Assembly (NCBI GenBank): GCA_021414085.1
Contig: JAIOPC010000011.1
Location: 1 to 64,000 of the forward strand
Direction: 5' to 3'
Length of the DNA: 64,000 nucleotides
Source of the DNA: Actinomycetes bacterium
GTDB lineage: Bacteria > Actinomycetota > Acidimicrobiia > Acidimicrobiales > Ilumatobacteraceae
Below, piece after piece: positions 1 to 64,000 of this stretch. The notes below the pieces were generated by a model. The model was not told the DNA's origin and did no database searches. It was given only the letters and a program-made list of their open reading frames with translations. Each line of letters opens with the position of its first letter. The first letter of the stretch is position 1. The position numbers were made by a program, and so were the translations under genes.

Positions 1-141
1 GAGATGGTGATGCCGGGCGACAACGTGGCGATCTCCGTCGAGTTGGGTAAGGCGATCGCGATGGACGAAGGTCTACGTTTCGCTATCCGCGAGGGTGGCC
101 GCACCGTCGGCGCCGGCCGCGTCACAAAGATCACGAAGTAA
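1..141 (+). CDS. tuf: Elongation factor Tu, C-terminal end (partial)
   Basis: Only the last 46 residues are present; the gene begins before the window. The reading frame from base 1 gives the conserved EF-Tu domain 3 tail, including the MVMPGDNV and [20 protein letters not shown] stretches, and ends in KITK. EF-Tu is the GTPase that delivers aminoacyl-tRNA to the ribosome. It lies 5 bp ahead of rpsJ, the usual fusA-tuf-rpsJ order, so it is probably co-transcribed with rpsJ. The GTPase domain cannot be inspected here. Confidence 0.95.
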
Positions 142-146
142 TCGTC

Positions 147-461
147 GTGGCCCAAAGCATCCGCATCCGTTTGAAGGCGTTCGATCACGAGATCATCGAC
201 CAGTCGACCCGGAAGATCGTCGAGACGGTTACTCGTACCAACGCCACCGTGCGGGGGCCGATCCCGCTGCCGACCGATAAGCACCGCTACACGGTGATTC
301 GTGGACCGCACATCGACAAGGACTCACGCGAGCACTTCGAGATGCGCGTCCACAAGCGCCTGATCGACATCGTCGACCCGAATGCGAAGACGATCGACAG
401 CCTGCAGCGCATCGAGCTGCCAGCAGGCGTCGACATCGAAATCAAAATCCAGTCCAACTAA
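147..461 (+). CDS. rpsJ: 30S ribosomal protein S10
   Basis: A 104-residue protein of normal S10 length with the family pattern throughout: [14 protein letters not shown] near the start, the RGPIPLPT loop, and [14 protein letters not shown]10 sits in the 30S head and, with NusB, also acts in antitermination. The start is GTG at 147, 5 bp after the tuf stop. Unusually, rpsJ is followed by a 355-bp gap before rplC rather than being tightly joined to it. Confidence 0.97.
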
Positions 462-544
462 CCCGGACCGGTATTTGAGCAGCGTGGTGCGGATCGGTTT
501 TCGAGCCGTCGCAGCGCCGTCCAACAGCATCCATGCCTCGCGAC

Positions 545-606
545 GGCGGGGGTTTACGTGCAGGTTTTCCGGCAGGAAACCCCCGGCATGGCACGAAACC
601 CCCCGC
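545..606. repeat. GGGGGTTT/AAACCCCC dyad repeat, copy 1
   Basis: GGGGGTTTACGTGC (549-560 region) is followed by two AAACCCCC arms: one ends CGGCAGGAAACCCCC (570-584), the other is GCACGAAACCCCCC (591-604). The left arm can pair with either right arm, giving mutually exclusive hairpins. A closely matching element lies at about 12441-12530 between adk and pyrC, so this is a dispersed intergenic repeat and not gene-specific. Confidence 0.6.
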
Positions 607-730
607 AAACCCGGGTTGCCGATAATCCCCGGCCGCCGATAGAGTTTCCCGTCCTGTGCATCGCAGGTGCACTGCAATCGATGTCCAAGTAGGTCCCTCA
701 CGGGAAACCGCCTGGCAAACCCAACTCCGG

Positions 731-760
731 TGCTCCGCCGGCCATCTGGCCAGCGGAGCA
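731..760 (+). promoter_or_regulatory. Strong hairpin upstream of rplC
   Basis: TGCTCCGC (731-738) pairs perfectly with GCGGAGCA (753-760). Inside, GGCC (740-743) pairs with GGCC (748-751) around the loop ATCT, leaving only a C-A mismatch. Three T residues follow, too few for a classic terminator. A second hairpin, ACCCGA-GTTT-TCGGGT, lies at 780-795. Together they look like structured 5' leader RNA for rplC. Confidence 0.5.
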
Positions 761-816
761 TTTGCGTGTAAATCCGAATACCCGAGTTTTCGGGTCCGAC
801 CGAAAAGGCTGCCGAG

Positions 817-1461
817 ATGGCACTGAAAGCGATAGTTGGCGAAAAAGTCGCCATGAGCCAGGTGTGGGTCAACGACAAGGTCGTTCCCGTCACCGTGCTT
901 CGCGTCGAGCCCGCGCGCATCGTGCAGGTCAAGACCACCGAGCGCGATGGTTACACCGCGCTGCAGGTGACCTATGGCCACCGCGATGCCAAGAAGCTCA
1001 GCAAGCCCGAAGCGGGTCACTTTGCGAAGGCCGGTGTCGATGCTGGTCGTCGGCTCGTCGAGCTGCGTCTCGACTCCGTCGACGGCTTCGAAGTTGGCCA
1101 AGAGATCAAGGTCGACACGCTCATCCAGGGCGAGCTCGTCGATGTCACCGCTGTAAGCCGTGGCAAGGGCTTCGCCGGCACCATGAAGCGTCACAACTTC
1201 GGCGGCCAAGGCGCCAGCCACGGTAACCACAAGGCGCACCGCGTGCCGGGTGCCATCGGCTCATGCACCTACCCGGGTCGCGTGTTCAAGGGCCAGAAGA
1301 TGTCGGGCCACATGGGCAACGAACAAGTCACGACGTTGAATCTCGAAGTCGTCGAAGCCGATCCCGAGCGCAACCTGTTGCTGGTACGTGGCTCCGTGCC
1401 CGGCCCCAACGGTGGCGTTGTAATCGTGCGCAACGCAGTGAAGGCAAAGGGGAAGTCATGA
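817..1461 (+). CDS. rplC: 50S ribosomal protein L3
   Basis: A 214-residue protein of normal length. The highly conserved L3 core is visible at about residues 118-170, with GKGFAGTMKRHNF, ASHGNHKAHRVPGAIG and GRVFKGQKMSGHMG. L3 nucleates 50S assembly and its central extension reaches the peptidyl-transferase centre. The ATG at 817 is preceded by AAAAGG. Its TGA overlaps the rplD ATG (ATGA at 1458-1461), so L3 and L4 are translationally coupled. Confidence 0.97.
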   Translation: MALKAIVGEKVAMSQVWVNDKVVPVTVLRVEPARIVQVKTTERDGYTALQVTYGHRDAKKLSKPEAGHFAKAGVDAGRRLVELRLDSVDGFEVGQEIKVDTLIQGELVDVTAVSRGKGFAGTMKRHNFGGQGASHGNHKAHRVPGAIGSCTYPGRVFKGQKMSGHMGNEQVTTLNLEVVEADPERNLLLVRGSVPGPNGGVVIVRNAVKAKGKS

Positions 1462-2270
1462 CCACCGTCGCACTGCAGACCGTCGCCGGCAAGGCCAACG
1501 GTTCGCTCACACTCGATGCCGAGATGTTCGGCATTCAACCGAACGTGCCGCTGATGCACCAGGTCGTTACGGCGCAGCTCGCCGCCCGTCGCTCGGGCAC
1601 GCAGAGCACCAAGACTCGCGCCGAAGTCAGCGGTGGCGGCAAGAAGCCGTTCAAGCAAAAGGGCACCGGTAACGCTCGTCAGGGCTCGACTCGCGCACCG
1701 CACTTCAGCGGTGGTGGTGTGGCCCTTGGCCCGAAGCCACGCAAGTACGGCCAGAAGACCCCGAAGAAGATGATCAAGGCCGCGCTGCGTTCCGCACTCA
1801 GTGATCGCGCTGCCGAGGGCAAGGTCGTCGTCGTCGAGCAGTGGGGCTTCGCAGCACCGAAGACGAAGGACGCCAAGGCCGCTCTCAGCGCACTTGGCAT
1901 CGACGGCAAGGCATTGGTTGTTGTCAACATCGACGACACCAACACGATCCGCAGCTTCCTCAACCTGCCGGAAGTGCAGCTCATCGAGTCGAGCGAGCTC
2001 AACGCTTACGACGTGCTGTGCAACGACTACGTCATCTTCAGCCAGGCGACAGTGCCCGGCGAAGCGGTTGCTGGCAACGAGCCCGTCACCGTCGAGCGCA
2101 AGGCCAAGCCTGTCGTGACCAAGGCTCCGGCCGAGAAGGCCGCCAAGCCAGTTGCGAAGAAGGCGCCGGCGAAGTCAGCAGCGAAGCCTGCTGACGACAA
2201 GACACCGGCCAAGGCGACTGCGAAGAAGGCCCCCGCTAAGAAGGCCCCAGCAAAGAAGGCCACATCATGA
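1458..2270 (+). CDS. rplD: 50S ribosomal protein L4 with Lys/Ala/Pro-rich C-terminal tail
   Basis: A 270-residue protein. The L4 core occupies about residues 1-205, including the exit-tunnel loop around [22 protein letters not shown] (60-83). Residues about 212-270 form an extra tail rich in K, A and P with repeated KKAPAK units, like histone H1 or mycobacterial HupB tails, so the protein is clearly longer than the usual 205-225 residues. The start was set at 1458 (ATGA overlap with rplC); a longer frame upstream lies inside rplC. L4 often regulates its operon. The tail may bind RNA or DNA, which is inference. Confidence 0.96.
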
Positions 2271-2557
2271 AAGACCCACGCGACATCATCTTGGCGCCGA
2301 TCGTCTCGGAGAAGAGCTACGGCCTCATCGAGCAAGGCGTCTACACCTTCAAGGTGCACCCTGGCGCCAGCAAGCCGGAAATCGGCGATGCCATCGAAAG
2401 CATTTGGGGCGTCACCGTCTTGAAAGTCAACACTCTCAACCGCAAAGGCAAAGTCACGCGTGCGCGGCGTACCGGTAAAGCCGGTTCCAAGCCCGATACC
2501 AAACGGGCCATCGTCACCCTGGCAGCGGGCGATGAAATCCCGCTGTTCGAGCACTGA
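2267..2557 (+). CDS. rplW: 50S ribosomal protein L23
   Basis: A 96-residue protein of normal L23 length. It begins [17 protein letters not shown], a family hallmark, and contains the VNTLNRKGK segment. L23 sits at the exit of the nascent-peptide tunnel, where trigger factor and SRP dock. Its ATG overlaps the rplD stop (ATGA at 2267-2270), consistent with one polycistronic message. Confidence 0.96.
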
Positions 2558-2568
2558 GGCGTCACACC

Positions 2569-3408
2569 ATGGGCATTCGTTCACGCAAACCAACTAGCGC
2601 CGGTCGTCGTTTCCAGACCAGCAGCGACTTCGCGGAGATCACAAAGTCATCTCCGGAGAAGACGCTCACCTCTTCGCTCACCAAGTCCGGTGGTCGCAAC
2701 GTGTACGGCCGCAAGACCAGCCGCCATCGCGGTGGCGGTCACAAGCGCCAATACCGCATCATCGACTTCAAGCGCACCAAGGACGGCGTCACCGCCAAGG
2801 TCGCAGCTATCGAGTACGACCCCAACCGCACTTGCCGCATCGCGTTGCTGCACTACGGCGACGGCGAGAAGGCCTACATCCTTGCTCCCAAGGGTCTCAA
2901 CGTCGGCGACCACATCTCGTCGGGCGCCGGCTCCGACATCAAGCCCGGTAACGCGTTGCCGTTGCGCTACATCCCCGTTGGTACCACGGTGCACAACGTC
3001 GAGCTGCGCCCTGGCGAAGGCGGCAAAATGGCGCGTTCGGCTGGCACGGCTGTGCAGCTGGTTGCCAAGGAAGGCGACTTCGCTACCTTGCGCATGCCCA
3101 GCACCGAAATGCGCCGCGTGCTCATCGACTGTCGCGCAACTGTTGGCGAAGTCGGCAACAGCGAGCACGACCTGATCATCATCGGCAAGGCCGGTCGTAA
3201 CCGCTGGAAGGGTGTTCGCCCGCAGACTCGTGGTGTCGCGATGAACCCTGTCGATCACCCGCTCGGTGGTGGCGAAGGCCGCACCTCCGGTGGTCGCCCA
3301 CCTGTGTCGCCATGGGGCAAGCCCGAAGGCGTCCGCACTCGTAACACCAACAAGCCATCGCAGAAACTCGTCGTGCGCCGTCGTCGTACCTCGAAGGGTC
3401 GGAGGTAA
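2569..3408 (+). CDS. rplB: 50S ribosomal protein L2
   Basis: A 279-residue protein of normal length. The conserved C-terminal segment [17 protein letters not shown] (about residues 223-240) carries the histidine long linked to peptidyl-transferase function, and the R-K-rich C-terminus ends KGRR. The N-terminal RNA-binding domain and the [19 protein letters not shown] stretch are intact. It follows rplW by 11 bp and precedes rpsS by 6 bp. Confidence 0.97.
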
Positions 3409-3414
3409 CTCGAC

Positions 3415-3702
3415 ATGTCACGCAGTCTCAAGAAGGGTCCGTTCGTCGACGATCATCTGTTGAAGAAGGTCGACGTACAGAACCAGGCCGGCGATCGCAA
3501 GGTCATCAAGACCTGGAGCCGCCGCAGCACGATCATCCCCGACATGGTCGGCCACACCATCGCCGTCCACGACGGTCGCAAGCATGTGCCGGTGTACATC
3601 ACCGAGTCCATGGTGGGCCACAAGCTCGGCGAATTCAGCCCCACTCGTACGTTCAAGTACCACGCGGGTCAGGAAAAGAACACGAAGGGTCGCAAGCCAT
3701 GA
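3415..3702 (+). CDS. rpsS: 30S ribosomal protein S19
   Basis: A 95-residue protein of normal length beginning [16 protein letters not shown], a diagnostic S19 start, followed by [25 protein letters not shown] in segments. S19 binds the head of the 30S subunit together with S13 near the A site. Its last codons overlap rplV by 4 bp (ATGA). Confidence 0.97.
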
Positions 3703-4403
3703 CCGGTCCCAAGCTCAACGAATACTCCTTCATCGCGGGCGAGCGCGCCGGCACGAAGGCGAGCGCCAAGTACGTACGCATGTCGGCGAGCAAGGCCCGC
3801 ACCGTGCTCGATCTCATCCGCGGTCTTCCGGTGCGCAACGCCGACGAAGTTCTGCAGTTCACCGATCGCGATGCCGCGACCGTCATCCGCAAGGTGCTGG
3901 CCTCGGCCGTCGCCAATGCGCAGCACAACGACGAGCAAGACCCAGAAGAGTTGTTCGTCATCGCGTGCTACGCCGATGAGGGCCCGACGCTGAAGCGCTT
4001 CAAGCCGCGCGCCAAGGGCCGTGCCGGTCGCATCAACAAGCGCACGTGCCACATCACTGTTGTGGTCGCTCGTCTCGGCGAGGAGCGCCTCGAGATCGTG
4101 CAGGCGCGCGAAGCACGCCGCACCGCAACTGGTCGTCGTCGCAACACCGGCGGCACAACTGCCAGCCGCAAGGCGCGCGTCGAGCGCAGCCGTCAGCGCG
4201 CAGCATCGCTGAAAGCGGGCGATGACGCCGAGTTGATCGACGACGTGGAAGCGTCCGACGAGTCAACCGACGACGCGGCCGATGACGCCGGCGACGCGAA
4301 GAAGCCGGCAGCGAAGAAGGCTCCGGCGAAGAAAGCCGCAGCACCCAAAGCCGCCAAGGAGAACACAGACGTGACTGAAGCCGATGACGAGGTAGAGATC
4401 TAA
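3699..4403 (+). CDS. rplV: 50S ribosomal protein L22 with long charged C-terminal extension
   Basis: A 234-residue protein, about twice the usual 110-120. Residues about 22-125 are the L22 fold, with [19 protein letters not shown] and the [14 protein letters not shown] hairpin that lines the exit tunnel. Beyond it come a basic stretch (about 126-172), an acidic stretch (173-199), a [17 protein letters not shown] block (200-217) and an acidic end. The low-complexity tail resembles that on L4, two genes upstream. The extension is in frame and followed directly by rpsC, sharing one base, so it is not a frameshift artefact. Confidence 0.95.
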
Positions 4404-5287
4404 TGGGTCAAAAGATCAACCCTTACGGTTTCCGGCTGGGCATCACCACCGACTGGAAGAGCCGCTGGTTCAGCGAGCGCGACTACAAGGAATACCTCAC
4501 CGAAGACTGGAAGATTCGTCGCGCGCTGATGACGAAGCTCGAGTCGGCTGCTGTTAGCCGCATCGAGATCGAGCGCACACGAGACAAGGTCCGCATCGAC
4601 ATCCACACCGCGCGTCCGGGCATCGTCATCGGCCGTCGTGGTGCACAGGCCGACGAGTTGCGTGCGCTCCTCACCGAGATCACCGGCAACCCGAAGGTGC
4701 AGCTCAACATCGTCGAGATCAAGAGCCCGGAACTCGACGCAGCGCTCATCGCACAGGGTGTGGCCGACCAGTTGGTTAACCGCATCGCATTCCGTCGTGC
4801 AATGAAGCGCGCCGTGCAGAACGCACAGAAGGCTGGTGCCCTCGGCATCCGCGTGCAGTGCTCGGGTCGCCTCGGTGGCGCCGAGATGAGCCGCACCGAG
4901 TGGTACCGCGAAGGTCGCGTGCCGCTGCACACATTGCGCGCCGACATCGACTACGGCATGCGCGAGGCGCGCACGTCCAGTGGCCGTGTTGGCGTCAAGG
5001 TGTGGATCTACCGCGGCGACATCGTGCCCTACAAGTCGCTCGGCGACGACAAGGCGATCCGTGAGGCCGCAATGGCCGTTGGCGATGCATCCGGCTTGGG
5101 CGATGGCCCGCGCAAGGTTGTCTCGTCGGCTGGCCGCCGCAAGGTTGACGATCTCGACCCCGAGGCATCGCCGCTCATCAAGGAAGCAGATCCCGAGTTG
5201 GAGAAGCTGCTCGATGAGGAAGAAGAAATCGCTCGCCGCACACACGGTGCCGCGCAAGAAGCCCCGCACTTCCGTGGGGAGGATTGA
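4403..5287 (+). CDS. rpsC: 30S ribosomal protein S3
   Basis: A 294-residue protein. The N-terminal part carries a KH domain with the GRRGAQ (GxxG-type) loop at about residue 75, and the C-terminal S3 domain includes [31 protein letters not shown] in segments. Residues about 240-294 form an acidic tail rich in E and D, somewhat longer than in many S3 proteins. S3 forms part of the mRNA entry helicase with S4 and S5. The ATG shares one base with the rplV stop. Confidence 0.96.
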
Positions 5288-5293
5288 TTCATC

Positions 5294-5710
5294 ATGTTGA
5301 TGCCGCGCAAAGTCGCACACCGCAAACACCACCGTGGTCACACCACCGGCCTTTCCAAGGGCGGTAACGAGTTGGCTTTTGGTGACTACGGAATCCAGGC
5401 ACTCGAGCCCGGTTGGCTGTCGGCCCGCCAGATCGAGGCAGCCCGTATCGCCATGACCCGCGCCATCAAGCGCGGTGGCAAGGTCTGGATCAACGTCTTC
5501 CCCGACAAGCCCGTCACGAAGAAGCCAGCCGAGACTCGCATGGGTTCCGGCAAGGGCAACCCCGAGTTCTGGGTGGCAGTTGTGCGCCCCGGGCGCGTGC
5601 TGTTCGAGCTGTCGTACCCCGAAGAAGCCGTCGCCCGCAGTGCAATGGCGAAGGCGATTCAGAAGCTTCCGATCAAGGCTCGCATCATCGATCGCACAGA
5701 GGTCTACTGA
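5294..5710 (+). CDS. rplP: 50S ribosomal protein L16
   Basis: A 138-residue protein of normal length beginning [15 protein letters not shown]. The segments [14 protein letters not shown] and [16 protein letters not shown] are diagnostic of L16, which helps position A-site tRNA and organises the 5S rRNA region. It follows rpsC by 6 bp and rpmC starts 1 bp later. Confidence 0.97.
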
Positions 5711-5711
5711 G

Positions 5712-5927
5712 ATGGCACGTTCCAACACCGAACTGAAAGAGCTCGACTTGGCCGCATTGGTCGAAGAGCTCCGCGCCACCAAGCAAGAGGCGCTCAACCT
5801 GCGCTTTCGTAACGCCACCGGTCAGCTCGACAACAACGCCGAGCTGCGCACCGTGAAGCGTCACATCGCCCGAATCAATACCCACATCCGTGCCCGCGAA
5901 ATCGTGCTGGCGGAGGGAAGCAAGTAA
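5712..5927 (+). CDS. rpmC: 50S ribosomal protein L29
   Basis: A 71-residue protein with the typical L29 helical hairpin: [32 protein letters not shown] in segments, and a C-terminal helix with [17 protein letters not shown]29 lies next to L23 at the tunnel exit. The ATG at 5712 was chosen because it immediately follows the rplP stop; an in-frame upstream extension would lie inside rplP. The stop overlaps the rpsQ start. Confidence 0.95.
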
Positions 5928-6223
5928 TGGCTGACACCACTAGCAAGAACGACGCTGAATCCACCGAGGCTGAGCGCAAGAACCGCAAGACGCGTGAGGG
6001 TCTGGTCGTGTCCAACAAGATGGACAAGACCGCCGTCGTCGCTGTCGTCGAGCGCGTTCGTCATGCCAAGTACGGCAAGTTCATGATGCGCACCAAGAAG
6101 CTCTATGCGCACGACGAGACCAACGACGTCAACATCGGCGACCGCGTCTCGGTGATGGAAACCCGCCCGCTCAGCAAGAACAAGCGCTGGCGCATTGTCG
6201 AAGTGCTGGAGCGTGCCAAGTGA
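5927..6223 (+). CDS. rpsQ: 30S ribosomal protein S17
   Basis: A 98-residue protein, a little longer than many S17s because of an N-terminal stretch rich in D, E and K. The OB-fold hallmarks are present: [19 protein letters not shown] and the terminal [17 protein letters not shown]17 is a primary 16S rRNA binder. The ATG overlaps the rpmC TAA by one base and the gene ends overlapping rplN. Confidence 0.96.
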
Positions 6224-6588
6224 TTCAGCAGGAATCTCGACTCCGTGTCGCCGACAACAGCGGCGCCAAAGAAGTGCTCTGCATCAAGGTGCTCGGCGGC
6301 ACGCGCCGTCGCTACGCCGGCATTGGCGACATCTTCGTCGCCACTGTGAAAGATGCAATCCCGGGCGCTGGTGTGAAGAAGGGCGACGTCGTCAAGTGCG
6401 TCGTCGTGCGCACCAAGAAAGAGCGTCGCCGTCCGGATGGCAGCTACATCCGCTTCGACGAGAACGCCGCCGTCATCATCAAAGACGATCTCACGCCGCG
6501 TGGCACCCGCATTTTCGGGCCAGTCGGTCGGGAACTGCGCGAGAAGAAGTTCATGCGCATCGTGTCGCTAGCCCCGGAGGTGCTGTGA
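6220..6588 (+). CDS. rplN: 50S ribosomal protein L14
   Basis: A 122-residue protein, exactly the usual length. It starts with GTG ([19 protein letters not shown]) and contains [15 protein letters not shown] and [24 protein letters not shown] in segments, all L14 hallmarks. L14 forms an intersubunit bridge and is the ribosomal partner of silencing factors such as RsfS. It overlaps rpsQ by 4 bp, with rplX starting 2 bp after it. Confidence 0.97.
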
Positions 6589-6590
6589 CC

Positions 6591-6896
6591 ATGAAGCTCA
6601 GGAAGGGCGACACCGTGCTGGTGATCTCCGGTAAAGACAAAGGCCAAGAAGGCGAAATCGTGCAGGTCATGCCCGCCGATAACAAGGTCATTGTCAACGG
6701 CATCAACACGGCAAAGAAGCACAGCAAGACCAGCAAGAACAACAAGCAGGGCGGCATCATCGATCGCGATATGCCCGTGCACGCCAGCAACGTGATGCTG
6801 GTGCACAAGGGCAAGCCCACCCGCGTTGGCTACAAGGTGAACTCCGATGGCACCAAGGTGCGCATCGCTAAGCGAAGCGGTGAGGTGATCTCATGA
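6591..6896 (+). CDS. rplX: 50S ribosomal protein L24
   Basis: A 101-residue protein of normal length. It opens with the KOW motif [23 protein letters not shown] and carries [19 protein letters not shown]24 is an assembly initiator at the 5' end of 23S rRNA. The ATG at 6591 lies 2 bp after rplN; a longer in-frame extension would overlap rplN and was rejected. The last codon overlaps rplE by 4 bp. Confidence 0.96.
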
Positions 6897-7534
6897 GCCC
6901 CAGTAGTTCAACAGCAACGGCACCGCGGCTGAAGCAGCGGTATCAGGACGAAGTGAAGGCTGCATTGAAGACCGAGCTCGCGCTTGGCAATCCAATGCAG
7001 GTGCCGACGCTCCAGAAGATCGTCATCAACATGGGTGTCGGCCGTGCGACTCAGCAGCCGTCGCTGCTGGAAGGCGCCGTCGCCGACCTCACCAAGCTCA
7101 GCGGCCAGAAGCCGATCATCACCAAGGCCAAGGACAGCGTTGCTGCTTTCAAGCTGCGCGAAGGCCAGTCGATCGGTTGCAAGGTCACCTTGCGCGGCGA
7201 CCGCATGTGGGAATTCTTCGATCGCTTGATTTCAGTGGCGATTCCTCGCATCCGCGACTTCCGCGGCCTGCCGGCACACAGCTGGGATGGTCGTGGCAAC
7301 TACACGTTCGGTCTCAATGACCAGACCGTGTTCCCTGAGATCGATTACGACAAGATCGACACGAACCGCGGCATGGACATCACCATCGTCACCACCGCCG
7401 TTACTAACGCGCAGGGCAAGGCCCTGCTCGATGCATTCGGTTTCCCGTTCAAGCGAGGGGATGACGCCGGCGCAGCTCCGAAGCGTCGCGGCCCCCGTGG
7501 CAAAGGCGCAGCTTTCGCTGCGAAGAAGAAGTAG
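6893..7534 (+). CDS. rplE: 50S ribosomal protein L5
   Basis: A 213-residue protein with a full L5 core: [50 protein letters not shown] in segments, and [22 protein letters not shown] in segments. L5 binds 5S rRNA and contacts P-site tRNA. The C-terminus extends about 25 residues beyond a typical L5 with a basic G/A/K-rich tail, again echoing L4 and L22. It overlaps rplX by 4 bp. Confidence 0.96.
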
Positions 7535-7546
7535 AGGGCAACGCAA

Positions 7547-7732
7547 ATGGCCAAGAAGTCATTGATTAACCGAGCAAACGCCACGCCGAAGTTCAAGGTG
7601 CGCGGCTACACACGCTGCCGCCGCTGCGGCCGCGCCCGTTCCGTGTATCGCAAGTTCGGCCTGTGCCGTGTCTGCCTTCGTGAGATGGCACACGCTGGCG
7701 AGATCCCGGGCGTTACCAAGGCGAGTTGGTGA
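7547..7732 (+). CDS. rpsZ: 30S ribosomal protein S14, zinc-binding (type Z)
   Basis: A 61-residue protein, the short zinc form of S14. Two CxxC pairs, CRRCGR and CRVC (about residues 24-27 and 40-43), form the zinc ribbon, and the protein ends [10 protein letters not shown] as is typical. S14 acts in the 30S head. Actinobacteria often carry a second, zinc-free rpsN elsewhere under Zur control; none is in this window. Confidence 0.97.
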
Positions 7733-7741
7733 GGACGAACA

Positions 7742-8143
7742 ATGCTGACTGATCCCATCGCCGACATGCTCACCCGCATCCGCAACGCCAACACGGCGAT
7801 GCACGACGAGGTGCGTATGCCTGCGTCCAAACAAAAGGTCGCTCTTGCCACCATCCTCGAGAAGGAGGGGTACATCGGCGGGTTCTCCGTGGCGCCAGCC
7901 ACGACTGCTCCCGGCGACGTTCTCACGATCTCGATGAAGTACAGCAACGATCGCAAGCGCACCATCTCCGGAGTGCGCCGTATCTCGACACCTGGCTTGC
8001 GCATTTATCGCAACTCCGGCACCGTTCCGCGCGTGCTCGGTGGCCTCGGTGTTGCCGTCCTATCCACCAGTCAGGGACTGATGACCGACCGCGAAGCGCG
8101 CAAGCGCAAAGTCGGCGGCGAAGTCCTCTGCTACGTGTGGTGA
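7742..8143 (+). CDS. rpsH: 30S ribosomal protein S8
   Basis: A 133-residue protein of normal length. It begins [17 protein letters not shown] and ends with the conserved [33 protein letters not shown] pattern in segments. S8 binds 16S rRNA helix 21 and in E. coli represses the spc operon by binding a similar structure in mRNA. It lies 9 bp after rpsZ and 15 bp before rplF. Confidence 0.97.
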
Positions 8144-8158
8144 GAAAGAGGATTCGTC

Positions 8159-8713
8159 ATGTCACGCATCGGTAATTCACCCATCACCGTCCCCGGCGGC
8201 GTCGATGTCACCATCGCCGACACCGGTGAAGGTGCATCGGTCACAGTCAAGGGCCCGAAGGGCACCCTGTCGCGCACACTGCCTGGTGAAATCACGGTTC
8301 GCCGCGACGATGCCACGCTGGTGGTCGACCGGCCCAACGACGAGCGGTCGAGCCGTTCGTTGCACGGCCTCAGCCGCACACTGGTGAGCAATATGGTCGT
8401 CGGGGTTACTGACGGTTTCTCCAAGGAGCTGGAAATCATCGGCGTCGGCTATCGCGCCGAGGCGGTCTCGCCTACCTCGCTGCGGCTGGCCCTCGGGTTC
8501 AGCCACCCGGTGATCATGGCCGCGCCGGACGGCATCACGTTTGAAGTGCCCAGCCAGACGCGCGTCATCGTGCGCGGCATCGATAAGGAAGTCGTCGGCC
8601 AAGTAGCCGCCAACATTCGCGCCGTTCGTAAACCAGAGCCCTACAAGGGCAAGGGTGTGCGTTACTTGGGCGAGAAGGTCCTGCGTAAGGCCGGCAAGAC
8701 CGGCAAGAAGTGA
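8159..8713 (+). CDS. rplF: 50S ribosomal protein L6
   Basis: A 184-residue protein of normal length with two tandem L6 domains. It begins [15 protein letters not shown] and carries the C-terminal signature [26 protein letters not shown] in segments. L6 contacts the sarcin-ricin loop region used by the translational GTPases. It sits between rpsH and rplR as in other spc operons. Confidence 0.97.
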
Positions 8714-8726
8714 GGAAAGAGCCGTC

Positions 8727-9092
8727 ATGACCAAGATCGCACAAAAGCGCCGCACCGGCCGCATCACGCGTCATCGCCGTGTGCGCAAGAAGATCCACGG
8801 CACAGCGGCTCGTCCGCGCCTGGCCGTGTTCCGTTCGAACAAGCACCTGTCGTTGCAATTGATCGACGACATTGCCGGACGCACGTTGGCTTCGGCCAGC
8901 ACCACCGAGCCGACATTGCGCGGCGAGGGTGGCGCAACTGTCGCCGCTGCTAGCCGCCTGGGCACTGCGATCGCTGATCGCGCCAAGGCAGCCGGCATCA
9001 CTCAAGTCGTCTTCGATCGTGGCGGTTTCCTCTACCACGGTCGTATCGCTGCAGCAGCCGCTGCAGCTCGTGAAGCAGGTTTGGAGTTCTGA
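8727..9092 (+). CDS. rplR: 50S ribosomal protein L18
   Basis: A 121-residue protein of normal length. The [20 protein letters not shown] core and the terminal [12 protein letters not shown] segment are typical of L18, which binds 5S rRNA together with L5. The ATG at 8727 is preceded by GGAAAGAG; upstream in-frame sequence belongs to rplF and was excluded. The stop overlaps the rpsE ATG by one base. Confidence 0.96.
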
Positions 9093-9691
9093 TGGCTGCC
9101 CCCTCGAATTACGGAAACCGCAACGAAGAGCGCGCGCCGGACCCAAGCGGCCTGCGCGAGTCACGCGTCGTCGCGATCAACCGCGTCGCCAAGGTCGTCA
9201 AGGGTGGTCGTCGTTTCTCGTTCACCGCGCTGGTCGTGGTTGGCGACGGCAACGGTCGCGTCGGTCTCGGTTACGGCAAGGCCAAGGAAGTGCCGCTGGC
9301 AATCCAGAAGGGCACCGAAGAGGCCAAGAAGAATCTGTTCGATGTGCCGCTGGCTGGCACCACCATCACGCACCCGATCATCGGTATCAACTCCGCCGGT
9401 CGCGTGCTGATGAAGCCTGCCGCCCCAGGTACCGGCGTCATCGCCGGCGGCGCGGCGCGTGTCATCCTCGAAGAGGCTGGCATCCACGACGTGCTGTGCA
9501 AGTCGCTCGGTTCGTCGAATGCCATCAACGTCGCACGCGCAACGATCAACGGTCTGCAGGCACTGCAGCGCCCCGACGAAGTGGCCGCGCGTCGTGGCCT
9601 CGCCGCCGAGGACTTCGTGCCCAAGGGTGTGCTGCGCGCGTACAACGAGCGCAAGAAGGAAATCGCGTCTTCCGGAGGTCATCGCTCATGA
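9092..9691 (+). CDS. rpsE: 30S ribosomal protein S5
   Basis: A 199-residue protein. The N-terminal double-stranded-RNA-binding S5 domain ([19 protein letters not shown], then [19 protein letters not shown]) and the C-terminal [16 protein letters not shown] segment are clear. S5 functions in decoding accuracy and mRNA unwinding with S3 and S4. The ATG overlaps the rplR stop and its end overlaps rpmD by 4 bp. Confidence 0.97.
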
Positions 9692-9903
9692 GCACGTACA
9701 AGACGGAAGATCGCAAGGCAGAAAAGGGCACCGTCACGGTGCGTCAAACCAAGTCAGCGATCGGCAACAAGCCGAAGAGTCGCGGCACGTTGCGCGCTCT
9801 CGGGTTGCGCAAGATCGGCGACACCAATGTGCTGCCCGATCGGCCAGAGATTCGCGGCATGATCGCTCGCATTCCTCACCTCATCGAAGTCACGGAGAAC
9901 TGA
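9688..9903 (+). CDS. rpmD: 50S ribosomal protein L30
   Basis: A 71-residue protein with the compact L30 fold: [29 protein letters not shown] in segments, then a stretch ending [10 protein letters not shown]. The ATG at 9688 overlaps the rpsE stop (ATGA); the long in-frame extension upstream runs through rplR and rpsE and was rejected. About ten charged residues before the core make it slightly longer than the usual 60. Confidence 0.95.
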
Positions 9904-9904
9904 C

Positions 9905-10399
9905 ATGCGCGTCGACGAACTCGCGCCCTCACCCGGCGCCAACAAATCCAAGAAGCGCGTCGGTCGTGGCGTTGGCGGCAAGGGCGGCAAGACCGCCGGT
10001 GCCGGTACCAAGGGCCAGCAGTCGCGCGGTCGCGGCAAGGTTGCACGCGGTTTCGAAGGTGGCCAGACCGGCCTCAAGATGCGCGTGCCAAAGCTGAAGG
10101 GCTTCAACAACCCATTCCGCGTTGAATACAGCCCGGTCAACCTGGATCAGCTTGCTTCGTTCGGCAAGGCCGCCGTCGGGCCCGACGAGCTGGTGGCTGC
10201 CGGCTTTGTGCGTAAGGGAACGTTCGTGAAGGTGCTCGCCCGAGGCGAAGTTACCGAGGCCGTTCAGCTCACCGCGCACGCAGTTTCGAAGGCCGCAGAC
10301 GCGGCCATTACCGCCGCAGGCGGTAGCGTCTCGCTGTTACCGCTGCCCTTCAAGCAGGGTCGCCCGCCGGTCAAGGGCAACCAGTTCACAAACCGCTGA
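9905..10399 (+). CDS. rplO: 50S ribosomal protein L15
   Basis: A 164-residue protein. The N-terminal glycine/lysine-rich segment SKKRVGRGVGGKGGKTAGAGTKGQQSRG (in parts) and GFEGGQTGLKMRVPKLKGF are diagnostic. L15 is a late 50S assembly protein. It begins 1 bp after rpmD and precedes secY by 27 bp, the standard order at the end of the spc operon. Confidence 0.97.
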   Translation: MRVDELAPSPGANKSKKRVGRGVGGKGGKTAGAGTKGQQSRGRGKVARGFEGGQTGLKMRVPKLKGFNNPFRVEYSPVNLDQLASFGKAAVGPDELVAAGFVRKGTFVKVLARGEVTEAVQLTAHAVSKAADAAITAAGGSVSLLPLPFKQGRPPVKGNQFTNR

Positions 10400-10426
10400 T
10401 ACTCGTAAACCGCTGGGAGTCTGCTC

Positions 10427-11755
10427 GTGTTCTCTAACTTGAGGAACGTCTTCAGGGTGCCCGACCTGCGGAACAAAATTCTGTTCCTGCTGGGCATGGT
10501 TCTGCTGTACCGCCTTGGTGTCGCGATTCGCGTGCCTGGTATCGACCAGGATCAGGTGCGCCAGCTGAAGGCTTCGGCCAACTCGCAGGGTGCGCTCGGA
10601 TTCTTCAACCTGTTCAGTGGTGGCGCGTTCGCCAGCTTCAGCATCTTCGCGCTCGGCATCATGCCGTACATCACGGCCAGCATCATCATGCAGGTGCTCG
10701 GCGTCGTCATCCCCAAGCTCGAAAAACTGCAGCAAGAGGGCGCCGTCGGTCAGCGCAAGATCACGCAATACACGCGGTACTTGGCCATCGGCATCTCGAC
10801 GCTGCAGGCCACGGCACTGACGTTCATCTTCGGTAATGGCAACGGCAACGCGTTCTTCGGTGCCGCACAGAAGCTGCCGACCAACCTCCGATTGCTGCCC
10901 GACGGAATGTGGCCGCGTGGTTACCTCGTGATCATCACTTTGGTCGGCGGCACCGCCGTGCTGATGTGGCTGGGCGAGCTGATCAGCCAGCGCGGCATCG
11001 GCAACGGCATGAGCATGGTCATCTTCGCCTCGGTCGTCAGCGGTTTGCCGTCCGGCTTCTACTCAGTTTGGGTCGAGAAGAACGCGTTCATCTTCTCCAT
11101 CCTGTTGGCGTTGTGCATCTTCATTGTCTTCGCTGTGGTGCGGGTCGAGCTTGCGCAGCGGCGCATCCCCGTGCAGTTCGCGAAGCGCGTGGTCGGCCGC
11201 CGTATGTATGGCGGGCAGAGCACGTACATTCCGCTGAAGGTCAACCAGAGCGGTGTGGTGCCGATCATCTTCGCCAGTTCGGTGCTGTTGCTGCCCGTGC
11301 TGTTGTCGAACCTGCTCGGCAGTACCGATGGTGGCTGGCGCTTCTGGGTGCAACAGAAAGTCGACCAGTACTTGGTCAACAGTCAAAACATCGTCTACAT
11401 CCTGCTGTTCTCGCTGATGATCGTTGCGTTCGCTTACTTCTACAACTCCATCGCATTCGACCCGATTCGTCAGGCCGATCAGATTCGTCGTCAGGGTGGC
11501 TTCATTCCCGGCGTGCGCCCTGGCCCGCAGACCGAGGCGTATCTGGCCAAGGCCGTCAACCGCATCACGTTGCCCGGCGCGGTTTTCATCGCGGTCATCG
11601 CGATCCTGCCGTACCTGCTGCTGTGGGCGTTCGACGTGCAGAACTTCCCGTTCGCTGGCACCACTGTGCTGATCGCCGTCGGTGTGGCGCTTGAGTTGAT
11701 GCGACAGATCGACAGCCAGTTGATGCTGCGCAACTACGAGGGCTTCCTGAAGTGA
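10427..11755 (+). CDS. secY: Protein translocase subunit SecY
   Basis: A 442-residue polytopic membrane protein of normal length with about ten hydrophobic segments. It starts MFSNLRNVFRVPDLRNKILFLLGM, with the family motifs GIMPYITASIIMQ and the cytosolic loops GGFIPGVRPG and RRMYGGQSTYIPLK. SecY forms the protein-conducting channel with SecE and SecG. The GTG start at 10427 follows GGGAG at a good distance. The stop overlaps adk by 4 bp, which couples the two. Confidence 0.97.
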   Translation: MFSNLRNVFRVPDLRNKILFLLGMVLLYRLGVAIRVPGIDQDQVRQLKASANSQGALGFFNLFSGGAFASFSIFALGIMPYITASIIMQVLGVVIPKLEKLQQEGAVGQRKITQYTRYLAIGISTLQATALTFIFGNGNGNAFFGAAQKLPTNLRLLPDGMWPRGYLVIITLVGGTAVLMWLGELISQRGIGNGMSMVIFASVVSGLPSGFYSVWVEKNAFIFSILLALCIFIVFAVVRVELAQRRIPVQFAKRVVGRRMYGGQSTYIPLKVNQSGVVPIIFASSVLLLPVLLSNLLGSTDGGWRFWVQQKVDQYLVNSQNIVYILLFSLMIVAFAYFYNSIAFDPIRQADQIRRQGGFIPGVRPGPQTEAYLAKAVNRITLPGAVFIAVIAILPYLLLWAFDVQNFPFAGTTVLIAVGVALELMRQIDSQLMLRNYEGFLK

Positions 11756-12423
11756 TCCCGGGCGCCCGGCTGATCTTGCTCGGTCGCCAAGGCGCTGGCA
11801 AGGGAACACAGTGTGTGCGACTCTCTCGGCAGTTTGTCGTGCCACATATCAGCACGGGCGACATGTTGCGTGCCGCTCAGCGCGAAGGAAGCGAGCTTGG
11901 CAAGATGGCCAAGCTGGTAATGGACGACGGCGGCTTGGTGGGCGACGAGATCATGGTCGGCCTCATCCGCGAGCGCTTAGGGCAGTCCGATGCGATGGGG
12001 CGCGGTTACATCCTCGATGGCTTCCCCCGAACCGTTCCGCAGGCAATCGCGCTCGACGAGATCACCACTGACCTGCCGATTGACGTCGTGATCGATGTCG
12101 ACGTGCCGCGCGAGATCGTCCTGAACCGGCTGTCGGCGCGCCGTGTATGCCGAGACTGCGGCACCAACTATGTGTCGAGTGGCATCGAGCGGCTGCCGTG
12201 GATCTGCGAGGTCTGCGGTGGCGATGTCGTGCGCCGCGACGACGACACTCCGGAAGCAATCATGCATCGGCTCGATCTGTACGACGAGCTCACCGCGCCG
12301 CTCATCGACTTCTACCAATCGACCGGCCGTCTGTGCATCATCGACGGAGTCGCCTCTGCCGACGAAGTGTCGAGGCGGATCACAGCAGCCGTGGAAGAAG
12401 CCCGCCAAAACCGCAACCGGTAG
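11752..12423 (+). CDS. adk: Adenylate kinase, zinc-LID type
   Basis: A 223-residue long-form enzyme that interconverts 2 ADP with ATP plus AMP. The P-loop is GRQGAGKGTQ (about residues 10-19; most homologues have GPPGAGKGT). HISTGDMLRAA and GYILDGFPRT form the nucleotide sites. The LID has two CxxC pairs, CRDC and CEVC (about 132-135 and 151-154), expected to bind zinc. It starts with GTG overlapping secY. In most actinobacteria map and infA follow; here the operon is broken after adk. Confidence 0.96.
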   Translation: MIPGARLILLGRQGAGKGTQCVRLSRQFVVPHISTGDMLRAAQREGSELGKMAKLVMDDGGLVGDEIMVGLIRERLGQSDAMGRGYILDGFPRTVPQAIALDEITTDLPIDVVIDVDVPREIVLNRLSARRVCRDCGTNYVSSGIERLPWICEVCGGDVVRRDDDTPEAIMHRLDLYDELTAPLIDFYQSTGRLCIIDGVASADEVSRRITAAVEEARQNRNR

Positions 12424-12440
12424 TGCTTTCGGAGCTCCGT

Positions 12441-12530
12441 TGCCGGGGGTTTCCTGCCGCAGCGGTTGACCCGGGGGTTACGTGCAGGATTCCGGGCATC
12501 AAACCCCCCGCACGCACGAAACCCCCCGCT
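12441..12530. repeat. GGGGGTTT/AAACCCCC dyad repeat, copy 2
   Basis: The gap between the convergent genes adk and pyrC holds CCGGGGGTTTCCTGCCGC (about 12443-12460), the reverse complement of part of copy 1. It is followed by GGGGGTTACGTGCAGGATTCC, an AAACCCCCC arm, and GCACGCACGAAACCCCCC, which align with copy 1 (545-606) almost base for base. The arms can fold into long GC-rich hairpins, so it may also act as a bidirectional terminator between adk and pyrC (inference). Confidence 0.6.
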
Positions 12531-12534
12531 CAGA

Positions 12535-13812
12535 TCACCTCGTGGCGGCGCTGTTCGCTACCACCGCGACGCCGTTCAGGATTGTGTGGCGCACCTTGCC
12601 GCGTACTTGGCGGCCGGCGTAAGGGGTGTTGCGACTCTTGCTCGCCAACTGCGCGGGCACGACTGTCCACTGCTGCTGCGGATCGAAGACGGTGAGGTTG
12701 GCTGGTTCGCCGACTGCGATTGGGCGGCCATGTCGATCCGCTACGCCGGCGATCACTGCCGGCTTCCAGCTCAACGCGGCGACGATCTGGCCCAACGGCA
12801 TGTCGAGTTCGCTGATCGATAGTGCGAGCGCGGTTTCGAGCCCCAACATCCCCGGCGGGGCTTCGTCGAGCGGTACCTCCTTCGTGTGAGGTGCGTGCGG
12901 TGCGTGGTCCGTGGCGATCGCATCGATAGTGCCGTCGGCCAGGCCGGCCTTGATCGCATCGATGTCGGCGCGCGTGCGTAATGGCGGATTGACTTTGAAC
13001 ACCGGGTCGTAACCGTTGAGTTGTTCGTCGGTGAGCGTGAAGTGATGGGGTGCGGCCTCGGCAGTGATGCGCAAACCCTCCGCCTTCGCGGCGCGCACCA
13101 TTTGCACGCTGCGGGCCGTGCTGAGGTGCAAGAAGTGCATCGACACACCAGTCAGGCGCACCAGCTCGATGTCGCGCATGACCATTAGTTCTTCGGCGAT
13201 TGCTGGCCAGCCGGGAAGCCCCAGGCGACTGCAGCATGCACCCTCGTGCATCACGGCCCCCTTGGTAAGGGCAGCGACCTCGCAGTGTTGCGCGAGCACA
13301 ATGCCCAGCGGACCCGCGTACTCGAGCGCGCTGCGCATCAGTTGCGGGTTTTGCACGCCGTTGCCATCGTCGGTGAAGAGATGCACGCCTGCTGCGGCGA
13401 GCTCGGCGAACGGCGCCAGCTGCGTGCCGGCGCGGCCGACCGTGATGCAGCCCGACGGCAACACCTCGCACAACCCGGCCTTTTGCCCCTGCGCGCGTAC
13501 GAAGTCGACAACCGAGACGGTGTCGTGTGCGGGATCAGTGTTGGGCATGGCGACGACGGCCGTGAAGCCGCCGAGTGCCGCCGCGCGAGTCCCGGTCTCG
13601 ATCGTTTCTGCTTCTTCCTTGCCCGGCTCGCGCAGGTGCACATGCAGATCGACGAAGCCGGGGGAGACGATGCATCCCCGCGCATCCAGCTCGGTATCGC
13701 CCTTGAGGTCGTTGCCAACCTCGACGATGCGACCATTCTCGATTGCGACATCGCCTGCGCGCTCGCCCGTCTGATCGAGCAGCGTTCCGCCGCGAATCAC
13801 CAGCCTCTTCAT
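12535..13812 (-). CDS. pyrC: Dihydroorotase
   Basis: A 425-residue class I dihydroorotase, which cyclises carbamoyl-aspartate to dihydroorotate. The metal-binding HVHLREPG motif lies near residue 55, with later metal or catalytic residues in AQHCE, HFLHLST and ATDHAPH. The ATG at 13812 gives the normal N-terminus MKRLVIRGG; the longer frame upstream lies inside pyrB. It overlaps pyrB by 4 bp and is the last gene of the pyrR-pyrB-pyrC message, ending at the repeat element that separates it from convergent adk. Confidence 0.96.
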   Translation of the reverse strand: MKRLVIRGGTLLDQTGERAGDVAIENGRIVEVGNDLKGDTELDARGCIVSPGFVDLHVHLREPGKEEAETIETGTRAAALGGFTAVVAMPNTDPAHDTVSVVDFVRAQGQKAGLCEVLPSGCITVGRAGTQLAPFAELAAAGVHLFTDDGNGVQNPQLMRSALEYAGPLGIVLAQHCEVAALTKGAVMHEGACCSRLGLPGWPAIAEELMVMRDIELVRLTGVSMHFLHLSTARSVQMVRAAKAEGLRITAEAAPHHFTLTDEQLNGYDPVFKVNPPLRTRADIDAIKAGLADGTIDAIATDHAPHAPHTKEVPLDEAPPGMLGLETALALSISELDMPLGQIVAALSWKPAVIAGVADRHGRPIAVGEPANLTVFDPQQQWTVVPAQLASKSRNTPYAGRQVRGKVRHTILNGVAVVANSAATR

Positions 13813-14747
13813 GATGCCTCCGACAAATCGCCACCGGAACCGAGCAGCCAGAACAGCACGGCCATCCGAACAGCGACACCGTTGGTGACTTGGTTGAGGA
13901 TCACCGAGCCCGGCAGTTCGCCCGGATCGGCGACCATCTCGACACCTCTGTTCATCGGCCCAGGATGCATCACGAGTGCGTGTGGCGCGAGCCGAGCGGC
14001 GCGTGCATCCGTTAGCCCGTAGAGCGATGAGTACTCGTGCAGCGACGGCAGCAGTGCGTCGTCCATCCGCTCGCGCTGCACGCGCAGCAGGTAGAGCACA
14101 TCGAGATCGGGCAGCAAGGCATCGAGGTCGTGGCTCACCTCCACCGGCCAACCCTCGAGCGACGGTGGCAGCAGTGTCGGGGGAGCGACGAGCGTGACGC
14201 GAGCACCGAGCGCGGCGAACGCTTGCACATCGCTGCGAGCAACGCGACTATGGCGAATGTCGCCGACGATGGCGATGTGTAAGCCGTCGAACCCGTCGCG
14301 GCGATTCAGCCCCGTACGAATCGTGTAGCAGTCGAGCAACGCCTGCGTGGGGTGTTGGTGCCACCCGTCGCCGGCGTTGATGATGCTGGCGTTGGTCCAG
14401 CGGGTGATCATCTCCGGTGCGCCGCTGCTGCGGTGCCGGACTACAAACGCATCGACGCCCATTGCGGCGATCGTTTCGATCGTGTCGCGCAAACTCTCGC
14501 CTTTGCTCACACTGCTCGACGAAACGGCGAAGTTCATCGTGTCGGCGCTCAGGCGCTTGGCGGCCGTATCGAAGCTGGTGCGCGTGCGCGTGGAGTCCTC
14601 AAAGAACAGGCTGACCACGTTCTTGCCGCGCAGCGCGGGAACCTTCGGGATTGGACGGCTGCTGATCTCGACCATGTGATCCGTCAGTTCCAACAGCCGA
14701 TGAATGTCGTCGGCGCTGAGATCGTCGATCGCAAGCAGGTGTTTCAT
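13809..14747 (-). CDS. pyrB: Aspartate carbamoyltransferase catalytic chain
   Basis: A 312-residue protein of normal length that makes carbamoyl-aspartate from carbamoyl phosphate and aspartate. The carbamoyl-phosphate motif FEDSTRTRTSF lies at about residues 50-60, with SSSVSKGESL and NAGDGWHQHPTQALLD further on. The C-terminal aspartate-binding domain contains MHPGPMNRG. It overlaps pyrR and pyrC by 4 bp each. No pyrI regulatory chain is present, as is usual outside proteobacteria. Confidence 0.97.
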   Translation of the reverse strand: MKHLLAIDDLSADDIHRLLELTDHMVEISSRPIPKVPALRGKNVVSLFFEDSTRTRTSFDTAAKRLSADTMNFAVSSSSVSKGESLRDTIETIAAMGVDAFVVRHRSSGAPEMITRWTNASIINAGDGWHQHPTQALLDCYTIRTGLNRRDGFDGLHIAIVGDIRHSRVARSDVQAFAALGARVTLVAPPTLLPPSLEGWPVEVSHDLDALLPDLDVLYLLRVQRERMDDALLPSLHEYSSLYGLTDARAARLAPHALVMHPGPMNRGVEMVADPGELPGSVILNQVTNGVAVRMAVLFWLLGSGGDLSEAS

Positions 14748-15268
14748 TGGATCGTGACCCCCTCAGCGGTCGCAACGACCAACTCCTCGCGGCTGGTGGG
14801 CAAGTTCTTACCAACGAAGTCGGGGCGGATGGGTAACTCGCGATGGCCACGATCGACCAGCACGGCTAGCTGCACGGCACTTGGTCGGCCGTATTCGTTG
14901 AGCGCTTCCAGCGCTGCACGCACGGTGCGACCGGTGAACAAAACGTCGTCGACCAGCACGATGATGCGGCCATCGAGTGAGCCGGCAATGTCGGTGACAC
15001 TGGCCGGCACAATCGGGCGCAAGCCGACATCGTCGCGATGAAAACTGACGTCCAGGGAGCCGAGGGGGACCTCGTGTTGTGGATCGATCGCCGACAGCAG
15101 GGCGGCCAACTCGCGGGCCATCCATACACCACCACGCTGCAAGCCGACAACGGCCAGACCGTGCACGCCTTGGTTGCGTTCAACGATCTCGTGGGCAATA
15201 CGAGTGAGCGCACGGCGTACGTCGTCGGCCGTCAGCACGGTCCGCAATCCCATTCTCGTTCCCTTCAC
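14744..15268 (-). CDS. pyrR: Bifunctional pyr operon regulator / uracil phosphoribosyltransferase
   Basis: A 174-residue PyrR-family protein. The PRPP loop VLVDDVLFTGRTVRAALEAL is intact, and RALTRIAHEIVERN and LVDRGHRELPIRPDFVGKN match the family closely. PyrR binds UMP and a hairpin in pyr mRNA; many members also have UPRTase activity. Two starts are plausible: GTG at 15268, whose GAGG lies inside the PyrR hairpin at 15271-15290, or ATG at 15253, preceded by GAAGGGA. Either way the hairpin sits directly at the start of the message, suggesting translational autorepression. Confidence 0.95.
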   Translation of the reverse strand: MKGTRMGLRTVLTADDVRRALTRIAHEIVERNQGVHGLAVVGLQRGGVWMARELAALLSAIDPQHEVPLGSLDVSFHRDDVGLRPIVPASVTDIAGSLDGRIIVLVDDVLFTGRTVRAALEALNEYGRPSAVQLAVLVDRGHRELPIRPDFVGKNLPTSREELVVATAEGVTIQ

Positions 15269-15270
15269 GT

Positions 15271-15290
15271 ATGGGCCTCACCGGACCCAT
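15271..15290 (-). promoter_or_regulatory. PyrR-binding RNA hairpin
   Basis: On the minus strand the sequence reads ATGGGTCCGGTGAGGCCCAT. The outer ATGGG and CCCAT pair perfectly and enclose TCCGGTGAGG, which matches the known PyrR-recognition pattern (UCCxGxGAGGY in the loop). It ends 2 bp before the GTG of pyrR and includes the GAGG that would serve as ribosome binding site for that start. This fits the mycobacterial mode, in which PyrR with UMP blocks translation, rather than the Bacillus attenuator mode. Confidence 0.8.
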
Positions 15291-15305
15291 TTCACGTTCG
15301 TCGAG

Positions 15306-16358
15306 ATGGTAGCCGCGCCGCCGCCCACGAAATCACGAGCAACCAGGCCGATCTCCTACAGTCGCCGCATTGGTATTGGGCTGCTCTTCGCGTTGGTCGG
15401 TTCGCTGGCCGGCATGGCATTGCATGAGGTCGTCGATTGGATCTCGCCGCTAGTCGTCGCGGTGCTGTTTGGAGCGCTCGCCGCCAACGTTGGTCTCGTT
15501 CGCGCGCCGATGCGCTCTGGTCTGCGGTGGAGCGCACGGAATGTATTGCGGGCGGGCATTGTTCTCGTCGGTCTCCGGCTTTCGCTGCGTGAGGTCGCCC
15601 ACCTTGGGCCGCGAGCGCTTGCCGCGGTGGTCGTGGTCGTCGTCGCCACCTTCTTCGGCACGCAATGGCTCGGCAAGCGACTGGGACTGTCGCCAGGGCT
15701 CTCGTTGCTGGTTGCCACCGGATACTCGATCTGCGGTGCCTCGGCGATCGCCGCCACCGAGCCCTTCGCGGATGCGACGGAGGAAGAGGTCGCCTACGCG
15801 ATCGCCTTGGTGACGATGTGCGGCTCGCTCGCCATCGCGGTACTGCCGGCGACGGCTTCGTTGTTACACATGAACGATGCCCACTTTGGTGCCTGGGTGG
15901 GTGCGTCGGTGCACGACGTCGGGCAGGTGGTCGCGACTGCTAGCACGCGCAATGCGGCGGCGTTGAAGTCGGCAGTAATCGTGAAGCTGACCCGCGTGGC
16001 ACTGCTGGCGCCGCTGCTCGCCGGCGTTTCGTTCGCCTACCGCCGCCGCCACACCAGTAGTGCACTTCATGGCGACGAACCCGCGGGCGACAAGCCAGCG
16101 CTCCCGCTCTTGCCGATGTTCATCGTGCTGTTCCTCGTCGCGGTTGTGGTGCGCACGACCGGGGTGATCTCGGACCTCTGGTTAGCGCGCATCAAGAACC
16201 TCGAGACGCTGCTGATGGGCATGGGGCTGGTCGGCCTTGGTGCGGGCGTCTCTCTGGCGAAACTGCGCGCGGTTGGGCGTCGGCCGCTCGCGCTTGGCTT
16301 GCTCAGCTGGCTGCTGGTCGCTGTGGTGTCGTTAGCGGCGGCCTACGTCGCGGCGTAG
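15306..16358 (+). CDS. YeiH / UPF0324 family putative membrane transporter
   Basis: A 350-residue protein with about ten hydrophobic segments from residue 22 to the C-terminus, matching the YeiH (UPF0324, Cons_hypoth698) family sometimes labelled putative sulfate exporters. Family-like stretches include GYSICGASAIAATEP and GASVHDVGQVVATA. ATG 15306 was chosen because a longer frame would run antisense through pyrR. It is divergent from pyrR with only 37 bp between starts. The substrate is not established. Confidence 0.85.
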   Translation: MVAAPPPTKSRATRPISYSRRIGIGLLFALVGSLAGMALHEVVDWISPLVVAVLFGALAANVGLVRAPMRSGLRWSARNVLRAGIVLVGLRLSLREVAHLGPRALAAVVVVVVATFFGTQWLGKRLGLSPGLSLLVATGYSICGASAIAATEPFADATEEEVAYAIALVTMCGSLAIAVLPATASLLHMNDAHFGAWVGASVHDVGQVVATASTRNAAALKSAVIVKLTRVALLAPLLAGVSFAYRRRHTSSALHGDEPAGDKPALPLLPMFIVLFLVAVVVRTTGVISDLWLARIKNLETLLMGMGLVGLGAGVSLAKLRAVGRRPLALGLLSWLLVAVVSLAAAYVAA

Positions 16359-18073
16359 GCACTGCCCAGGCGTCCGGCGTCGAGGCGGAGCACCTGGTCC
16401 GCGCGATCGAAAGCGACCGCGCGATGCGAGACCGCCAGCACCGTCATCCCAGCGTCGGCCAGGTTGTGCCACAACTGCAGCTCGGTTTCAACATCCAGCG
16501 CGCTCGACAGGTCGTCGAGCACCACGAGCTCTGGCGCATGAACGAGAGCACGAGCTGTCGCAACGCGTTGGCGCTGGCCGCCCGACAAGCGCAGGCCTCG
16601 GGGACCAATCAGTGTGTCGAGACCGTGGGGCATTTCGTCGATGTCGCTGCGCACTGCGGCCAACGTGAGCGCGATCTCGATGCTCTCCGGCGCGGCCGCA
16701 CCTAACGCCACGTTCTCGCCAACCGAGTCGCTGATCAGTTGCGGCACCTGCGACAGGTAGGCGGCATTCGGCGGGACGAGGAACGCGGCGCGGTCGGCGA
16801 TGACAGAGCCATTCCACAACACGTCGCCCGCCAGCTCCGCGTTGATGGTCAGGCCGAGCAACGCGCGCAACAGCGTGCTCTTGCCGGAGCCGATCGGCCC
16901 GGTGAGGACCGTGAAGCTGCCGCGCTGCAGGCTGAACGAAACGTCGCGAACACCCCCGCCGGTGGAGTACTGCGCAGTCAACCCGCGGACCTCGAGCGTC
17001 TCCAGCTGTGTGCGTTCGGGGCGGATGGCGCCCAACCGTGGGCGGTCCTCACGGCGCCCGATCGGAAGTTCGCGAGCCCGCACGGTGTTGCGCACGTCGC
17101 GCTCGGCCACCAAGCCGCGCATGCGATCGAATGCAACCCCAGCCTGCTTGCGGCGCGCCAGCACGCGGCCGACCATGCGCGGCAGGAAGCTGAGCCAGCC
17201 GAGGTAGGCAACGAAGACGGCCAGCTTGCCGACGTCGAAGGTGCCGTTAGCAAGCCCGCCTGCTGTTACCAGTAAGACGAAGCCGAGACCGACATCGGCT
17301 GCGCCCTGCGCAAACGCCTGCACGCCCTCGTCGAGCACTCGGTCGCGAACCGCTGTGTGCCGCCGACTGTCGACCAACGCGCGGAGGTGAGAAAGCGTGG
17401 TGCCGCTGGCATCGTTGACCTTGATTGTTGTAGCCGCGGCCATTACGTCGCCGAGGAAGCCGCTGACCTTCGACGCGGCCGCACGATCGGCTGTGCGGTA
17501 GCGCTTGATGCGCGTGTCGAGTGCGCGGGTGGCGAGTGCGACGCCAGCGAGAGGGACCAACAGGATCGACGCGGCGCTGAGATCGATACTTCCCAGCACG
17601 AACGCCGCTAACAGCGTGAAAACGAGGCCAGCACTGATATCGATGAGACCGTCGATGAACTGCGTCGCGTCCTGCACGTCGTCGCGGAAGTGGGTGATCG
17701 CCTCGCCTGCCGACCCAACCGGCTGGCCAGCCTCGGGGCCGCCGCTCGCCAGCTGGGCGGTCATCATGTTGGCGCGCAGGAACGTCTGCATGTGTACCCA
17801 CACACGCGTGAAGCTCAGCGCGCCGGCATGTATGCACGCCATCCGCAACGCATCGCTGACCAAGGCGCCAGCCGCGTACCAATACACCTGCGACTGGTGG
17901 CCGGTTTCCAGGGCGTGAAAGCCGCGGCCAAGCAGCCAACCGTTGAGCACCGGAAAGGTGAAGAACATGACGAACAGCAGCCAGCTACCCCAGAACAGCG
18001 GCGCGCGGTGGTTGGCGACCCGCCAGCCCAAGCGCCACACACCAGGCTCGCGCTTCATTCGGTGCTGCTTCAT
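16343..18073 (-). CDS. ABC exporter half-transporter with degenerate catalytic site
   Basis: A 576-residue half-transporter: a membrane domain with about six helices (residues 25-310), then an ATPase domain. Walker A is GPIGSGKST (392-400), the signature is intact LSGGQRQR (496-503), and the H-loop is His550. The Walker B reads LVVLDD, so the catalytic glutamate position (521) is aspartate. It overlaps the partner gene at 18070 by 4 bp, and the two are expected to pair as a heterodimer. The substrate is unknown; lipid, peptide or drug export are all possible. The 3' end overlaps the convergent yeiH-like gene by 16 bp. Confidence 0.9.
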   Translation of the reverse strand: MKQHRMKREPGVWRLGWRVANHRAPLFWGSWLLFVMFFTFPVLNGWLLGRGFHALETGHQSQVYWYAAGALVSDALRMACIHAGALSFTRVWVHMQTFLRANMMTAQLASGGPEAGQPVGSAGEAITHFRDDVQDATQFIDGLIDISAGLVFTLLAAFVLGSIDLSAASILLVPLAGVALATRALDTRIKRYRTADRAAASKVSGFLGDVMAAATTIKVNDASGTTLSHLRALVDSRRHTAVRDRVLDEGVQAFAQGAADVGLGFVLLVTAGGLANGTFDVGKLAVFVAYLGWLSFLPRMVGRVLARRKQAGVAFDRMRGLVAERDVRNTVRARELPIGRREDRPRLGAIRPERTQLETLEVRGLTAQYSTGGGVRDVSFSLQRGSFTVLTGPIGSGKSTLLRALLGLTINAELAGDVLWNGSVIADRAAFLVPPNAAYLSQVPQLISDSVGENVALGAAAPESIEIALTLAAVRSDIDEMPHGLDTLIGPRGLRLSGGQRQRVATARALVHAPELVVLDDLSSALDVETELQLWHNLADAGMTVLAVSHRAVAFDRADQVLRLDAGRLGSAYAAT

Positions 18074-19830
18074 GACTCGAGCGCCAGATCGAGGAGATGA
18101 TGGAAGCGACTCGTGTGGTCGGCAACCAGGTCGTCGCGGTTGCCGTGTTCCACGACCCTGCCGTGATCGAGGACAACGATCTCGTCGACGTGGCGCAGCG
18201 TGCTCAGCCGATGGGCGATGATCAGCGTCGTGCGACCCTGAATCAGCTCAGCGACGGCGGCTTCCAACCGCGCCTCGGTCTCTGGATCCGTGCGCGAGGT
18301 CGCCTCATCAAGCACCACCAAGTCGGGGTTGCGTACCCACACGCGGGCGAGTGCAAGCAGCTGTGCTTCACCCGCCGACAGGCCGGTGCCACCAGCGCCG
18401 AGGTCGCGGTGAATGCCACCGGTGACCAGCGTGTCTAACCCAGCGAGCCGCAGCGCTGTCGCGACCTGCTCGTCGGTTGGGGCCGGGTCGAAGAGCGTGA
18501 CGTTGTCGCGTACGGAACCCGAGAACAGTTCGACCTCTTGCGGAATCATCGCGACGCGTCGACGCAATTCCGCGACTGGAATGTCGCCTATCGGCACGCC
18601 ACCCAGGCACACTGCCCCATCGGTTGCCTCGATGAGGCGCAGTACCAAACGCGACAGGGTCGTCTTGCCACTTCCGGTGCGCCCGACGACGCCGACGGAG
18701 CGCCCGGGTGCAATCGTGAGCTTGATATCGCGCAGCACCTGCTCGTCATCAGCCTTGCCGTTCTCTTGATTGCCGTTCGTTTGAATGTCGTAACGAAACG
18801 ACACGGCACGGAACTCGACCGAGAGTGGGCCGGCAACGGGGGAGACGGTGCCGTGATCCGTGATCGCTGGCTCGATCGCGAGCAAGTCGATGACGCGCAC
18901 CATCGCGCCGTTTGCCTTCTGCACGGTCTCGAGCTGATGCACCACATCTTCCAGCGGTCGCTCGAGCAGCAGCACGTACTGAAACATCAAGAACGCCGTG
19001 CCCAAGCTGATCGCTCCGCTGTTCACCAGCACGGCGCCCGACACGAGCGACACAGACGCGCCAACCGCGACCGATCCTTGAACTGCCCACCACAACCGCA
19101 AGAACGCCGACTCGCGACGAACAGCGCTGTTCAGGGCGCCGGCGCTTTCGCCGACGAATCGCCACATGGCGTGTGCGCCAGCACCGTTCGCGCGCAGATC
19201 TTCGGCGGCGGTGAGTCGCTCCTCAATGCCTCCGTACAACTTCGCGTACGCGCCCATCTCGTCGCTCGCCTCACCGACAGCGCGGTGCCGACCCTTCACG
19301 ATCAGCAGCGCAGAGAGCACGACGTACACCGCGGCGCCGACCGCAAGTCGCCAATCGACGACGGCGAGCACGCCAACCATGCCGACAACCATCGCCGCCG
19401 CGCCTACGACGCGCGGCACGACCTGACCGAGAAAGTCGCTGACCGACGTCACGTCGCCATCGACACGTTGAATCAACTCGCCGGGAGTGTGCTTGCGATG
19501 GAACTCGTGGTCGAGGCCAAGGACGTGGCCTGCCAACCGCATTCTGATTTCGTTGGTGGTGTGCCACGCGGTGACTGTCGCGAACCACGTGAACGCAACC
19601 GTCAGCACCTGGGCGCCGACGGCGATCGCAAGAAACAGACCAGCCAGCCGGAGCAGCTGGTTCGTGGTCGCCCCTGCCTTGGCTTGGTCGACGATTGCGC
19701 GCACCACCAACGGCCCCGCGAGGGCGAGACCTGAGCTCATCGCCACCAGCGCGCCGACCCAGCCCCAACGGGTTGCGTCGGGGCGCAGCAGGGCGGCGAG
19801 GGCGCGCCAGCGCGAGGTCGGCTTCGTCAT
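18070..19830 (-). CDS. ABC exporter half-transporter, partner subunit
   Basis: A 586-residue half-transporter: six-helix membrane domain (about 20-310) and an ATPase with Walker A GRTGSGKTT (383-391), Walker B LVVLDE with catalytic Glu509, and H-loop His540. The signature reads LSAGE (484-488) in place of LSGGQ. It is thus complementary to its partner: its Walker motifs with the partner LSGGQ make the working site, and its LSAGE with the partner Asp521 make the degenerate one. Its promoter must lie in the 209-bp region before infA, read in the opposite direction. Confidence 0.9.
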   Translation of the reverse strand: MTKPTSRWRALAALLRPDATRWGWVGALVAMSSGLALAGPLVVRAIVDQAKAGATTNQLLRLAGLFLAIAVGAQVLTVAFTWFATVTAWHTTNEIRMRLAGHVLGLDHEFHRKHTPGELIQRVDGDVTSVSDFLGQVVPRVVGAAAMVVGMVGVLAVVDWRLAVGAAVYVVLSALLIVKGRHRAVGEASDEMGAYAKLYGGIEERLTAAEDLRANGAGAHAMWRFVGESAGALNSAVRRESAFLRLWWAVQGSVAVGASVSLVSGAVLVNSGAISLGTAFLMFQYVLLLERPLEDVVHQLETVQKANGAMVRVIDLLAIEPAITDHGTVSPVAGPLSVEFRAVSFRYDIQTNGNQENGKADDEQVLRDIKLTIAPGRSVGVVGRTGSGKTTLSRLVLRLIEATDGAVCLGGVPIGDIPVAELRRRVAMIPQEVELFSGSVRDNVTLFDPAPTDEQVATALRLAGLDTLVTGGIHRDLGAGGTGLSAGEAQLLALARVWVRNPDLVVLDEATSRTDPETEARLEAAVAELIQGRTTLIIAHRLSTLRHVDEIVVLDHGRVVEHGNRDDLVADHTSRFHHLLDLALES

Positions 19831-19911
19831 CGCCCCAGTCTCGCCTGCTCGGGACGCCGGATGGGCCCGAATTTCCGCCCGCGGAGACCCGCAACACGCC
19901 GAAAGTTGGGC

Positions 19912-19940
19912 TTGGCGTTGGCTTTCCTGGCCGGTAGCAT
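19912..19940 (+). promoter_or_regulatory. Candidate promoter for the infA-rplQ operon
   Basis: TTGGCG (19912-19917) and TAGCAT (19935-19940) are separated by 17 bp, a good sigma-70-type arrangement, and give a leader of about 95 nt before infA. A small hairpin, GTGC-CCTG-GCAC, lies at 19965-19976 within that leader. Confidence 0.4.
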
Positions 19941-20039
19941 TGCTCCTCGGCCCTAGCGAGCCTCGTGCCCTGGCACGTCCCGACTCGCAAGGATTATTCA
20001 GTTTCCGAGTTTCTATTCACCTCACGACAGGGGTCTGTT

Positions 20040-20264
20040 CTGCCCAAGCCAAAAGACGATGCCATTGTGCTGGAAGGCACGATCAACGAGTCACTCCCTA
20101 ACGCAATGTTCCGAGTGGAACTCGAGAATGGCCACAGAGTCCTGGCGCACATCTCCGGGAAAATGCGGATGCACTACATCCGAATTCTCCCCGGCGACAA
20201 AGTGCAGGTGGAACTCACTCCTTACGACCTCACCCGCGGTCGTATCACGTATCGCTACAAATAA
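20040..20264 (+). CDS. infA: Translation initiation factor IF-1 (apparent CTG start)
   Basis: The OB-fold protein is unmistakable: [44 protein letters not shown] in segments, ending [11 protein letters not shown]-1 blocks the A site during initiation. No ATG, GTG or TTG lies near the expected start. The CTG at 20040 gives 74 residues beginning (M)PKPKDD, matching the usual 72-73, and is preceded by AGGGG at 6 nt. The only upstream canonical start is GTG 19965, which would add 25 residues unlike IF-1 and lies in a small hairpin without a Shine-Dalgarno. Confidence 0.85.
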
Positions 20265-20276
20265 GAAGGCATTCGC

Positions 20277-20390
20277 ATGAAGGTTCGTACAAGCGTCAAA
20301 AAGATCTGTGAGAAGTGCACAGTCATCCGTCGCCATGGGCGCGTGCGCGTGATTTGCGAAAACCCCCGTCACAAGCAGCGTCAAGGCTGA
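20277..20390 (+). CDS. rpmJ: 50S ribosomal protein L36
   Basis: A 37-residue protein, the exact usual length, starting [21 protein letters not shown] and ending in KQRQG. The CxxC at residues 11-14, Cys27 and His32 form the zinc ribbon, so this is the zinc-type L36. It lies 12 bp after infA and 16 bp before rpsM, the standard position. Confidence 0.96.
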
Positions 20391-20406
20391 AAGGTAAACC
20401 CGCACG

Positions 20407-20787
20407 ATGGCTCGTATTTCCGGCGTTGATATTCCCCGCGAGAAGCGGTTGGAGATTTCGCTCACCTACATCTTTGGTATCGGCAAGCCGACCGCGCAGA
20501 AGATCTGCGCAGCAACCGGGCTCGATCCCAACCAGCGCGTGCGCGACCTCACCGAGGAAGAAGTCAACAAGATCCGCGCATGGGTTGAGAGCAATGGCGC
20601 CGTCGAGGGCGACTTGCGTCGCGACGTTGCACAAGACATCAAGCGCAAGATCGAAATCCAGTGCTACCAGGGCATCCGTCATCGCAAGGGATTGCCTGTG
20701 CGCGGCCAGCGCACGCACACCAACGCTCGTACCCGTAAGGGCCCGAAGAAGACCGTCGCGAACAAGAAGAAGGCTGTGAGGAAGTAA
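20407..20787 (+). CDS. rpsM: 30S ribosomal protein S13
   Basis: A 126-residue protein of normal length. It starts [26 protein letters not shown] and has the C-terminal [20 protein letters not shown] pattern (GLPVRGQRT in place). S13 contacts P-site tRNA and L5 across the subunit bridge. It overlaps rpsK by one base. Confidence 0.97.
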
Positions 20788-21185
20788 TGGCGAAGCCAAA
20801 GCCGGGTGGCCGTCGCCCCCGCAAGCGTGAGCGTAAGAACGTCACCAATGGTGTCGTTCATATCAAGAGCTCGTTCAACAACACGATCGTTTCGATCACC
20901 GACACCGAGGGCAACGTCATCTCGTGGGCGTCCTCTGGTGCCGTCGGCTTCAAGGGCTCGCGCAAGAGCACCCCGTTTGCTGCGCAGATGGCTGCCGAGA
21001 AGGCTGCACGCGCGGCGATGGAACACGGCCTGCGTCGCGTCGAAGTTCAGGTGAAGGGCCCGGGCTCGGGTCGCGACACCGCGGTGCGCAGCATCCAAGG
21101 CACCGGCATCGAAGTGACGTCGATCAAGGACGTCACACCAGTACCCCACAACGGCTGTCGTCAGCCCAAGCGTCGTAGGACCTGA
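20787..21185 (+). CDS. rpsK: 30S ribosomal protein S11
   Basis: A 132-residue protein of normal length. The [38 protein letters not shown] region (in segments) and the C-terminal [18 protein letters not shown] are diagnostic. S11 forms part of the 30S platform near the E site. It sits directly between rpsM and rpsD, as in other alpha operons. Confidence 0.97.
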
Positions 21186-21187
21186 TC

Positions 21188-21805
21188 ATGGCTCGCTATA
21201 CCGGCCCGAAGGTTCGCGTTTCACGCCGCCTTGGCATCAACATCTTCGAAAACGAGAAGGGTCGCAAGGCTCTCGAGCGTCGTCCGTTCCCGCCTGGTGC
21301 GCACGGCCGCACCCGTCGTCGTGGTAACCCCAGCGAATACCTCGCTCAGCTGCAAGAGAAGCAGAAGGCGAAGTACATCTACTGCGTGCTCGAGCGCCAG
21401 TTCCGCAACACCTACGAGGAAGCCGTGCGTCTTGCCGGCCCCACCGGCGAGAACCTTTTGCGTCTACTCGAGCAGCGTCTCGACAACGTCGTCTACCGCG
21501 CAGGTTGGGCGAGCACCCGTCCGCAGGCCGGGCAGTTCGTCAGCCACGGCCTCATCCAGGTCAACGGCAAGCGCCTCGACATTCGCAGCTACCGCGTTAA
21601 GAAGGGCGACGTGCTCACGCTGTCGCCGAAGGCTCGCGACATGATCGTGGTGCAGCACAACATCGATGTTCTCGACCGCCAAACGGTCGGCTGGCTGGAG
21701 AAGGCCGAGGGTGGCAAGCAAGTCACCGTTCGCGATCTACCCCAGCGCGATCACATCGACGTACCTGTTCGCGAATCACTCATCGTCGAGTTGTACTCCA
21801 AGTAG
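21188..21805 (+). CDS. rpsD: 30S ribosomal protein S4 (zinc-free type)
   Basis: A 205-residue protein of normal length. The RRGNPSEYLAQLQEKQKAKYIY and LEQRLDNVVYRAGWASTRPQAGQFVSHGLIQVNGKRLDI regions (in segments) contain the S4 RNA-binding domain. The N-terminal CxxC zinc motif of some S4 proteins is absent, although S14 and L36 here keep their zinc cysteines. S4 nucleates 30S assembly and often autoregulates the alpha operon; no leader pseudoknot was recognised here. Confidence 0.96.
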   Translation: MARYTGPKVRVSRRLGINIFENEKGRKALERRPFPPGAHGRTRRRGNPSEYLAQLQEKQKAKYIYCVLERQFRNTYEEAVRLAGPTGENLLRLLEQRLDNVVYRAGWASTRPQAGQFVSHGLIQVNGKRLDIRSYRVKKGDVLTLSPKARDMIVVQHNIDVLDRQTVGWLEKAEGGKQVTVRDLPQRDHIDVPVRESLIVELYSK

Positions 21806-21854
21806 TGCAGTAACTCAGTAATCCGGCCACCTTCCCACGCAGAGGCACAACGTC

Positions 21855-22787
21855 ATGCTTGTTATCCAACGCCCAACAGTCGAAGCCATCGGCGAAGACC
21901 ACCCCACGCGTCAGCGCTTTGCTGTTGGCCCGCTCGAGCCCGGCTTCGGGCACACGATTGGTAACTCGCTGCGCCGCACGCTGCTCAGCAGCATTCCTGG
22001 TGCTGCCATCACCGCCGTCCGGTTCGACGATGCGCTGCACGAGTTCGACACCATCGCCGGTGTTAGCGAAGATGTCACCGACATCATCCTCAACCTGAAA
22101 GACATCGTGCTCACGTCGGCCTCCGACGAAGAGATCACGCTGCGCCTCGATGTTCGTGGCCCGGCCACGATCACTGCTGGCGACATCAAGTGCCCGGCCG
22201 ACATCGAGATCCTCAACAAGGGCCTGCACATCGCCACGCTCAACAGCAAGGCGCGCCTTGCAGTCGACCTGACGGTTGGCAAGGGTCGTGGCTACCTGTC
22301 GAGCGATCGCGAGCAGCAGAGCCGCACGATTGGTGTTGTGCCGATCGACGCCATCTTCTCGCCGGTGCGCCGTGTCATGTTCGAGATCGAGCCCACCCGT
22401 GTTGAGCAGAGCACGAACTACGAGCGCTTGGTCATCGACATCGAGACCGACGGCAGCATCACACCGCGCGAGTCGCTGGCCTCGGCTGGCGCAACGCTGC
22501 GCGCGCTGGTTGATCTGGTTGCGAACCTCAGCGACGAGCCGCAGGGTCTCGAGCTGGGCGAAGTTGCCAGCACTGCCAGCACCTCGCCAGATCTCGACTT
22601 GCCGATCGAAGACCTCGACCTGTCCGAGCGCCCGCGCAACTGCTTGAAGCGTGCGCAGGTCAACACGGTTGGCGAGTTGCTGACCAAGACGGAAGACGAC
22701 TTGCTGAACATCACCAACTTTGGGCAGAAGAGCCTCGACGAAGTGAAGCAGAAGCTTGACGAGCGCGGCCTGACGCTGCGCGGCTGA
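21855..22787 (+). CDS. rpoA: DNA-directed RNA polymerase subunit alpha
   Basis: A 310-residue protein. The N-terminal dimerisation domain (about 1-230) includes GFGHTIGNSLRRTLLSSIPGAAITAVR. After an acidic linker, the C-terminal domain (about 245-305) carries ARVNTVGEL-type and NFGQKSLDEVKQKL helices that bind UP elements and activators. It follows rpsD by 49 bp with AGAGG ahead of the ATG, and rplQ follows by 47 bp. Confidence 0.97.
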   Translation: MLVIQRPTVEAIGEDHPTRQRFAVGPLEPGFGHTIGNSLRRTLLSSIPGAAITAVRFDDALHEFDTIAGVSEDVTDIILNLKDIVLTSASDEEITLRLDVRGPATITAGDIKCPADIEILNKGLHIATLNSKARLAVDLTVGKGRGYLSSDREQQSRTIGVVPIDAIFSPVRRVMFEIEPTRVEQSTNYERLVIDIETDGSITPRESLASAGATLRALVDLVANLSDEPQGLELGEVASTASTSPDLDLPIEDLDLSERPRNCLKRAQVNTVGELLTKTEDDLLNITNFGQKSLDEVKQKLDERGLTLRG

Positions 22788-22834
22788 TCAGCTGTTAAAG
22801 AGAACGACAGAACGCAACAGGAGAAACATTCACC

Positions 22835-23206
22835 ATGCCCGCAACACCCCGCAAGAGCGCCAAGTTCGGCGGTAGCGCGCACCACCAACGGCTGATGATG
22901 GCCAACCTGGCCGCATCGCTGATCGCCGCCGAGGCCATCGTCACCACCGAGGCCAAGGCCAAGGCGTTGCGTCCGATTGCCGAGAAGCTGATCACGAAGG
23001 CCAAGAAGGCACAAGACGAAGGCGCGATGCGCGTTCACCGCATGCGCCAGATCCAGGGCTACCTGGGCGACAAGGAAATGACGCACAAGCTGGTCACCGA
23101 AGTTGCGCCTCGCTACCTGGAGCGCAACGGTGGTTACCTGCGCATCTTGAAGCTTGGCCCGCGCCAGGGCGACAACGCCCAAATGGCGCGCGTCGAACTC
23201 GTTTAG
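22835..23206 (+). CDS. rplQ: 50S ribosomal protein L17
   Basis: A 123-residue protein of normal length beginning MPATPRKSAKFGGSAHHQRLMMANLAASLI, then ITTEAKAKALRPIAEKLI-like sequence and a C-terminal GGYLRILKLGPRQGDNAQMARVELV in segments. L17 surrounds the tunnel exit. It closes the alpha operon and ends 4 bp into a convergent small gene, so no separate terminator is visible. Confidence 0.97.
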   Translation: MPATPRKSAKFGGSAHHQRLMMANLAASLIAAEAIVTTEAKAKALRPIAEKLITKAKKAQDEGAMRVHRMRQIQGYLGDKEMTHKLVTEVAPRYLERNGGYLRILKLGPRQGDNAQMARVELV

Positions 23207-23526
23207 TCGAGCCGGTCACGCCAGTGGCGGCAGCGATGCCGCATCGACCGACTCATTGACGACGGGATCGTCGCATACGTTGCGCGATGCACTCTCGCAA
23301 CGCGACCGATGCGGACCTGATAGGCGAGCATGTCAGCGATCACCATGTTGATCGGCTTTGCGCGTGGTGGCGTGGTGACGCCCGCCACCGACAGGGCCGC
23401 GACCACCTCGGCAACAGTCAGCGGTCGGCGAGCGTCGAGCAGTATCCCGATGAGCGCACGGCGCAGTGTGAGGCCAGAGATCGGCTGGAGCGTCATCGCC
23501 GACACTGAGTACGGCCAACCCACCAT
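23203..23526 (-). CDS. Small conserved-looking hypothetical protein, winged-helix-like
   Basis: A 107-residue reading frame on the strand opposite rplQ. It looks like a folded protein: LTLRRALIGILLDARRPLTVAEVVAALSVAGV (in parts) suggests a helix-turn-helix, then IADMLAYQVRIGRVARVHRATYATIP, and an arginine-rich C-terminus. I recall similar actinobacterial hypotheticals but cannot name the family. ATG 23526 is the first start; an internal ATG before TLQPIS is possible. It ends overlapping rplQ by 4 bp. Immediately upstream lies the 59-bp palindrome at 23537-23595. Confidence 0.6.
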   Translation of the reverse strand: MVGWPYSVSAMTLQPISGLTLRRALIGILLDARRPLTVAEVVAALSVAGVTTPPRAKPINMVIADMLAYQVRIGRVARVHRATYATIPSSMSRSMRHRCRHWRDRLD

Positions 23527-23536
23527 GTGGGCAACG

Positions 23537-23595
23537 TTTCAGCTATTTCAGATTTGAAGCCACGCGATGAATCGCCAAATCTGAGATAGCTGAAA
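23537..23595. repeat. 20-bp inverted repeat with 19-nt loop
   Basis: TTTCAGCTATTTCAGATTTG (23537-23556) and CAAATCTGAGATAGCTGAAA (23576-23595) are inverted copies differing at one position, which would still pair as G-U in RNA. The arms are AT-rich in a GC-rich region. No T-run follows, so it is not a classic terminator. It lies between the divergent starts of the small gene at 23526 and truA, a position suited to an operator. Confidence 0.75.
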
Positions 23596-23657
23596 CTCGA
23601 GGTGTTTGGCGGGTAGCGGCTACCGCATACGTTGCGCTCGTCGTTAGTTGCCAGTCC

Positions 23658-23663
23658 TAAACT
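23658..23663 (+). promoter_or_regulatory. Candidate -10 box for leaderless truA
   Basis: TAAACT fits TANNNT and lies 8 nt before the GTG at 23672, with no Shine-Dalgarno nearby. The same arrangement recurs at many starts in this window. Confidence 0.35.
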
Positions 23664-23671
23664 TTGCTGTC

Positions 23672-24469
23672 GTGACGACCGCGAGCGCGCAACCTGCAAT
23701 GCGTCGGGCTCGAGTCACAGTTGCGTACGACGGCACCGACTTCCATGGCTTCGCTGCCCAACGGAGCAACGTCCGCACCGTCGTCGGCGAGCTGAAGACT
23801 GCGATCGAGAAGGTCGTGCGCGGTCCCGTGCAACTCGTTGGCGCCGGTCGCACCGACGCAGGAGTGCACGCATGGGGGCAAGTGATCAGCTGCGATCTGC
23901 CAGCGCGCATCAATCTCGAAGGTTTGACGCGACGAGTCAACAGCATGTGCGGGCCCCAGATCGCAGTGCGCGACTGGGTCTGGGCCGACGACCCTGAGTT
24001 CAGCGCTCGCTTTAGTGCGACATACCGCCATTACCGCTACCACGTGCTGAACACGCCGGAGAGCAACCCGTTCATGGCCCGCACCGCATGGCACGTCGTT
24101 GCGCCGCTCCACATCTGGGCGATGCAGTTGGCCTGCGACCCGCTGATCGGCGAGCAGGACTTCACGTCGTTTTGTCGCTGCCCGAAGCTCGCCGAGGGTG
24201 AGGCGCCGCCTTCACTAAAACGCCGAGTGTTCAGTGCTGACTGGAAGGCAGTGGCTGGCGACGTGCCGGGATTGCTGCGCTTTGAGATTCGTGCCAACGC
24301 GTTCTGTCACCAGATGGTGCGTTCGCTGGTGGGCACACTGGTGCGAGTTGGCCTGGGTGAACTGCACGCCGGCGACATGCGGGCGATTCTGGTTGGTCGC
24401 GACCGCACAGCCGCCGGCCAAGTTGCCCCTCCGCACGGTTTGGTGCTGTGGGAAGTCGGCTACGACTAA
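23672..24469 (+). CDS. truA: tRNA pseudouridine(38-40) synthase TruA
   Basis: A 265-residue protein of normal length that forms pseudouridine at positions 38-40 of the tRNA anticodon stem. [14 protein letters not shown] opens the domain. [15 protein letters not shown] holds the catalytic aspartate (about residue 57), and [21 protein letters not shown] is the usual C-terminal motif. The start is uncertain: TTG 23648, GTG 23672 and ATG 23699 are all in frame. GTG 23672 is preferred because TAAACT lies 8 nt upstream. truA between rplQ and rplM is common in bacteria. Confidence 0.93.
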
Positions 24470-24509
24470 CACGGAAGGGTTACCACGGAAGGACTACCGC
24501 GGAAGCCGC
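24468..24509. repeat. Three 14-bp direct repeats between truA and rplM
   Basis: CGGAAG recurs at 24472, 24486 and 24500 in a 14-bp frame (units of the type ACCACGGAAGGACT), giving three degenerate copies directly after the truA stop. A possible promoter with TATCAT (24540-24545) follows downstream. The even 14-bp spacing could suit a regulator or a short structured leader for rplM; this is a guess. Confidence 0.5.
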
Positions 24510-24603
24510 GGGAATTGTGCGTTTTGGGCCGGAGGGCCGTATCATTTCACGGTCCCCGGTACCTCTTCCGACGACCGGGATTGCTCATGAAGGGCACGTT
24601 GAA

Positions 24604-25050
24604 ATGACTACCTACAGTCCAAAAGCCAGCGAAATCACGCGTGCATGGCATGTGATCGACGCCGACAACCTGGTGCTCGGCCGACTCTGCACCGAAGTTG
24701 CTCGCCTGCTGCGTGGCAAGCACAAGCCGATCTTCGCCCCGCACATGGATACCGGCGATCACGTGGTCATCATCAATGCCAGCAAGGTTGTGCTCACCAA
24801 GGGCAAGGCCGCCTCCAAGGGTGTGCACCGCTATAGCGGTTACCCGGGCGGCCTGAAGACCGAGATGTACTCCAACTTGCTCGAGCGCGATGCAGCCGAA
24901 GCCATTCGGCGCAGCGTCCGTGGCATGTTGCCGCACGGCCCACTCGGCCGCCAGCAGATCAAGAAGTTGAAGGTGTACGCGGGGCCAGAGCATCCGCACA
25001 GCGCCCAGAATCCAGTCACCCTCACACTCGCAGCAGCCACGGCTCGCTGA
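24604..25050 (+). CDS. rplM: 50S ribosomal protein L13
   Basis: A 148-residue protein of normal length beginning [20 protein letters not shown], with [29 protein letters not shown] in segments and [15 protein letters not shown] near the end. L13 is an early 50S assembly protein and forms an operon with S9. ATG 24604 was chosen; the frame is open upstream, but that sequence is repeat-rich leader unlike L13. Confidence 0.97.
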
Positions 25051-25073
25051 TCGCCGGAAGGTAACAAACCAAC

Positions 25074-25469
25074 ATGGCCACCAAGCCGCTCACTCAGACC
25101 ACCGGTCGTCGCAAGGAAGCCGTCGCACGCGCTCGTCTGCGCCCGGGCAACGGCACGCACACCATCAACGGCAAGGCATTCGACGCGTACTTCACCACCG
25201 CCATGCAGCGCATGGTCGTCACCGAAGCACTCCGCGTCGCCAACGTCGAAGAGGCCTACGACGTCGATGCCACGATGCACGGCGGCGGAATCAGTGGCCA
25301 GTCCGGTGCTCTGCGCATGGCGATCGCTCGCGCACTTGTTGAGCTCGACCCCGAGACCCGTGCCCCGCTGAAGAAGGCTGGCCTGCTCACCCGCGACCCA
25401 CGTCGCAAGGAGAGCAAGAAGTACGGCTTGGTCAAGGCCCGCAAGGCCAAGCAATACACCAAGCGCTAA
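25074..25469 (+). CDS. rpsI: 30S ribosomal protein S9
   Basis: A 131-residue protein of normal length. It contains TTGRRKEAVARARLRPGNG, GGGISGQSGALRMAIARAL and the invariant C-terminus KARKAKQYTKR, whose last arginine contacts P-site tRNA. It follows rplM by 23 bp with GGAAGG before the ATG, and glmM follows by 13 bp. Confidence 0.97.
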   Translation: MATKPLTQTTGRRKEAVARARLRPGNGTHTINGKAFDAYFTTAMQRMVVTEALRVANVEEAYDVDATMHGGGISGQSGALRMAIARALVELDPETRAPLKKAGLLTRDPRRKESKKYGLVKARKAKQYTKR

Positions 25470-25482
25470 AACTCGCGCTGCG

Positions 25483-26832
25483 ATGACGCTGCGGTTCGGC
25501 ACCGATGGGGTGCGCGCCGAGGCGCTGACTGTTCTCACCACCGAGTACACGACGTCGTTGGCGCGCTCCGCCGCCACTGTTCTTGGTGGCACTGTCCAAC
25601 ACAACGACGCTCAAGACAACGCCGTGTGGCTGGTCGGTCGCGATACCCGCGAGTCGGGGCCAGCGCTGGAGGCCGCAGTTGTTGCTGGTCTGATCTCCGC
25701 TGGTGTTACTCCGCTGCTGTTGGGCGTGGTGCCGACGCCGGCGTTGGCGTGGATGTCGGCGCAGATGGATGTACCCGCCGTCATGATCACGGCGTCGCAC
25801 AATCCATGGCACGACAACGGACTGAAGATCTTCGCGGCCGGCGGCCTAAAGCTCACTGATGAAGTCGAACGGTCTATCGAAGCGGCGCTGCATGATGAAC
25901 TCCCGGTGTCAGCGTCAGCGTCAGCGTCACCGGTCGTGACGGCGACCACACATGACTGGCGCGAGGGCTACGTCGCGCACCTCGCCGGCATTGATGGCTC
26001 GCTGCACGGGCTGCGCGTGGTCCTCGACTGCGCCAACGGTGCGGCGTTCGAAGCTGCGCCGGCGGTGTTCCGCGCCGTAGGTGCCGACGTAGTGGTGATC
26101 CACGACCAACCGAATGGTCGCAACATCAACGACAGCTGTGGTGCGACCGACACAGCGTCGCTCGGGCGGGCGGTCGTTGAACACCGTGCTCACCTCGGGC
26201 TCGCGTTCGACGGTGACGGTGATCGCGTGATCGCTGTTGATCATCGCGGGAAGGTCATCGATGGCGATCGCATGATCGCGCTAGCCGCATTGCAGCTCCG
26301 CGATGAGGGTGCGTTGCACCACAACACCGTGGTCGTGACCGTGATGAGCAACCTCGGCTTTCACAAAGCGATGTCCGCGGCCAATGTTCAAGTCGTGACG
26401 ACGGCCGTGGGCGATCGCTACGTGTTGGAAGCACTTGCCGCCGGTGGCTTCAGCGTCGGCGGCGAACAAAGCGGGCACATCATTTACCGCGACCTCGCCA
26501 CCACCGGCGACGGTGTGCTGGCAGGTCTGCGCTTGGCGCAGTTCGTGCACGACAGCGGTCGCCCGCTCGCCGAGCTTGCCGACGAGGTGATGGCCACTTA
26601 CCCGCAGGTGTTGGTCAACGTGAAGGTGCGCAATCGACATCCCCAGGTTGCCGAGGAACTCGCCGCCGAGATTGCTGTCGCCGACGCTGGGTTGGGCGGC
26701 GAGGGCCGTGTGCTCGTACGTGCCAGCGGCACAGAGCCGCTGATTCGGGTGATGGTCGAGGCGAGTACGCAAGCCGCGGCGCAGCAGGTGGCCGATGGGT
26801 TGGCGGCAACGGTTCTGCGCCGGTTTGGCTGA
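25483..26832 (+). CDS. glmM: Phosphoglucosamine mutase
   Basis: A 449-residue enzyme of normal length that converts glucosamine-6-P to glucosamine-1-P for UDP-GlcNAc and peptidoglycan. It begins LRFGTDGVRAEA. The phosphorylated serine is Ser105 in TASHNP, the metal loop is FDGDGDR, and the substrate loop is GGEQSGH. The C-terminal phosphate site RASGTEPLIRVMVE is intact. It follows rpsI and precedes the GlmS-like gene, so the two amino-sugar steps are adjacent. A hexamer repeat (TCAGCG, about 25909-25929) encodes a short SASASAS stretch. Confidence 0.97.
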   Translation: MTLRFGTDGVRAEALTVLTTEYTTSLARSAATVLGGTVQHNDAQDNAVWLVGRDTRESGPALEAAVVAGLISAGVTPLLLGVVPTPALAWMSAQMDVPAVMITASHNPWHDNGLKIFAAGGLKLTDEVERSIEAALHDELPVSASASASPVVTATTHDWREGYVAHLAGIDGSLHGLRVVLDCANGAAFEAAPAVFRAVGADVVVIHDQPNGRNINDSCGATDTASLGRAVVEHRAHLGLAFDGDGDRVIAVDHRGKVIDGDRMIALAALQLRDEGALHHNTVVVTVMSNLGFHKAMSAANVQVVTTAVGDRYVLEALAAGGFSVGGEQSGHIIYRDLATTGDGVLAGLRLAQFVHDSGRPLAELADEVMATYPQVLVNVKVRNRHPQVAEELAAEIAVADAGLGGEGRVLVRASGTEPLIRVMVEASTQAAAQQVADGLAATVLRRFG

Positions 26833-26865
26833 CGGGCCTGACCGGCCCAGCCGCGAAACCGTCGG

Positions 26866-26871
26866 TAACCT
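26866..26871 (+). promoter_or_regulatory. Candidate -10 box for the GlmS-like gene
   Basis: TAACCT lies 9 nt before the ATG at 26881. No Shine-Dalgarno is visible between them, so a leaderless message is plausible. Confidence 0.35.
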
Positions 26872-26880
26872 ATTTGTCAT

Positions 26881-29800
26881 ATGTGTGGCATCGTCGCGAT
26901 CGTCTCCCGCCCCAGCACACGGCCCAGCCTCACCGCCGCCGAAGTAATCCAACAGCTTGACCGCGCTGTTGCTGCCCCCACGCTGACTGCGGCCGCGGCG
27001 ATTCTCGGCGAGCTCGACACGTTGCTGCACGGCGTGCCGGGAATGCTGACGCTCGTCGGTCGCCATGAACTTGTCGCCGGTATCGCTGGTCGGCTCGACC
27101 AACTCGATGGGCGCATCGCCGATCGCGAACGCGAGCTAGAGGCGGGAAACGGACTTTCGCCTGACGAGATCGAGCACATCAACGCTGAATTGCTGACGGC
27201 GCGCGACGCGGTTTGGGCGTTACGCAAGGATCGCCTGCTGACGGCCAAAGCTGTCGGCGACTTCGCCGGTCGCGATGCTGGGGAAGCCGCCGTCGCCGGT
27301 TACCTCGCGATCCAACAGGCGCTCTCGGCGATCGACCGTATGGAAGTGCGGGGTCGCGACAGCGCGGGCCTTCACGTACTGGTGTGGAACCACGGCCTCG
27401 ATCTCGCCGACCCGAGTGTCGCAGCCGTCATCGCGCATCGTTCAGCCGATCCGCTGTTCCAGGACGGCTCGGTGCGTGTGGCGGGCGAGTGCCTCGGCTT
27501 CGTCTACAAGGCGGCGGCGGAGATCGGTGAGCTCGGCGACAACGTGCGCGCGCTGCGATCGGCCGCTCAAGCCGACACGCTGCTGCGCCAGGCGCTTTCG
27601 CAACCGGCTGCCCGCGTGTCGGTGCTCGGTCACACACGCTGGGCGAGTGTCGGCATCATCAGCGAGCCCAATTGCCATCCGGTCAACAGCGAGCAGACCG
27701 AGCTCAGCGGTGCGCAACAGGCTCAGCTGCCCTACTCAGTCGCCGCGCTCAACGGCGACGTCGACAACCATGCCGATATCAAGGTGAACCACTCGCTGCA
27801 CATAGCTGGCCCGATCACGACCGACGCGAAAGTGATTCCGGCGGTGATGGCCCAGTACGCCGCGAACGGGACGACTCTGGTTGAGTCGTTTCGGCGCACG
27901 GTCGCCGAATTCGACGGCAGCGTTGCGATTGCGGCCGCCACTGCTGCGGCGCCGGATCAGGTGTTCCTTGCGTTACGTGGTAGCGGGCAAGCGTTGTATG
28001 TCGGCCTCGCTGACGACATGTTCATCGTGGCCAGCGAGCCCTATGGCGTGGTGGAAGAAACCACGCGCTACGTGCGGGTAGATGGTGAGACACCGTCGCC
28101 GTCGGGAAGTCGCGGCCAAGTGTTTCTGATCGATGGCGCACAGGCCGGCTCGTTGGCTGGCGTGCGTCGTATCGCTTACGACGGCAGCGAGCTGCCGATC
28201 GACGAGAGCGAGATCGTGATTGCCGATGTCACGACCCGCGACATCGATCGCGGCGATGCACCGCACTTCTTGTTGAAGGAACTCGGCGAGGCGCCGAACA
28301 GCTTCCGCAAGACGTTGCGCGGCAAGATCATTGATACAGCCGACGGGTTGCGCGCCGAGGTCGGCACGCACGCCTTGCCGCCCGCTATCGCGAAACGGTT
28401 GGCAAGCGGCCAGATCACGAAGGTCCGTGTCATCGGCCAAGGAACGGCGGCGGTGGCCGGGCGCAGCATGGCAGTGGTGCTCGACTCGCTCACCGAAGAC
28501 ACGTTCGACGTCGACGCAATCACCGCCACCGAGCTCTCCGGCTTTCACCTGCGGCTCGACATGAGCGACACGCTGATCGTGGCGGTAAGCCAGAGCGGCA
28601 CGACCACCGACACCAATCGCACCGTGGATCTCGCGCGTGGCCGCGGCGCTGCCGTGTTAGCCATCGTCAACCGGCGTAACAGTGATCTCACCGACAAGGC
28701 CGACGGCGTGATGTACACGAGCGACGGACGCGACGTTGAGATGAGCGTTGCGAGCACGAAGGCCTTCTACGCGCAGGTCGCAGCCGGGGTCTTGCTCGCC
28801 TGTGCAATCGCGGAGGCCAGCGGCCGTGGCGACGCTCAGCGCCGCAACGACATCTTGGCGTCGCTTCGCACGCTTCCCGATGCGATGGTGCAGGTGTTGG
28901 CAACACGGCCGGCGATCGGTGAAGCCGCCCGTCGGTTCGCGCCCTCGAAGCGTTACTGGGCGATTCTGGGTAACGGGCCCAACCACGTCGCCGCGCAAGA
29001 GGTGCGGATCAAGCTCAGCGAGCTTTGCTACAAGAGCATCGCCTGCGATGTCACCGAGGACAAGAAGCACATCGATCTCTCGTGTGAGCCGCTGATCTTG
29101 CTGTGCGCGGCCGGGTTGGTGGGCGGAACGGCGGACGATGTCGCGAAGGAAGTCGCCATCTACAAGGCGCACAAGGCGACACCTATTGTCATCGCTACGG
29201 AAGCCGATGAGCGCTTCGCCTCGGCGGCGGCGGTGTTAAATGTGCCCGCCGTCGATCCGGCACTTGCGTTTGTGTTGTCGGCGATGGTCGGGCATCTGTT
29301 CGGTTACGAGGCTGCGCTCGCCATCGATGCCTCTGCGCGACCCTTGCGCGAGGCCCGCGAGCTCATCGAGCATGCGCTGGCGGCCGACAGCGAAGGCGAT
29401 GCCGTCTTGCTCGCCGTGCAGCAGGGCATCGATGTCCACGCTGAGCGCTTCCTCGATGGGCTGCGCGCCGCGCAATACGACGGGCATCTCGAAGCTTCAA
29501 CCGCAGTGCGGCTGGTGGGCCTGCTCGGCGATCTGGCCAGCGATTCGCCGCTCGAGGCATATCAGCGTGCGACCGGCAAGATTGCGACCCCTGATGCGAT
29601 GGTCGACGATCTCACCGCCGCCTTGACGCGGGCGATCGACGAACTGACACGCCCAATCGATGCCATCAAGCACCAGGCCAAGACCGTCACGGTCGGTATC
29701 AGTCGCAACGACGAGGGAGTGCTCGACCGTGCGCTGGTGCAAGCGGTGTTGACGGCTGGTGCCGGTCGCGATCGACTCAGCTATCGCACGCTGAAGGTTC

Positions 29801-30276
29801 TCGCCGACCTCGATCCGGCCGTTGAGGCCGTAGTGGGGTACACCCGTTACGCGATTGAGGGCGACCCGGCGCACGAAGCAATTGTCGAGATCGTCGACCG
29901 CGGCGGCCTGTCGCGCGATGTGCCCAGCCGAGTCGAACGCAATCCGCAGCTGCGCGGTACAAAGCGACGGGTTGCGAGCGAGAAGGAAGTGCTGGTCGCC
30001 CGCGGCCGCAGCGACGGTCGCACAGTGATCTTTGTTCCGGAGGTCAAGGGTGGTACCTGTACCGGCTTGACGCTGTTGCACGTGCGCTTCCATGATCGTT
30101 TGCCGGCCTCGGCGATGCGCGGCGTGCTGCAGGGTTACGACCATCGCTACGACCGCCTGGTCGACTGGGTGTCGGAAACCGAGGGCAGCTTCCGCGACGA
30201 CTTGTTGGCGGACCTTTCGGTCGCTGATCTGTTGATCCTGCCGATCTCTGAAACTGCCGATCACTGGCGTTCGTGA
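26881..30276 (+). CDS. Oversized glutamine-fructose-6-phosphate aminotransferase-like protein
   Basis: A 1131-residue GlmS relative; ordinary GlmS has about 610. MCGIVAIVS supplies the N-terminal nucleophile Cys2. The RMEVRGRDSAGL motif, normally near residue 25-30, is at 153-164, so about 125 mostly helical residues are inserted. HTRWAS and EPNCHPVNS continue the glutaminase domain. Two SIS domains follow (VSQSGTTTDTNRTVDLA and EMSVASTKAF; then ILGNGPNHVAAQEVRIKLSEL). About 300 C-terminal residues (about 830-1131) match nothing I recognise. Its place after glmM supports GlcN-6-P synthesis. It may be the only GlmS of this organism; that cannot be checked here. Confidence 0.85.
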   Translation: MCGIVAIVSRPSTRPSLTAAEVIQQLDRAVAAPTLTAAAAILGELDTLLHGVPGMLTLVGRHELVAGIAGRLDQLDGRIADRERELEAGNGLSPDEIEHINAELLTARDAVWALRKDRLLTAKAVGDFAGRDAGEAAVAGYLAIQQALSAIDRMEVRGRDSAGLHVLVWNHGLDLADPSVAAVIAHRSADPLFQDGSVRVAGECLGFVYKAAAEIGELGDNVRALRSAAQADTLLRQALSQPAARVSVLGHTRWASVGIISEPNCHPVNSEQTELSGAQQAQLPYSVAALNGDVDNHADIKVNHSLHIAGPITTDAKVIPAVMAQYAANGTTLVESFRRTVAEFDGSVAIAAATAAAPDQVFLALRGSGQALYVGLADDMFIVASEPYGVVEETTRYVRVDGETPSPSGSRGQVFLIDGAQAGSLAGVRRIAYDGSELPIDESEIVIADVTTRDIDRGDAPHFLLKELGEAPNSFRKTLRGKIIDTADGLRAEVGTHALPPAIAKRLASGQITKVRVIGQGTAAVAGRSMAVVLDSLTEDTFDVDAITATELSGFHLRLDMSDTLIVAVSQSGTTTDTNRTVDLARGRGAAVLAIVNRRNSDLTDKADGVMYTSDGRDVEMSVASTKAFYAQVAAGVLLACAIAEASGRGDAQRRNDILASLRTLPDAMVQVLATRPAIGEAARRFAPSKRYWAILGNGPNHVAAQEVRIKLSELCYKSIACDVTEDKKHIDLSCEPLILLCAAGLVGGTADDVAKEVAIYKAHKATPIVIATEADERFASAAAVLNVPAVDPALAFVLSAMVGHLFGYEAALAIDASARPLREARELIEHALAADSEGDAVLLAVQQGIDVHAERFLDGLRAAQYDGHLEASTAVRLVGLLGDLASDSPLEAYQRATGKIATPDAMVDDLTAALTRAIDELTRPIDAIKHQAKTVTVGISRNDEGVLDRALVQAVLTAGAGRDRLSYRTLKVLADLDPAVEAVVGYTRYAIEGDPAHEAIVEIVDRGGLSRDVPSRVERNPQLRGTKRRVASEKEVLVARGRSDGRTVIFVPEVKGGTCTGLTLLHVRFHDRLPASAMRGVLQGYDHRYDRLVDWVSETEGSFRDDLLADLSVADLLILPISETADHWRS

Positions 30277-30288
30277 CTCGATGACTTC

Positions 30289-30663
30289 GTGGCGATGATT
30301 AAGGGCATCGGAGTCGACGCTGTCGACATCGAGCGCTTCCGAACTTCGCTGACGCGTACACCGTCGATGCGCGAACGGTTGTTCACCGCCGAGGAACTGG
30401 CGTATGTCGCGCCGAAGGCCGACCCAGTGCCCTCGCTGGCGGCCCGGTTCGCCGCCCGTGAGGCAGTGATGAAGGCGATGGGGCTCGGACTCGGGGCCTT
30501 TGGCTTTCACGATGTATGGGTCTCACGCGCCCTCTCGGGCGAACCCTCGTTGGTGGTGGGTGGTAAGGCACTGGAATTGGCGAAAGAGCGCGGCGTGAGT
30601 ACCTGGCACCTGAGCCTGACGCACACCGACCTCGTTGCGATTGCGTACGTCGTCGCCCACTGA
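30289..30663 (+). CDS. acpS: Holo-[acyl-carrier-protein] synthase
   Basis: A 124-residue protein of normal length that transfers 4'-phosphopantetheine from CoA to acyl carrier protein. IKGIGVDAVDIERF carries the first metal aspartate, ARFAAREAVMKAMG the conserved glutamate and lysine, and WHLSLTHTDLVAIAYV the C-terminal strand. GTG 30289 and ATG 30295 are both possible starts. It follows the GlmS-like gene by 12 bp. Confidence 0.93.
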   Translation: MAMIKGIGVDAVDIERFRTSLTRTPSMRERLFTAEELAYVAPKADPVPSLAARFAAREAVMKAMGLGLGAFGFHDVWVSRALSGEPSLVVGGKALELAKERGVSTWHLSLTHTDLVAIAYVVAH

Positions 30664-30672
30664 ATGCCTGCG

Positions 30673-30678
30673 TAGGCT
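30673..30678 (+). promoter_or_regulatory. Candidate -10 box for leaderless nnrDE
   Basis: TAGGCT lies 6 nt before the GTG at 30685, with no Shine-Dalgarno. The identical hexamer with the same or nearly the same spacing precedes the genes at 44126 and 53218. Confidence 0.45.
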
Positions 30679-30684
30679 CCATCT

Positions 30685-32052
30685 GTGTTGCCGATCGTTA
30701 CACCTGAGGAAATGCGGGCCATCGACGCGGCCGCGTCGGAGACGGAGCAGGTTCTCATCGGGCGAGCAGGCTCGGCAGTTGCGGGTACAGCAGTGCGGTT
30801 GCTGGGTGGCACTTACGGTCGCACGGTAAACGTCATCGTCGGCGGAGGAAACAACGGCGCCGATGGGCGTGTGGCGGGCGAACAGCTGCGGGCACTCGGC
30901 GTCAGGGTGCGCGACTTCGACATCGACAATTGCCCGCCGACACTGCCACCCGCCGACCTTGTGATCGATGCCGCGTTCGGCACCGGCTTTCGTGGAGTGT
31001 GGAAGGCACCCGACGTCGGCGGAGCGCCCGTGCTCGCCGTGGACATACCCAGCGGCGTCGACGCGCTGACCGGCGAAGTGGCAGGCCGGGTGTTGCACGC
31101 GGTTGCGACGATCACGTTCGGCGCTTACAAGCCTGGCCTGTTGCTACCACCCGGTAGGGGCTACACCGGCGAGGTACAGGTCGCAGACATCGGATTGGGT
31201 GGTGCGGCTGCCGCTACGGCGCGCGCGAACTTCGTGCAAGCCGCCGATGTCGCGGATTGGTTACCCCGCCGAGATACTGCGGCGCACAAGTGGCGCGCCG
31301 CAGTGCGTGTTGTCGCCGGCAGTCACACGATGTCGGGCGCGGCCACGTTGGTAGCGCTGGGCGCGATGCGCGCTGGCGCTGGAATGGTGCACCTCTCGTC
31401 GCCCGGCTCGTTGCTCGGCGGCCTGCCCACGGAGGTTGTGCAGCGCGAGTTGTCCGCTGAGGGGTGGAGCGGCGAAGTGCTGAACACGCTCGACCGATTC
31501 CACTCGTTGGTCATCGGTCCGGGACTCGGACGTGCCGACGACGTAACGACGCAGATTCGATTGGCCGTGCTCGGCGCACCGGTGCCACTAGTGCTCGACG
31601 GGGACGGGCTCTTCGCGATGGCCTGGAACGTGCAAGATGCTGCGGCGCTACTGCGACGGCGTGCAACACCGACGGTGCTGACACCGCACGATGGCGAGTA
31701 CGCGCTGCTCACCGGCGCCAAGCCTTGTTCCGACCGCTTCGACGCGGCGCGGCGGCTGGCCGCCGACTCCGGATGCATAGTGCTGCTGAAGGGGCCAACG
31801 ACGGTTGTTGCCGACCCCGCGGGTCGCGTGCTGGCGGTTGTCAGTGGCGATTCTCGGCTGGCGACGGCGGGTACCGGCGACGTGCTGGCTGGCATCATCG
31901 GCACCCTGCTCGCCGGTGGAATGGATGCGTTCCACGCGGCGGCGACCGGCGCGTGGTTGCACGGTGAGGCCGCAAACCGTGCGCCGGCGTTCGGAATGAT
32001 TGCGAGCGACGTCGCCGACCACCTGCCGGAAGTGTTGGCTGATCTGTCGTGA
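30685..32052 (+). CDS. nnr: Bifunctional NAD(P)H-hydrate repair enzyme (epimerase plus dehydratase)
   Basis: A 455-residue fusion of the two repair activities for hydrated NAD(P)H. The N-terminal YjeF_N epimerase domain (about 1-195) has VGGGNNGADGRVAGEQL and VDIPSGVDALTG. The C-terminal ADP/ATP-dependent dehydratase (about 205-455) has LTPHDGEYALL and the GTGDVLAGIIG anion-hole motif. It starts with GTG and overlaps alr by 4 bp. The order acpS-nnr-alr-tsaE matches what I recall of mycobacterial chromosomes. Confidence 0.94.
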   Translation: MLPIVTPEEMRAIDAAASETEQVLIGRAGSAVAGTAVRLLGGTYGRTVNVIVGGGNNGADGRVAGEQLRALGVRVRDFDIDNCPPTLPPADLVIDAAFGTGFRGVWKAPDVGGAPVLAVDIPSGVDALTGEVAGRVLHAVATITFGAYKPGLLLPPGRGYTGEVQVADIGLGGAAAATARANFVQAADVADWLPRRDTAAHKWRAAVRVVAGSHTMSGAATLVALGAMRAGAGMVHLSSPGSLLGGLPTEVVQRELSAEGWSGEVLNTLDRFHSLVIGPGLGRADDVTTQIRLAVLGAPVPLVLDGDGLFAMAWNVQDAAALLRRRATPTVLTPHDGEYALLTGAKPCSDRFDAARRLAADSGCIVLLKGPTTVVADPAGRVLAVVSGDSRLATAGTGDVLAGIIGTLLAGGMDAFHAAATGAWLHGEAANRAPAFGMIASDVADHLPEVLADLS

Positions 32053-33152
32053 ATCGTTGGGCGTGGATCGAGGTGTCAACTAGCGCGATCGAGAACAATG
32101 TGCGCGAGTTGGCGGCGCTCAGCGCTCCCTCTCCGGTGTGGGCGGTCGTCAAAGCCAACGGCTACGGCCATGGCGCGGTTGCATCCGCTCGGGCCGCGCT
32201 GGATGGTGGTGCACAGGGACTTTGTGTTGCGCTGGTGCAAGAAGGTGTCGAGCTGCGCGCGGCGGGCATCGAAGCGCCGATTCTTGTGCTCAGTGAGCAA
32301 CCCGCTGAGACCGTGGCAATCGCGATCGCGAATCGGCTGACGTCGACGGTGTACAGCGCGCAGGGTGTGGCGGCGTTCCTTGCCGCTGGTGGCAAGGCGC
32401 ACCCGGTGCACATGAAGGTCGATACGGGCATGCGACGCGTTGGCGTTGCCCCATCGGATGCCGTCGCACTTGCCGCCCTGATCGTTGACTCACCCGCGGT
32501 AGCGCTGGCTGGCGTGTTCACGCACCTCGCAGTCTCCGAAGAAATCGATAACGACTTCACGCGCGTCCAACTCGCACGATTGGACACCGTGTTGGCCGCG
32601 CTCGCGACGGCGGGCTATCACCCGCCCGTTGTGCACGCCGCTAACTCCGCGGCTGCGATCTTGCATCCGAGCGCGCGCCGCGACATCGTCCGCACCGGGA
32701 TTGCGATCTATGGCCTCGCTCCGAGCCCGAGCATTGCCCACCTGTGCACGTCATTGCGGCCTGCGTTGTCGTTGCGTGCGCGTGTTTCGTTCGTCAAGCA
32801 GGTCGCCGCCGGTGAGGGCATCTCGTATGGACTACGGCATGTGTTCCAACGCGACACCACGGTCGCAACCTTGCCGCTCGGCTACGCCGACGGTGTGCCC
32901 CGCAGATACGGCGCTGTGGGCGGCGAAGTGTTGTTGGGTGGGATGCGGCGACCAGTCGTTGGAGTCGTGACAATGGATCAGATGATGGTCGACTGCGGCG
33001 ACCAGTCCGTGTCGGTGGGCGACCACGCGGTTTTGATCGGTCGCCAGGGCGACGGCGAGATCACGGTCGCCGAGTGGGCGCAACGATTGGGCCTTATCGA
33101 GTACGAGGTCGTGTGCGGCTTGACACCTCGTCTCGAACGCCGATCGACGTGA
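32049..33152 (+). CDS. alr: Alanine racemase
   Basis: A 367-residue PLP enzyme of normal length that makes D-alanine for peptidoglycan. The PLP lysine is in VVKANGYGHGA (about residue 37). The second catalytic residue, a tyrosine, lies in GEGISYGLRHVF, and PLGYADGVPR and VTMDQMMVD are family motifs. GTG start overlapping nnr. This continues the envelope-precursor theme of glmM and the GlmS-like gene. Confidence 0.96.
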   Translation: MNRWAWIEVSTSAIENNVRELAALSAPSPVWAVVKANGYGHGAVASARAALDGGAQGLCVALVQEGVELRAAGIEAPILVLSEQPAETVAIAIANRLTSTVYSAQGVAAFLAAGGKAHPVHMKVDTGMRRVGVAPSDAVALAALIVDSPAVALAGVFTHLAVSEEIDNDFTRVQLARLDTVLAALATAGYHPPVVHAANSAAAILHPSARRDIVRTGIAIYGLAPSPSIAHLCTSLRPALSLRARVSFVKQVAAGEGISYGLRHVFQRDTTVATLPLGYADGVPRRYGAVGGEVLLGGMRRPVVGVVTMDQMMVDCGDQSVSVGDHAVLIGRQGDGEITVAEWAQRLGLIEYEVVCGLTPRLERRST

Positions 33153-33179
33153 CCGCAGCCATCTAGCATCGCGGCGGTC

Positions 33180-33662
33180 ATGCTGCACCTACGCGCCTCG
33201 TCGATCGACGACACCCATGCCATCGCGGCCTGCATCGCCGGCTTGGCGCGCACCGGTGACTTGATTGTTCTCGCTGGAGAAATGGGTGCCGGCAAGACTG
33301 CATTCGCACAAGGATTTGGTGCTGCGCTCGGTGTGGCAGAACCGATGACCTCGCCAACGTTCACGCTGGTGCATAGCTACGACTTGGGTCGCATCACGCT
33401 GCATCATGCCGACATCTATCGGCTGAGCACGCGCAACGAAGTCGACGATCTCGCGCTGAACGAGTTGTTGGAATCTGACGGCATCGTTCTGATGGAGTGG
33501 GGCGACGTGGTGGCGCAATCGTTGGGCGAGCACTTGCTCGTGCGGCTGGAACCCGGCGAAGACGATGCGACTCGCAGATTGACTGTCAGCGGAAACGGCA
33601 AGGTTTGGGCAGGCCGTTGGGAGCGGCTCGAGGCCGCCCTCGCCAAGTTTGTGACCGACTAG
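33180..33662 (+). CDS. tsaE: tRNA t6A biosynthesis ATPase TsaE
   Basis: A 160-residue P-loop protein. Walker A is GEMGAGKTAFAQGFGAALG (about residue 38), and SPTFTLVHSYDLGR and HADIYRL follow, with VLMEWGD near the end. TsaE drives the TsaBD complex in making N6-threonylcarbamoyladenosine on tRNA. Its 3' end overlaps the convergent lipoprotein gene by 4 bp. TAGCAT lies about 10 nt before the ATG. Confidence 0.94.
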   Translation: MLHLRASSIDDTHAIAACIAGLARTGDLIVLAGEMGAGKTAFAQGFGAALGVAEPMTSPTFTLVHSYDLGRITLHHADIYRLSTRNEVDDLALNELLESDGIVLMEWGDVVAQSLGEHLLVRLEPGEDDATRRLTVSGNGKVWAGRWERLEAALAKFVTD

Positions 33663-34810
33663 CCCAACGACCAGCGGATCGACGCGAGGCTGGTCGTGAT
33701 GCCCAGCGGGACCGCCGTGATCGGTGTGACCTGGCTGCCATCGGCATTCATCACAGCCAACTGATAGTCCGTGCCATCGCCGACGATGAACATGATGTAC
33801 CGGCCGTCGGGAGACCAGTCGCCAGCGTACGAACTGCCTTCGCTCGCGTAACCGGAAGCGTTGGGATCGAGGATCGGTAAGCCGTGCGTAAGCGCGGTGA
33901 GGTTGCTGCCGTCGGCGTCGATGGCGTAAAGGTTCTCGGCCACGTACATCGGCTTTCCCAACATGTGAATCAGGATGCGGTCGTCGGTCGGCGACCAGCG
34001 CACTGATGCCGGGCAGCCCTCGGCGCCGTCGGCATTGTCCGCGAAGTGCGTGATCTGTACGGGCGGCGTGCCGTCGATTGCGCCGATCCAGACTTCAGCA
34101 CATTCGGTGTCGCCGCCGACTCCGTCGTTCGTGGAGAGGTAGGCAAACCGCACGTTGTCTGGCGCCCAACTCGCTCCGCCCCAGTTGCCGACGTGTGAGT
34201 CGTTGGAAACGGCCAGCGATTCGCTGCCATCGGGGAACGTTGACCCGTCGTTCTTGGCGATGGCCAATACGTACGTATATGGCTCGATGTACAGCAGCAG
34301 CTGACCGTCGGGCGACACCCCCGACCGCAGTGGCTCGTTGCGTTGACGCTCGCGGTGCTCGCCGGTAGTGAGGTCGACGATGTAGCCGTACTTGGTGTAC
34401 GGATCGCCGTACCAAAGATGGGTGCCGTCGCGCGTGAAGGCGAGTCCTGAGGGGTCTTCCCCCGGCTGCGACACCACCTTTACGTCGGTGCCGTCCGGCT
34501 TCAGCGTGCAGATGATGGTCTTCTCGACGATGTCGTGCGGCGGGTATGGCTCGGGAGCGCACGACGTCGCGTGCACTGCCAGCAGACCAGGCAACGTGCT
34601 GAGGTCGATCGTTGGGGGCAACGTGGTGGGAGGTGCCGTCGATGGTGTTGTGGTGGCCGCCTCAGTGATGACCGGCTCGGTTGCGGGCACAGTTGTGAGA
34701 GTCGTCGCCGTGGAAGCGGTGGACGAGTCGCTGGTAGTTCCACCACCGCAGCTGGCGAACAACATCACGCTGGCAAGAAGAGTCGCTCGTGGTAAGGAAT
34801 GGATGCTCAC
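33659..34810 (-). CDS. Exported beta-propeller (PD40/WD40-like) lipoprotein, function unknown
   Basis: A 383-residue protein. The GTG at 34810 yields a signal peptide ending LLASVMLFASC, a lipobox-like site, then a Thr/Ser/Ala/Pro-rich linker of about 45 residues. The rest has TolB-like PD40 repeats (FTRDGTHLWYG, VSPDGQLLLYI, WAPDNVRFAYL, WSPTDDRILIH, WSPDGRYIMFIV), so it should fold as a beta-propeller outside the membrane. It interrupts the t6A genes on the opposite strand. A longer frame upstream overlaps tsaB and was rejected. Function is unknown; ligand sensing or protein binding is plausible. Confidence 0.85.
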   Translation of the reverse strand: MSIHSLPRATLLASVMLFASCGGGTTSDSSTASTATTLTTVPATEPVITEAATTTPSTAPPTTLPPTIDLSTLPGLLAVHATSCAPEPYPPHDIVEKTIICTLKPDGTDVKVVSQPGEDPSGLAFTRDGTHLWYGDPYTKYGYIVDLTTGEHRERQRNEPLRSGVSPDGQLLLYIEPYTYVLAIAKNDGSTFPDGSESLAVSNDSHVGNWGGASWAPDNVRFAYLSTNDGVGGDTECAEVWIGAIDGTPPVQITHFADNADGAEGCPASVRWSPTDDRILIHMLGKPMYVAENLYAIDADGSNLTALTHGLPILDPNASGYASEGSSYAGDWSPDGRYIMFIVGDGTDYQLAVMNADGSQVTPITAVPLGITTSLASIRWSLG

Positions 34811-34816
34811 CGCGCC

Positions 34817-34823
34817 TACCTTA
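34817..34823. promoter_or_regulatory. Overlapping divergent -10 boxes
   Basis: TACCTT on the plus strand (34817-34822) lies 9 nt before the tsaB ATG. TAAGGT on the minus strand (34823-34818) lies 7 nt before the GTG of the lipoprotein gene. The two -10 boxes occupy the same seven base pairs, so only one polymerase can load at a time. Confidence 0.5.
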
Positions 34824-34831
34824 GGTTCTTC

Positions 34832-35542
34832 ATGTTGATTCTCGGCATCGAAACTGCCACGCAACAAGTGAGTGTCGCGATCGGCGGACACGAGGGCGTG
34901 CTTGCCGTCTTTGAGTTGTCGCGGGGTCGCCGCCACGCCGAAACGCTGACACCGGCGATCGAGTTCGTCTGTCGTCAAGCAGACATCGAGATCTGTGAGT
35001 TTGGCGCAATCGCCGTCGACATCGGCCCTGGCCTATTCACCGGCATGCGCGTCGGCCTCGCCGCTGGGAAGGCGATCGCGCACGCGTTGCGGGTTCCAAT
35101 GATCGGAATCAGCTCGCTCGATTTGCTCGCATTCCCATTGCGCTACGCCGATCGCACGGTTGCGGCGGTCATTGATGCGCGCAAGGGTGAGGTGTTCTAC
35201 GCGTTGTATCGCCCGGTCCCTGGAGGCGTGCAGCGTGTCACCGATGCGCGCTGCACCTCAGTTGACGAGTTGGTGGGCGACCTGATGGCCCGCGGTCAGA
35301 CAGTTGTCTGTGTCGGTGATGGTGCGCTGCGCTACCGCGACGAGATCTCGGCGGTGTTGCGCTGCGACTTTGCCGAGCAGTTCTTGTCGCACCCCTCGGC
35401 TGCACCGTTGGTGCAATTGGCGCACGCCAAAGCGCTACGCGAGGACTGGGTGAACCCGTGGGAGATCCAGCCGATGTACCTGCGCGCACCCGATGCGGAA
35501 ATCAACTGGAGCACGCGTGCGACCGGGGGTGCCTCGCAATGA
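34832..35542 (+). CDS. tsaB: tRNA t6A biosynthesis protein TsaB
   Basis: A 236-residue ASKHA-fold protein, paralogue and partner of TsaD. It begins MLILGIETATQQVSVAI and carries AVDIGPGLFTGMRVGLAAGKAIA. ATG 34832 was chosen because it gives the family N-terminus; the upstream frame adds unrelated residues. It overlaps rimI by 4 bp. With tsaE and tsaD in the same cluster, three of the t6A proteins are encoded together; tsaC is not in this window. Confidence 0.94.
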   Translation: MLILGIETATQQVSVAIGGHEGVLAVFELSRGRRHAETLTPAIEFVCRQADIEICEFGAIAVDIGPGLFTGMRVGLAAGKAIAHALRVPMIGISSLDLLAFPLRYADRTVAAVIDARKGEVFYALYRPVPGGVQRVTDARCTSVDELVGDLMARGQTVVCVGDGALRYRDEISAVLRCDFAEQFLSHPSAAPLVQLAHAKALREDWVNPWEIQPMYLRAPDAEINWSTRATGGASQ

Positions 35543-36093
35543 GTGTTCTCGCGCGCTTGTTGCGTCGCCCCGATGAAGGTGAACTAACGATCGAGCCGAT
35601 GCGTCGACGTCACCTTGCTGGGGTCATGCCGATCGAGTCGGTCTCGTACCCGCGGCCCTGGCCGATCGGAGTCTTCCAGTCCGAGCTGGAGATGATGCGC
35701 CGTGGCGAGCGCCATTACATCGTCGCCCGCGAAGATGGTGCAATCGTCGGCTATGGCGGTGTGATGTTCGTTCTCGACGACGCGCACGTCACCAACATCG
35801 CCGTTGCGTCAAAGCGCCAACGATCAGGCATCGCCACACGCGTGCTCGCGGAGTTGGCATGGCAAGCCATAGCCCATGGCTGCCAAGCGCTGACGTTGGA
35901 GGTGCGGGCCACCAACCTTGGCGCACAGGCGCTGTATCAGCGGTTCGGCTTTGTCCCCGCCGGGGTGCGCCAGAAGTACTACGAGAACTCCGTCGATGCC
36001 ATCGTGATGTGGTGCAACGATCTCGCGTTGCCTGAGTACCGCGATCGCTTGCGCGAGTTGAGCGCTGCCGTTGAAGGAAGGGCGGCGCGGTGA
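35539..36093 (+). CDS. rimI: Ribosomal protein S18 alanine N-acetyltransferase RimI-like (GNAT)
   Basis: A 184-residue GNAT acetyltransferase. Residues 17-165 hold the fold, with the acetyl-CoA loop VASKRQRSGIATRVL and LEVRATNLGAQALYQRFGFVPAGVRQKYY, the usual RimI signature. It is longer than E. coli RimI (148) through a basic N-terminus and a C-terminal helix. It sits between tsaB and tsaD, the usual place. ATG 35539 overlaps the tsaB stop. Confidence 0.92.
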   Translation: MSVLARLLRRPDEGELTIEPMRRRHLAGVMPIESVSYPRPWPIGVFQSELEMMRRGERHYIVAREDGAIVGYGGVMFVLDDAHVTNIAVASKRQRSGIATRVLAELAWQAIAHGCQALTLEVRATNLGAQALYQRFGFVPAGVRQKYYENSVDAIVMWCNDLALPEYRDRLRELSAAVEGRAAR

Positions 36094-37106
36094 ACGTCAC
36101 AGAAAACACGCTCGTGCTTGGTATCGAGACCAGCTGCGACGAGACCGCGGCCGCGCTTGTGATGGGCGGTTACGACGTGATCTCCAGTGCCGTCAGCTCG
36201 CAGGTCGATCTCCACGCGCAGTTCGGTGGAGTCGTGCCCGAGATCGCTAGCCGCGCGCACCTCGATCTCCTCAATCCGATGATTGCGCGTGCGGTCGTTG
36301 AGGCCGGCGTCAGCGAAGAACGCATCGATGCTGTTGCGTGCACCGTCGGCCCAGGTCTGATCGGTGCATTGCTCGTCGGCGTGTCGGCGGCGAAGGCGCT
36401 GGCGCTCACGTGGGATGTGCCGTTCGTTGGCGTTAACCACATGGAGGCGCACCTGTACGCCGCGTTCTTAGAGGACCCGACGCTGGAGTTTCCGCTGGTC
36501 GTGCTGCTGGTTTCCGGTGGTCACACGATGCTGATTGAGATGCGCAATCACGGCGAGTACCGCCTGCTCGGTCAGACGATCGACGACGCGGCTGGCGAAG
36601 CATTCGACAAGGTGGCGCGGTTCCTTGGCCTGGGATATCCCGGTGGACCGGCCGTCGACAGAGAAGCGATGCACGGCGACCCGGAGGCGATCCGGTTTCC
36701 GCGCGCAATGTTGAACGAGGGACTGAACTTCAGCTTCAGCGGCTTGAAGACCTCGGTGATCAACCACGTGCGCAAGCACCCGGATGTCTCGGCCGCAGAC
36801 GTGGCGGCGTCGTTCCAAGCGGCAGTCGTCGACGTGTTGGTGACGAAGGCGCGGCGCGCCGCCGAACAGATCGGCGCCCGAGGTTTGGTGCTTGGAGGGG
36901 GAGTGGCGGCCAATTCGCTATTGCGCGAACGCTTCCTGACGGTGTGCACCGATGCGGGCATTCACGGGTTCCTGCCGAGCAGGGAGTTGTGCACCGACAA
37001 TGCCGCAATGATCGCGGCTGCCGGCTGGCACCGTTTGCGCAGCGATGGGCCCACCGCGCTGGACGCGGGGGCTTACCCCAACCTGCGGCTGCCATTGCTT
37101 CCCTAG
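36090..37106 (+). CDS. tsaD: tRNA N6-adenosine threonylcarbamoyltransferase TsaD
   Basis: A 338-residue protein of normal length. It begins VLGIETSCDETAAALV; the metal-binding histidines are in NHMEAHLYA, and VSGGHTML and LGGGVAANSLLRER are family motifs. TsaD transfers the threonylcarbamoyl group to A37 of ANN-decoding tRNAs. GTG start overlapping rimI by 4 bp. Confidence 0.97.
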   Translation: MNVTENTLVLGIETSCDETAAALVMGGYDVISSAVSSQVDLHAQFGGVVPEIASRAHLDLLNPMIARAVVEAGVSEERIDAVACTVGPGLIGALLVGVSAAKALALTWDVPFVGVNHMEAHLYAAFLEDPTLEFPLVVLLVSGGHTMLIEMRNHGEYRLLGQTIDDAAGEAFDKVARFLGLGYPGGPAVDREAMHGDPEAIRFPRAMLNEGLNFSFSGLKTSVINHVRKHPDVSAADVAASFQAAVVDVLVTKARRAAEQIGARGLVLGGGVAANSLLRERFLTVCTDAGIHGFLPSRELCTDNAAMIAAAGWHRLRSDGPTALDAGAYPNLRLPLLP

Positions 37107-37120
37107 TAGCGATACCGTGA

Positions 37121-38248
37121 ATGGCCGTGCAGATCGGCTCGTTTACTCTCGCCGCGCCCGTGATACTGGCGCCGATGGCGGGTGTCACCAACGCGCCATT
37201 TCGCACCATGTGCCGCGGCTTCGCATCGGGATTGGTGTACGTCAACGAGATGGTGATGGCGACGGCGGTCGTGCATGGCAACTCCAAGACCGAGCGCATG
37301 ATGACGTTCGCCGCCGACGAGACACCGCGTAGCTTGCAGATGTACGGCAGCGACCCGGCGATGTTGGCCGAGGCCGTGCGCAAAGTGTGCGGGGCTGGCC
37401 AGGTCGATCACATCGACATCAACTTCGGTTGCCCCGCGGCGAAGGTGACGCGCAAAGGCGGCGGTGCGGCGGTGCCGGCGAAGCCGAACCTGCTGCGTGC
37501 GATCGTGCGCGGCGCCGTCTCCGCGGCGGCGCCCTACGACGTGCCGGTAACGATCAAGTTCCGTAAGGGGCTGTTCGACTCGCTGCTCACCTACATTGCC
37601 ACTGGCCGCATCGCTGCCGAAGAAGGTGTCGCGGCGATTGCCTTACACGCGCGCACTGCCGAGCAGCACTACGCCGGCACCGCCGACTGGAATGCGATCG
37701 GAGAACTAAAGGCGGCGGTTCCGGAGATTCCGGTGCTGGGCAACGGCGACATCTGGGAAGCATCCGACGCGGTGCGCATGATGCGCGAGACCGGTTGCGA
37801 CGGTGTGGTGATCGGCCGCGGTTGCTTGGGTCGGCCTTGGCTGTTCCGCGACCTCGTCGAAGCGCTGAACGGTCGCCCTGTGCCAGCTTCGCCGTTGCTC
37901 GGCGAGGCGTGCGCGGTGATGGCCGAGCATGCGTGTTTGTTGGTCGAGCATCTTGGCGAGGGTTTGGCGATGCGCGATTTCCGCAAACACACCTCGTGGT
38001 ATCTCACCGGCTATCCGGTCGGCGGCGAAGTGCGCAAGCGGTTCAGCGGCGTGTCGACCTATTCGGAACTGGAAGACCTGATCGCAGGCCTTGACCCGAC
38101 ACTTCGAATCGTCGATGGTGGCGAACGCATTCGCCGCGGTCACACCAATGGGCCAATTCGGGTTGCGTTGCCCGCGGGCTATCTCGATCACCTCGACGAC
38201 CTCACCGTTCCCGACGACGCCGACGTGATGGCGCTCAGCGGCGGATGA
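37121..38248 (+). CDS. dus: tRNA-dihydrouridine synthase (DusB family)
   Basis: A 375-residue FMN enzyme that reduces uridine in the tRNA D-loop. VILAPMAGVTNAPFRTMCR opens the TIM barrel, the catalytic cysteine is in INFGCPAAKVTRKGGG, and LHARTAEQHYAG and LGNGDIWEASDAVRM follow. The start may be ATG 37121 or GTG 37127; TACCGT lies 8 nt before the latter, matching the leaderless pattern seen here. It overlaps maf by 4 bp. Confidence 0.94.
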   Translation: MAVQIGSFTLAAPVILAPMAGVTNAPFRTMCRGFASGLVYVNEMVMATAVVHGNSKTERMMTFAADETPRSLQMYGSDPAMLAEAVRKVCGAGQVDHIDINFGCPAAKVTRKGGGAAVPAKPNLLRAIVRGAVSAAAPYDVPVTIKFRKGLFDSLLTYIATGRIAAEEGVAAIALHARTAEQHYAGTADWNAIGELKAAVPEIPVLGNGDIWEASDAVRMMRETGCDGVVIGRGCLGRPWLFRDLVEALNGRPVPASPLLGEACAVMAEHACLLVEHLGEGLAMRDFRKHTSWYLTGYPVGGEVRKRFSGVSTYSELEDLIAGLDPTLRIVDGGERIRRGHTNGPIRVALPAGYLDHLDDLTVPDDADVMALSGG

Positions 38249-38820
38249 GCGCGGCAATTCTGTTGGCTTCGGGTTCGCCCCGCCGCCGCGAGCTGCTCGA
38301 GCAACTTGGGCTGACGTTCGCGGTCGTCGCGCCGGATGTCGACGAGTCACCGCTCGCCGAAGAGATGCCAGTCGCGTATGTGGCCCGGGTTGCCATCGAC
38401 AAAGTGAACGCTGTCGAAGCCGACCCTGATGCGTTGGTGATTGCGGCCGACACGACGGTCGATCTCGACGGAACGATCATCGCCAAGCCGGTCGACCTCG
38501 ACGACGCACGCGTCATCCTGCGTCGACTGTCCGGGCGCACCCATGCAGTCCATACCGGCGTCGCGTTGCGCCGCAATGATCGCTGTGTATCGGCCACGGT
38601 TACGTCGCAGGTGACGTTCGTGACGTTGAGCGACGCGGGGGTCGAGTGGTACGTAGGAACCGGTGAACCCCTCGGCAAAGCGGGCGCCTACGCGATTCAA
38701 GGCGCCGGTGCAGTTTTGGTGCAGAGCGTGGAAGGAAGCGTGACCAACATCATCGGCCTACCCCTTCCCACCGTGATTCAGCTAGCGCGCCAACTCGACG
38801 TGAGCCTGCTGGGCGTCTAA
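38245..38820 (+). CDS. maf: Maf-like nucleotide pyrophosphatase
   Basis: A 191-residue protein of normal length. LLASGSPRRRELLEQLGL is the family opening, VIAADTTVDLDG carries a conserved catalytic aspartate, and GKAGAYAIQGAGA and GSVTNIIGLPL close the domain. Maf proteins hydrolyse non-canonical or modified nucleoside triphosphates and are linked to septum inhibition. It overlaps dus and ends directly against the convergent gene at 38821. Confidence 0.94.
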   Translation: MSAAILLASGSPRRRELLEQLGLTFAVVAPDVDESPLAEEMPVAYVARVAIDKVNAVEADPDALVIAADTTVDLDGTIIAKPVDLDDARVILRRLSGRTHAVHTGVALRRNDRCVSATVTSQVTFVTLSDAGVEWYVGTGEPLGKAGAYAIQGAGAVLVQSVEGSVTNIIGLPLPTVIQLARQLDVSLLGV

Positions 38821-40395
38821 CTAGAGGGTTGCGACTCGCTCGTCGCCGACCCAGAGTTCGATGGCGCCGTGATCCTCTGGGAGCAGGGTGGCCACTGCCG
38901 GTCCTGGCAGGTCGGGGCTCTCGTCCTCCAGCGGAATGGTTTCGACGTTGCCATCGGCAAGTGTGATGCGCAGCTCGCTGTCGGCTGCCTGCCCGCGATC
39001 GATGATCGCTAACACGAACCGCCGACCATTCGATGCTTCGAGCGTGAGCAGGGGTAGCGCTGCGTCGGAGGCATTGCTGCACTCTGCGCTTGATCCCGCG
39101 TCGGACTGCACTTGAATGCACGTAGTGAGCGAGCCATCAGCCCACTCGGCTGTGAGCGAAAGCGTGTCGCCAGTCGCCGGGTCGACACGTCGGTACAGCG
39201 TGGTGGATTCGTCGACTGGGAAGAGCGGGATGGACGGGTCGACGGAGTTTTGCGCGACCTCGACGACCTCGGCCCACTCGTTGTCGGTTGCTTCGCGCAC
39301 CGTTTCGGCGAGAGCCAACGTGGCCTCGACATCGTCGGGTCCGCACACGATGATCAGGCGACCACCCTCAACCCACGCAACGATCGAACGCATGTCGGCG
39401 GCGGCACCTCCAAACATGTTCGCCGGCTGGTCGACCGCGATCGCAGGTTGGCCGTGCACCCGACGCTCCTCGTCGGCGCCGAGCACGAACCGCACCATTG
39501 CCAAGGTGCTCTCGCTGACGGCGGCCCGCGAGGCTATTGAGTAAGCCGCGCCGGTTAAGAAGTCCCCGTAGTGCACGCTCACCGTGCCGGGCATCTCTCC
39601 GAACGCTGAAATCGCCGCAAACACTGTGCCGGTGGCGACCGAGTAATCGGCGACATCGCCGACAGGAAGCATCGAACCGATCACGGTGTCGTCTCTGACG
39701 ATGGGCACGCCGCCGTCGACGCCCACCGCCTCAGCAAAGGCCAAGCTCTCGGCGAGCGACAATCCCGACGAGACAACGCTGAACATCAATCCATCGCTCG
39801 GGCCAAAGCTGATTTCTCGGAAGCCGAGGTTCGACGAGATGACGGCTGGCGCACCCTGCACTGTTGCGGTGGTCTCACCATCGTCGACCGTCATGTCGGG
39901 CGCACTTTCGTCGCCTTCGGGCAGTGCCAGGAACGCCACCCAGGTTCCATTCGTTTGCGCGTCGAAGCTCCACCCCGCGCCGGGCTCGGCAAAGAAGTAG
40001 CCCTCGCCGGCACCGAGTGATCCGAAACCACTGTCGTCAGTCGTACCTGACCCCAGTGAGGCGGCCGTCAGCGGTGCGGGCAGATCGTCGAACACCAGCT
40101 CGGCTGTACGACTTAACTCTGGCGCGTCGCCGTCTGGGAACGACAGCGATTCGTCGTCGTCGGTCCATGGGCTCCACGCGACGAGTCCCGCGGCAGCGAG
40201 ACCGATCACCCCGGTGACTGCGGCTGCAATCAACCGCCGTCGTCGATGCGACGGTTTTGTTTGCTCAGGCTGGGCCGTTGTTTTGGCTTCGTCGCGGTCA
40301 GCGTCGCGGTCGGCGGGAAATGCGTCGGCGTCGAACTCGATGAGGTCGATGATGTCGATCTCGTCGGGGTCGATCTCGCCAAACGCATCGCGCAT
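38821..40395 (-). CDS. Membrane-anchored protein of unknown function, paralogue A
   Basis: A 524-residue protein. It has an acidic N-terminal cytoplasmic stretch (DEIDIIDLIEFDADAF), a basic RRRR, one transmembrane helix (about 54-74) and a large exterior domain. The last 150 residues, with RRVDPATGDTLSLT, EVRITLADGN and a C-terminal ELWVGDERVATL, closely match the neighbour at 40413-41867, so the pair arose by tandem duplication. I recognise no enzyme motif. Position next to groESL but on the other strand; function unknown. Confidence 0.8.
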   Translation of the reverse strand: MRDAFGEIDPDEIDIIDLIEFDADAFPADRDADRDEAKTTAQPEQTKPSHRRRRLIAAAVTGVIGLAAAGLVAWSPWTDDDESLSFPDGDAPELSRTAELVFDDLPAPLTAASLGSGTTDDSGFGSLGAGEGYFFAEPGAGWSFDAQTNGTWVAFLALPEGDESAPDMTVDDGETTATVQGAPAVISSNLGFREISFGPSDGLMFSVVSSGLSLAESLAFAEAVGVDGGVPIVRDDTVIGSMLPVGDVADYSVATGTVFAAISAFGEMPGTVSVHYGDFLTGAAYSIASRAAVSESTLAMVRFVLGADEERRVHGQPAIAVDQPANMFGGAAADMRSIVAWVEGGRLIIVCGPDDVEATLALAETVREATDNEWAEVVEVAQNSVDPSIPLFPVDESTTLYRRVDPATGDTLSLTAEWADGSLTTCIQVQSDAGSSAECSNASDAALPLLTLEASNGRRFVLAIIDRGQAADSELRITLADGNVETIPLEDESPDLPGPAVATLLPEDHGAIELWVGDERVATL

Positions 40396-40412
40396 CGCGA
40401 GAGTCTTTCACG

Positions 40413-41867
40413 CTAGATGGCTGCTACGACCTCGCCGTTGTCCCACAATTCAATGACGCCGTAGTCGGTGGGCAAGAGCATTGCGACTGCGAGACCCGGC
40501 AGCCCCGAGCCGAAGTCCTGTACCGGCAGCGTCGAAGTTCCGTCCGCGAGCGTGATGCGCACTTCGGAGCCATTGGAATTCCGATCGACCATCGCTACTA
40601 CGAACTTGTAGCCGTACGACTCGATCACGGTCAGCAGTGGCAGTTCCGTGGAGCTTGTTTCGCAATGACTGGTACCGACTTCGGAACGCTGTTGTATGCA
40701 GACCAGCATCAAGTTGCTGGCGCTGCTGGGGTCGACCACTTGCACGGTGACGGCCAGAGTGTCGCCCGTCGCGGGGTCCACGACTTGGTAGAGGGGAGTG
40801 GCGGCACCGAAATCCACTTGGATGAAGCCGCTAATGGTCGCGACGTCGGCGTCGCTGATCGCCTGCCATTCTTCGTCGGTGGCCGGGCGAACGGATTCGG
40901 CGAGCGCGATTAACTCCTCGCTCGTTGCGTCGCCCGCGATCATGATCAGGCGACCGTCCTCCACCCACGCGACCACTGGTCCGGCGAGAACGCGAGACGT
41001 AATCACCGTCGCCGCAAGTCCATGGATTGTGATCGGGCGGCCGGCGCCGAGCACGAACTCCACCAGCGGCAGCGCATCCGAGGGCGCGGCGATCGACCCG
41101 AGCGAGACCGACTCGTCGACCGTGCCCCACGTGAGCAGTGTCGGCTGTGCGGCGCCACGCCCCCGTTCGCCGCCGAACAGGTCGGTCAGGAGCTCAACAC
41201 AGTCGAGCGCGGCGACACTGCCGACTGGTTGCATTCCTGCGAGTTGGTACTTGTACGCGAGCGCAGGATTGCCGTCGATGACGGCCACGTGGTTGGCGAA
41301 CTCGAGCGACTGCGCTTCATCGAGCATGTTGGTGGTGACAGTCCATGTGCGCCCAGCGATCGGCCCCCACGTGACTTCGTGGCGAACGCGGACACGCTTG
41401 ACGACGGCGGCGACGCCGCCGACCTGCGGCGCGTCGGTCGCAACGGGAGCATCATCGCTGCTGGTGGTGGCTGTCCTAAACGCGGCCCACCGGCGGGTCA
41501 ACTTGGTGCCGCCGGGTTCGCCGAACACGTACCCCAGTTGTGGTTTGACATCTACCGGCGCCGGTGGCAGATCGGCGTTGACGAAGGCCCCTGGCGGTTG
41601 GTCGAAAACGAGCTTCTCGTTTAGGCCCGCGACTGGCACGGGCGCAGCGTGAAACACGCGCCATTCAGGCGGGTGCGATTTTGGCCACCAAGCGACGGCC
41701 GCGCCCACGAAAACGCACACCACCGCCACGCCTGTGAGGCTTTGTCGCCACCGGGCGCGACTATGTGCGTGCCCCTCGTCGCCGAGTTCGCCGTCGTGGA
41801 AGGCAACGGGGTCGACGTCGATGAGATCGATCTGGACCCGTTCCCCCTGGTCGCGTGTGGCACGCAT
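40413..41867 (-). CDS. Membrane-anchored protein of unknown function, paralogue B
   Basis: A 484-residue paralogue of the protein at 38821-40395: acidic cytoplasmic start with IDLIDVDPVAF, one transmembrane helix (about 43-61) and an exterior domain ending EVRITLADGT and LPTDYGVIELWDNGEVVAAI. ATG 41867 was chosen because its N-terminus aligns with paralogue A; the GTG at 41909 lies within the first CIRCE operator of groES. The upstream region is shared with groESL, so heat-shock control of this gene is possible but unproven. Confidence 0.8.
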   Translation of the reverse strand: MRATRDQGERVQIDLIDVDPVAFHDGELGDEGHAHSRARWRQSLTGVAVVCVFVGAAVAWWPKSHPPEWRVFHAAPVPVAGLNEKLVFDQPPGAFVNADLPPAPVDVKPQLGYVFGEPGGTKLTRRWAAFRTATTSSDDAPVATDAPQVGGVAAVVKRVRVRHEVTWGPIAGRTWTVTTNMLDEAQSLEFANHVAVIDGNPALAYKYQLAGMQPVGSVAALDCVELLTDLFGGERGRGAAQPTLLTWGTVDESVSLGSIAAPSDALPLVEFVLGAGRPITIHGLAATVITSRVLAGPVVAWVEDGRLIMIAGDATSEELIALAESVRPATDEEWQAISDADVATISGFIQVDFGAATPLYQVVDPATGDTLAVTVQVVDPSSASNLMLVCIQQRSEVGTSHCETSSTELPLLTVIESYGYKFVVAMVDRNSNGSEVRITLADGTSTLPVQDFGSGLPGLAVAMLLPTDYGVIELWDNGEVVAAI

Positions 41868-41902
41868 CGGCGGCAGTCTCCCACGTCCGTCGGCACTTGC
41901 CG

Positions 41903-41929
41903 TTAGCACTCAAGCCTTCCGGTTGCTAA
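41903..41929. promoter_or_regulatory. CIRCE operator 1 (HrcA site)
   Basis: TTAGCACTC, nine bases, then GGTTGCTAA. The left half is a perfect CIRCE half-site, and the right half matches GAGTGCTAA at 7 of 9 positions. It overlaps the putative -35 of groES. Confidence 0.75.
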
Positions 41930-41952
41930 TGGCCCCTGTGACCTCCTAACCT
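41923..41952 (+). promoter_or_regulatory. groESL promoter
   Basis: TTGCTA (41923-41928) and TAACCT (41947-41952) are 18 bp apart. The first lies within CIRCE 1 and the second overlaps the start of CIRCE 2, so HrcA bound at either site would block polymerase. Confidence 0.55.
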
Positions 41953-41977
41953 GGCACTCACACCGGTCGAGTGCTAA
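41951..41977. promoter_or_regulatory. CIRCE operator 2 (HrcA site)
   Basis: CTGGCACTC, nine bases, then a perfect GAGTGCTAA right half. The left half differs from TTAGCACTC at two positions. Centre-to-centre distance to CIRCE 1 is 48 bp. Confidence 0.85.
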
Positions 41978-42057
41978 CCGCCCGGTCCCAACCCAAGCCC
42001 TTAACTCACCAAGCCATTAACTCAATAGTGCCCTTGCCAACGAAAGGCCTGCACCCC

Positions 42058-44014
<1,957 letters not shown>

Positions 44015-44048
44015 CCACCTGCTCAGCAGGTCGTGTTAACGAACGACT

Positions 44049-44107
44049 GATTCGACCCCGGTGTCGCCGTGTTAAGTCACGCGGTGGCCCGGGGTCGAAT
44101 CTGTTTT
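44049..44107 (+). terminator. Rho-independent terminator after groEL
   Basis: GATTCGACCCCGG (44049-44061) pairs perfectly over 13 bp with CCGGGGTCGAATC (44089-44101), followed by TGTTTT. The 27-nt interior can form a smaller inner stem. Confidence 0.85.
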
Positions 44108-44113
44108 CAGCAT

Positions 44114-44119
44114 TAGGCT
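44114..44119 (+). promoter_or_regulatory. Candidate -10 box for the gene at 44126
   Basis: TAGGCT lies 6 nt before GTG 44126 with no Shine-Dalgarno. It matches the box before nnr (30673) in both sequence and spacing. Confidence 0.45.
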
Positions 44120-44125
44120 CCGGGC

Positions 44126-44614
44126 GTGGCAGGCGGCAGTAACAAGACAGGTAAGCGTCCGTTTTGGGCGCACCAACTCGTCGAGTACATCCTCGGCGGC
44201 GCGTTGGTGGCGAGTGGCCTGCAAACCCAGACGCCCGTCATGCCCGCCGTAGTGGGCGGATTTCTCTTGCTCTACGCGGGGGCCACGCGCGGCGCGTTGG
44301 CAGCCTTTCGGCTGATCGACCGCCGTGTGCACCGCGTCGCCGATCCCGTGTTAGTCGTCGTCCAGATCGGGGCAGCGCTGCAGCCTTGGGTCTCGGTCGA
44401 TAACGGCACGCGCGTCATCATGATCGGCATCGCTGTCGTGCATCTCGTGGTATGGCTAGGCAGCAGCTTCACCCAGAAGGAAAAGCGGGTGAGTGCTGCG
44501 TCGACTGATCCATCTGCTGATCGCAGCACGGAACTCGGTCGTTCAGCGGGCCGTTTGGCAGCCAAGGGTGTCCGAGCTGTTCGAACGGCGAAAGCCAACC
44601 GCGCCGGCAAGTGA
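44126..44614 (+). CDS. Small membrane protein of unknown function
   Basis: A 162-residue protein with three or four hydrophobic segments (about 17-33, 36-56, 74-90 and 95-115) and a basic, alanine-rich C-terminal tail ending KANRAGK. No catalytic motif is visible. It starts with GTG directly after a -10-like TAGGCT, so it should have its own promoter separate from groESL. The stop lies 4 bp before the CapA-like gene, suggesting a two-gene unit. I do not recognise the family. Confidence 0.7.
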   Translation: MAGGSNKTGKRPFWAHQLVEYILGGALVASGLQTQTPVMPAVVGGFLLLYAGATRGALAAFRLIDRRVHRVADPVLVVVQIGAALQPWVSVDNGTRVIMIGIAVVHLVVWLGSSFTQKEKRVSAASTDPSADRSTELGRSAGRLAAKGVRAVRTAKANRAGK

Positions 44615-44618
44615 ATCG

Positions 44619-45815
44619 ATGAGGGCCGAGCGGAAGGTTGTGCTGTTTGCGTCGACGTGCGCAGTCTTCGTCGCGATGGGTATGCCCGCTGCGCTGGGCA
44701 CCGCAGCCAGCGGCTTTGGCAGCGACTTGCCACCTGCGCCTGCGCCAGCGGCTCCGTCGTCCACCGTCCCAGTCCCGACATCGACGACAACGCCACCTCC
44801 GCGAACGGTCTCCGTCGCTGCCGTCGGCGACTGGCTGTCTGAGCGGGCCGTGAACGGTGCCGCCGCGCAAGCCGCCGCGCCGGGTGTGCGCTACAACCAC
44901 GTGCCGTTACTCGAACCCCTGCGCGACCTCATCCAGAACGTCGATCTGGCGATCTGTCACATGGAAACGCCGATCGGTGAGCCGGGCGGTCTCGTTGGGG
45001 AGGTGTCGCACACGAACGGTTTCACGCAGTTCGTGGCGCCTTACGAAGTGGCAGCCGACTTGGGGCGTATCGGGTTCGATCGCTGCAGTACGGCTTCTAA
45101 CCACTCCCTGGATCTCGGCGTCGACGGCATTGAGAGCACGCTCGCCGCACTCGATACCGCGGGTATCACGCACACGGGCACTGCACGAACTGAGACAGAG
45201 TCGACACCGTCAGTGTTCGAGGTCAATGGCGTCAAGCTTGCGCACATCTCGTCGACGCTGGGCTCCGACGTGGGCTGGCCAAAAGACGACTGGCGAGTCA
45301 ACCAAAGTGTCCCGGCCAGCAACGTCATCGCCGATGTCGCGACGGCGCGAGCCGCCGGTGCGGAACTGGTAATCCTCAGTCTTCACATTCGTGCCGCCGG
45401 AGAGTCGGCGCCGCGAGCCTCCGAGCGTGCGCAGGTCGAAGAAATCACGTCGCACGTGAAGGTCGACCTGATCGTGATGCACGGGCCACACACCATCCAG
45501 CCGGTCGAGGTCGTGAACGACACCGTCGTGTACTGGAGTCTCGGCAACGTGATCTCCGGGATGGGCGAGGGCGACGGGCCGGCGAGCGATCGGCGGCGAC
45601 TGGATGGGCTGATGGCCCGGGTGGAGTTCACCGAGGCGCCAGATGGCTCGTGGTCGGCCGCGGCCACGGCAGTGTTGCTGTGCAACGTGCCCGGCAGCCG
45701 GATCGTGTATCCCGGAATCAGCACGCTTGCCGACCCGACCATCGACTCCAAGCTGCGCGACCAGCTGACCGCCTGTGAAAAGCGAAGTTCGCGAGTGGTT
45801 GCCGACCTGCGCTGA
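44619..45815 (+). CDS. CapA-like secreted metallophosphatase-fold protein
   Basis: A 398-residue protein with a signal peptide (residues 1-30: KVVLFASTCAVFVAMGMPAALG) and a Pro/Thr/Ser linker. The rest is a PGA_cap (CapA) domain: AVGDWLSERAV, NVDLAICHMETPIG, ASNHSLDLGVDGIESTLAALD, VILSLHIRAAGE, and VMHGPHTIQPVEVVNDTVVYWSLGNVIS. CapA proteins act in poly-gamma-glutamate export or capsule synthesis; some relatives are phosphatases. No other cap genes are nearby, so the role is open. ATG 44619 gives the signal peptide; the longer frame overlaps the preceding gene. Confidence 0.85.
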   Translation: MRAERKVVLFASTCAVFVAMGMPAALGTAASGFGSDLPPAPAPAAPSSTVPVPTSTTTPPPRTVSVAAVGDWLSERAVNGAAAQAAAPGVRYNHVPLLEPLRDLIQNVDLAICHMETPIGEPGGLVGEVSHTNGFTQFVAPYEVAADLGRIGFDRCSTASNHSLDLGVDGIESTLAALDTAGITHTGTARTETESTPSVFEVNGVKLAHISSTLGSDVGWPKDDWRVNQSVPASNVIADVATARAAGAELVILSLHIRAAGESAPRASERAQVEEITSHVKVDLIVMHGPHTIQPVEVVNDTVVYWSLGNVISGMGEGDGPASDRRRLDGLMARVEFTEAPDGSWSAAATAVLLCNVPGSRIVYPGISTLADPTIDSKLRDQLTACEKRSSRVVADLR

Positions 45816-45839
45816 CTCTGGCGGCAATCGTCAGAACGC

Positions 45840-45863
45840 AAAAGCCCTGGTCAGGGGCCTTTT
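45840..45863 (+). terminator. Hairpin terminator after the CapA-like gene
   Basis: AAAAGCCCTG and CAGGGGCCTTTT form an imperfect stem with a short loop, ending in a TTTT run at 45860-45863. It lies 25 bp after the stop and just before the next promoter. Confidence 0.6.
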
Positions 45864-45873
45864 GGCGGATGCC

Positions 45874-45902
45874 TCGCAATGTGATCGTAACATTGCTAGC
45901 CT
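45874..45902 (+). promoter_or_regulatory. Promoter region of NlpC/P60 gene 1 with shared motif
   Basis: TCGCAATG-N3-TCGTAACATT (45874-45894) is followed by the -10-like TAGCCT (45897-45902), 9 nt before the ATG. The same two blocks with the same N3 spacing precede the paralogue at 53218. GCAAT-N6-GTAAC resembles a direct-repeat response-regulator site such as that of MtrA; this comparison is from memory. Confidence 0.6.
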
Positions 45903-45911
45903 CGTAGCTTC

Positions 45912-47015
45912 ATGAGCCGGCGACTCAGGACCCCATCGATCGTGGCTATCTGCGCGCTCTCAGTGTCCCTGCTCGCCGGTCCCCAGGTTGTCAAGGCCGA
46001 CGGCGTCGACGATGCCAAGAAGAAATTGGCCCAAATCCTCGACGACCTCGAAAACCTGCGCAACGAAATGGCGCAGGTCGTTGAGGACTACGACGGCGCA
46101 CTCGACCGGCAGGAGACCTTGTCGGTCGAAATCGAAGCAGCGCAGACCCGTGTCGACGAGATGACGGTAACTCTCGGCGACGTCCAGGGCGTCGTGCAGC
46201 AGATTGCCATCAACAAGTACACATCCGGCGACTCGTTCGCGCTCAGCCCGCTCTTCTCAAATGCTGCCTCATACAGTCTTGCTGGGCAGCGTTCGGCACT
46301 ATCGACGATCGCGATCAATAGCGGTGAAGGCAGCATCGACGATCTGGAAGCAATCGTCGACGATCTTGCCGCCGAGCGTGCTGTCCTCGCCACTAAGCAG
46401 GAGGAAGCGGCGCAACTGATCGCCACTCTCGAAACCAAGAAGGTCGACATGGCCGCCTTGGAAGAGGACTACCTCGCCCGTTACTCGAAAGCGGAGAAGG
46501 AACTTGGCAAGGCCAAGTTGCGCGCCGCCGAGGCGGCCCGGGAACGGGCGGCGAAGGCGCAAGAAGAGATGGCCCGCGCGGTGCGTCAACAGCAGCTCGA
46601 CGCGCTTCCGCGTGGCGCTGGCGCCCGAGCCCGCTACACGGGCGACGTGCCAGCGGTCTCTGGCAGCGCCGGCATTGCAGTCGCCGCCGCGTACGCCCAG
46701 ATCGGCGTCCCGTATGTTTCGTTTGCAGCATCGCCCGACATTGGCTTCGACTGCTCGGGTCTCACGCAATGGGTGTGGGGGCGCGCCGGCGTGAAGCTGC
46801 CGCATCAAAGCGGCGCTCAGTCGCGGGTCATGCCAGAGGTCAATCGCGAAGACATGCAGCCCGGCGACCTCGTCTTCTATCAACGGTTTCCCATGCATCA
46901 CGTTGCGATCTATGTCGGCAACGACATGGTGATTTCGGCACCGGCGCCAGGCAAATACGTCTCGCTGGTGAAGATCAACTGGAACAACGTCACCAGCATC
47001 GGCCGACCCGGCTGA
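45912..47015 (+). CDS. Secreted NlpC/P60 peptidoglycan endopeptidase, coiled-coil type (1)
   Basis: A 367-residue RipA/PcsB-like protein: signal peptide (1-29), a long coiled coil (30-230), and an NlpC/P60 domain (about 255-367). The nucleophile is Cys281 in FDCSGLTQW and the base His330 in HHVAIYVG. The usual third residue, His in the paralogue (IHAYSPG), is Ser here (ISAPAPG). Such enzymes cleave stem peptides during cell separation and are often controlled through the coiled coil by FtsEX. It is not linked to ftsEX here. The paralogue at 53218 shares the whole architecture. Confidence 0.92.
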   Translation: MSRRLRTPSIVAICALSVSLLAGPQVVKADGVDDAKKKLAQILDDLENLRNEMAQVVEDYDGALDRQETLSVEIEAAQTRVDEMTVTLGDVQGVVQQIAINKYTSGDSFALSPLFSNAASYSLAGQRSALSTIAINSGEGSIDDLEAIVDDLAAERAVLATKQEEAAQLIATLETKKVDMAALEEDYLARYSKAEKELGKAKLRAAEAARERAAKAQEEMARAVRQQQLDALPRGAGARARYTGDVPAVSGSAGIAVAAAYAQIGVPYVSFAASPDIGFDCSGLTQWVWGRAGVKLPHQSGAQSRVMPEVNREDMQPGDLVFYQRFPMHHVAIYVGNDMVISAPAPGKYVSLVKINWNNVTSIGRPG

Positions 47016-47057
47016 GCCCTGCGCGCTTGTGCGCTGCGGCCTCTCGCGGGTCGGGCG

Positions 47058-48164
47058 TCAGGGATTGACGGCTAGCGCGTAGCGAATCGCCTCGGCCACC
47101 TGTGGTGCCCGATAGCGGGCGTAGCTGTCGGTGAGGTGGCTGTCGTCGCTGTACACGACCACGCCCGCGATCACCGCCGGGCAGAACGTGTCGGTGCAGA
47201 ACCAGTTCGACGGGTCGACATAGGTGGCGTGGTGCAATGGCGCCGTGTCAGCAAGTACGGCCAAGCGCTCGCTGAGTACCGCTTCGGAGCGCGAGTTGCC
47301 ACACGGTGCGATGTCTTGTTGGTGGGCGCTCAGGCACAGAGGAATGTTGTCGCCGTTGGACTTCGGGGTATCGCCGATCACCAGCGTTTTGGCGCCCGAG
47401 GCAGTCATGGCATCGAGGGTGCGGCCGAGCCCGGCGCCCCACTCGCGGATGGCGTCGGATCCGCGATGACCCACCACGCCGCGGCGCGTCAGCATCGGAA
47501 ACACAACGAGGTCGGCGTGCAGGTCGCTGATGTACTGCACTGCGTTCTCGCGCCAGATATCACACTCGGGGTATGGGGCGTCGAGCACGTCCCGGTTGAC
47601 CGCGGAGTACACCGAGACATCGGCCATCGGGCAGCCGCGCTTGGTGACGGTGACGATCTTCCAGTGGTTGGCCTTGCCTGCTTCGTCGAACGCGCCGAAC
47701 CAGGCCGCGACATGCGAGTCGCCCGCGATTACTACGACGACATCCGATGTCGTGTCGCCGTACTCGCACGGCAACCCTGAAGGGGCGGTCGCGCCCCAGC
47801 CAACATGGCAACCGTTGTCTTCCAGTGGCGAGATGTCGGAACGTGCAGTCTTGATCGGTGTGCCCTCGGGCACCGGGCCAAGTGCCGCCGCCTCGATCAC
47901 GTCGGCTAGCACCGCGGTGTCGATGGTGGGCAGCGTGGTGGTGGTTGTCGTGGCCGCGATGGTTGTGCTGGTGGAGGTGGTGGCTGCCGTCGTCGTTGCC
48001 GCGATCGTCGTTGTTGGAGCGGCAGTGGTGCCGCCAGCGGATTCTGCGGCGGCATTGCTGTCGGCTTCCGAACACGCCGAGGTGGCAGTCAGTAAACCTG
48101 CTAGCAAAATCATTGCCAGACGCGTTGAGTACACACACCGCCGGTCGCCGTTCACGTCACGCAT
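47058..48164 (-). CDS. Exported SGNH-domain protein
   Basis: A 368-residue protein: signal sequence with a possible lipoprotein cysteine (LLTATSAC), a Thr/Ala-rich linker of about 50 residues, then an SGNH domain. The catalytic serine lies in VIAGDSHVAAW and the Asp/His pair in DDSHLTDSYA near the C-terminus. This is the domain often fused to acyltransferase-3 membrane proteins that O-acylate surface glycans; here it stands alone. ATG 48164 was chosen, as the longer frame overlaps the convergent-side small gene. The substrate is unknown. Confidence 0.85.
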   Translation of the reverse strand: MRDVNGDRRCVYSTRLAMILLAGLLTATSACSEADSNAAAESAGGTTAAPTTTIAATTTAATTSTSTTIAATTTTTTLPTIDTAVLADVIEAAALGPVPEGTPIKTARSDISPLEDNGCHVGWGATAPSGLPCEYGDTTSDVVVVIAGDSHVAAWFGAFDEAGKANHWKIVTVTKRGCPMADVSVYSAVNRDVLDAPYPECDIWRENAVQYISDLHADLVVFPMLTRRGVVGHRGSDAIREWGAGLGRTLDAMTASGAKTLVIGDTPKSNGDNIPLCLSAHQQDIAPCGNSRSEAVLSERLAVLADTAPLHHATYVDPSNWFCTDTFCPAVIAGVVVYSDDSHLTDSYARYRAPQVAEAIRYALAVNP

Positions 48165-48184
48165 TCTACCGATGATCCCTTCGG

Positions 48185-48190
48185 TAGCCT
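48185..48190 (+). promoter_or_regulatory. Candidate -10 box for the gene at 48197
   Basis: TAGCCT lies 6 nt before the ATG at 48197; no Shine-Dalgarno is seen. Confidence 0.45.
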
Positions 48191-48196
48191 GGTCGC

Positions 48197-48364
48197 ATGG
48201 CCTTTGATCAACCACCGCCCGACTTAACCAAGCTGATCGCGGCGTGGGAGGAATTCGAGCGCGGTGAGCAGACTCCAGGCAAGGTGCTCGCCAAGATGAA
48301 AACCGCTGGTCTCGCGCAAGTGCTCGCGCAGCTGGCGAAGAGCGGCTGGACCCCCGCTGCCTAG
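48197..48364 (+). CDS. Small protein of 55 residues, unknown function
   Basis: A short frame starting MAFDQPPPDLTKLIAAWEEF, continuing as an amphipathic, predicted all-helical protein (GKVLAKMKTAGLAQVLAQL) and ending GWTPAA. The even mixture of charged and hydrophobic residues, the leaderless-type TAGCCT box 6 nt upstream, and its place just ahead of the Nudix gene argue that it is real. I recall similar short actinobacterial hypotheticals upstream of Nudix genes but cannot name a family. Confidence 0.65.
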   Translation: MAFDQPPPDLTKLIAAWEEFERGEQTPGKVLAKMKTAGLAQVLAQLAKSGWTPAA

Positions 48365-48452
48365 TCTGCAGTTTCCCCGGCCGGAAGGTTGGCGCCTCGG
48401 CGAGGGGCCACCGTGGCCAACACCAGCCGCTGTTGTTTCCACGCAAACCGTA

Positions 48453-49037
48453 ATGAGTCGCGTCGCGGAGCTGTCGTTGCCGGTCGTCAGCGCCGATGCG
48501 ACCAATGTGCGGCCGTCGGCTGTGCTGATCGTGCTCGCCGATGGGCCCAACGGAGCTGAAGTGCTGTTGACGCGGCGATCAATGAGTGTCAGCAGCCATC
48601 GCGGCGATGTCTGCTTTCCGGGCGGCCGTTTGGATGCGGGCGAAGATTCGTTGACTGCTGCGCTGCGCGAGGCGCACGAAGAAGTGGGCCTGGCATCAGA
48701 TCTGGTCACCGTTGCCGGCGAGTTGTACCCGATCGGTACGTACGTGAGCCGCAGTTGGATAGTGCCGATCGTTGGCCACATTGCCGAGCCACAAGCGCTG
48801 CAGGCATGTACGACCGAGGTCGACAGAGTCTTCTGGGTTTCGTTGGCCGATCTCACCCAACCTGGAGCCTTCCGCGAGGAGTGGTGGCCGCTTCCCTTTT
48901 CCGAACCGGCCGGTGAGCGACCGATCTACTTCTTCGACGTCGAGGGCGAGACCGTGTGGGGCGCGACAGCGCGTATGTTGCATCAGCTGTTGCGGGTGGC
49001 CCATCGCATCGAAGGCGACGAACCACCCGCAATCTGA
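48453..49037 (+). CDS. Nudix hydrolase, CoA-pyrophosphatase-like
   Basis: At least 194 residues with a full Nudix box GGRLDAGEDSLTAALREAHEEVGL (in segments: GRLDAGED, AALREAHEEVGL), preceded by SSHRGDVCFPG, the UPF0035 pattern of CoA or nucleotide pyrophosphatases. The open frame continues about 30 codons upstream of ATG 48453 (from about 48366), encoding FPRPEGWRLGEGPPWP, which looks like genuine Nudix N-terminus. The true start may therefore be a CTG near 48357-48366 just after the small gene. The start is uncertain, the function call firm. Confidence 0.88.
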   Translation: MSRVAELSLPVVSADATNVRPSAVLIVLADGPNGAEVLLTRRSMSVSSHRGDVCFPGGRLDAGEDSLTAALREAHEEVGLASDLVTVAGELYPIGTYVSRSWIVPIVGHIAEPQALQACTTEVDRVFWVSLADLTQPGAFREEWWPLPFSEPAGERPIYFFDVEGETVWGATARMLHQLLRVAHRIEGDEPPAI

Positions 49038-49060
49038 CTGTCGTTAATCAGACTGACGGC

Positions 49061-49525
49061 TTACGGTCCGCCTGCGATGCGCACGGCCTGGAAAAACGTG
49101 ACGGCCCACAAGTTGCATGTTGGCCGCAATGGCAACGCCCGACCGCGGCAGTGTGCCTTCATGTCTTTGAGGAACTGCTGGTCGACGCGCTTGCGATTCG
49201 TTGAGTTCCAGTAGGTGCGGCCACTGCCGTAACGCGACTCGAGCAACTGCAGGTTTCGATATCCGAAGTCGTGACGAACGCACGATTCGCGGAAGTCGAA
49301 CGAGCGCCCCGTGTCGCCGATCAGCGGGGCCGAGCAACCGTCGGTGGTCCAGTCGAACCACGGATCACCGGTTGCGCGTGTTGCGCTGAAGGTAGAGAGC
49401 GGAACCGAGAACGCCATCCGGGACACAAATGCCCAATCGGTGGTGGCACTGGGACCGGCTAGCGCCGGCGATACGACGGTCAGGAGACTCGTGACCGCGA
49501 CGAGCACTGCGAATCGAAATCGCAT
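49061..49525 (-). CDS. Secreted prokaryotic phospholipase A2
   Basis: A 154-residue protein with a signal peptide (about 1-23, ending PALA). The catalytic segment DGCSAPLIGDTGRSFDFRESCVRHDFGYRN (in parts) holds the His-Asp pair (CVRHDFGYRN) and conserved cysteines of the bacterial and fungal PLA2 family, which hydrolyses the sn-2 ester of phospholipids. A clean Shine-Dalgarno, AAGGAG, lies 6 nt before the ATG, unlike the leaderless genes around it. It could remodel its own lipids or attack others. Confidence 0.88.
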   Translation of the reverse strand: MRFRFAVLVAVTSLLTVVSPALAGPSATTDWAFVSRMAFSVPLSTFSATRATGDPWFDWTTDGCSAPLIGDTGRSFDFRESCVRHDFGYRNLQLLESRYGSGRTYWNSTNRKRVDQQFLKDMKAHCRGRALPLRPTCNLWAVTFFQAVRIAGGP

Positions 49526-49574
49526 GAAGTGCTCCTTGGTTATTCACTCACCCCATTTCGGGTGTGTCGCCGAT

Positions 49575-50987
49575 TCAACCCTCGGAAGCGAGCGATTGCA
49601 ACAAGTCCCACGCCGCTCGCACGTGCGTGGCCTCGGTGGCGCGGCCACCGACGGAGAGACGACACGCCACTTTGCCATCGAGCACGGTGCGTGTGAACAA
49701 TGCTTTGCCGCTGTCGTTGGCGGCAGCGATCAATGCATCAGTTGCAGAGTCGCCGGCAACCAGTCGCACGCACAACAGGTTCAGTGGGTGCGGTGCGACG
49801 ATCTCGAAGCGATCGTCGACGGCGACCCAGGAAGCAAGCTCCTGAGTGAGTTCGACGTGCCGGCGAATCATTGCAATTGCGTCACCAGCGCCGCCGGCCC
49901 GGATGGTGAACCACAACTTCAGCGCACGGAAGCGTCGACCGAGTGGGATCTGCCAGTCGCGGTAGTCGATCGCAGCGCCGCTCTCGGCGGCTGCAGAGCG
50001 TAGGTACTCGGGCAAGATGCTGAGCGCGCCGAGTAGCGCGCCGCGATCGGCGACGTAGAACAAGTCGCAATCGAAGTTGACGCCCATCCACTTGTGCGGG
50101 TTGGTGCAATAGCTGTCGGCAAGTTCGAGCCCGTCGTTCACCCAGCGGTACTCGGGCGCCAGCGCGGCAATACCGCTCATCGCCGCATCGACGTGTAGCC
50201 ACAGGTTCTCGCGCTGCGCGATCGCTCCGATGAGCGCGACTGGGTCGAACGCCAATGAGCTGGTGGTGCCCGCGGTAGCGCACACCCAAAACGGGGTCAG
50301 GCCAGCCGCACGATCAGCTGCAACCATTCGCGCCAAGTCGTCGGGACGCATTGCGAACGTTTCGTCGTGCGGCACGATGCGCAGATGTGCGGTACCGATG
50401 CCCGCCAGCCGCAGACCCTTCTCGATACTGCTGTGTGCTTGCGAGGTCGCGTAAGCGACGAGTTTCGTGGTGTCGCCCGTGACGTTGATCGCGCCGTCCG
50501 TGATGCGCCACCGGGCCGCGAGAATCGACGTCAGGGTTGCTTCACTGGCCGAGCCTTGGATTACGCCACCACCGGTAGCGCTTGTGCTGCGGAACTTGGC
50601 GGGTAGCCCGAGCAACTCCTGCATCCAATCGATCATCAGCGTCTCGACTTCGGTGCACGCGGGGCTCGTGACCCAGCTCATGCCCTGTACGCCCAGCCCG
50701 GCAGTTGCCAACTCGCCAAGAATCGCGGGGTAGCTGCTGTTGCCCGGAAAGTACGCGAAGAAGCTTGGGTGCTGCCAATGCGTGATGCCTGGCATCACCA
50801 ACTCGTCGAGGTCTTTGAGCATGGCGCTGAACGGTTCTGCGGCGGCAGGCGGATGTGCGGGCAGTGAGGCGCGGATGTCGCCCGGCTTCACTTGGCTGGC
50901 TACAGGAAACTGTTCGACGCCCTCGATGTACTCCGCAATCCAATCGATGAGTGCGTAGCCGTTGGTGCGGAACTCGTCGGGTGTCAT
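49575..50987 (-). CDS. PLP-dependent aromatic-L-amino-acid decarboxylase-like enzyme (group II)
   Basis: A 470-residue fold-type I PLP enzyme. MTPDEFRTNGYALIDWIAEY is the usual opening. HPSFFAYFPGNSS, GGGVIQGSASEA and WLHVDAA line the active site, and the PLP lysine lies in NPHKWMGVNFDCD. It should decarboxylate an aromatic amino acid (tryptophan, tyrosine or dopa); the exact substrate cannot be read from sequence. ATG 50987 overlaps the upstream small lipoprotein gene by 4 bp (ATGA), so the two form one unit. Confidence 0.9.
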   Translation of the reverse strand: MTPDEFRTNGYALIDWIAEYIEGVEQFPVASQVKPGDIRASLPAHPPAAAEPFSAMLKDLDELVMPGITHWQHPSFFAYFPGNSSYPAILGELATAGLGVQGMSWVTSPACTEVETLMIDWMQELLGLPAKFRSTSATGGGVIQGSASEATLTSILAARWRITDGAINVTGDTTKLVAYATSQAHSSIEKGLRLAGIGTAHLRIVPHDETFAMRPDDLARMVAADRAAGLTPFWVCATAGTTSSLAFDPVALIGAIAQRENLWLHVDAAMSGIAALAPEYRWVNDGLELADSYCTNPHKWMGVNFDCDLFYVADRGALLGALSILPEYLRSAAAESGAAIDYRDWQIPLGRRFRALKLWFTIRAGGAGDAIAMIRRHVELTQELASWVAVDDRFEIVAPHPLNLLCVRLVAGDSATDALIAAANDSGKALFTRTVLDGKVACRLSVGGRATEATHVRAAWDLLQSLASEG

Positions 50988-51343
50988 GGCTCGACCGGTG
51001 GCTCGATCGGTGGCGCAATGGCTGCATCCCGTGCGCGCACGCTGCGCACTACTCGCCAACCAATGAAGCCAATGCCGGCAAGGAGGAAACCGAATGTGAG
51101 GTACAGCTGCCAGCCGCCCTTGGACTCGCTGCCGCAATCAGGCCGCTCGACGGCACCGATGCAATCGCTGACGTTGTCGCGAGCCGGAAGGAACTCGTTG
51201 TCGCCCGTGAGCGCCGGACTCGTCTCGGCCGACGCGGCCGACTGATATGGGTTCTCGCCGCTACATCCGGCGGTCAGCGCGATGGCCAGCAGAACTGGCG
51301 CAAGAGCAGCAGGAAACAGGCGGCGGACTACGGTGGAGGCCAT
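50984..51343 (-). CDS. Small lipoprotein with C-terminal transmembrane helix
   Basis: A 119-residue protein: signal peptide with lipobox LTAGC (residues about 24-28), a short exterior segment with a Cys pair (DCIGAVERPDC), then a transmembrane helix (WQLYLTFGFLLAGIGFIGW) and a basic end RRSVRARD-like. No family is recognised. The ATG at 51343 overlaps, on the opposite strand, the ATG of the gene at 51342. It overlaps the decarboxylase gene by 4 bp. Confidence 0.7.
   Translation of the reverse strand: MASTVVRRLFPAALAPVLLAIALTAGCSGENPYQSAASAETSPALTGDNEFLPARDNVSDCIGAVERPDCGSESKGGWQLYLTFGFLLAGIGFIGWRVVRSVRARDAAIAPPIEPPVEP
51329..51334 (+). promoter_or_regulatory. Candidate -10 box for the gene at 51342
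   Basis: TACGGT lies 7 nt before the ATG at 51342. A GGAGG sits only 2 nt from the ATG, too close to act as a normal ribosome binding site. Confidence 0.4.
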
Positions 51344-51590
51344 GAGCAACGATCTAGAAGATACCCGCAAGGAACTGGACAAGGAATTCGAGCAGTTTCG
51401 CAAGCGCATCGGAAAGCTTCACGAGAAGCTCGAAGATCTCGGAAAGCTCGGACCCACCGACGACATCTACGAAGAGTTCAGCGATTTCGAAGACATCGTC
51501 AAAGAGATTCGTACCGGCGGCATGATCGGATCAGGCCTCAAGGGGCATCGCGAGGCTCGCGAAAAGTACAACGAGTCGCGCAACAAGTGA
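51342..51590 (+). CDS. Small charged helical protein of unknown function
   Basis: An 82-residue protein that is almost entirely charged helix: TRKELDKEFEQFRKRIGKLHEKLEDLGKL (in parts), with a middle segment DDIYEEFSDFEDIVKEI and a basic end. A coiled coil is likely in residues 5-35. ATG 51342 was chosen over upstream in-frame codons because of the TACGGT box at 7 nt. It precedes guaA by 10 bp and may be co-transcribed with it. No family is recognised. Confidence 0.65.
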   Translation: MSNDLEDTRKELDKEFEQFRKRIGKLHEKLEDLGKLGPTDDIYEEFSDFEDIVKEIRTGGMIGSGLKGHREAREKYNESRNK

Positions 51591-51600
51591 CGCGTAGCAA

Positions 51601-53169
51601 GTGACAACTGGCGTGCACCGCACGCAGACCGTGCTGGTCGTCGACTTCGGTGCGCAGTACGCGCAGCTCATCGCCCGCCGCGTCCGTGAGCTCAACGTCT
51701 ACTCACACATCGTTCCGCACCGCATTTCTGCGGCGGAAGTGATCGAGCTCAACCCGGCGGCGATCATCCTCTCCGGAGGACCGAAGAGCGTGCACGTTGA
51801 AGGTGCTCCGGCACTGGATCCTGCGATTTATAAACTCGGCATTCCGATACTGGGCATCTGCTACGGCGTTCAACTGATCGCGCAACAACTCGGTGGCACG
51901 GTCGGCAGGGGAATGCGGGGCGAATACGGCAGGGCGCGCATGACGCAGTCGACCGTGAATGGCCGCAGTGGCACATTGCTGGAAGGCACGCCCATCGAGC
52001 AAGACGTGTGGATGAGTCACTTCGATGCTGTCACGGAGGTACCGGAGGGCTTCGTCGCGACTGCTACAACGCCCGATGCGCCGGTCGCCGCGTTGGAGTG
52101 TGTTGCGCGCAAGATCTGGGGCGTGCAATGGCACCCCGAGGTGGCGCATACTCCTCACGGGATGGCCGTGCTGGCTCGATTCCTGCACGACCTCGCCGGC
52201 TGTTCGCCGAGCTGGACAATGGGTTCCATCGTTGAGGAACAGGTGGCAGCGGTGCGCGCCCAGGTAGGCAGCGAGCGGGTGATCTGTGCGCTGAGCGGCG
52301 GTGTCGACTCCGCCGTCGCCGCCGCACTGGTGCACCGCGCGATCGGTCATCAGCTCGTCTGCATCTATGTCGACACCGGGCTGATGCGATTGCACGAGAG
52401 CGATCAGGTCGTCGAGACCTTCAAGCGCAACATGGGCATTGAGCTGATCCACGTCAGCGCCGGCGAGCGCTACTTCGACAAGCTGGCCGGTGTCACAGAT
52501 CCCGAGCAGAAGCGCAAGATCATCGGCGAGTTGTTCGTCCGCATCTTCGAAGAACACACCGGCGGGCTCAGCGACGCGAAGTTCCTCGTGCAGGGCACGC
52601 TGTACCCCGACGTGATTGAGAGCGGCGGCGCTGATGGCACGGCGGCGGTGATCAAAAGCCACCACAACGTTGGCGGCCTGCCCGCCGACATGACGCTGAA
52701 GCTGGTCGAGCCGCTTCGCGACCTGTTCAAAGACGAGGTCCGCAAGCTGGGCCGCGAGTTGGGGCTGCCCGATGAGATTGTGCTGCGCCAGCCGTTTCCC
52801 GGGCCGGGGCTCGGCGTGCGCATCTTGGGCGAAGTGACCCCCGAGCGGGTGGCCGTGCTGCAGCAGGCCGATGCGATCGTGCGCGACGAGATCGCCGGCG
52901 CAGGCCTCGAGCGCGAGCTCTGGCAGAGCTTTGCCGTATTGGCGGCCGAGGTCCGCTCGGTCGGGGTGATGGGCGACGAACGCACGTACGCGCACCCGAT
53001 CATCGTGCGGGCGGTGACCAGCGACGATGCGATGACCGCCGACTGGGCGCGGCTGCCCTACGACGTGCTGGAGGCGATCTCTAGCCGCATAATCAACGAG
53101 GTTCGGGGGGTCAACCGGGTGGTCTACGACGTGACATCGAAGCCGCCGGGGACCATTGAGTGGGAGTAA
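51601..53169 (+). CDS. guaA: GMP synthase (glutamine-hydrolysing)
   Basis: A 522-residue enzyme of normal length that aminates XMP to GMP. The class I glutaminase domain (1-195) begins [20 protein letters not shown], with the nucleophile in GICYGVQ and His/Glu in WHPEV. The ATP-pyrophosphatase domain has [15 protein letters not shown], and the C-terminal dimerisation domain ends KPPGTIEWE. It starts with GTG 10 bp after the small gene at 51342. Confidence 0.97.
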
Positions 53170-53180
53170 GCGTCGCTGCT

Positions 53181-53210
53181 TCGCAATGCTTTCGTAACAT
53201 TTGGTAGGCT
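53181..53210 (+). promoter_or_regulatory. Promoter region of NlpC/P60 gene 2 with shared motif
   Basis: TCGCAATG-N3-TCGTAACATT (53181-53201) is followed by TAGGCT (53205-53210), 7 nt before the GTG. It matches the region at 45874-45902 upstream of the paralogue in both sequence blocks and internal spacing. Confidence 0.6.
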
Positions 53211-53217
53211 TTCACCC

Positions 53218-54390
53218 GTGTTGACCCGCGACCCCATTGGCAGCCGTAGGGGACTCCCCCGCCGTGTCGGCAGCGCCTTGTTGGGTGTTGGCCTGCTCGC
53301 CGCCAGCTTTAGTGTTGGCCCGCAAGTTGTCCGGGCCGACGGTGTCGGTGACGCGAAGAGCAAGATGCAGCAGGCGCTCGACGACCTCGACACGCTGCGC
53401 GATCAGATTGGCCAACTCGACGAGGACTACGCCGGTGCCCTCGATCGTCAGGACGAGCTGGTGGTTGAGATTGCGGCCTCACAGGCCCGCGTCGACGAGA
53501 TGACCGCCACATTGGGCGATGTTGCCGTCGTATTGCAAGACATCGCCATCAAGCGCTTCACGTCCGGCGAGTCGTTGGCGCTCAGCCCGATCTTCTCTAA
53601 CGCCGCGACATATAGCCAGGCTGGGCAACGGTCAGCGCTCGCGGCACTCGCGATCAACACCGGCGAGGGCAGCATGGACGACCTGCAGTCGGTCGTCGAC
53701 GATCTTGCTGCCGAGCGCGAGGCGCTGGGTCGTAAACAGGAAGAAGCGACACAGCTCATCGCGACGCTCGAACAGAAGAAGGTCGAGCTCACAGCCCTGG
53801 AAGCGACCTTCACCGCCAAGTATGCGCAGGCCGAGAAGGACTACTCGGCTGCCGTGGTACGACAGGCTGTCGAGGCTCGGGCGGCGGCGGCTGCTTCCCG
53901 CGCGCAGCGCACACGCACAGCAAACGCTGGCGGTGGTGGTGGCGGCGGTTCGGCAACTCCACGCGGTGGTGGCGGCGGTGGCGGTGGCGGCGGTGGCGGG
54001 TCCACCGGCGGCGGCTACACGGGCTCGGTGCCATCGGTTTCCGGCAGCGCGGGCATTGCTGTGGCGGCGGCTTACAGCCAGATTGGCGTGGGCTACAGAT
54101 ATGCAGCCGAGGAACCGGGCGTCGCATTCGACTGCTCGGGCCTGACGAAGTGGGCGTGGGGGCAGGCGGGGGTGTCGTTGCCACATCAAAGTGGCCGCCA
54201 GTTCAGCCAGACGGCCCATGTGCCGGTCGACCAGGCGCAGCCGGGCGACTTGTTGTTCTATTACTCGCCAATTGGTCACGTCGGCATTTATGTCGGTGGC
54301 GGGCAGATGATTCACGCGTACTCGCCGGGGCAACCCGTGCAGTTGTCGGCAGTGCATTGGAACAAGGTCGTCGGCGTCGGCCGCCCCTGA
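53218..54390 (+). CDS. Secreted NlpC/P60 peptidoglycan endopeptidase, coiled-coil type (2)
   Basis: A 390-residue paralogue of the protein at 45912: signal peptide (about 18-41), coiled coil (42-230), then a polyglycine linker (238-266) and the NlpC/P60 domain (about 275-390). Cys306 (FDCSGLTKW), His354 (GHVGIYVG) and His366 (IHAYSPG) form a complete catalytic set. It is expected to cut peptidoglycan stem peptides at division. The coiled coils of the two proteins are alignable nearly end to end (FTSGESLALSPIFSNAATYS versus YTSGDSFALSPLFSNAASYS), while the linkers differ. Confidence 0.93.
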   Translation: MLTRDPIGSRRGLPRRVGSALLGVGLLAASFSVGPQVVRADGVGDAKSKMQQALDDLDTLRDQIGQLDEDYAGALDRQDELVVEIAASQARVDEMTATLGDVAVVLQDIAIKRFTSGESLALSPIFSNAATYSQAGQRSALAALAINTGEGSMDDLQSVVDDLAAEREALGRKQEEATQLIATLEQKKVELTALEATFTAKYAQAEKDYSAAVVRQAVEARAAAAASRAQRTRTANAGGGGGGGSATPRGGGGGGGGGGGGSTGGGYTGSVPSVSGSAGIAVAAAYSQIGVGYRYAAEEPGVAFDCSGLTKWAWGQAGVSLPHQSGRQFSQTAHVPVDQAQPGDLLFYYSPIGHVGIYVGGGQMIHAYSPGQPVQLSAVHWNKVVGVGRP

Positions 54391-54416
54391 CCCGCAACCT
54401 TTCGCGCAGTAGGCAC

Positions 54417-54422
54417 TACGGT
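54417..54422 (+). promoter_or_regulatory. Candidate -10 box for the gene at 54431
   Basis: TACGGT lies 8 nt before GTG 54431 with no Shine-Dalgarno. It is the same hexamer as at 51329. Confidence 0.4.
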
Positions 54423-54430
54423 TGCGGCCC

Positions 54431-55450
54431 GTGCAGGGCATCAACGTCGAACCAGTCAGCAACTGGATGGTTGCCAACGTGGTCGGAGCGGTTGCTCCGT
54501 TCACTTTCGATCTCATCGCTGGCGGCCGCTCCAACCTCACCTACCGGGTCACGGGCGCCGATGGCCAGCGGTTTGTTGTTCGGCGGCCACCGCTTGGCCA
54601 CGTGCTCGCTACTGCGCACGATATGGCGCGCGAGTTCCGCATCATCAGCGCCGTCGGGTTGAGCTCAGTGCCGGTGCCACTGGCGCTCGGATTGTGTACC
54701 GACGAGTCGGTGAACGGCGCGCCGTTCTACGTCATGGGCTACGTCGACGGTGTGGTGCTGGATAGCCCCGAACGTGGTGCCGAGTTGCCGATGCCGTTGC
54801 GCCGGGTTGCCGGCGAGGATCTCGTCGACGTGCTCGCCGACCTGCATGCCGTCGACATCGATGCCGTCGGACTTGGCAACCTCGCGAAACGCGAGGGCTA
54901 TGTCGAGCGGCAGGTCAAGCGTTGGAGCACGCAATGGGAGCAATCCAAGACCCGTGAGCTGCCTGCGATCGATGAGGTCGCGCGCAAGCTGCGCGAAGCG
55001 TTGCCAGTGCAACAGGGTGTGTCGATCGCGCACGGCGATTTCCGATTCGGCAACTGCCTGACCAACCTCACAACCGGTCGCATCGCGGCAGTGCTCGATT
55101 GGGAGCTGTGCACGTTGGGCGATCCACTCGCCGACCTCGGCTACCTGGGCGTGTATTGGTACCACGGCGATCTCGGCACGATGCGCGCCAACGACCCAAC
55201 GCCTGCCGGTGGGTTTCCGACCTATCCCGAGTTGGTTGCCCGCTACGCGCAACGCACGGGCCGCGATGTGTCGCGAATCGACTACTACGTGGCCTTCGGC
55301 TGTTGGCGGCTCGCGGTCATCAGCGAGGGCGTGTACGCGCGTTACGTGCAGGGCGCGATGGGCCAATCCGACGATGCGGGGTTCTTGGCGTTCAAGGCTG
55401 CCACTGAGGCGCTCGCCGAGCGTGCGCGCGAGGCGCTCAGCCGTCTATGA
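54431..55450 (+). CDS. APH-family phosphotransferase (ACAD10/11-like)
   Basis: A 339-residue kinase-fold protein of the aminoglycoside phosphotransferase superfamily. The catalytic loop is IAHGDFRFGNC and the metal motif VLDWELCTLGDPLADLGYL, the form seen in ACAD10/11-type kinases of hydroxyacyl-CoA catabolism rather than in true antibiotic kinases. GTG 54431 is favoured over TTG 54422, which overlaps the TACGGT box. It overlaps the dienelactone hydrolase gene by 4 bp, and an acyl-CoA synthetase lies nearby, supporting a catabolic role. Confidence 0.85.
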   Translation: MQGINVEPVSNWMVANVVGAVAPFTFDLIAGGRSNLTYRVTGADGQRFVVRRPPLGHVLATAHDMAREFRIISAVGLSSVPVPLALGLCTDESVNGAPFYVMGYVDGVVLDSPERGAELPMPLRRVAGEDLVDVLADLHAVDIDAVGLGNLAKREGYVERQVKRWSTQWEQSKTRELPAIDEVARKLREALPVQQGVSIAHGDFRFGNCLTNLTTGRIAAVLDWELCTLGDPLADLGYLGVYWYHGDLGTMRANDPTPAGGFPTYPELVARYAQRTGRDVSRIDYYVAFGCWRLAVISEGVYARYVQGAMGQSDDAGFLAFKAATEALAERAREALSRL

Positions 55451-56190
55451 CGGGCGTGCTGATCGACTGGACGCAGTCGTCGTTTACGGCGGCTGGCTTC
55501 ACCCGCGAGGTGTTTCGGCGCGGCAGCGGGCCTGGTGTCATCGTCGTGCACGAGCTGCCCGGCATCACGCCCAAGGTCGCCGCATTCGCCGACGAAGTCG
55601 TCGACGCCGGCTTCACGGTGCTGATGCCTTCGCTGGTTGGCACCCCCGGTCGCGAGTACAGCAACGGCTACCTGGCGAAGTCGGCGTTGCGGCTGTGCAT
55701 CGCCAGCGAGTTCACGCACTGGGCGTTGAACCAAACGTCGCCGATTATTGGTTGGCTGCGCGCTCTGGCCCACGACTTGCACACCGAACTTGGTGGCCCG
55801 GGCGTGGGGGCAATCGGGATGTGTTTCAGTGGTGGGTTCGCGCTGGCGATGATGGTCGACGACGCGGTCGTGGCCCCCGTACTCAGCCAGCCGTCGCTGC
55901 CTCTCTCGGCTTTCGGAGCGGCTCGCGCCGCCGACCTCAATCTGTCGCCTGCCGATGCGCTAGTTGTTGCGCGCCGAGCCGCCGAGGGTTGCCAGGTGCT
56001 CGGCCTGCGTTTCACCGAGGACAAGCTGGTCGGTACGCGCTTCGACTCGTTGCGCGAACTACTCGGAGACTCTTTCTTGGCGGTCGAGATCCCGAGCAAC
56101 GCGAAGAGCGATCACAGCGTGCTCACCGAACAACGCCACGAGCCCAGCGTGCAACGCGTGTTGCAGTTCTTGCACGCCAAGCTGGCGTAG
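55447..56190 (+). CDS. Dienelactone hydrolase family protein
   Basis: A 247-residue alpha/beta hydrolase. The nucleophile is the cysteine in GAIGMCFSGGFAL, and the histidine is in SDHSVLTEQ; VIVVHELPGITPKV is the typical first strand. Members hydrolyse dienelactones or related esters in aromatic and carboxylic acid breakdown. It overlaps the upstream kinase gene by 4 bp and converges with the acyl-CoA synthetase gene 10 bp away. Confidence 0.9.
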   Translation: MTGVLIDWTQSSFTAAGFTREVFRRGSGPGVIVVHELPGITPKVAAFADEVVDAGFTVLMPSLVGTPGREYSNGYLAKSALRLCIASEFTHWALNQTSPIIGWLRALAHDLHTELGGPGVGAIGMCFSGGFALAMMVDDAVVAPVLSQPSLPLSAFGAARAADLNLSPADALVVARRAAEGCQVLGLRFTEDKLVGTRFDSLRELLGDSFLAVEIPSNAKSDHSVLTEQRHEPSVQRVLQFLHAKLA

Positions 56191-56200
56191 CTGCCCTGCG

Positions 56201-57832
56201 CTAGCCCTCGAGGTTGTCGATGGCGAATTGCCGCGCCGCTTTGTAGTCGGCCTTGCCGTTCGCCGCGCGCGGTACTTGCTCGACGAACACGACTCGCTTC
56301 GGTGCTTTGTAGGCGGCCAAGTCGTGTTTGACCACTGCGATGACTTGCGCTTCTGTAACCACCGTGCCGACCGACACTGAGGCGACGGCTGTTACCACCT
56401 GGCCGAAGCGGTCGTCGTCGATGCCAATCACCAGGCAGTCGACAACGCCGTCGACGCGTTTGACCGCTTCCTCGACCTCCTCCGGAAAGATCTTCTCGCC
56501 ACCGGAGTTGATCACCTGGCTGCCGCGGCCGAGCAAGATGAGCGAGCCGTCGGCGGCCACCTGCGCCATATCGCCCGGGAATGAATAGCGCACGCCGTCG
56601 ATTGTGCGGAAGGTGTGCGCCGACTTGGCTTCGTCCTTGAAGTAGCCCAGCGGCACCATGCCGCCCGAGACCGCAACCATGCCGGTCTCGTCGGTACCCG
56701 GGGCGACTTCACGATCGTCGTCGGTGAACACTTTCGTGGTCGGGTTGCGCGTGAACTTGGCCGTGGCTGGCGGCACGCCCTTCATCGAGATGCTGGTGCC
56801 CATCGAGCCTTCGGAGGATCCGATCGCGTCGAGCAAGATGACGTGCTCAATTCGCTCGAGTAGTTGCTCCTTCACTTCGGCGGTCCACATCACGCCCGAC
56901 GAGATGATCATCTTCAGCTTGCTGAGGTCGTACGGCGTGCCGGCAGCGATCGCCCTATCGATGGCGGCGATGATCGGCTTGGCAAACGCGTCGCCGACGA
57001 TCGTCATGTTGGTGACTTCTTCGGCTTGCACGGTGCGCAGCACCTCATCGGCGTCGAGCGAGCGGCCCTGCAGCGTCACGACTTCGGCACCGCCAAGTTG
57101 AGGAATCATGACGCCCAGCCAGACGCCCGTGCCATGCATCAGCGGCGCACAAGACAGGCTGATCAGACGACCGCCAGCGTCGACGATGTTGCGGATCAAG
57201 GGTGCGATCTCGGCCGGGTCGACCGGCGGCGCCAGGCCAAGCAGCGGGAAGCCGAGCGCGGCAAACGCGCGGGTGAGGTCGCCCATGGCGTACATCACGC
57301 CCTTGGGCATGCCGGTGGTGCCACCGGTGTAGAGCATGTAGATGTCGCTCTCTTCGCGGACGATGCGCGGCATTGGCTGGTGAGCGCTGATCAAATCCTC
57401 GTAGTGCCTGGCACCCGCGACCTGGCCGGGGGCGCCGTCTTCGACCTCGATCAGCAGCTTTAGCTTTGGCAGCCGCCCGCGTATCCGCTCGACGCGATCG
57501 GCGAGCGATGAGTGAAAGACCAGCGCCTCGGCGTCGGCGTTGTCGAGCAGGTACACCAGTTCCTCGTCGATGTAGCGGTAGTTGACGTTGATTGGCACGC
57601 CGCGCATCTTGAAGGCCGCGTAGTGAGCCTCGAGGTACTCGTTTCCGTTGTAGAGGTAGAGCCCGATCTTGGAATCCGGGCCAAGGCCTGCTGCGGTAAA
57701 TGCAGCTGCGATGCGCGCCGCCCGATCGTCGTACTGGGCCCAGGTGAATCGGCGATCGCCATGCACGACCGCGGTGTACTCGGGCAATACATCGGCGATT
57801 GATTCCCAGATTGACGCGAAGTGGTATTCCAT
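56201..57832 (-). CDS. Acyl-CoA synthetase (AMP-forming)
   Basis: A 543-residue ANL-superfamily ligase. The AMP-binding P-loop is YMLYTGGTTGMPKGVMY, and the adenylate motif lies in the region of LLDAIGSSEGSMG. GDMAQVAADGSLILLGRGSQVINSGGEKIFPEEVE is the hinge in segments, and PRAANGKADYKAA carries the catalytic lysine. It resembles FadD-type enzymes for long-chain or sterol-derived acids. ATG 57832 follows AGG at 6 nt; an earlier ATG at 57862 would overlap the VOC gene by 20 bp. Confidence 0.93.
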   Translation of the reverse strand: MEYHFASIWESIADVLPEYTAVVHGDRRFTWAQYDDRAARIAAAFTAAGLGPDSKIGLYLYNGNEYLEAHYAAFKMRGVPINVNYRYIDEELVYLLDNADAEALVFHSSLADRVERIRGRLPKLKLLIEVEDGAPGQVAGARHYEDLISAHQPMPRIVREESDIYMLYTGGTTGMPKGVMYAMGDLTRAFAALGFPLLGLAPPVDPAEIAPLIRNIVDAGGRLISLSCAPLMHGTGVWLGVMIPQLGGAEVVTLQGRSLDADEVLRTVQAEEVTNMTIVGDAFAKPIIAAIDRAIAAGTPYDLSKLKMIISSGVMWTAEVKEQLLERIEHVILLDAIGSSEGSMGTSISMKGVPPATAKFTRNPTTKVFTDDDREVAPGTDETGMVAVSGGMVPLGYFKDEAKSAHTFRTIDGVRYSFPGDMAQVAADGSLILLGRGSQVINSGGEKIFPEEVEEAVKRVDGVVDCLVIGIDDDRFGQVVTAVASVSVGTVVTEAQVIAVVKHDLAAYKAPKRVVFVEQVPRAANGKADYKAARQFAIDNLEG

Positions 57833-57842
57833 CGACGCCTGT

Positions 57843-58340
57843 TTAGCCCAGGTCGTTGCCATACATGTGGCCGAGCGGATCGCTGATCAGCTCCAGGCGC
57901 TCGCCGTCAGGGCCACGGAAGTACAGCGATGATCCGTCGACGTGGGCGTACTCCACGCCGGCCTCGTCGAGGCGACCCTTCGCCGCCTCCCACTCCGGTC
58001 GGGTCATCGAGATCGCTAGGTGGTGATGGCCGCCCAACACTTCCCGGTACGGGTCGAGATCGAGACCAGGTAGGTCGAAGTAGGCAAGCGCGTTGCCATT
58101 GCCGATGTCGAAGAAGAAGTGTGTCGAGCCCTCGTAGTCGCGGTTCTCGAACATTTCAATCAGTGGGAAGCCGAGCAGGCCGTCGTAGAACTTGACCGTC
58201 CGCTCGACATCACTGCTGATGTGCGCTGCGTGGTGCACGCCGCGTGCGGTCGAGGCTGGTCGAACGGCACGCGGCTTCAGATAGCGGTTGCTCAGCTCGA
58301 CTCGTCGGGTAGCCAACTCGGAACGACTAGCCATGAGCAC
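57843..58340 (-). CDS. VOC family (glyoxalase / extradiol dioxygenase-like) protein
   Basis: A 165-residue metalloenzyme-fold protein. Metal-ligand candidates are the histidines in RGVHHAAHISSDVERTVKFY and LGGHHHLAISM, and the glutamate in GPDGERLELISDP. The paired beta-alpha-beta-beta-beta modules are evident. Substrate unknown; its place directly upstream of the acyl-CoA synthetase (gap 10 bp) suggests a catabolic step. ATG 58340 or 58334 may be the start. Confidence 0.85.
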   Translation of the reverse strand: MLMASRSELATRRVELSNRYLKPRAVRPASTARGVHHAAHISSDVERTVKFYDGLLGFPLIEMFENRDYEGSTHFFFDIGNGNALAYFDLPGLDLDPYREVLGGHHHLAISMTRPEWEAAKGRLDEAGVEYAHVDGSSLYFRGPDGERLELISDPLGHMYGNDLG

Positions 58341-58346
58341 ATTCCA

Positions 58347-60200
58347 TCACACTTTGGGCGTTTCGAAGCCCGCGACGCTTGCCCAGGTCGCCGGGCTGTC
58401 GAACCCGAGTGCCCAGAACGCGACCCCGCCAATTCGCTCCTCGCGAGCGAGATCCAGTCGTGCTCGACTTCCGGCCTCGTCGACGTAGTGCACTTCGCGC
58501 GCCTGCGTGCAGGTGCTGACGGCATCGGTGACCACCAACTGATACGTGAAGGTGACTTCCTTGTTGGTTTCGTCGGGAACAGGCGTGGCTTCGCGCTTCG
58601 CGATCAGTTCCTCGGCACTGCTGTGCGTGATTGGGACAGTTCCTTCCGCGTCGGCGGGACAGTTGCCAATCGTGCCGACCACCCAATTGCGACCGTACAG
58701 AGGTATCCCGAGCACCAACTTGCTGTCGTCGTCGACGGCTTTCTTCGCGGCGCGTATCGCGCCGCGAAGCCAGTTGATCGGCGCGATCGGTCCCGGCTCG
58801 TCGAACGAGTAGTCGTAGCCCATGATCCGGATGCGGTCCACAACTTCGCCCATTGCGGCGTAGTCGTAGACCCACCTGCCGCTGTCGGCGGTGCGCTTGG
58901 TGTCGTAAATCGGGGGCACGCTGACGGTCAACAGCTTGCCCTGCGCGTGCAGCGCAGTTGCCAGTTCGGTCACGAAGGCAACCCAGTTCGGTCGGGTGGT
59001 CTCCCACGTCGCGTAGTCGTCGACAAACGCGAAGCCCTCGTAGTCCAAATCGATGCCATCGAAGCCCCCGCTCGCGACGAGATCGACAATCGTCTGCACG
59101 TGGAGTGCACGGCTCGTCGGGTTGGCGAGCAGCGTCGCCATCTCGGTCTTCCCGAGGCCGTCGACGATCGAGGGGAGCACGCGAGTTCCGGTGGCGCGCG
59201 CGGTGTCGATGAGTGCTTGCATCGCCGACGGTTCGATGTTGCCAGTGACTGTGATGGCTGTGACACCCGTTGCCGCGTACCAAAAGGGCGATACCTCGTG
59301 CAGCACGCTGCCGTGCGCGGCGACTGACGCTGTCGCCTCGCCTAGCACCCAGTACGGCGCCCAGCCGCTAATCGGGATGTTCTCGAGTGGGGGAGGGTCG
59401 TCGCCGCTGGTCGCGACGATCACTCCTGCCGCGATGGCAGCGGCCGTCACGACGGCCGCGAGGATGCGGCGGGTGCGGTATGGGCTGGCCGGGCGCCGAC
59501 TGGCCGGGCGCCGACTGGCCGGCGACTCGGCGGGCAAGCCGAGAGCTGCGCGATCGATTTCGTTCAGCGAACCGACGACGGTGTAGCCGCGGCCCTCGGG
59601 AACATCGACCACGTTGGGCACTGCAAAAGTGCGACAACCCGCGGCGACCGCACTGCGTACCCCCGTGGGCGAGTCTTCGATGGCTACGCAATCCTGCGCG
59701 CGCACGCCGAGGGCGGCGGCGGCTGCCAAGTAGGGCTCGGGATGCGGCTTACCGTGGATCACTTCGTCACCAGTAATCACCACGTCGAACGAGCCTGGCG
59801 GCAGTGCACCGACGACCGCGTCGGCAAAACGACTCCAGCTCATGGTCACCAAGGCACATGGGATGCGTTGCTTGCGCAGAGCAATCAGCAGGGCGCGAGC
59901 TCCGGGGCGCCACGGCACCTTCTGTTGGACGCGCTCGATGACCCCGTCGAGCAGTCGGTTGACGATGTCGTCGATGGGCAGATCGACGCCACCCCTATCG
60001 CGCAGCACCGCAGCGGCATCGCGCAGGTCGAAGCCGACGAGCGAGCGTGCATGGTCGTCGCTCCAGTGACCCCCGTGTTCGGCGACCAGCGCGTACTCGG
60101 TAGCAATCCAGTACGGCTCGGTGTCGACCAGCGTGCCGTCCATATCCCACAGCACTGCCGCTGGCCGCGCTGCTCCGGAGTTCCTGGACGCAGCGCTCAT
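58347..60200 (-). CDS. HAD phosphatase - transmembrane helix - GH18 glycosidase-like fusion
   Basis: One uninterrupted 617-residue frame with two unrelated domains. Residues 12-220 are a HAD-family phosphatase of the beta-phosphoglucomutase type: DMDGTLVD (19-26), TMSWS, KPHPEP (151-156) and IEDSPTG. Residues 228-240 hold a RRPAS repeat, and 246-264 are a transmembrane helix. Residues 275-617 are a GH18 domain with FDGIDLDYEGF (Glu388 catalytic), MGYDYS and GIPLYGRNW. The topology predicts phosphatase inside and glycosidase outside. No frameshift or second ribosome binding site was found at the junction. Confidence 0.88.
   Translation of the reverse strand: MSAASRNSGAARPAAVLWDMDGTLVDTEPYWIATEYALVAEHGGHWSDDHARSLVGFDLRDAAAVLRDRGGVDLPIDDIVNRLLDGVIERVQQKVPWRPGARALLIALRKQRIPCALVTMSWSRFADAVVGALPPGSFDVVITGDEVIHGKPHPEPYLAAAAALGVRAQDCVAIEDSPTGVRSAVAAGCRTFAVPNVVDVPEGRGYTVVGSLNEIDRAALGLPAESPASRRPASRRPASPYRTRRILAAVVTAAAIAAGVIVATSGDDPPPLENIPISGWAPYWVLGEATASVAAHGSVLHEVSPFWYAATGVTAITVTGNIEPSAMQALIDTARATGTRVLPSIVDGLGKTEMATLLANPTSRALHVQTIVDLVASGGFDGIDLDYEGFAFVDDYATWETTRPNWVAFVTELATALHAQGKLLTVSVPPIYDTKRTADSGRWVYDYAAMGEVVDRIRIMGYDYSFDEPGPIAPINWLRGAIRAAKKAVDDDSKLVLGIPLYGRNWVVGTIGNCPADAEGTVPITHSSAEELIAKREATPVPDETNKEVTFTYQLVVTDAVSTCTQAREVHYVDEAGSRARLDLAREERIGGVAFWALGFDSPATWASVAGFETPKV
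59486..59526. repeat. 15-bp tandem repeat at the fusion junction
   Basis: TGGCCGGGCGCCGAC occurs twice in exact tandem (59486-59500, 59501-59515), followed by a shortened copy TGGCCGGCGAC (59516-59526). In the minus-strand gene it encodes the RRPAS repeats between the HAD domain and the membrane helix. Being a multiple of three, it keeps the frame. Confidence 0.85.
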
Positions 60201-60241
60201 GTCGGAATTCGACCCTATACGAAACGACTGTTGCTAGGCGG

Positions 60242-60820
60242 TCAGCGCGAGCGCACCCAGAGCAGCAATGCGCTGCTCCACAGCACCTCGTATGAGACGT
60301 CGCGACCGTGTTTGTCGGAGAGGTCGAGGCGAAGCTCGCTGAACATGCGATCGAGGTGGAAGGGGATCGTCGACTGCACCAGTCGGCGCGCGCCGCTCTT
60401 GTCGCCGATCGTGCGCACTTCGTCGATCAGGTTCGGAATCTGGGCACGTTTCGCGATCAGTAACTCGAGGGCCTGGGTTGCGACCTCGTCCCATGTGATG
60501 CGGCGCTGTTGTTCGGCCTCCAGGCGCAGTTTGCGGCGGCGGGCCTCGCCGTGTAACTCGCGCGGCACAAGGTGACCGCGCAGGCGTCGGCCGGCCGCAC
60601 CGCGGCCGACCCGTGCGGGTGCCGGACGCGTAGCGGCGGCCACCGACGGCCGAGCTCGCGCAACGGGTGCCGCGGCTCGATTGCTCGCGGCGGCCGGACG
60701 TGACGGCGGTTTGGTCGGCGTGGCGCGCGTCTGCGTAGCGACGATTGCGCCGCGCGCCGGTGCCTGCTTCAGTCGTTGATCGAAGCGCTTCGCGAGATCT
60801 TCGCGTTTAGGTCCGGCCAC
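60242..60820 (-). CDS. Basic partner protein downstream of ParA (candidate DNA-binding ParB-like)
   Basis: A 192-residue protein. The first half is Arg/Ala/Pro-rich and probably disordered (RPAAASNRAAAPVARARPS). The second half is helical, with KLRLEAEQQRRITWDEVATQALELLIAKRAQI and a C-terminal helix ending LLLWVRSR. It lacks the standard ParB CTPase motifs. Partition operons often pair ParA with a small, unrelated centromere-binding protein, so that role is inferred from position. GTG 60820 was chosen; the frame is open to 60886, overlapping parA. Confidence 0.65.
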   Translation of the reverse strand: MAGPKREDLAKRFDQRLKQAPARGAIVATQTRATPTKPPSRPAAASNRAAAPVARARPSVAAATRPAPARVGRGAAGRRLRGHLVPRELHGEARRRKLRLEAEQQRRITWDEVATQALELLIAKRAQIPNLIDEVRTIGDKSGARRLVQSTIPFHLDRMFSELRLDLSDKHGRDVSYEVLWSSALLLWVRSR

Positions 60821-60852
60821 TACGTGGCCCCTGCCGTTGAAGTTCCGGCCAC

Positions 60853-61689
60853 TTACAGATCGACCTGCGGAACCGTGAAGCGCCAACCGCGCAGCTGGAT
60901 CAGTTCGTAAGCCACATGGCGGAACGCGACTGCCGCTCGTGCTCCGTGCTCGTAGGCGCCGACCGGAAGCCCGACGAGATGCGCCTCGCCGAAGCGAGCG
61001 TCTTCGGGCACCTTGTTGTGTAGGAGCGGCACGCCGTACTCCTCTGCGATCGTTCGAATCTGTTCTTCGGCGACACGCCGATACACGCTGTTGCCCCAGA
61101 TGCGGAGTTTGATGATTCCGTAGACCTCGGGCTGGCGGTAGGTCTCAGCGGCGGCGCGAATCGTGTTGAGGATGGTGGGAAGCTCGGTGACGGGGCCAGC
61201 CTCGGGAACCATCGGCACGATGACGCCATTGGAACGGCGCATCGCCGTCGACACCAATCGCGACTGATGCCCAGGCGTGTCGATCAGCACGATGTCCCAG
61301 CGATCGCGGGCCGTATCGATCAGCGTGTGAAACCGGTCGAGAATCTCCGGGTCGTCGATCTGTTCGCTCGCACTGCCCAGTGACAATTCCTCTGCAGGCA
61401 ACACGTCGAGGCCTGGGTGGACTTCGGTGATGAGCGCATCGTCGAGTTCCGCGTACCCGAGAAGAACGGCACCGACGTCGGTCTTGGAGTCGACCTCGCG
61501 TTCGCCGATGAACGCCGATTGCCCCGTCTGCTGATCGAGGTCGATCACGAGCACTCGGGCCCCGCACTCGGCGAGCGAGTACGCGAGGTTGAACGTCATC
61601 GTCGTCTTGCCGGCACCGCCCTTGGTGTGGGCGACGGTGATGATCTCGCCGAGGGGCTTCGCGGAGTACGGCGAACGGCCTGCGCCCAT
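60853..61689 (-). CDS. parA: ParA/MinD-family ATPase
   Basis: A 278-residue deviant Walker A ATPase. VAHTKGGAGKTTMTFNLAYSLAE carries the KGGxGKTT motif (about residues 24-31), VLVIDLDQQTGQSAF the A' region, and VLIDTPGHQSRLVSTAM the Walker B. Such proteins position plasmids, chromosomes or protein arrays. A Shine-Dalgarno, GAGAGG, precedes the ATG at 61689. A 24-bp AT-rich palindrome (61705-61728) lies just upstream. The dnaA/gidB/parB context of the chromosomal parA is absent, so this is a secondary ParA system. Confidence 0.88.
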   Translation of the reverse strand: MGAGRSPYSAKPLGEIITVAHTKGGAGKTTMTFNLAYSLAECGARVLVIDLDQQTGQSAFIGEREVDSKTDVGAVLLGYAELDDALITEVHPGLDVLPAEELSLGSASEQIDDPEILDRFHTLIDTARDRWDIVLIDTPGHQSRLVSTAMRRSNGVIVPMVPEAGPVTELPTILNTIRAAAETYRQPEVYGIIKLRIWGNSVYRRVAEEQIRTIAEEYGVPLLHNKVPEDARFGEAHLVGLPVGAYEHGARAAVAFRHVAYELIQLRGWRFTVPQVDL

Positions 61690-61704
61690 TACTGCACCTC
61701 TCTG

Positions 61705-61728
61705 AAGATATGCATATATGCAAATCTT
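61705..61728. promoter_or_regulatory. 24-bp palindrome upstream of parA
   Basis: The left half AAGATATGCATA and right half TATGCAAATCTT are inverted copies at 11 of 12 positions. It lies 16-39 bp ahead of the parA ATG in strongly AT-rich DNA. It suits an autoregulatory operator, a partition site, or both. Confidence 0.65.
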
Positions 61729-61739
61729 AATATCTGACT

Positions 61740-61772
61740 GATGAAATCGTCAACAAGTTGATGAATTTCGTC
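61740..61772. promoter_or_regulatory. Second inverted repeat upstream of parA
   Basis: GATGAAATCGTCAAC (61740-61754) and GTTGATGAATTTCGTC (61757-61772) are imperfect inverted copies separated by two bases. With the palindrome at 61705 it gives two dyads within 70 bp between parA and the divergent surface-protein gene. Confidence 0.5.
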
Positions 61773-61831
61773 AAGGTGCTGCGGAGCGCGGCCGAAAAAG
61801 AACATCGAGTGTTCTACACAACGGCCCCGCT

Positions 61832-61847
61832 CTTGGTTGAAACCAAG
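61832..61847 (+). promoter_or_regulatory. Small hairpin in the leader of the surface-protein gene
   Basis: CTTGGT-TGAA-ACCAAG forms a 6-bp stem with a tetraloop, about 33 nt before the ATG at 61880. A second one, GAACA-TCGAG-TGTTC, lies at 61800-61814. No T-run follows either. Confidence 0.35.
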
Positions 61848-61879
61848 CCGGCGTCGCAATCGATTGAAGGCGGCAGGCA

Positions 61880-64000
61880 ATGAAAGCTCCACACGGTGTG
61901 CAAATGAACGATGTAGCGACCACCAGTCGGTCGCGCGTTGCACGTTCCGTGCTGGCAATGGCATTGCTCGTTTTCGGTCTTCCATTGGCAACGCTCATCC
62001 CAGCATCTGGAGTTGTTGAGGCGGATCCCGCTGCGAACGCGGCCAACGTCAGCCAGTCCACAACCGGTGCGCTCGCTGGTGGTTCCGTTCCCGACGGCAC
62101 TTGTCGCGCGCACATCACAGCCACCGGCGGCGGCGGCGCGTCGGGCGGACTCGCCGCCGCCAACGGCGGTCGTGGTGGTGCTGCAGCAACCATCGACGCA
62201 ACCGTTGCGGTGTTGCCCGGTCAGGCGTACTCGGGAAGCGTGGCTGGCGGGGGCCAGACGAACAGCACGGGTGGCGTCGGTGGCGGCGGTACCGGTGGAA
62301 CGATCGTTAACTTGCACCGTGGCGCCGGTGGTGGTGGTCGCTCTGTTGTCGCGATCGGTGGGCTCACACAAGTCGTCGCCGGTGGTGGTGGCGGCGGTGG
62401 CGCCGCACACAACGCGGGCACGCCGCTTCCCGGTAACGGTGGCGCAGCTGGTACCGCGGTCGGCGCGGGCACCGCTGGTGTTGGCGCGACCGGTACGAAC
62501 GGTGTCGACAACCCGGCAGGCAACGTTGTCGGCGCGGGACAGGGTGGACAGGCGGCTGCCGGTGGCGCCGGTGGAACGAACTCCGCCGCGGGCACGTTCG
62601 AAGACGGCCAGGCCGGTGGTGGCACAGCTACTGGTGTCGGTGGTAACGGCGGCCCGGATGCGAACTACGACTCCGCTGGCGGTGGTGGCGCTGGTTACAC
62701 AGGTGGTGGCGGTGGCGCCTCGACTGTTGGCGACACAGTGACTGGTGCTGGCGGCGGCGGTGGCTCCAGCTGGGTCGCGGCGACGTCACCGGTTGCGGCG
62801 GCCAACGTGCCGACCGGCATCGCCGGCGTCAACACTGCACAGACGGCGCAGAGCGCCAACGGCGCGAACGGATCGGTCACCATCGACTGGATTCCGTGCC
62901 AGTACGACCTGGTGATGACAAAGACGGTCTCGCCGACAACGATCAATGCTGGCGACCGCGCAACGTGGACAGTTTCGATCACGAACAACGGCCCCGACGC
63001 AATGACTCGCGGCGACACGATCAGCCTCGCTGACACGCTGCCGACAGGTCCGAACGCGGCGACACCGGGGCCGAGCTTCAACGTCACCTCGATCAGCACG
63101 TCCGGTGGATCGAACGCAAACTTGCTGAGCGGTGCGGTGACCTGCACCGGCCTCAGCGTTGGCTCATCGATGCCAGCCTCAACGGTCTGCACCCGTCCGT
63201 ACGCTCCGGCTGTCGGAACACCGGGCACACCGCCCGCGGCGAGCGGCACGCGCGGCCTCAACGTCGGCGAGACGCTGACCATCGTGTATCAGCAGGTCAT
63301 CTCCAACACCGCTCCTTGCGCAACCATCACCAACACAGCTACAAGCACCGATCGTCCGACCCTGACCGGCACGACCGACGTCGTCGGTGTCCCGACCCTG
63401 AACACAGTCTCGACACCGTTGGTCATCAATTGCTACGACCTGGCCGTGGCCAAGACCGTCAGCCCGACGCCTTTCGTTCAGCTCGGCGGCACGATCACTT
63501 GGACGATCACCGTGACCAACAACGGGCCCGGATCGATGAACGGCCCGATCGCTACCGTGGCCAACCCGTTGGTCGTGACCGACGTGTTCCCATCGACGAA
63601 TCTCAGTGCAGCCACGCTGACGGGTTCGACTGGTCCCGCGGGCGCGTGCACGCTCGTTGTCAGCACTGTGACGTGCGCTACCGGTTTGCCCGCGAGCGGG
63701 CAGCAGGTCCTGACGTTCACCCAGACGGTGTCGGGCAGCGCCGTCGATAGCGCCGTCGTCGCAAACACGGCAACCGTGAGCGACCCCAAGACCGGCGACT
63801 CGAACGACTCAAGCAGCGCTTCGACCATCGTGCATCACCCGCGAATCACGTTGAACAAGACGATTGTCAGCCGCGTGAACCCAGCCGACCAGTTCACGGT
63901 CCGCGTGGTGAACGGGGTCACGACGGTGGGCACGGCAACTACTGCTGGCGCCGGGCTGACCGCCTCGACCGGCGTCGTGTTGGCCGCCGGCGGGACCTAC
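61880..64000 (+). CDS. Large secreted glycine-rich / DUF11-repeat surface protein (partial)
   Basis: The frame runs open from ATG 61880 to the window end (707 residues so far). A signal peptide covers about residues 20-48 (VLAMALLVFGLPLATL). Residues about 70-310 are glycine-rich with many GGGG and GGAGG runs, like PF12810-type or PE_PGRS-like sequence. Then come DUF11 (CARDB/isopeptide-like) repeats starting YDLVMTKTVSPTTINAGDRATWTV and YDLAVAKTVSPTPFVQLGGTITWTI, and a further beta domain ITLNKTIVSRVNPADQF. Such proteins are large cell-wall or adhesin-like proteins. AAGG precedes the ATG. The C-terminal anchor is not visible. Confidence 0.9.
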   Translation, partial: MKAPHGVQMNDVATTSRSRVARSVLAMALLVFGLPLATLIPASGVVEADPAANAANVSQSTTGALAGGSVPDGTCRAHITATGGGGASGGLAAANGGRGGAAATIDATVAVLPGQAYSGSVAGGGQTNSTGGVGGGGTGGTIVNLHRGAGGGGRSVVAIGGLTQVVAGGGGGGGAAHNAGTPLPGNGGAAGTAVGAGTAGVGATGTNGVDNPAGNVVGAGQGGQAAAGGAGGTNSAAGTFEDGQAGGGTATGVGGNGGPDANYDSAGGGGAGYTGGGGGASTVGDTVTGAGGGGGSSWVAATSPVAAANVPTGIAGVNTAQTAQSANGANGSVTIDWIPCQYDLVMTKTVSPTTINAGDRATWTVSITNNGPDAMTRGDTISLADTLPTGPNAATPGPSFNVTSISTSGGSNANLLSGAVTCTGLSVGSSMPASTVCTRPYAPAVGTPGTPPAASGTRGLNVGETLTIVYQQVISNTAPCATITNTATSTDRPTLTGTTDVVGVPTLNTVSTPLVINCYDLAVAKTVSPTPFVQLGGTITWTITVTNNGPGSMNGPIATVANPLVVTDVFPSTNLSAATLTGSTGPAGACTLVVSTVTCATGLPASGQQVLTFTQTVSGSAVDSAVVANTATVSDPKTGDSNDSSSASTIVHHPRITLNKTIVSRVNPADQFTVRVVNGVTTVGTATTAGAGLTASTGVVLAAGGTY

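Follow-up and report, generated by a model that had tools for sequence, protein, structure and literature searches.

The window, that is, the whole stretch of 64,000 nucleotides analysed here, carries on its minus strand a single open reading frame (58347..60200; ATG start, 617 aa, no internal stops) in which a HAD-IA phosphatase is followed by a basic linker, one transmembrane helix and a GH18 glycosidase domain. This fusion is real, conserved and built from ordinary parts. We consider it moderately probable that it represents an old fusion between a soluble actinobacterial HAD-IA sugar phosphatase and a membrane-anchored GH18 that trims the cell's own wall, where both the substrates and the topology are predicted. 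A preliminary description had read the frame as a genuine single polypeptide with complete HAD motifs and an intact DGIDLDYE motif, and had taken the layout to be undescribed. The reading frame, the Pfam matches and the AlphaFold model all agree with a single polypeptide, every one of the motifs is present, an in-frame stop, which would have spoken against the fusion, was found in another genome (G203) and not in the window, and no report of such a layout was found in the open-access literature as judged by titles and abstracts. The window genome is a 3.2-Mb draft of 18 contigs that is 97.3% complete. The AlphaFold2 model of the 617-aa protein, for which the 31 fused proteins described below served as the input alignment, has a mean pLDDT of 88.2 and a pTM of 0.58 and consists of two folded domains with a helix between them (HAD to approximately residue 222, helix at 243-264, GH18 from approximately 277).

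The HAD domain covers approximately residues 13-222 (59535..60164, minus strand), as delimited by Pfam, NCBIfam, motifs and the AlphaFold model, and is predicted to be cytoplasmic. It matches Pfam HAD_2 (PF13419) at residues 16-194 with an E-value of 1.9e-29, above the curated cut-off, and passes the subfamily model TIGR01509 with 62.8 bits for a cut-off of 29.4. Motifs I to IV, by which membership of HAD-IA is recognised (DxDGT, S/T, K and an acidic pair), appear in the window protein as DMDGT (from residue 19), VTMS (118), GKP (150) and EDSPTG (175). In an alignment of 51 rows, T119, K151, E175 and D176 are kept throughout, and D19 and D21 are kept in all 50 rows having the residue, one row being without this part. 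Among the best 25 of 32 NCBIfam matches, the domain lies below all equivalog cut-offs; it scores 99.4 bits against the 191 needed for HxpB (NF008087) and 56.5 bits against the 359 needed for MupP, the N-acetylmuramic acid 6-phosphate phosphatase. By sequence resemblance, the domain seems closest to sugar- and hexitol-phosphate phosphatases, which makes such compounds its putative substrates. The window genome has three HAD_2 matches, with that of the fusion being the strongest by far.

The GH18 domain extends over approximately residues 277-611 (58368..59372, minus strand) according to Pfam, the alignment, AlphaFold and Foldseek. Its match to Pfam Glyco_hydro_18 (PF00704) at residues 333-601 has an E-value of 2.4e-25, above the curated cut-off, and the domain combines the DxxDxDxE signature, including the presumed catalytic glutamate, with a chitinase-type fold. 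Within DGIDLDYE (residues 381-388), E388 is presumed to be the catalytic acid and is kept in all 51 rows, followed by D384 (50 of 51, one gap) and D386 (49 of 51), while the first aspartate of the motif, D381, is kept in 44 rows and replaced in seven. When this part of the model was compared to the PDB using Foldseek, the best matches were the chitinase-type entries 4wiw and 5jh8, and SleL (4s3k/4s3j) and YdhD (3cz8) were also found. The initial comparison of the domain to spore-cortex and chitinase-type hydrolases is thus upheld, chitinase-type proteins and SleL being the nearest solved folds. No LysM domain was found in the fusion protein using Pfam at E 0.001. In a search of the whole window genome, the domain of the fusion was the only GH18 match found. 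Elsewhere in the family, other GH18s (L142, L143, L145, L146, L148 and L149) reside in open frames of 687-1015 aa, for which Pfam reports few matches apart from GH18.

We searched 221 genomes of the family Ilumatobacteraceae with a match threshold of E 1e-20 and obtained a match in 110. Both parts were classified as being together in 51 genomes, of which at least 31 have a stop-free fusion, at least 19 have the two genes as neighbours on the same strand, and one (G203) has an interrupted frame; the fused and adjacent counts are lower bounds since loci on broken contigs were left out. Accordingly, the fused class excludes G198, whose HAD lies at the end of a contig, and G190, which shows the GH18 part alone; it does include L150 (G130), a locus truncated by the end of its contig and missing the first half of the HAD. 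The architecture is therefore found in 30 family genomes other than that of the window, whose fusion proteins are 45-71% identical to that of the window, and the relatives do not always keep HAD and GH18 as separate genes. The 31 fused genomes span 11 of the 27 genus codes (g1, g4, g5, g7, g11, g15, g16, g18, g19, g20 and g21). An assembly or annotation artefact could be suspected because the relatives are mostly draft genomes and the frame of G203 contains a stop. However, at least 31 genomes have the fusion, two of them (G102 and G109) being assembled in one contig each, and both the conserved residues and the dN/dS values given below lie on either side of the join. We rejected this explanation, which is already contradicted for the family and whose probability is practically negligible.

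Among the matches listed, we counted by hand the 79 family genomes with a completeness of 90% or more and a contamination of 5% or less. This gave 24 fused, 1 interrupted, 7 adjacent, 6 with the parts apart, 11 with HAD only, 5 with GH18-like only and 25 without a match at 1e-20; few candidates were scored in each genome, and these tallies vary with that number and with the threshold. G111 has the HAD and a GH18 of the partner clade on the same contig but at a large distance, and G112 has them on separate contigs; in the apart group, L140 (G208) and L052 (with match coordinates as G207) represent another GH18 clade, the clade placement having been made without G205 and G206. Outside the family, no match spanning both parts was found in a draw of 394 genomes of the class or, among the matches listed, in 396 genomes of the phylum (family members included in each), draws that could miss fusions with a very divergent GH18 and in which long open frames enclosing some of the HAD matches outside the family (e.g. 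G319, 852 aa) were left out. HAD relatives without a GH18 match occur across other Actinomycetota, and the HAD tree contains 66 HAD-only rows, some of them from the family and one of them (L047) a contig-end case.

The two domains are separated by a basic linker at approximately residues 223-242 (59475..59534, minus strand), seen in the K/R counts and in pLDDT values below 50 at 227-245. Within the linker lies a 15-bp tandem repeat (59485..59522, minus strand; 2.5 copies, 100% match), which codes for SRRPA units as read by eye. The preliminary description had suggested that this repeat might mark how the two genes fused. We rejected the repeat as a fusion scar: it sits in a variable linker, the fusion is present in at least 31 genomes of 11 genus codes, and SRRPA units are absent by eye from the protein linkers of the nearest relatives (L002, L003 and L031-L033, the latter being genes of L004-L006). 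The repeat appears to be a local expansion inside a fast-changing linker. Across the 31 fused proteins, the distance from the HAD to the hydrophobic stretch varies from 13 to 80 residues.

The transmembrane helix itself is placed at residues 243-264 (59409..59474, minus strand) in the AlphaFold model. Hydropathy and K/R counts predict that its N-terminal side is inside and its C-terminal side is outside, in agreement with the earlier proposal of an intracellular phosphatase and an extracellular glycosidase. In the window protein, 6 K/R are found in the 15 residues preceding the hydrophobic stretch and none in the 15 beyond it. A hydrophobic stretch of 19 residues between the domains is present in 31 of 31 fused proteins (mean hydropathy 1.65-3.15), with 2-8 K/R among the 15 preceding residues and 0-2 among the 15 that follow. 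The count before exceeds the count after in every one of the 31, from which the N-inside, C-outside orientation is predicted, the narrowest margins being 2 vs 1 in L030 and L117 and 3 vs 2 in L007. All 31 are thus predicted to be type II single-pass proteins, having one helix with a basic inner side. The anchor may be cleaved, and cleavage by a signal peptidase would release the GH18 from the HAD. Beyond the helix, 4 of the 31 fused proteins, the window protein not among them, have a strict AxA site, and 19 of the 31, this time with the window protein, show a looser signal-peptidase-like pattern. This looser pattern lowers our confidence in the favoured explanation.

In single genomes, a separate GH18 may also arise from an internal start. 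In the interval from approximately 15 residues before the end of the HAD to the helix, 24 of the 31 fused genes have an ATG, GTG or TTG codon, and the window gene has one TTG there. However, the positions of these codons are scattered, a Shine-Dalgarno-like stretch was found only in L027, and 7 of the 31 have no candidate codon.

For eight pairs of fused genes, dN/dS was 0.03-0.26 in the HAD, 0.10-0.31 in the GH18 and 0.15-0.91 in the intervening stretch; the values are rough, as several pairs have a dS close to 1 or higher, and the pairs overlap in part (some share a member) and one has just 103 HAD codons. Purifying selection acts on both HAD and GH18, and the linker drifts.

In the GH18 tree, the 51 linked GH18s and those of G111 and G112 form a single clade that excludes ten other GH18s. 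Using these ten rows as the rooting outgroup, and with genomes that are mostly draft, parsimony with equal costs requires 3 changes for a fused root vs 5 for a split root when G203 is counted as fused, and 4 vs 6 when it is counted as split. With the cost of fission doubled the numbers are 6 (fused root) vs 8 (split root), and the fused root is favoured with either direction doubled. A more careful tree again gave 3 vs 5; the fused root was the less costly one on all 1000 bootstrap trees, in 998 of which the ingroup was monophyletic. The concatenated tree, with G203 as split, requires at least 5 changes, and the long rows L023 and L121 are placed with uncertainty in the trees. The fused state is thus probably ancestral in the family, and the split pairs look like later fissions. 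An ancestral adjacent pair that fused several times was rejected due to the rooted parsimony (3 vs 5, or 4 vs 6).

The split loci differ in form. All 19 true split pairs have a GH18 with its own N-terminal helix. In one clade of seven (L048, L049, L118, L120, L122, L123 and L125), the HAD and GH18 genes lie in different frames and overlap by 13 nt (GH18 ATG and HAD stop), which suggests translational coupling. In L013, L014, L051, L126 and L127, HAD and GH18 are in the same frame with a stop between them. The interrupted locus of the window's own genus (L012, G203) has an in-frame TAG between the helix and the GH18 and no start codon ahead of the GH18 match; this TAG may be a sequencing error or a recent break. 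The repeated splitting of the pair speaks against an essential role of the tie, and the separation in G111 and G112 together with the 11 HAD-only genomes of the 79 (among the matches listed) indicates that the linkage is dispensable. Alternatively, the domains could be selected separately and the tie itself have no effect: the linker is weakly constrained (0.15-0.91 above), several lineages have split the pair, and the split GH18 brings its own anchor. We regard this near-neutral fusion as possible if doubtful, since at least 31 genomes of 11 genus codes still have the two parts fused and fusion is the favoured ancestral state, whereas a purely neutral state might disappear more often.

The genes around the fusion were considered as a guide to the HAD substrate and gave no lead. 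Directly downstream is a VOC/glyoxalase gene (57843..58340, minus strand), with a downstream homologue in 10 of the 31 fused loci, and further downstream an AMP-binding ligase gene (56201..57862, minus strand), with a homologue in 8 of 31, both counts being based mostly on short flanks. Just upstream, at 60242-61689 on the minus strand, are a ParA/MinD-like ATPase gene and an overlapping gene of 214 aa. The latter has no Pfam or NCBIfam match at 0.001, and homologues of the two were found in none of the others among the 31 fused loci (mostly with 1.5-kb flanks) and the 20 adjacent loci. At 61880-64000 on the plus strand, a large open frame leaves the window; by eye it encodes a glycine-rich stretch followed by DUF11-like surface repeats. 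With the same mostly 1.5-kb flanks for the fused loci, methylmalonyl-CoA epimerase has an upstream homologue in 16 of the 31 fused loci and in 10 of the 20 adjacent ones, and for crotonyl-CoA reductase the counts are 9 of 31 and 16 of 20. The HAD-only loci (L047 and L053-L110, 57 in the tree, some of which are family members) are flanked by a metH homologue in 39 of 57 cases, 30 upstream on the same strand and 9 downstream on the opposite strand, and in 37 of 57 the opposite strand carries a PAC2 homologue upstream. The MetH activation domain was not found in the window genome.

With regard to the role of the glycosidase, GH20 was not found in the window genome, and NagA gave weak partial matches with none above cut-off. 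This makes chitin use unlikely, and chitin catabolism was set aside as the main role. An anchored GH18 that is the only one found, in a genome where these markers of chitin catabolism were not found, would fit a role on the cell's own wall as a SleL-type glucosaminidase, SleL being tabulated as a glucosaminidase (PMC10653849). The top structural matches, 4wiw and 5jh8, are of chitinase type, so the substrate may be something other than peptidoglycan. In the explanation we favour, the HAD would remain in the cytoplasm, connected by the basic linker to the signal anchor, and the tethered GH18 outside would cut GlcNAc linkages of the cell's own wall. The HAD, held at the membrane by the fusion, would hydrolyse small phosphorylated sugars in the cytosol. 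The tie would most likely provide shared expression and location and not substrate channelling, considering that a membrane lies between the predicted active sites and that the pair is split in several lineages.

A closer metabolic link would be one of wall recycling, in which sugars released by the GH18 are imported, phosphorylated and then dephosphorylated by the tethered HAD. The resemblance of the HAD to sugar-phosphate phosphatases, including the sub-cut-off MupP match (56.5 vs 359 bits), is in line with it, as is the finding that the two genes adjoin even where they are unfused (19 genomes). We nevertheless find it quite unlikely: NagA is below cut-off in the window genome, HAD relatives occur without GH18 in other Actinomycetota with the metH homologue in the flank of 39 of 57 HAD-only loci, and the two parts lie away from each other in G111 and, on different contigs, in G112. 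Regulatory coupling, where the HAD would sense a cytosolic sugar phosphate and alter the action or placement of the GH18 across the membrane, draws on the predicted attachment of both domains to one helix. It is highly improbable given that the HAD retains its catalytic residues, as an enzyme would, that 13-80 residues separate the HAD from the hydrophobic stretch, and that splits are tolerated. More generally, an ancestral transmembrane bifunctional enzyme of Ilumatobacteraceae, with wall glycan cleavage outside and sugar-phosphate dephosphorylation inside being functionally coupled by way of the single helix and the tie later loosened in several lineages into overlapping or neighbouring genes, seems unlikely. 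The statement in the preliminary description that the protein couples a phosphatase to a glycosidase holds as far as physical and genetic linkage is concerned.

Fusions usually unite enzymes of the same pathway within one compartment. Here, a conserved fusion sets two unrelated hydrolases on what are predicted to be opposite sides of a membrane. A single family with fused, overlapping, adjacent and separated states provides a natural series for testing the purpose of a fusion, and the fusion gene is one candidate for the trimming of wall glycans in aquatic actinobacteria, which have been little studied.

Compared to known systems, the window GH18 has the fold and the DxxDxDxE-type active site in common with SleL/YaaH (4s3k, 4s3j) and YdhD (3cz8). 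N-terminal LysM domains are typical of SleL/YaaH cortex-lytic enzymes, whereas the window protein is without LysM at E 0.001 and has a helix bearing a HAD instead. The host of the window fusion is not known as a spore former. The chitinase-type proteins 4wiw and 5jh8 have the highest fold likeness to the window GH18, and their entry titles mention no HAD partner. On the other side of the helix, the HAD motifs are common to the window protein and the HAD-IA phosphatases that resemble HxpB and beta-phosphoglucomutase (PF13419; TIGR01509; HxpB NF008087; TM_1254, 3kbb); unlike in these enzymes, the window HAD is fused to a helix and a GH18, and it stays below the equivalog cut-offs among the best 25 of 32 matches. 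Acinetobacter MtlD (7oct and others), whose entries were among the HAD-bearing Foldseek matches of the fusion model in the PDB, is a natural two-enzyme protein that also has a HAD-IA phosphatase towards its N-terminus. According to the entry titles, its partner is mannitol-1-phosphate dehydrogenase and both parts belong to one pathway, whereas the two parts of the window fusion are predicted to work across a membrane from each other.
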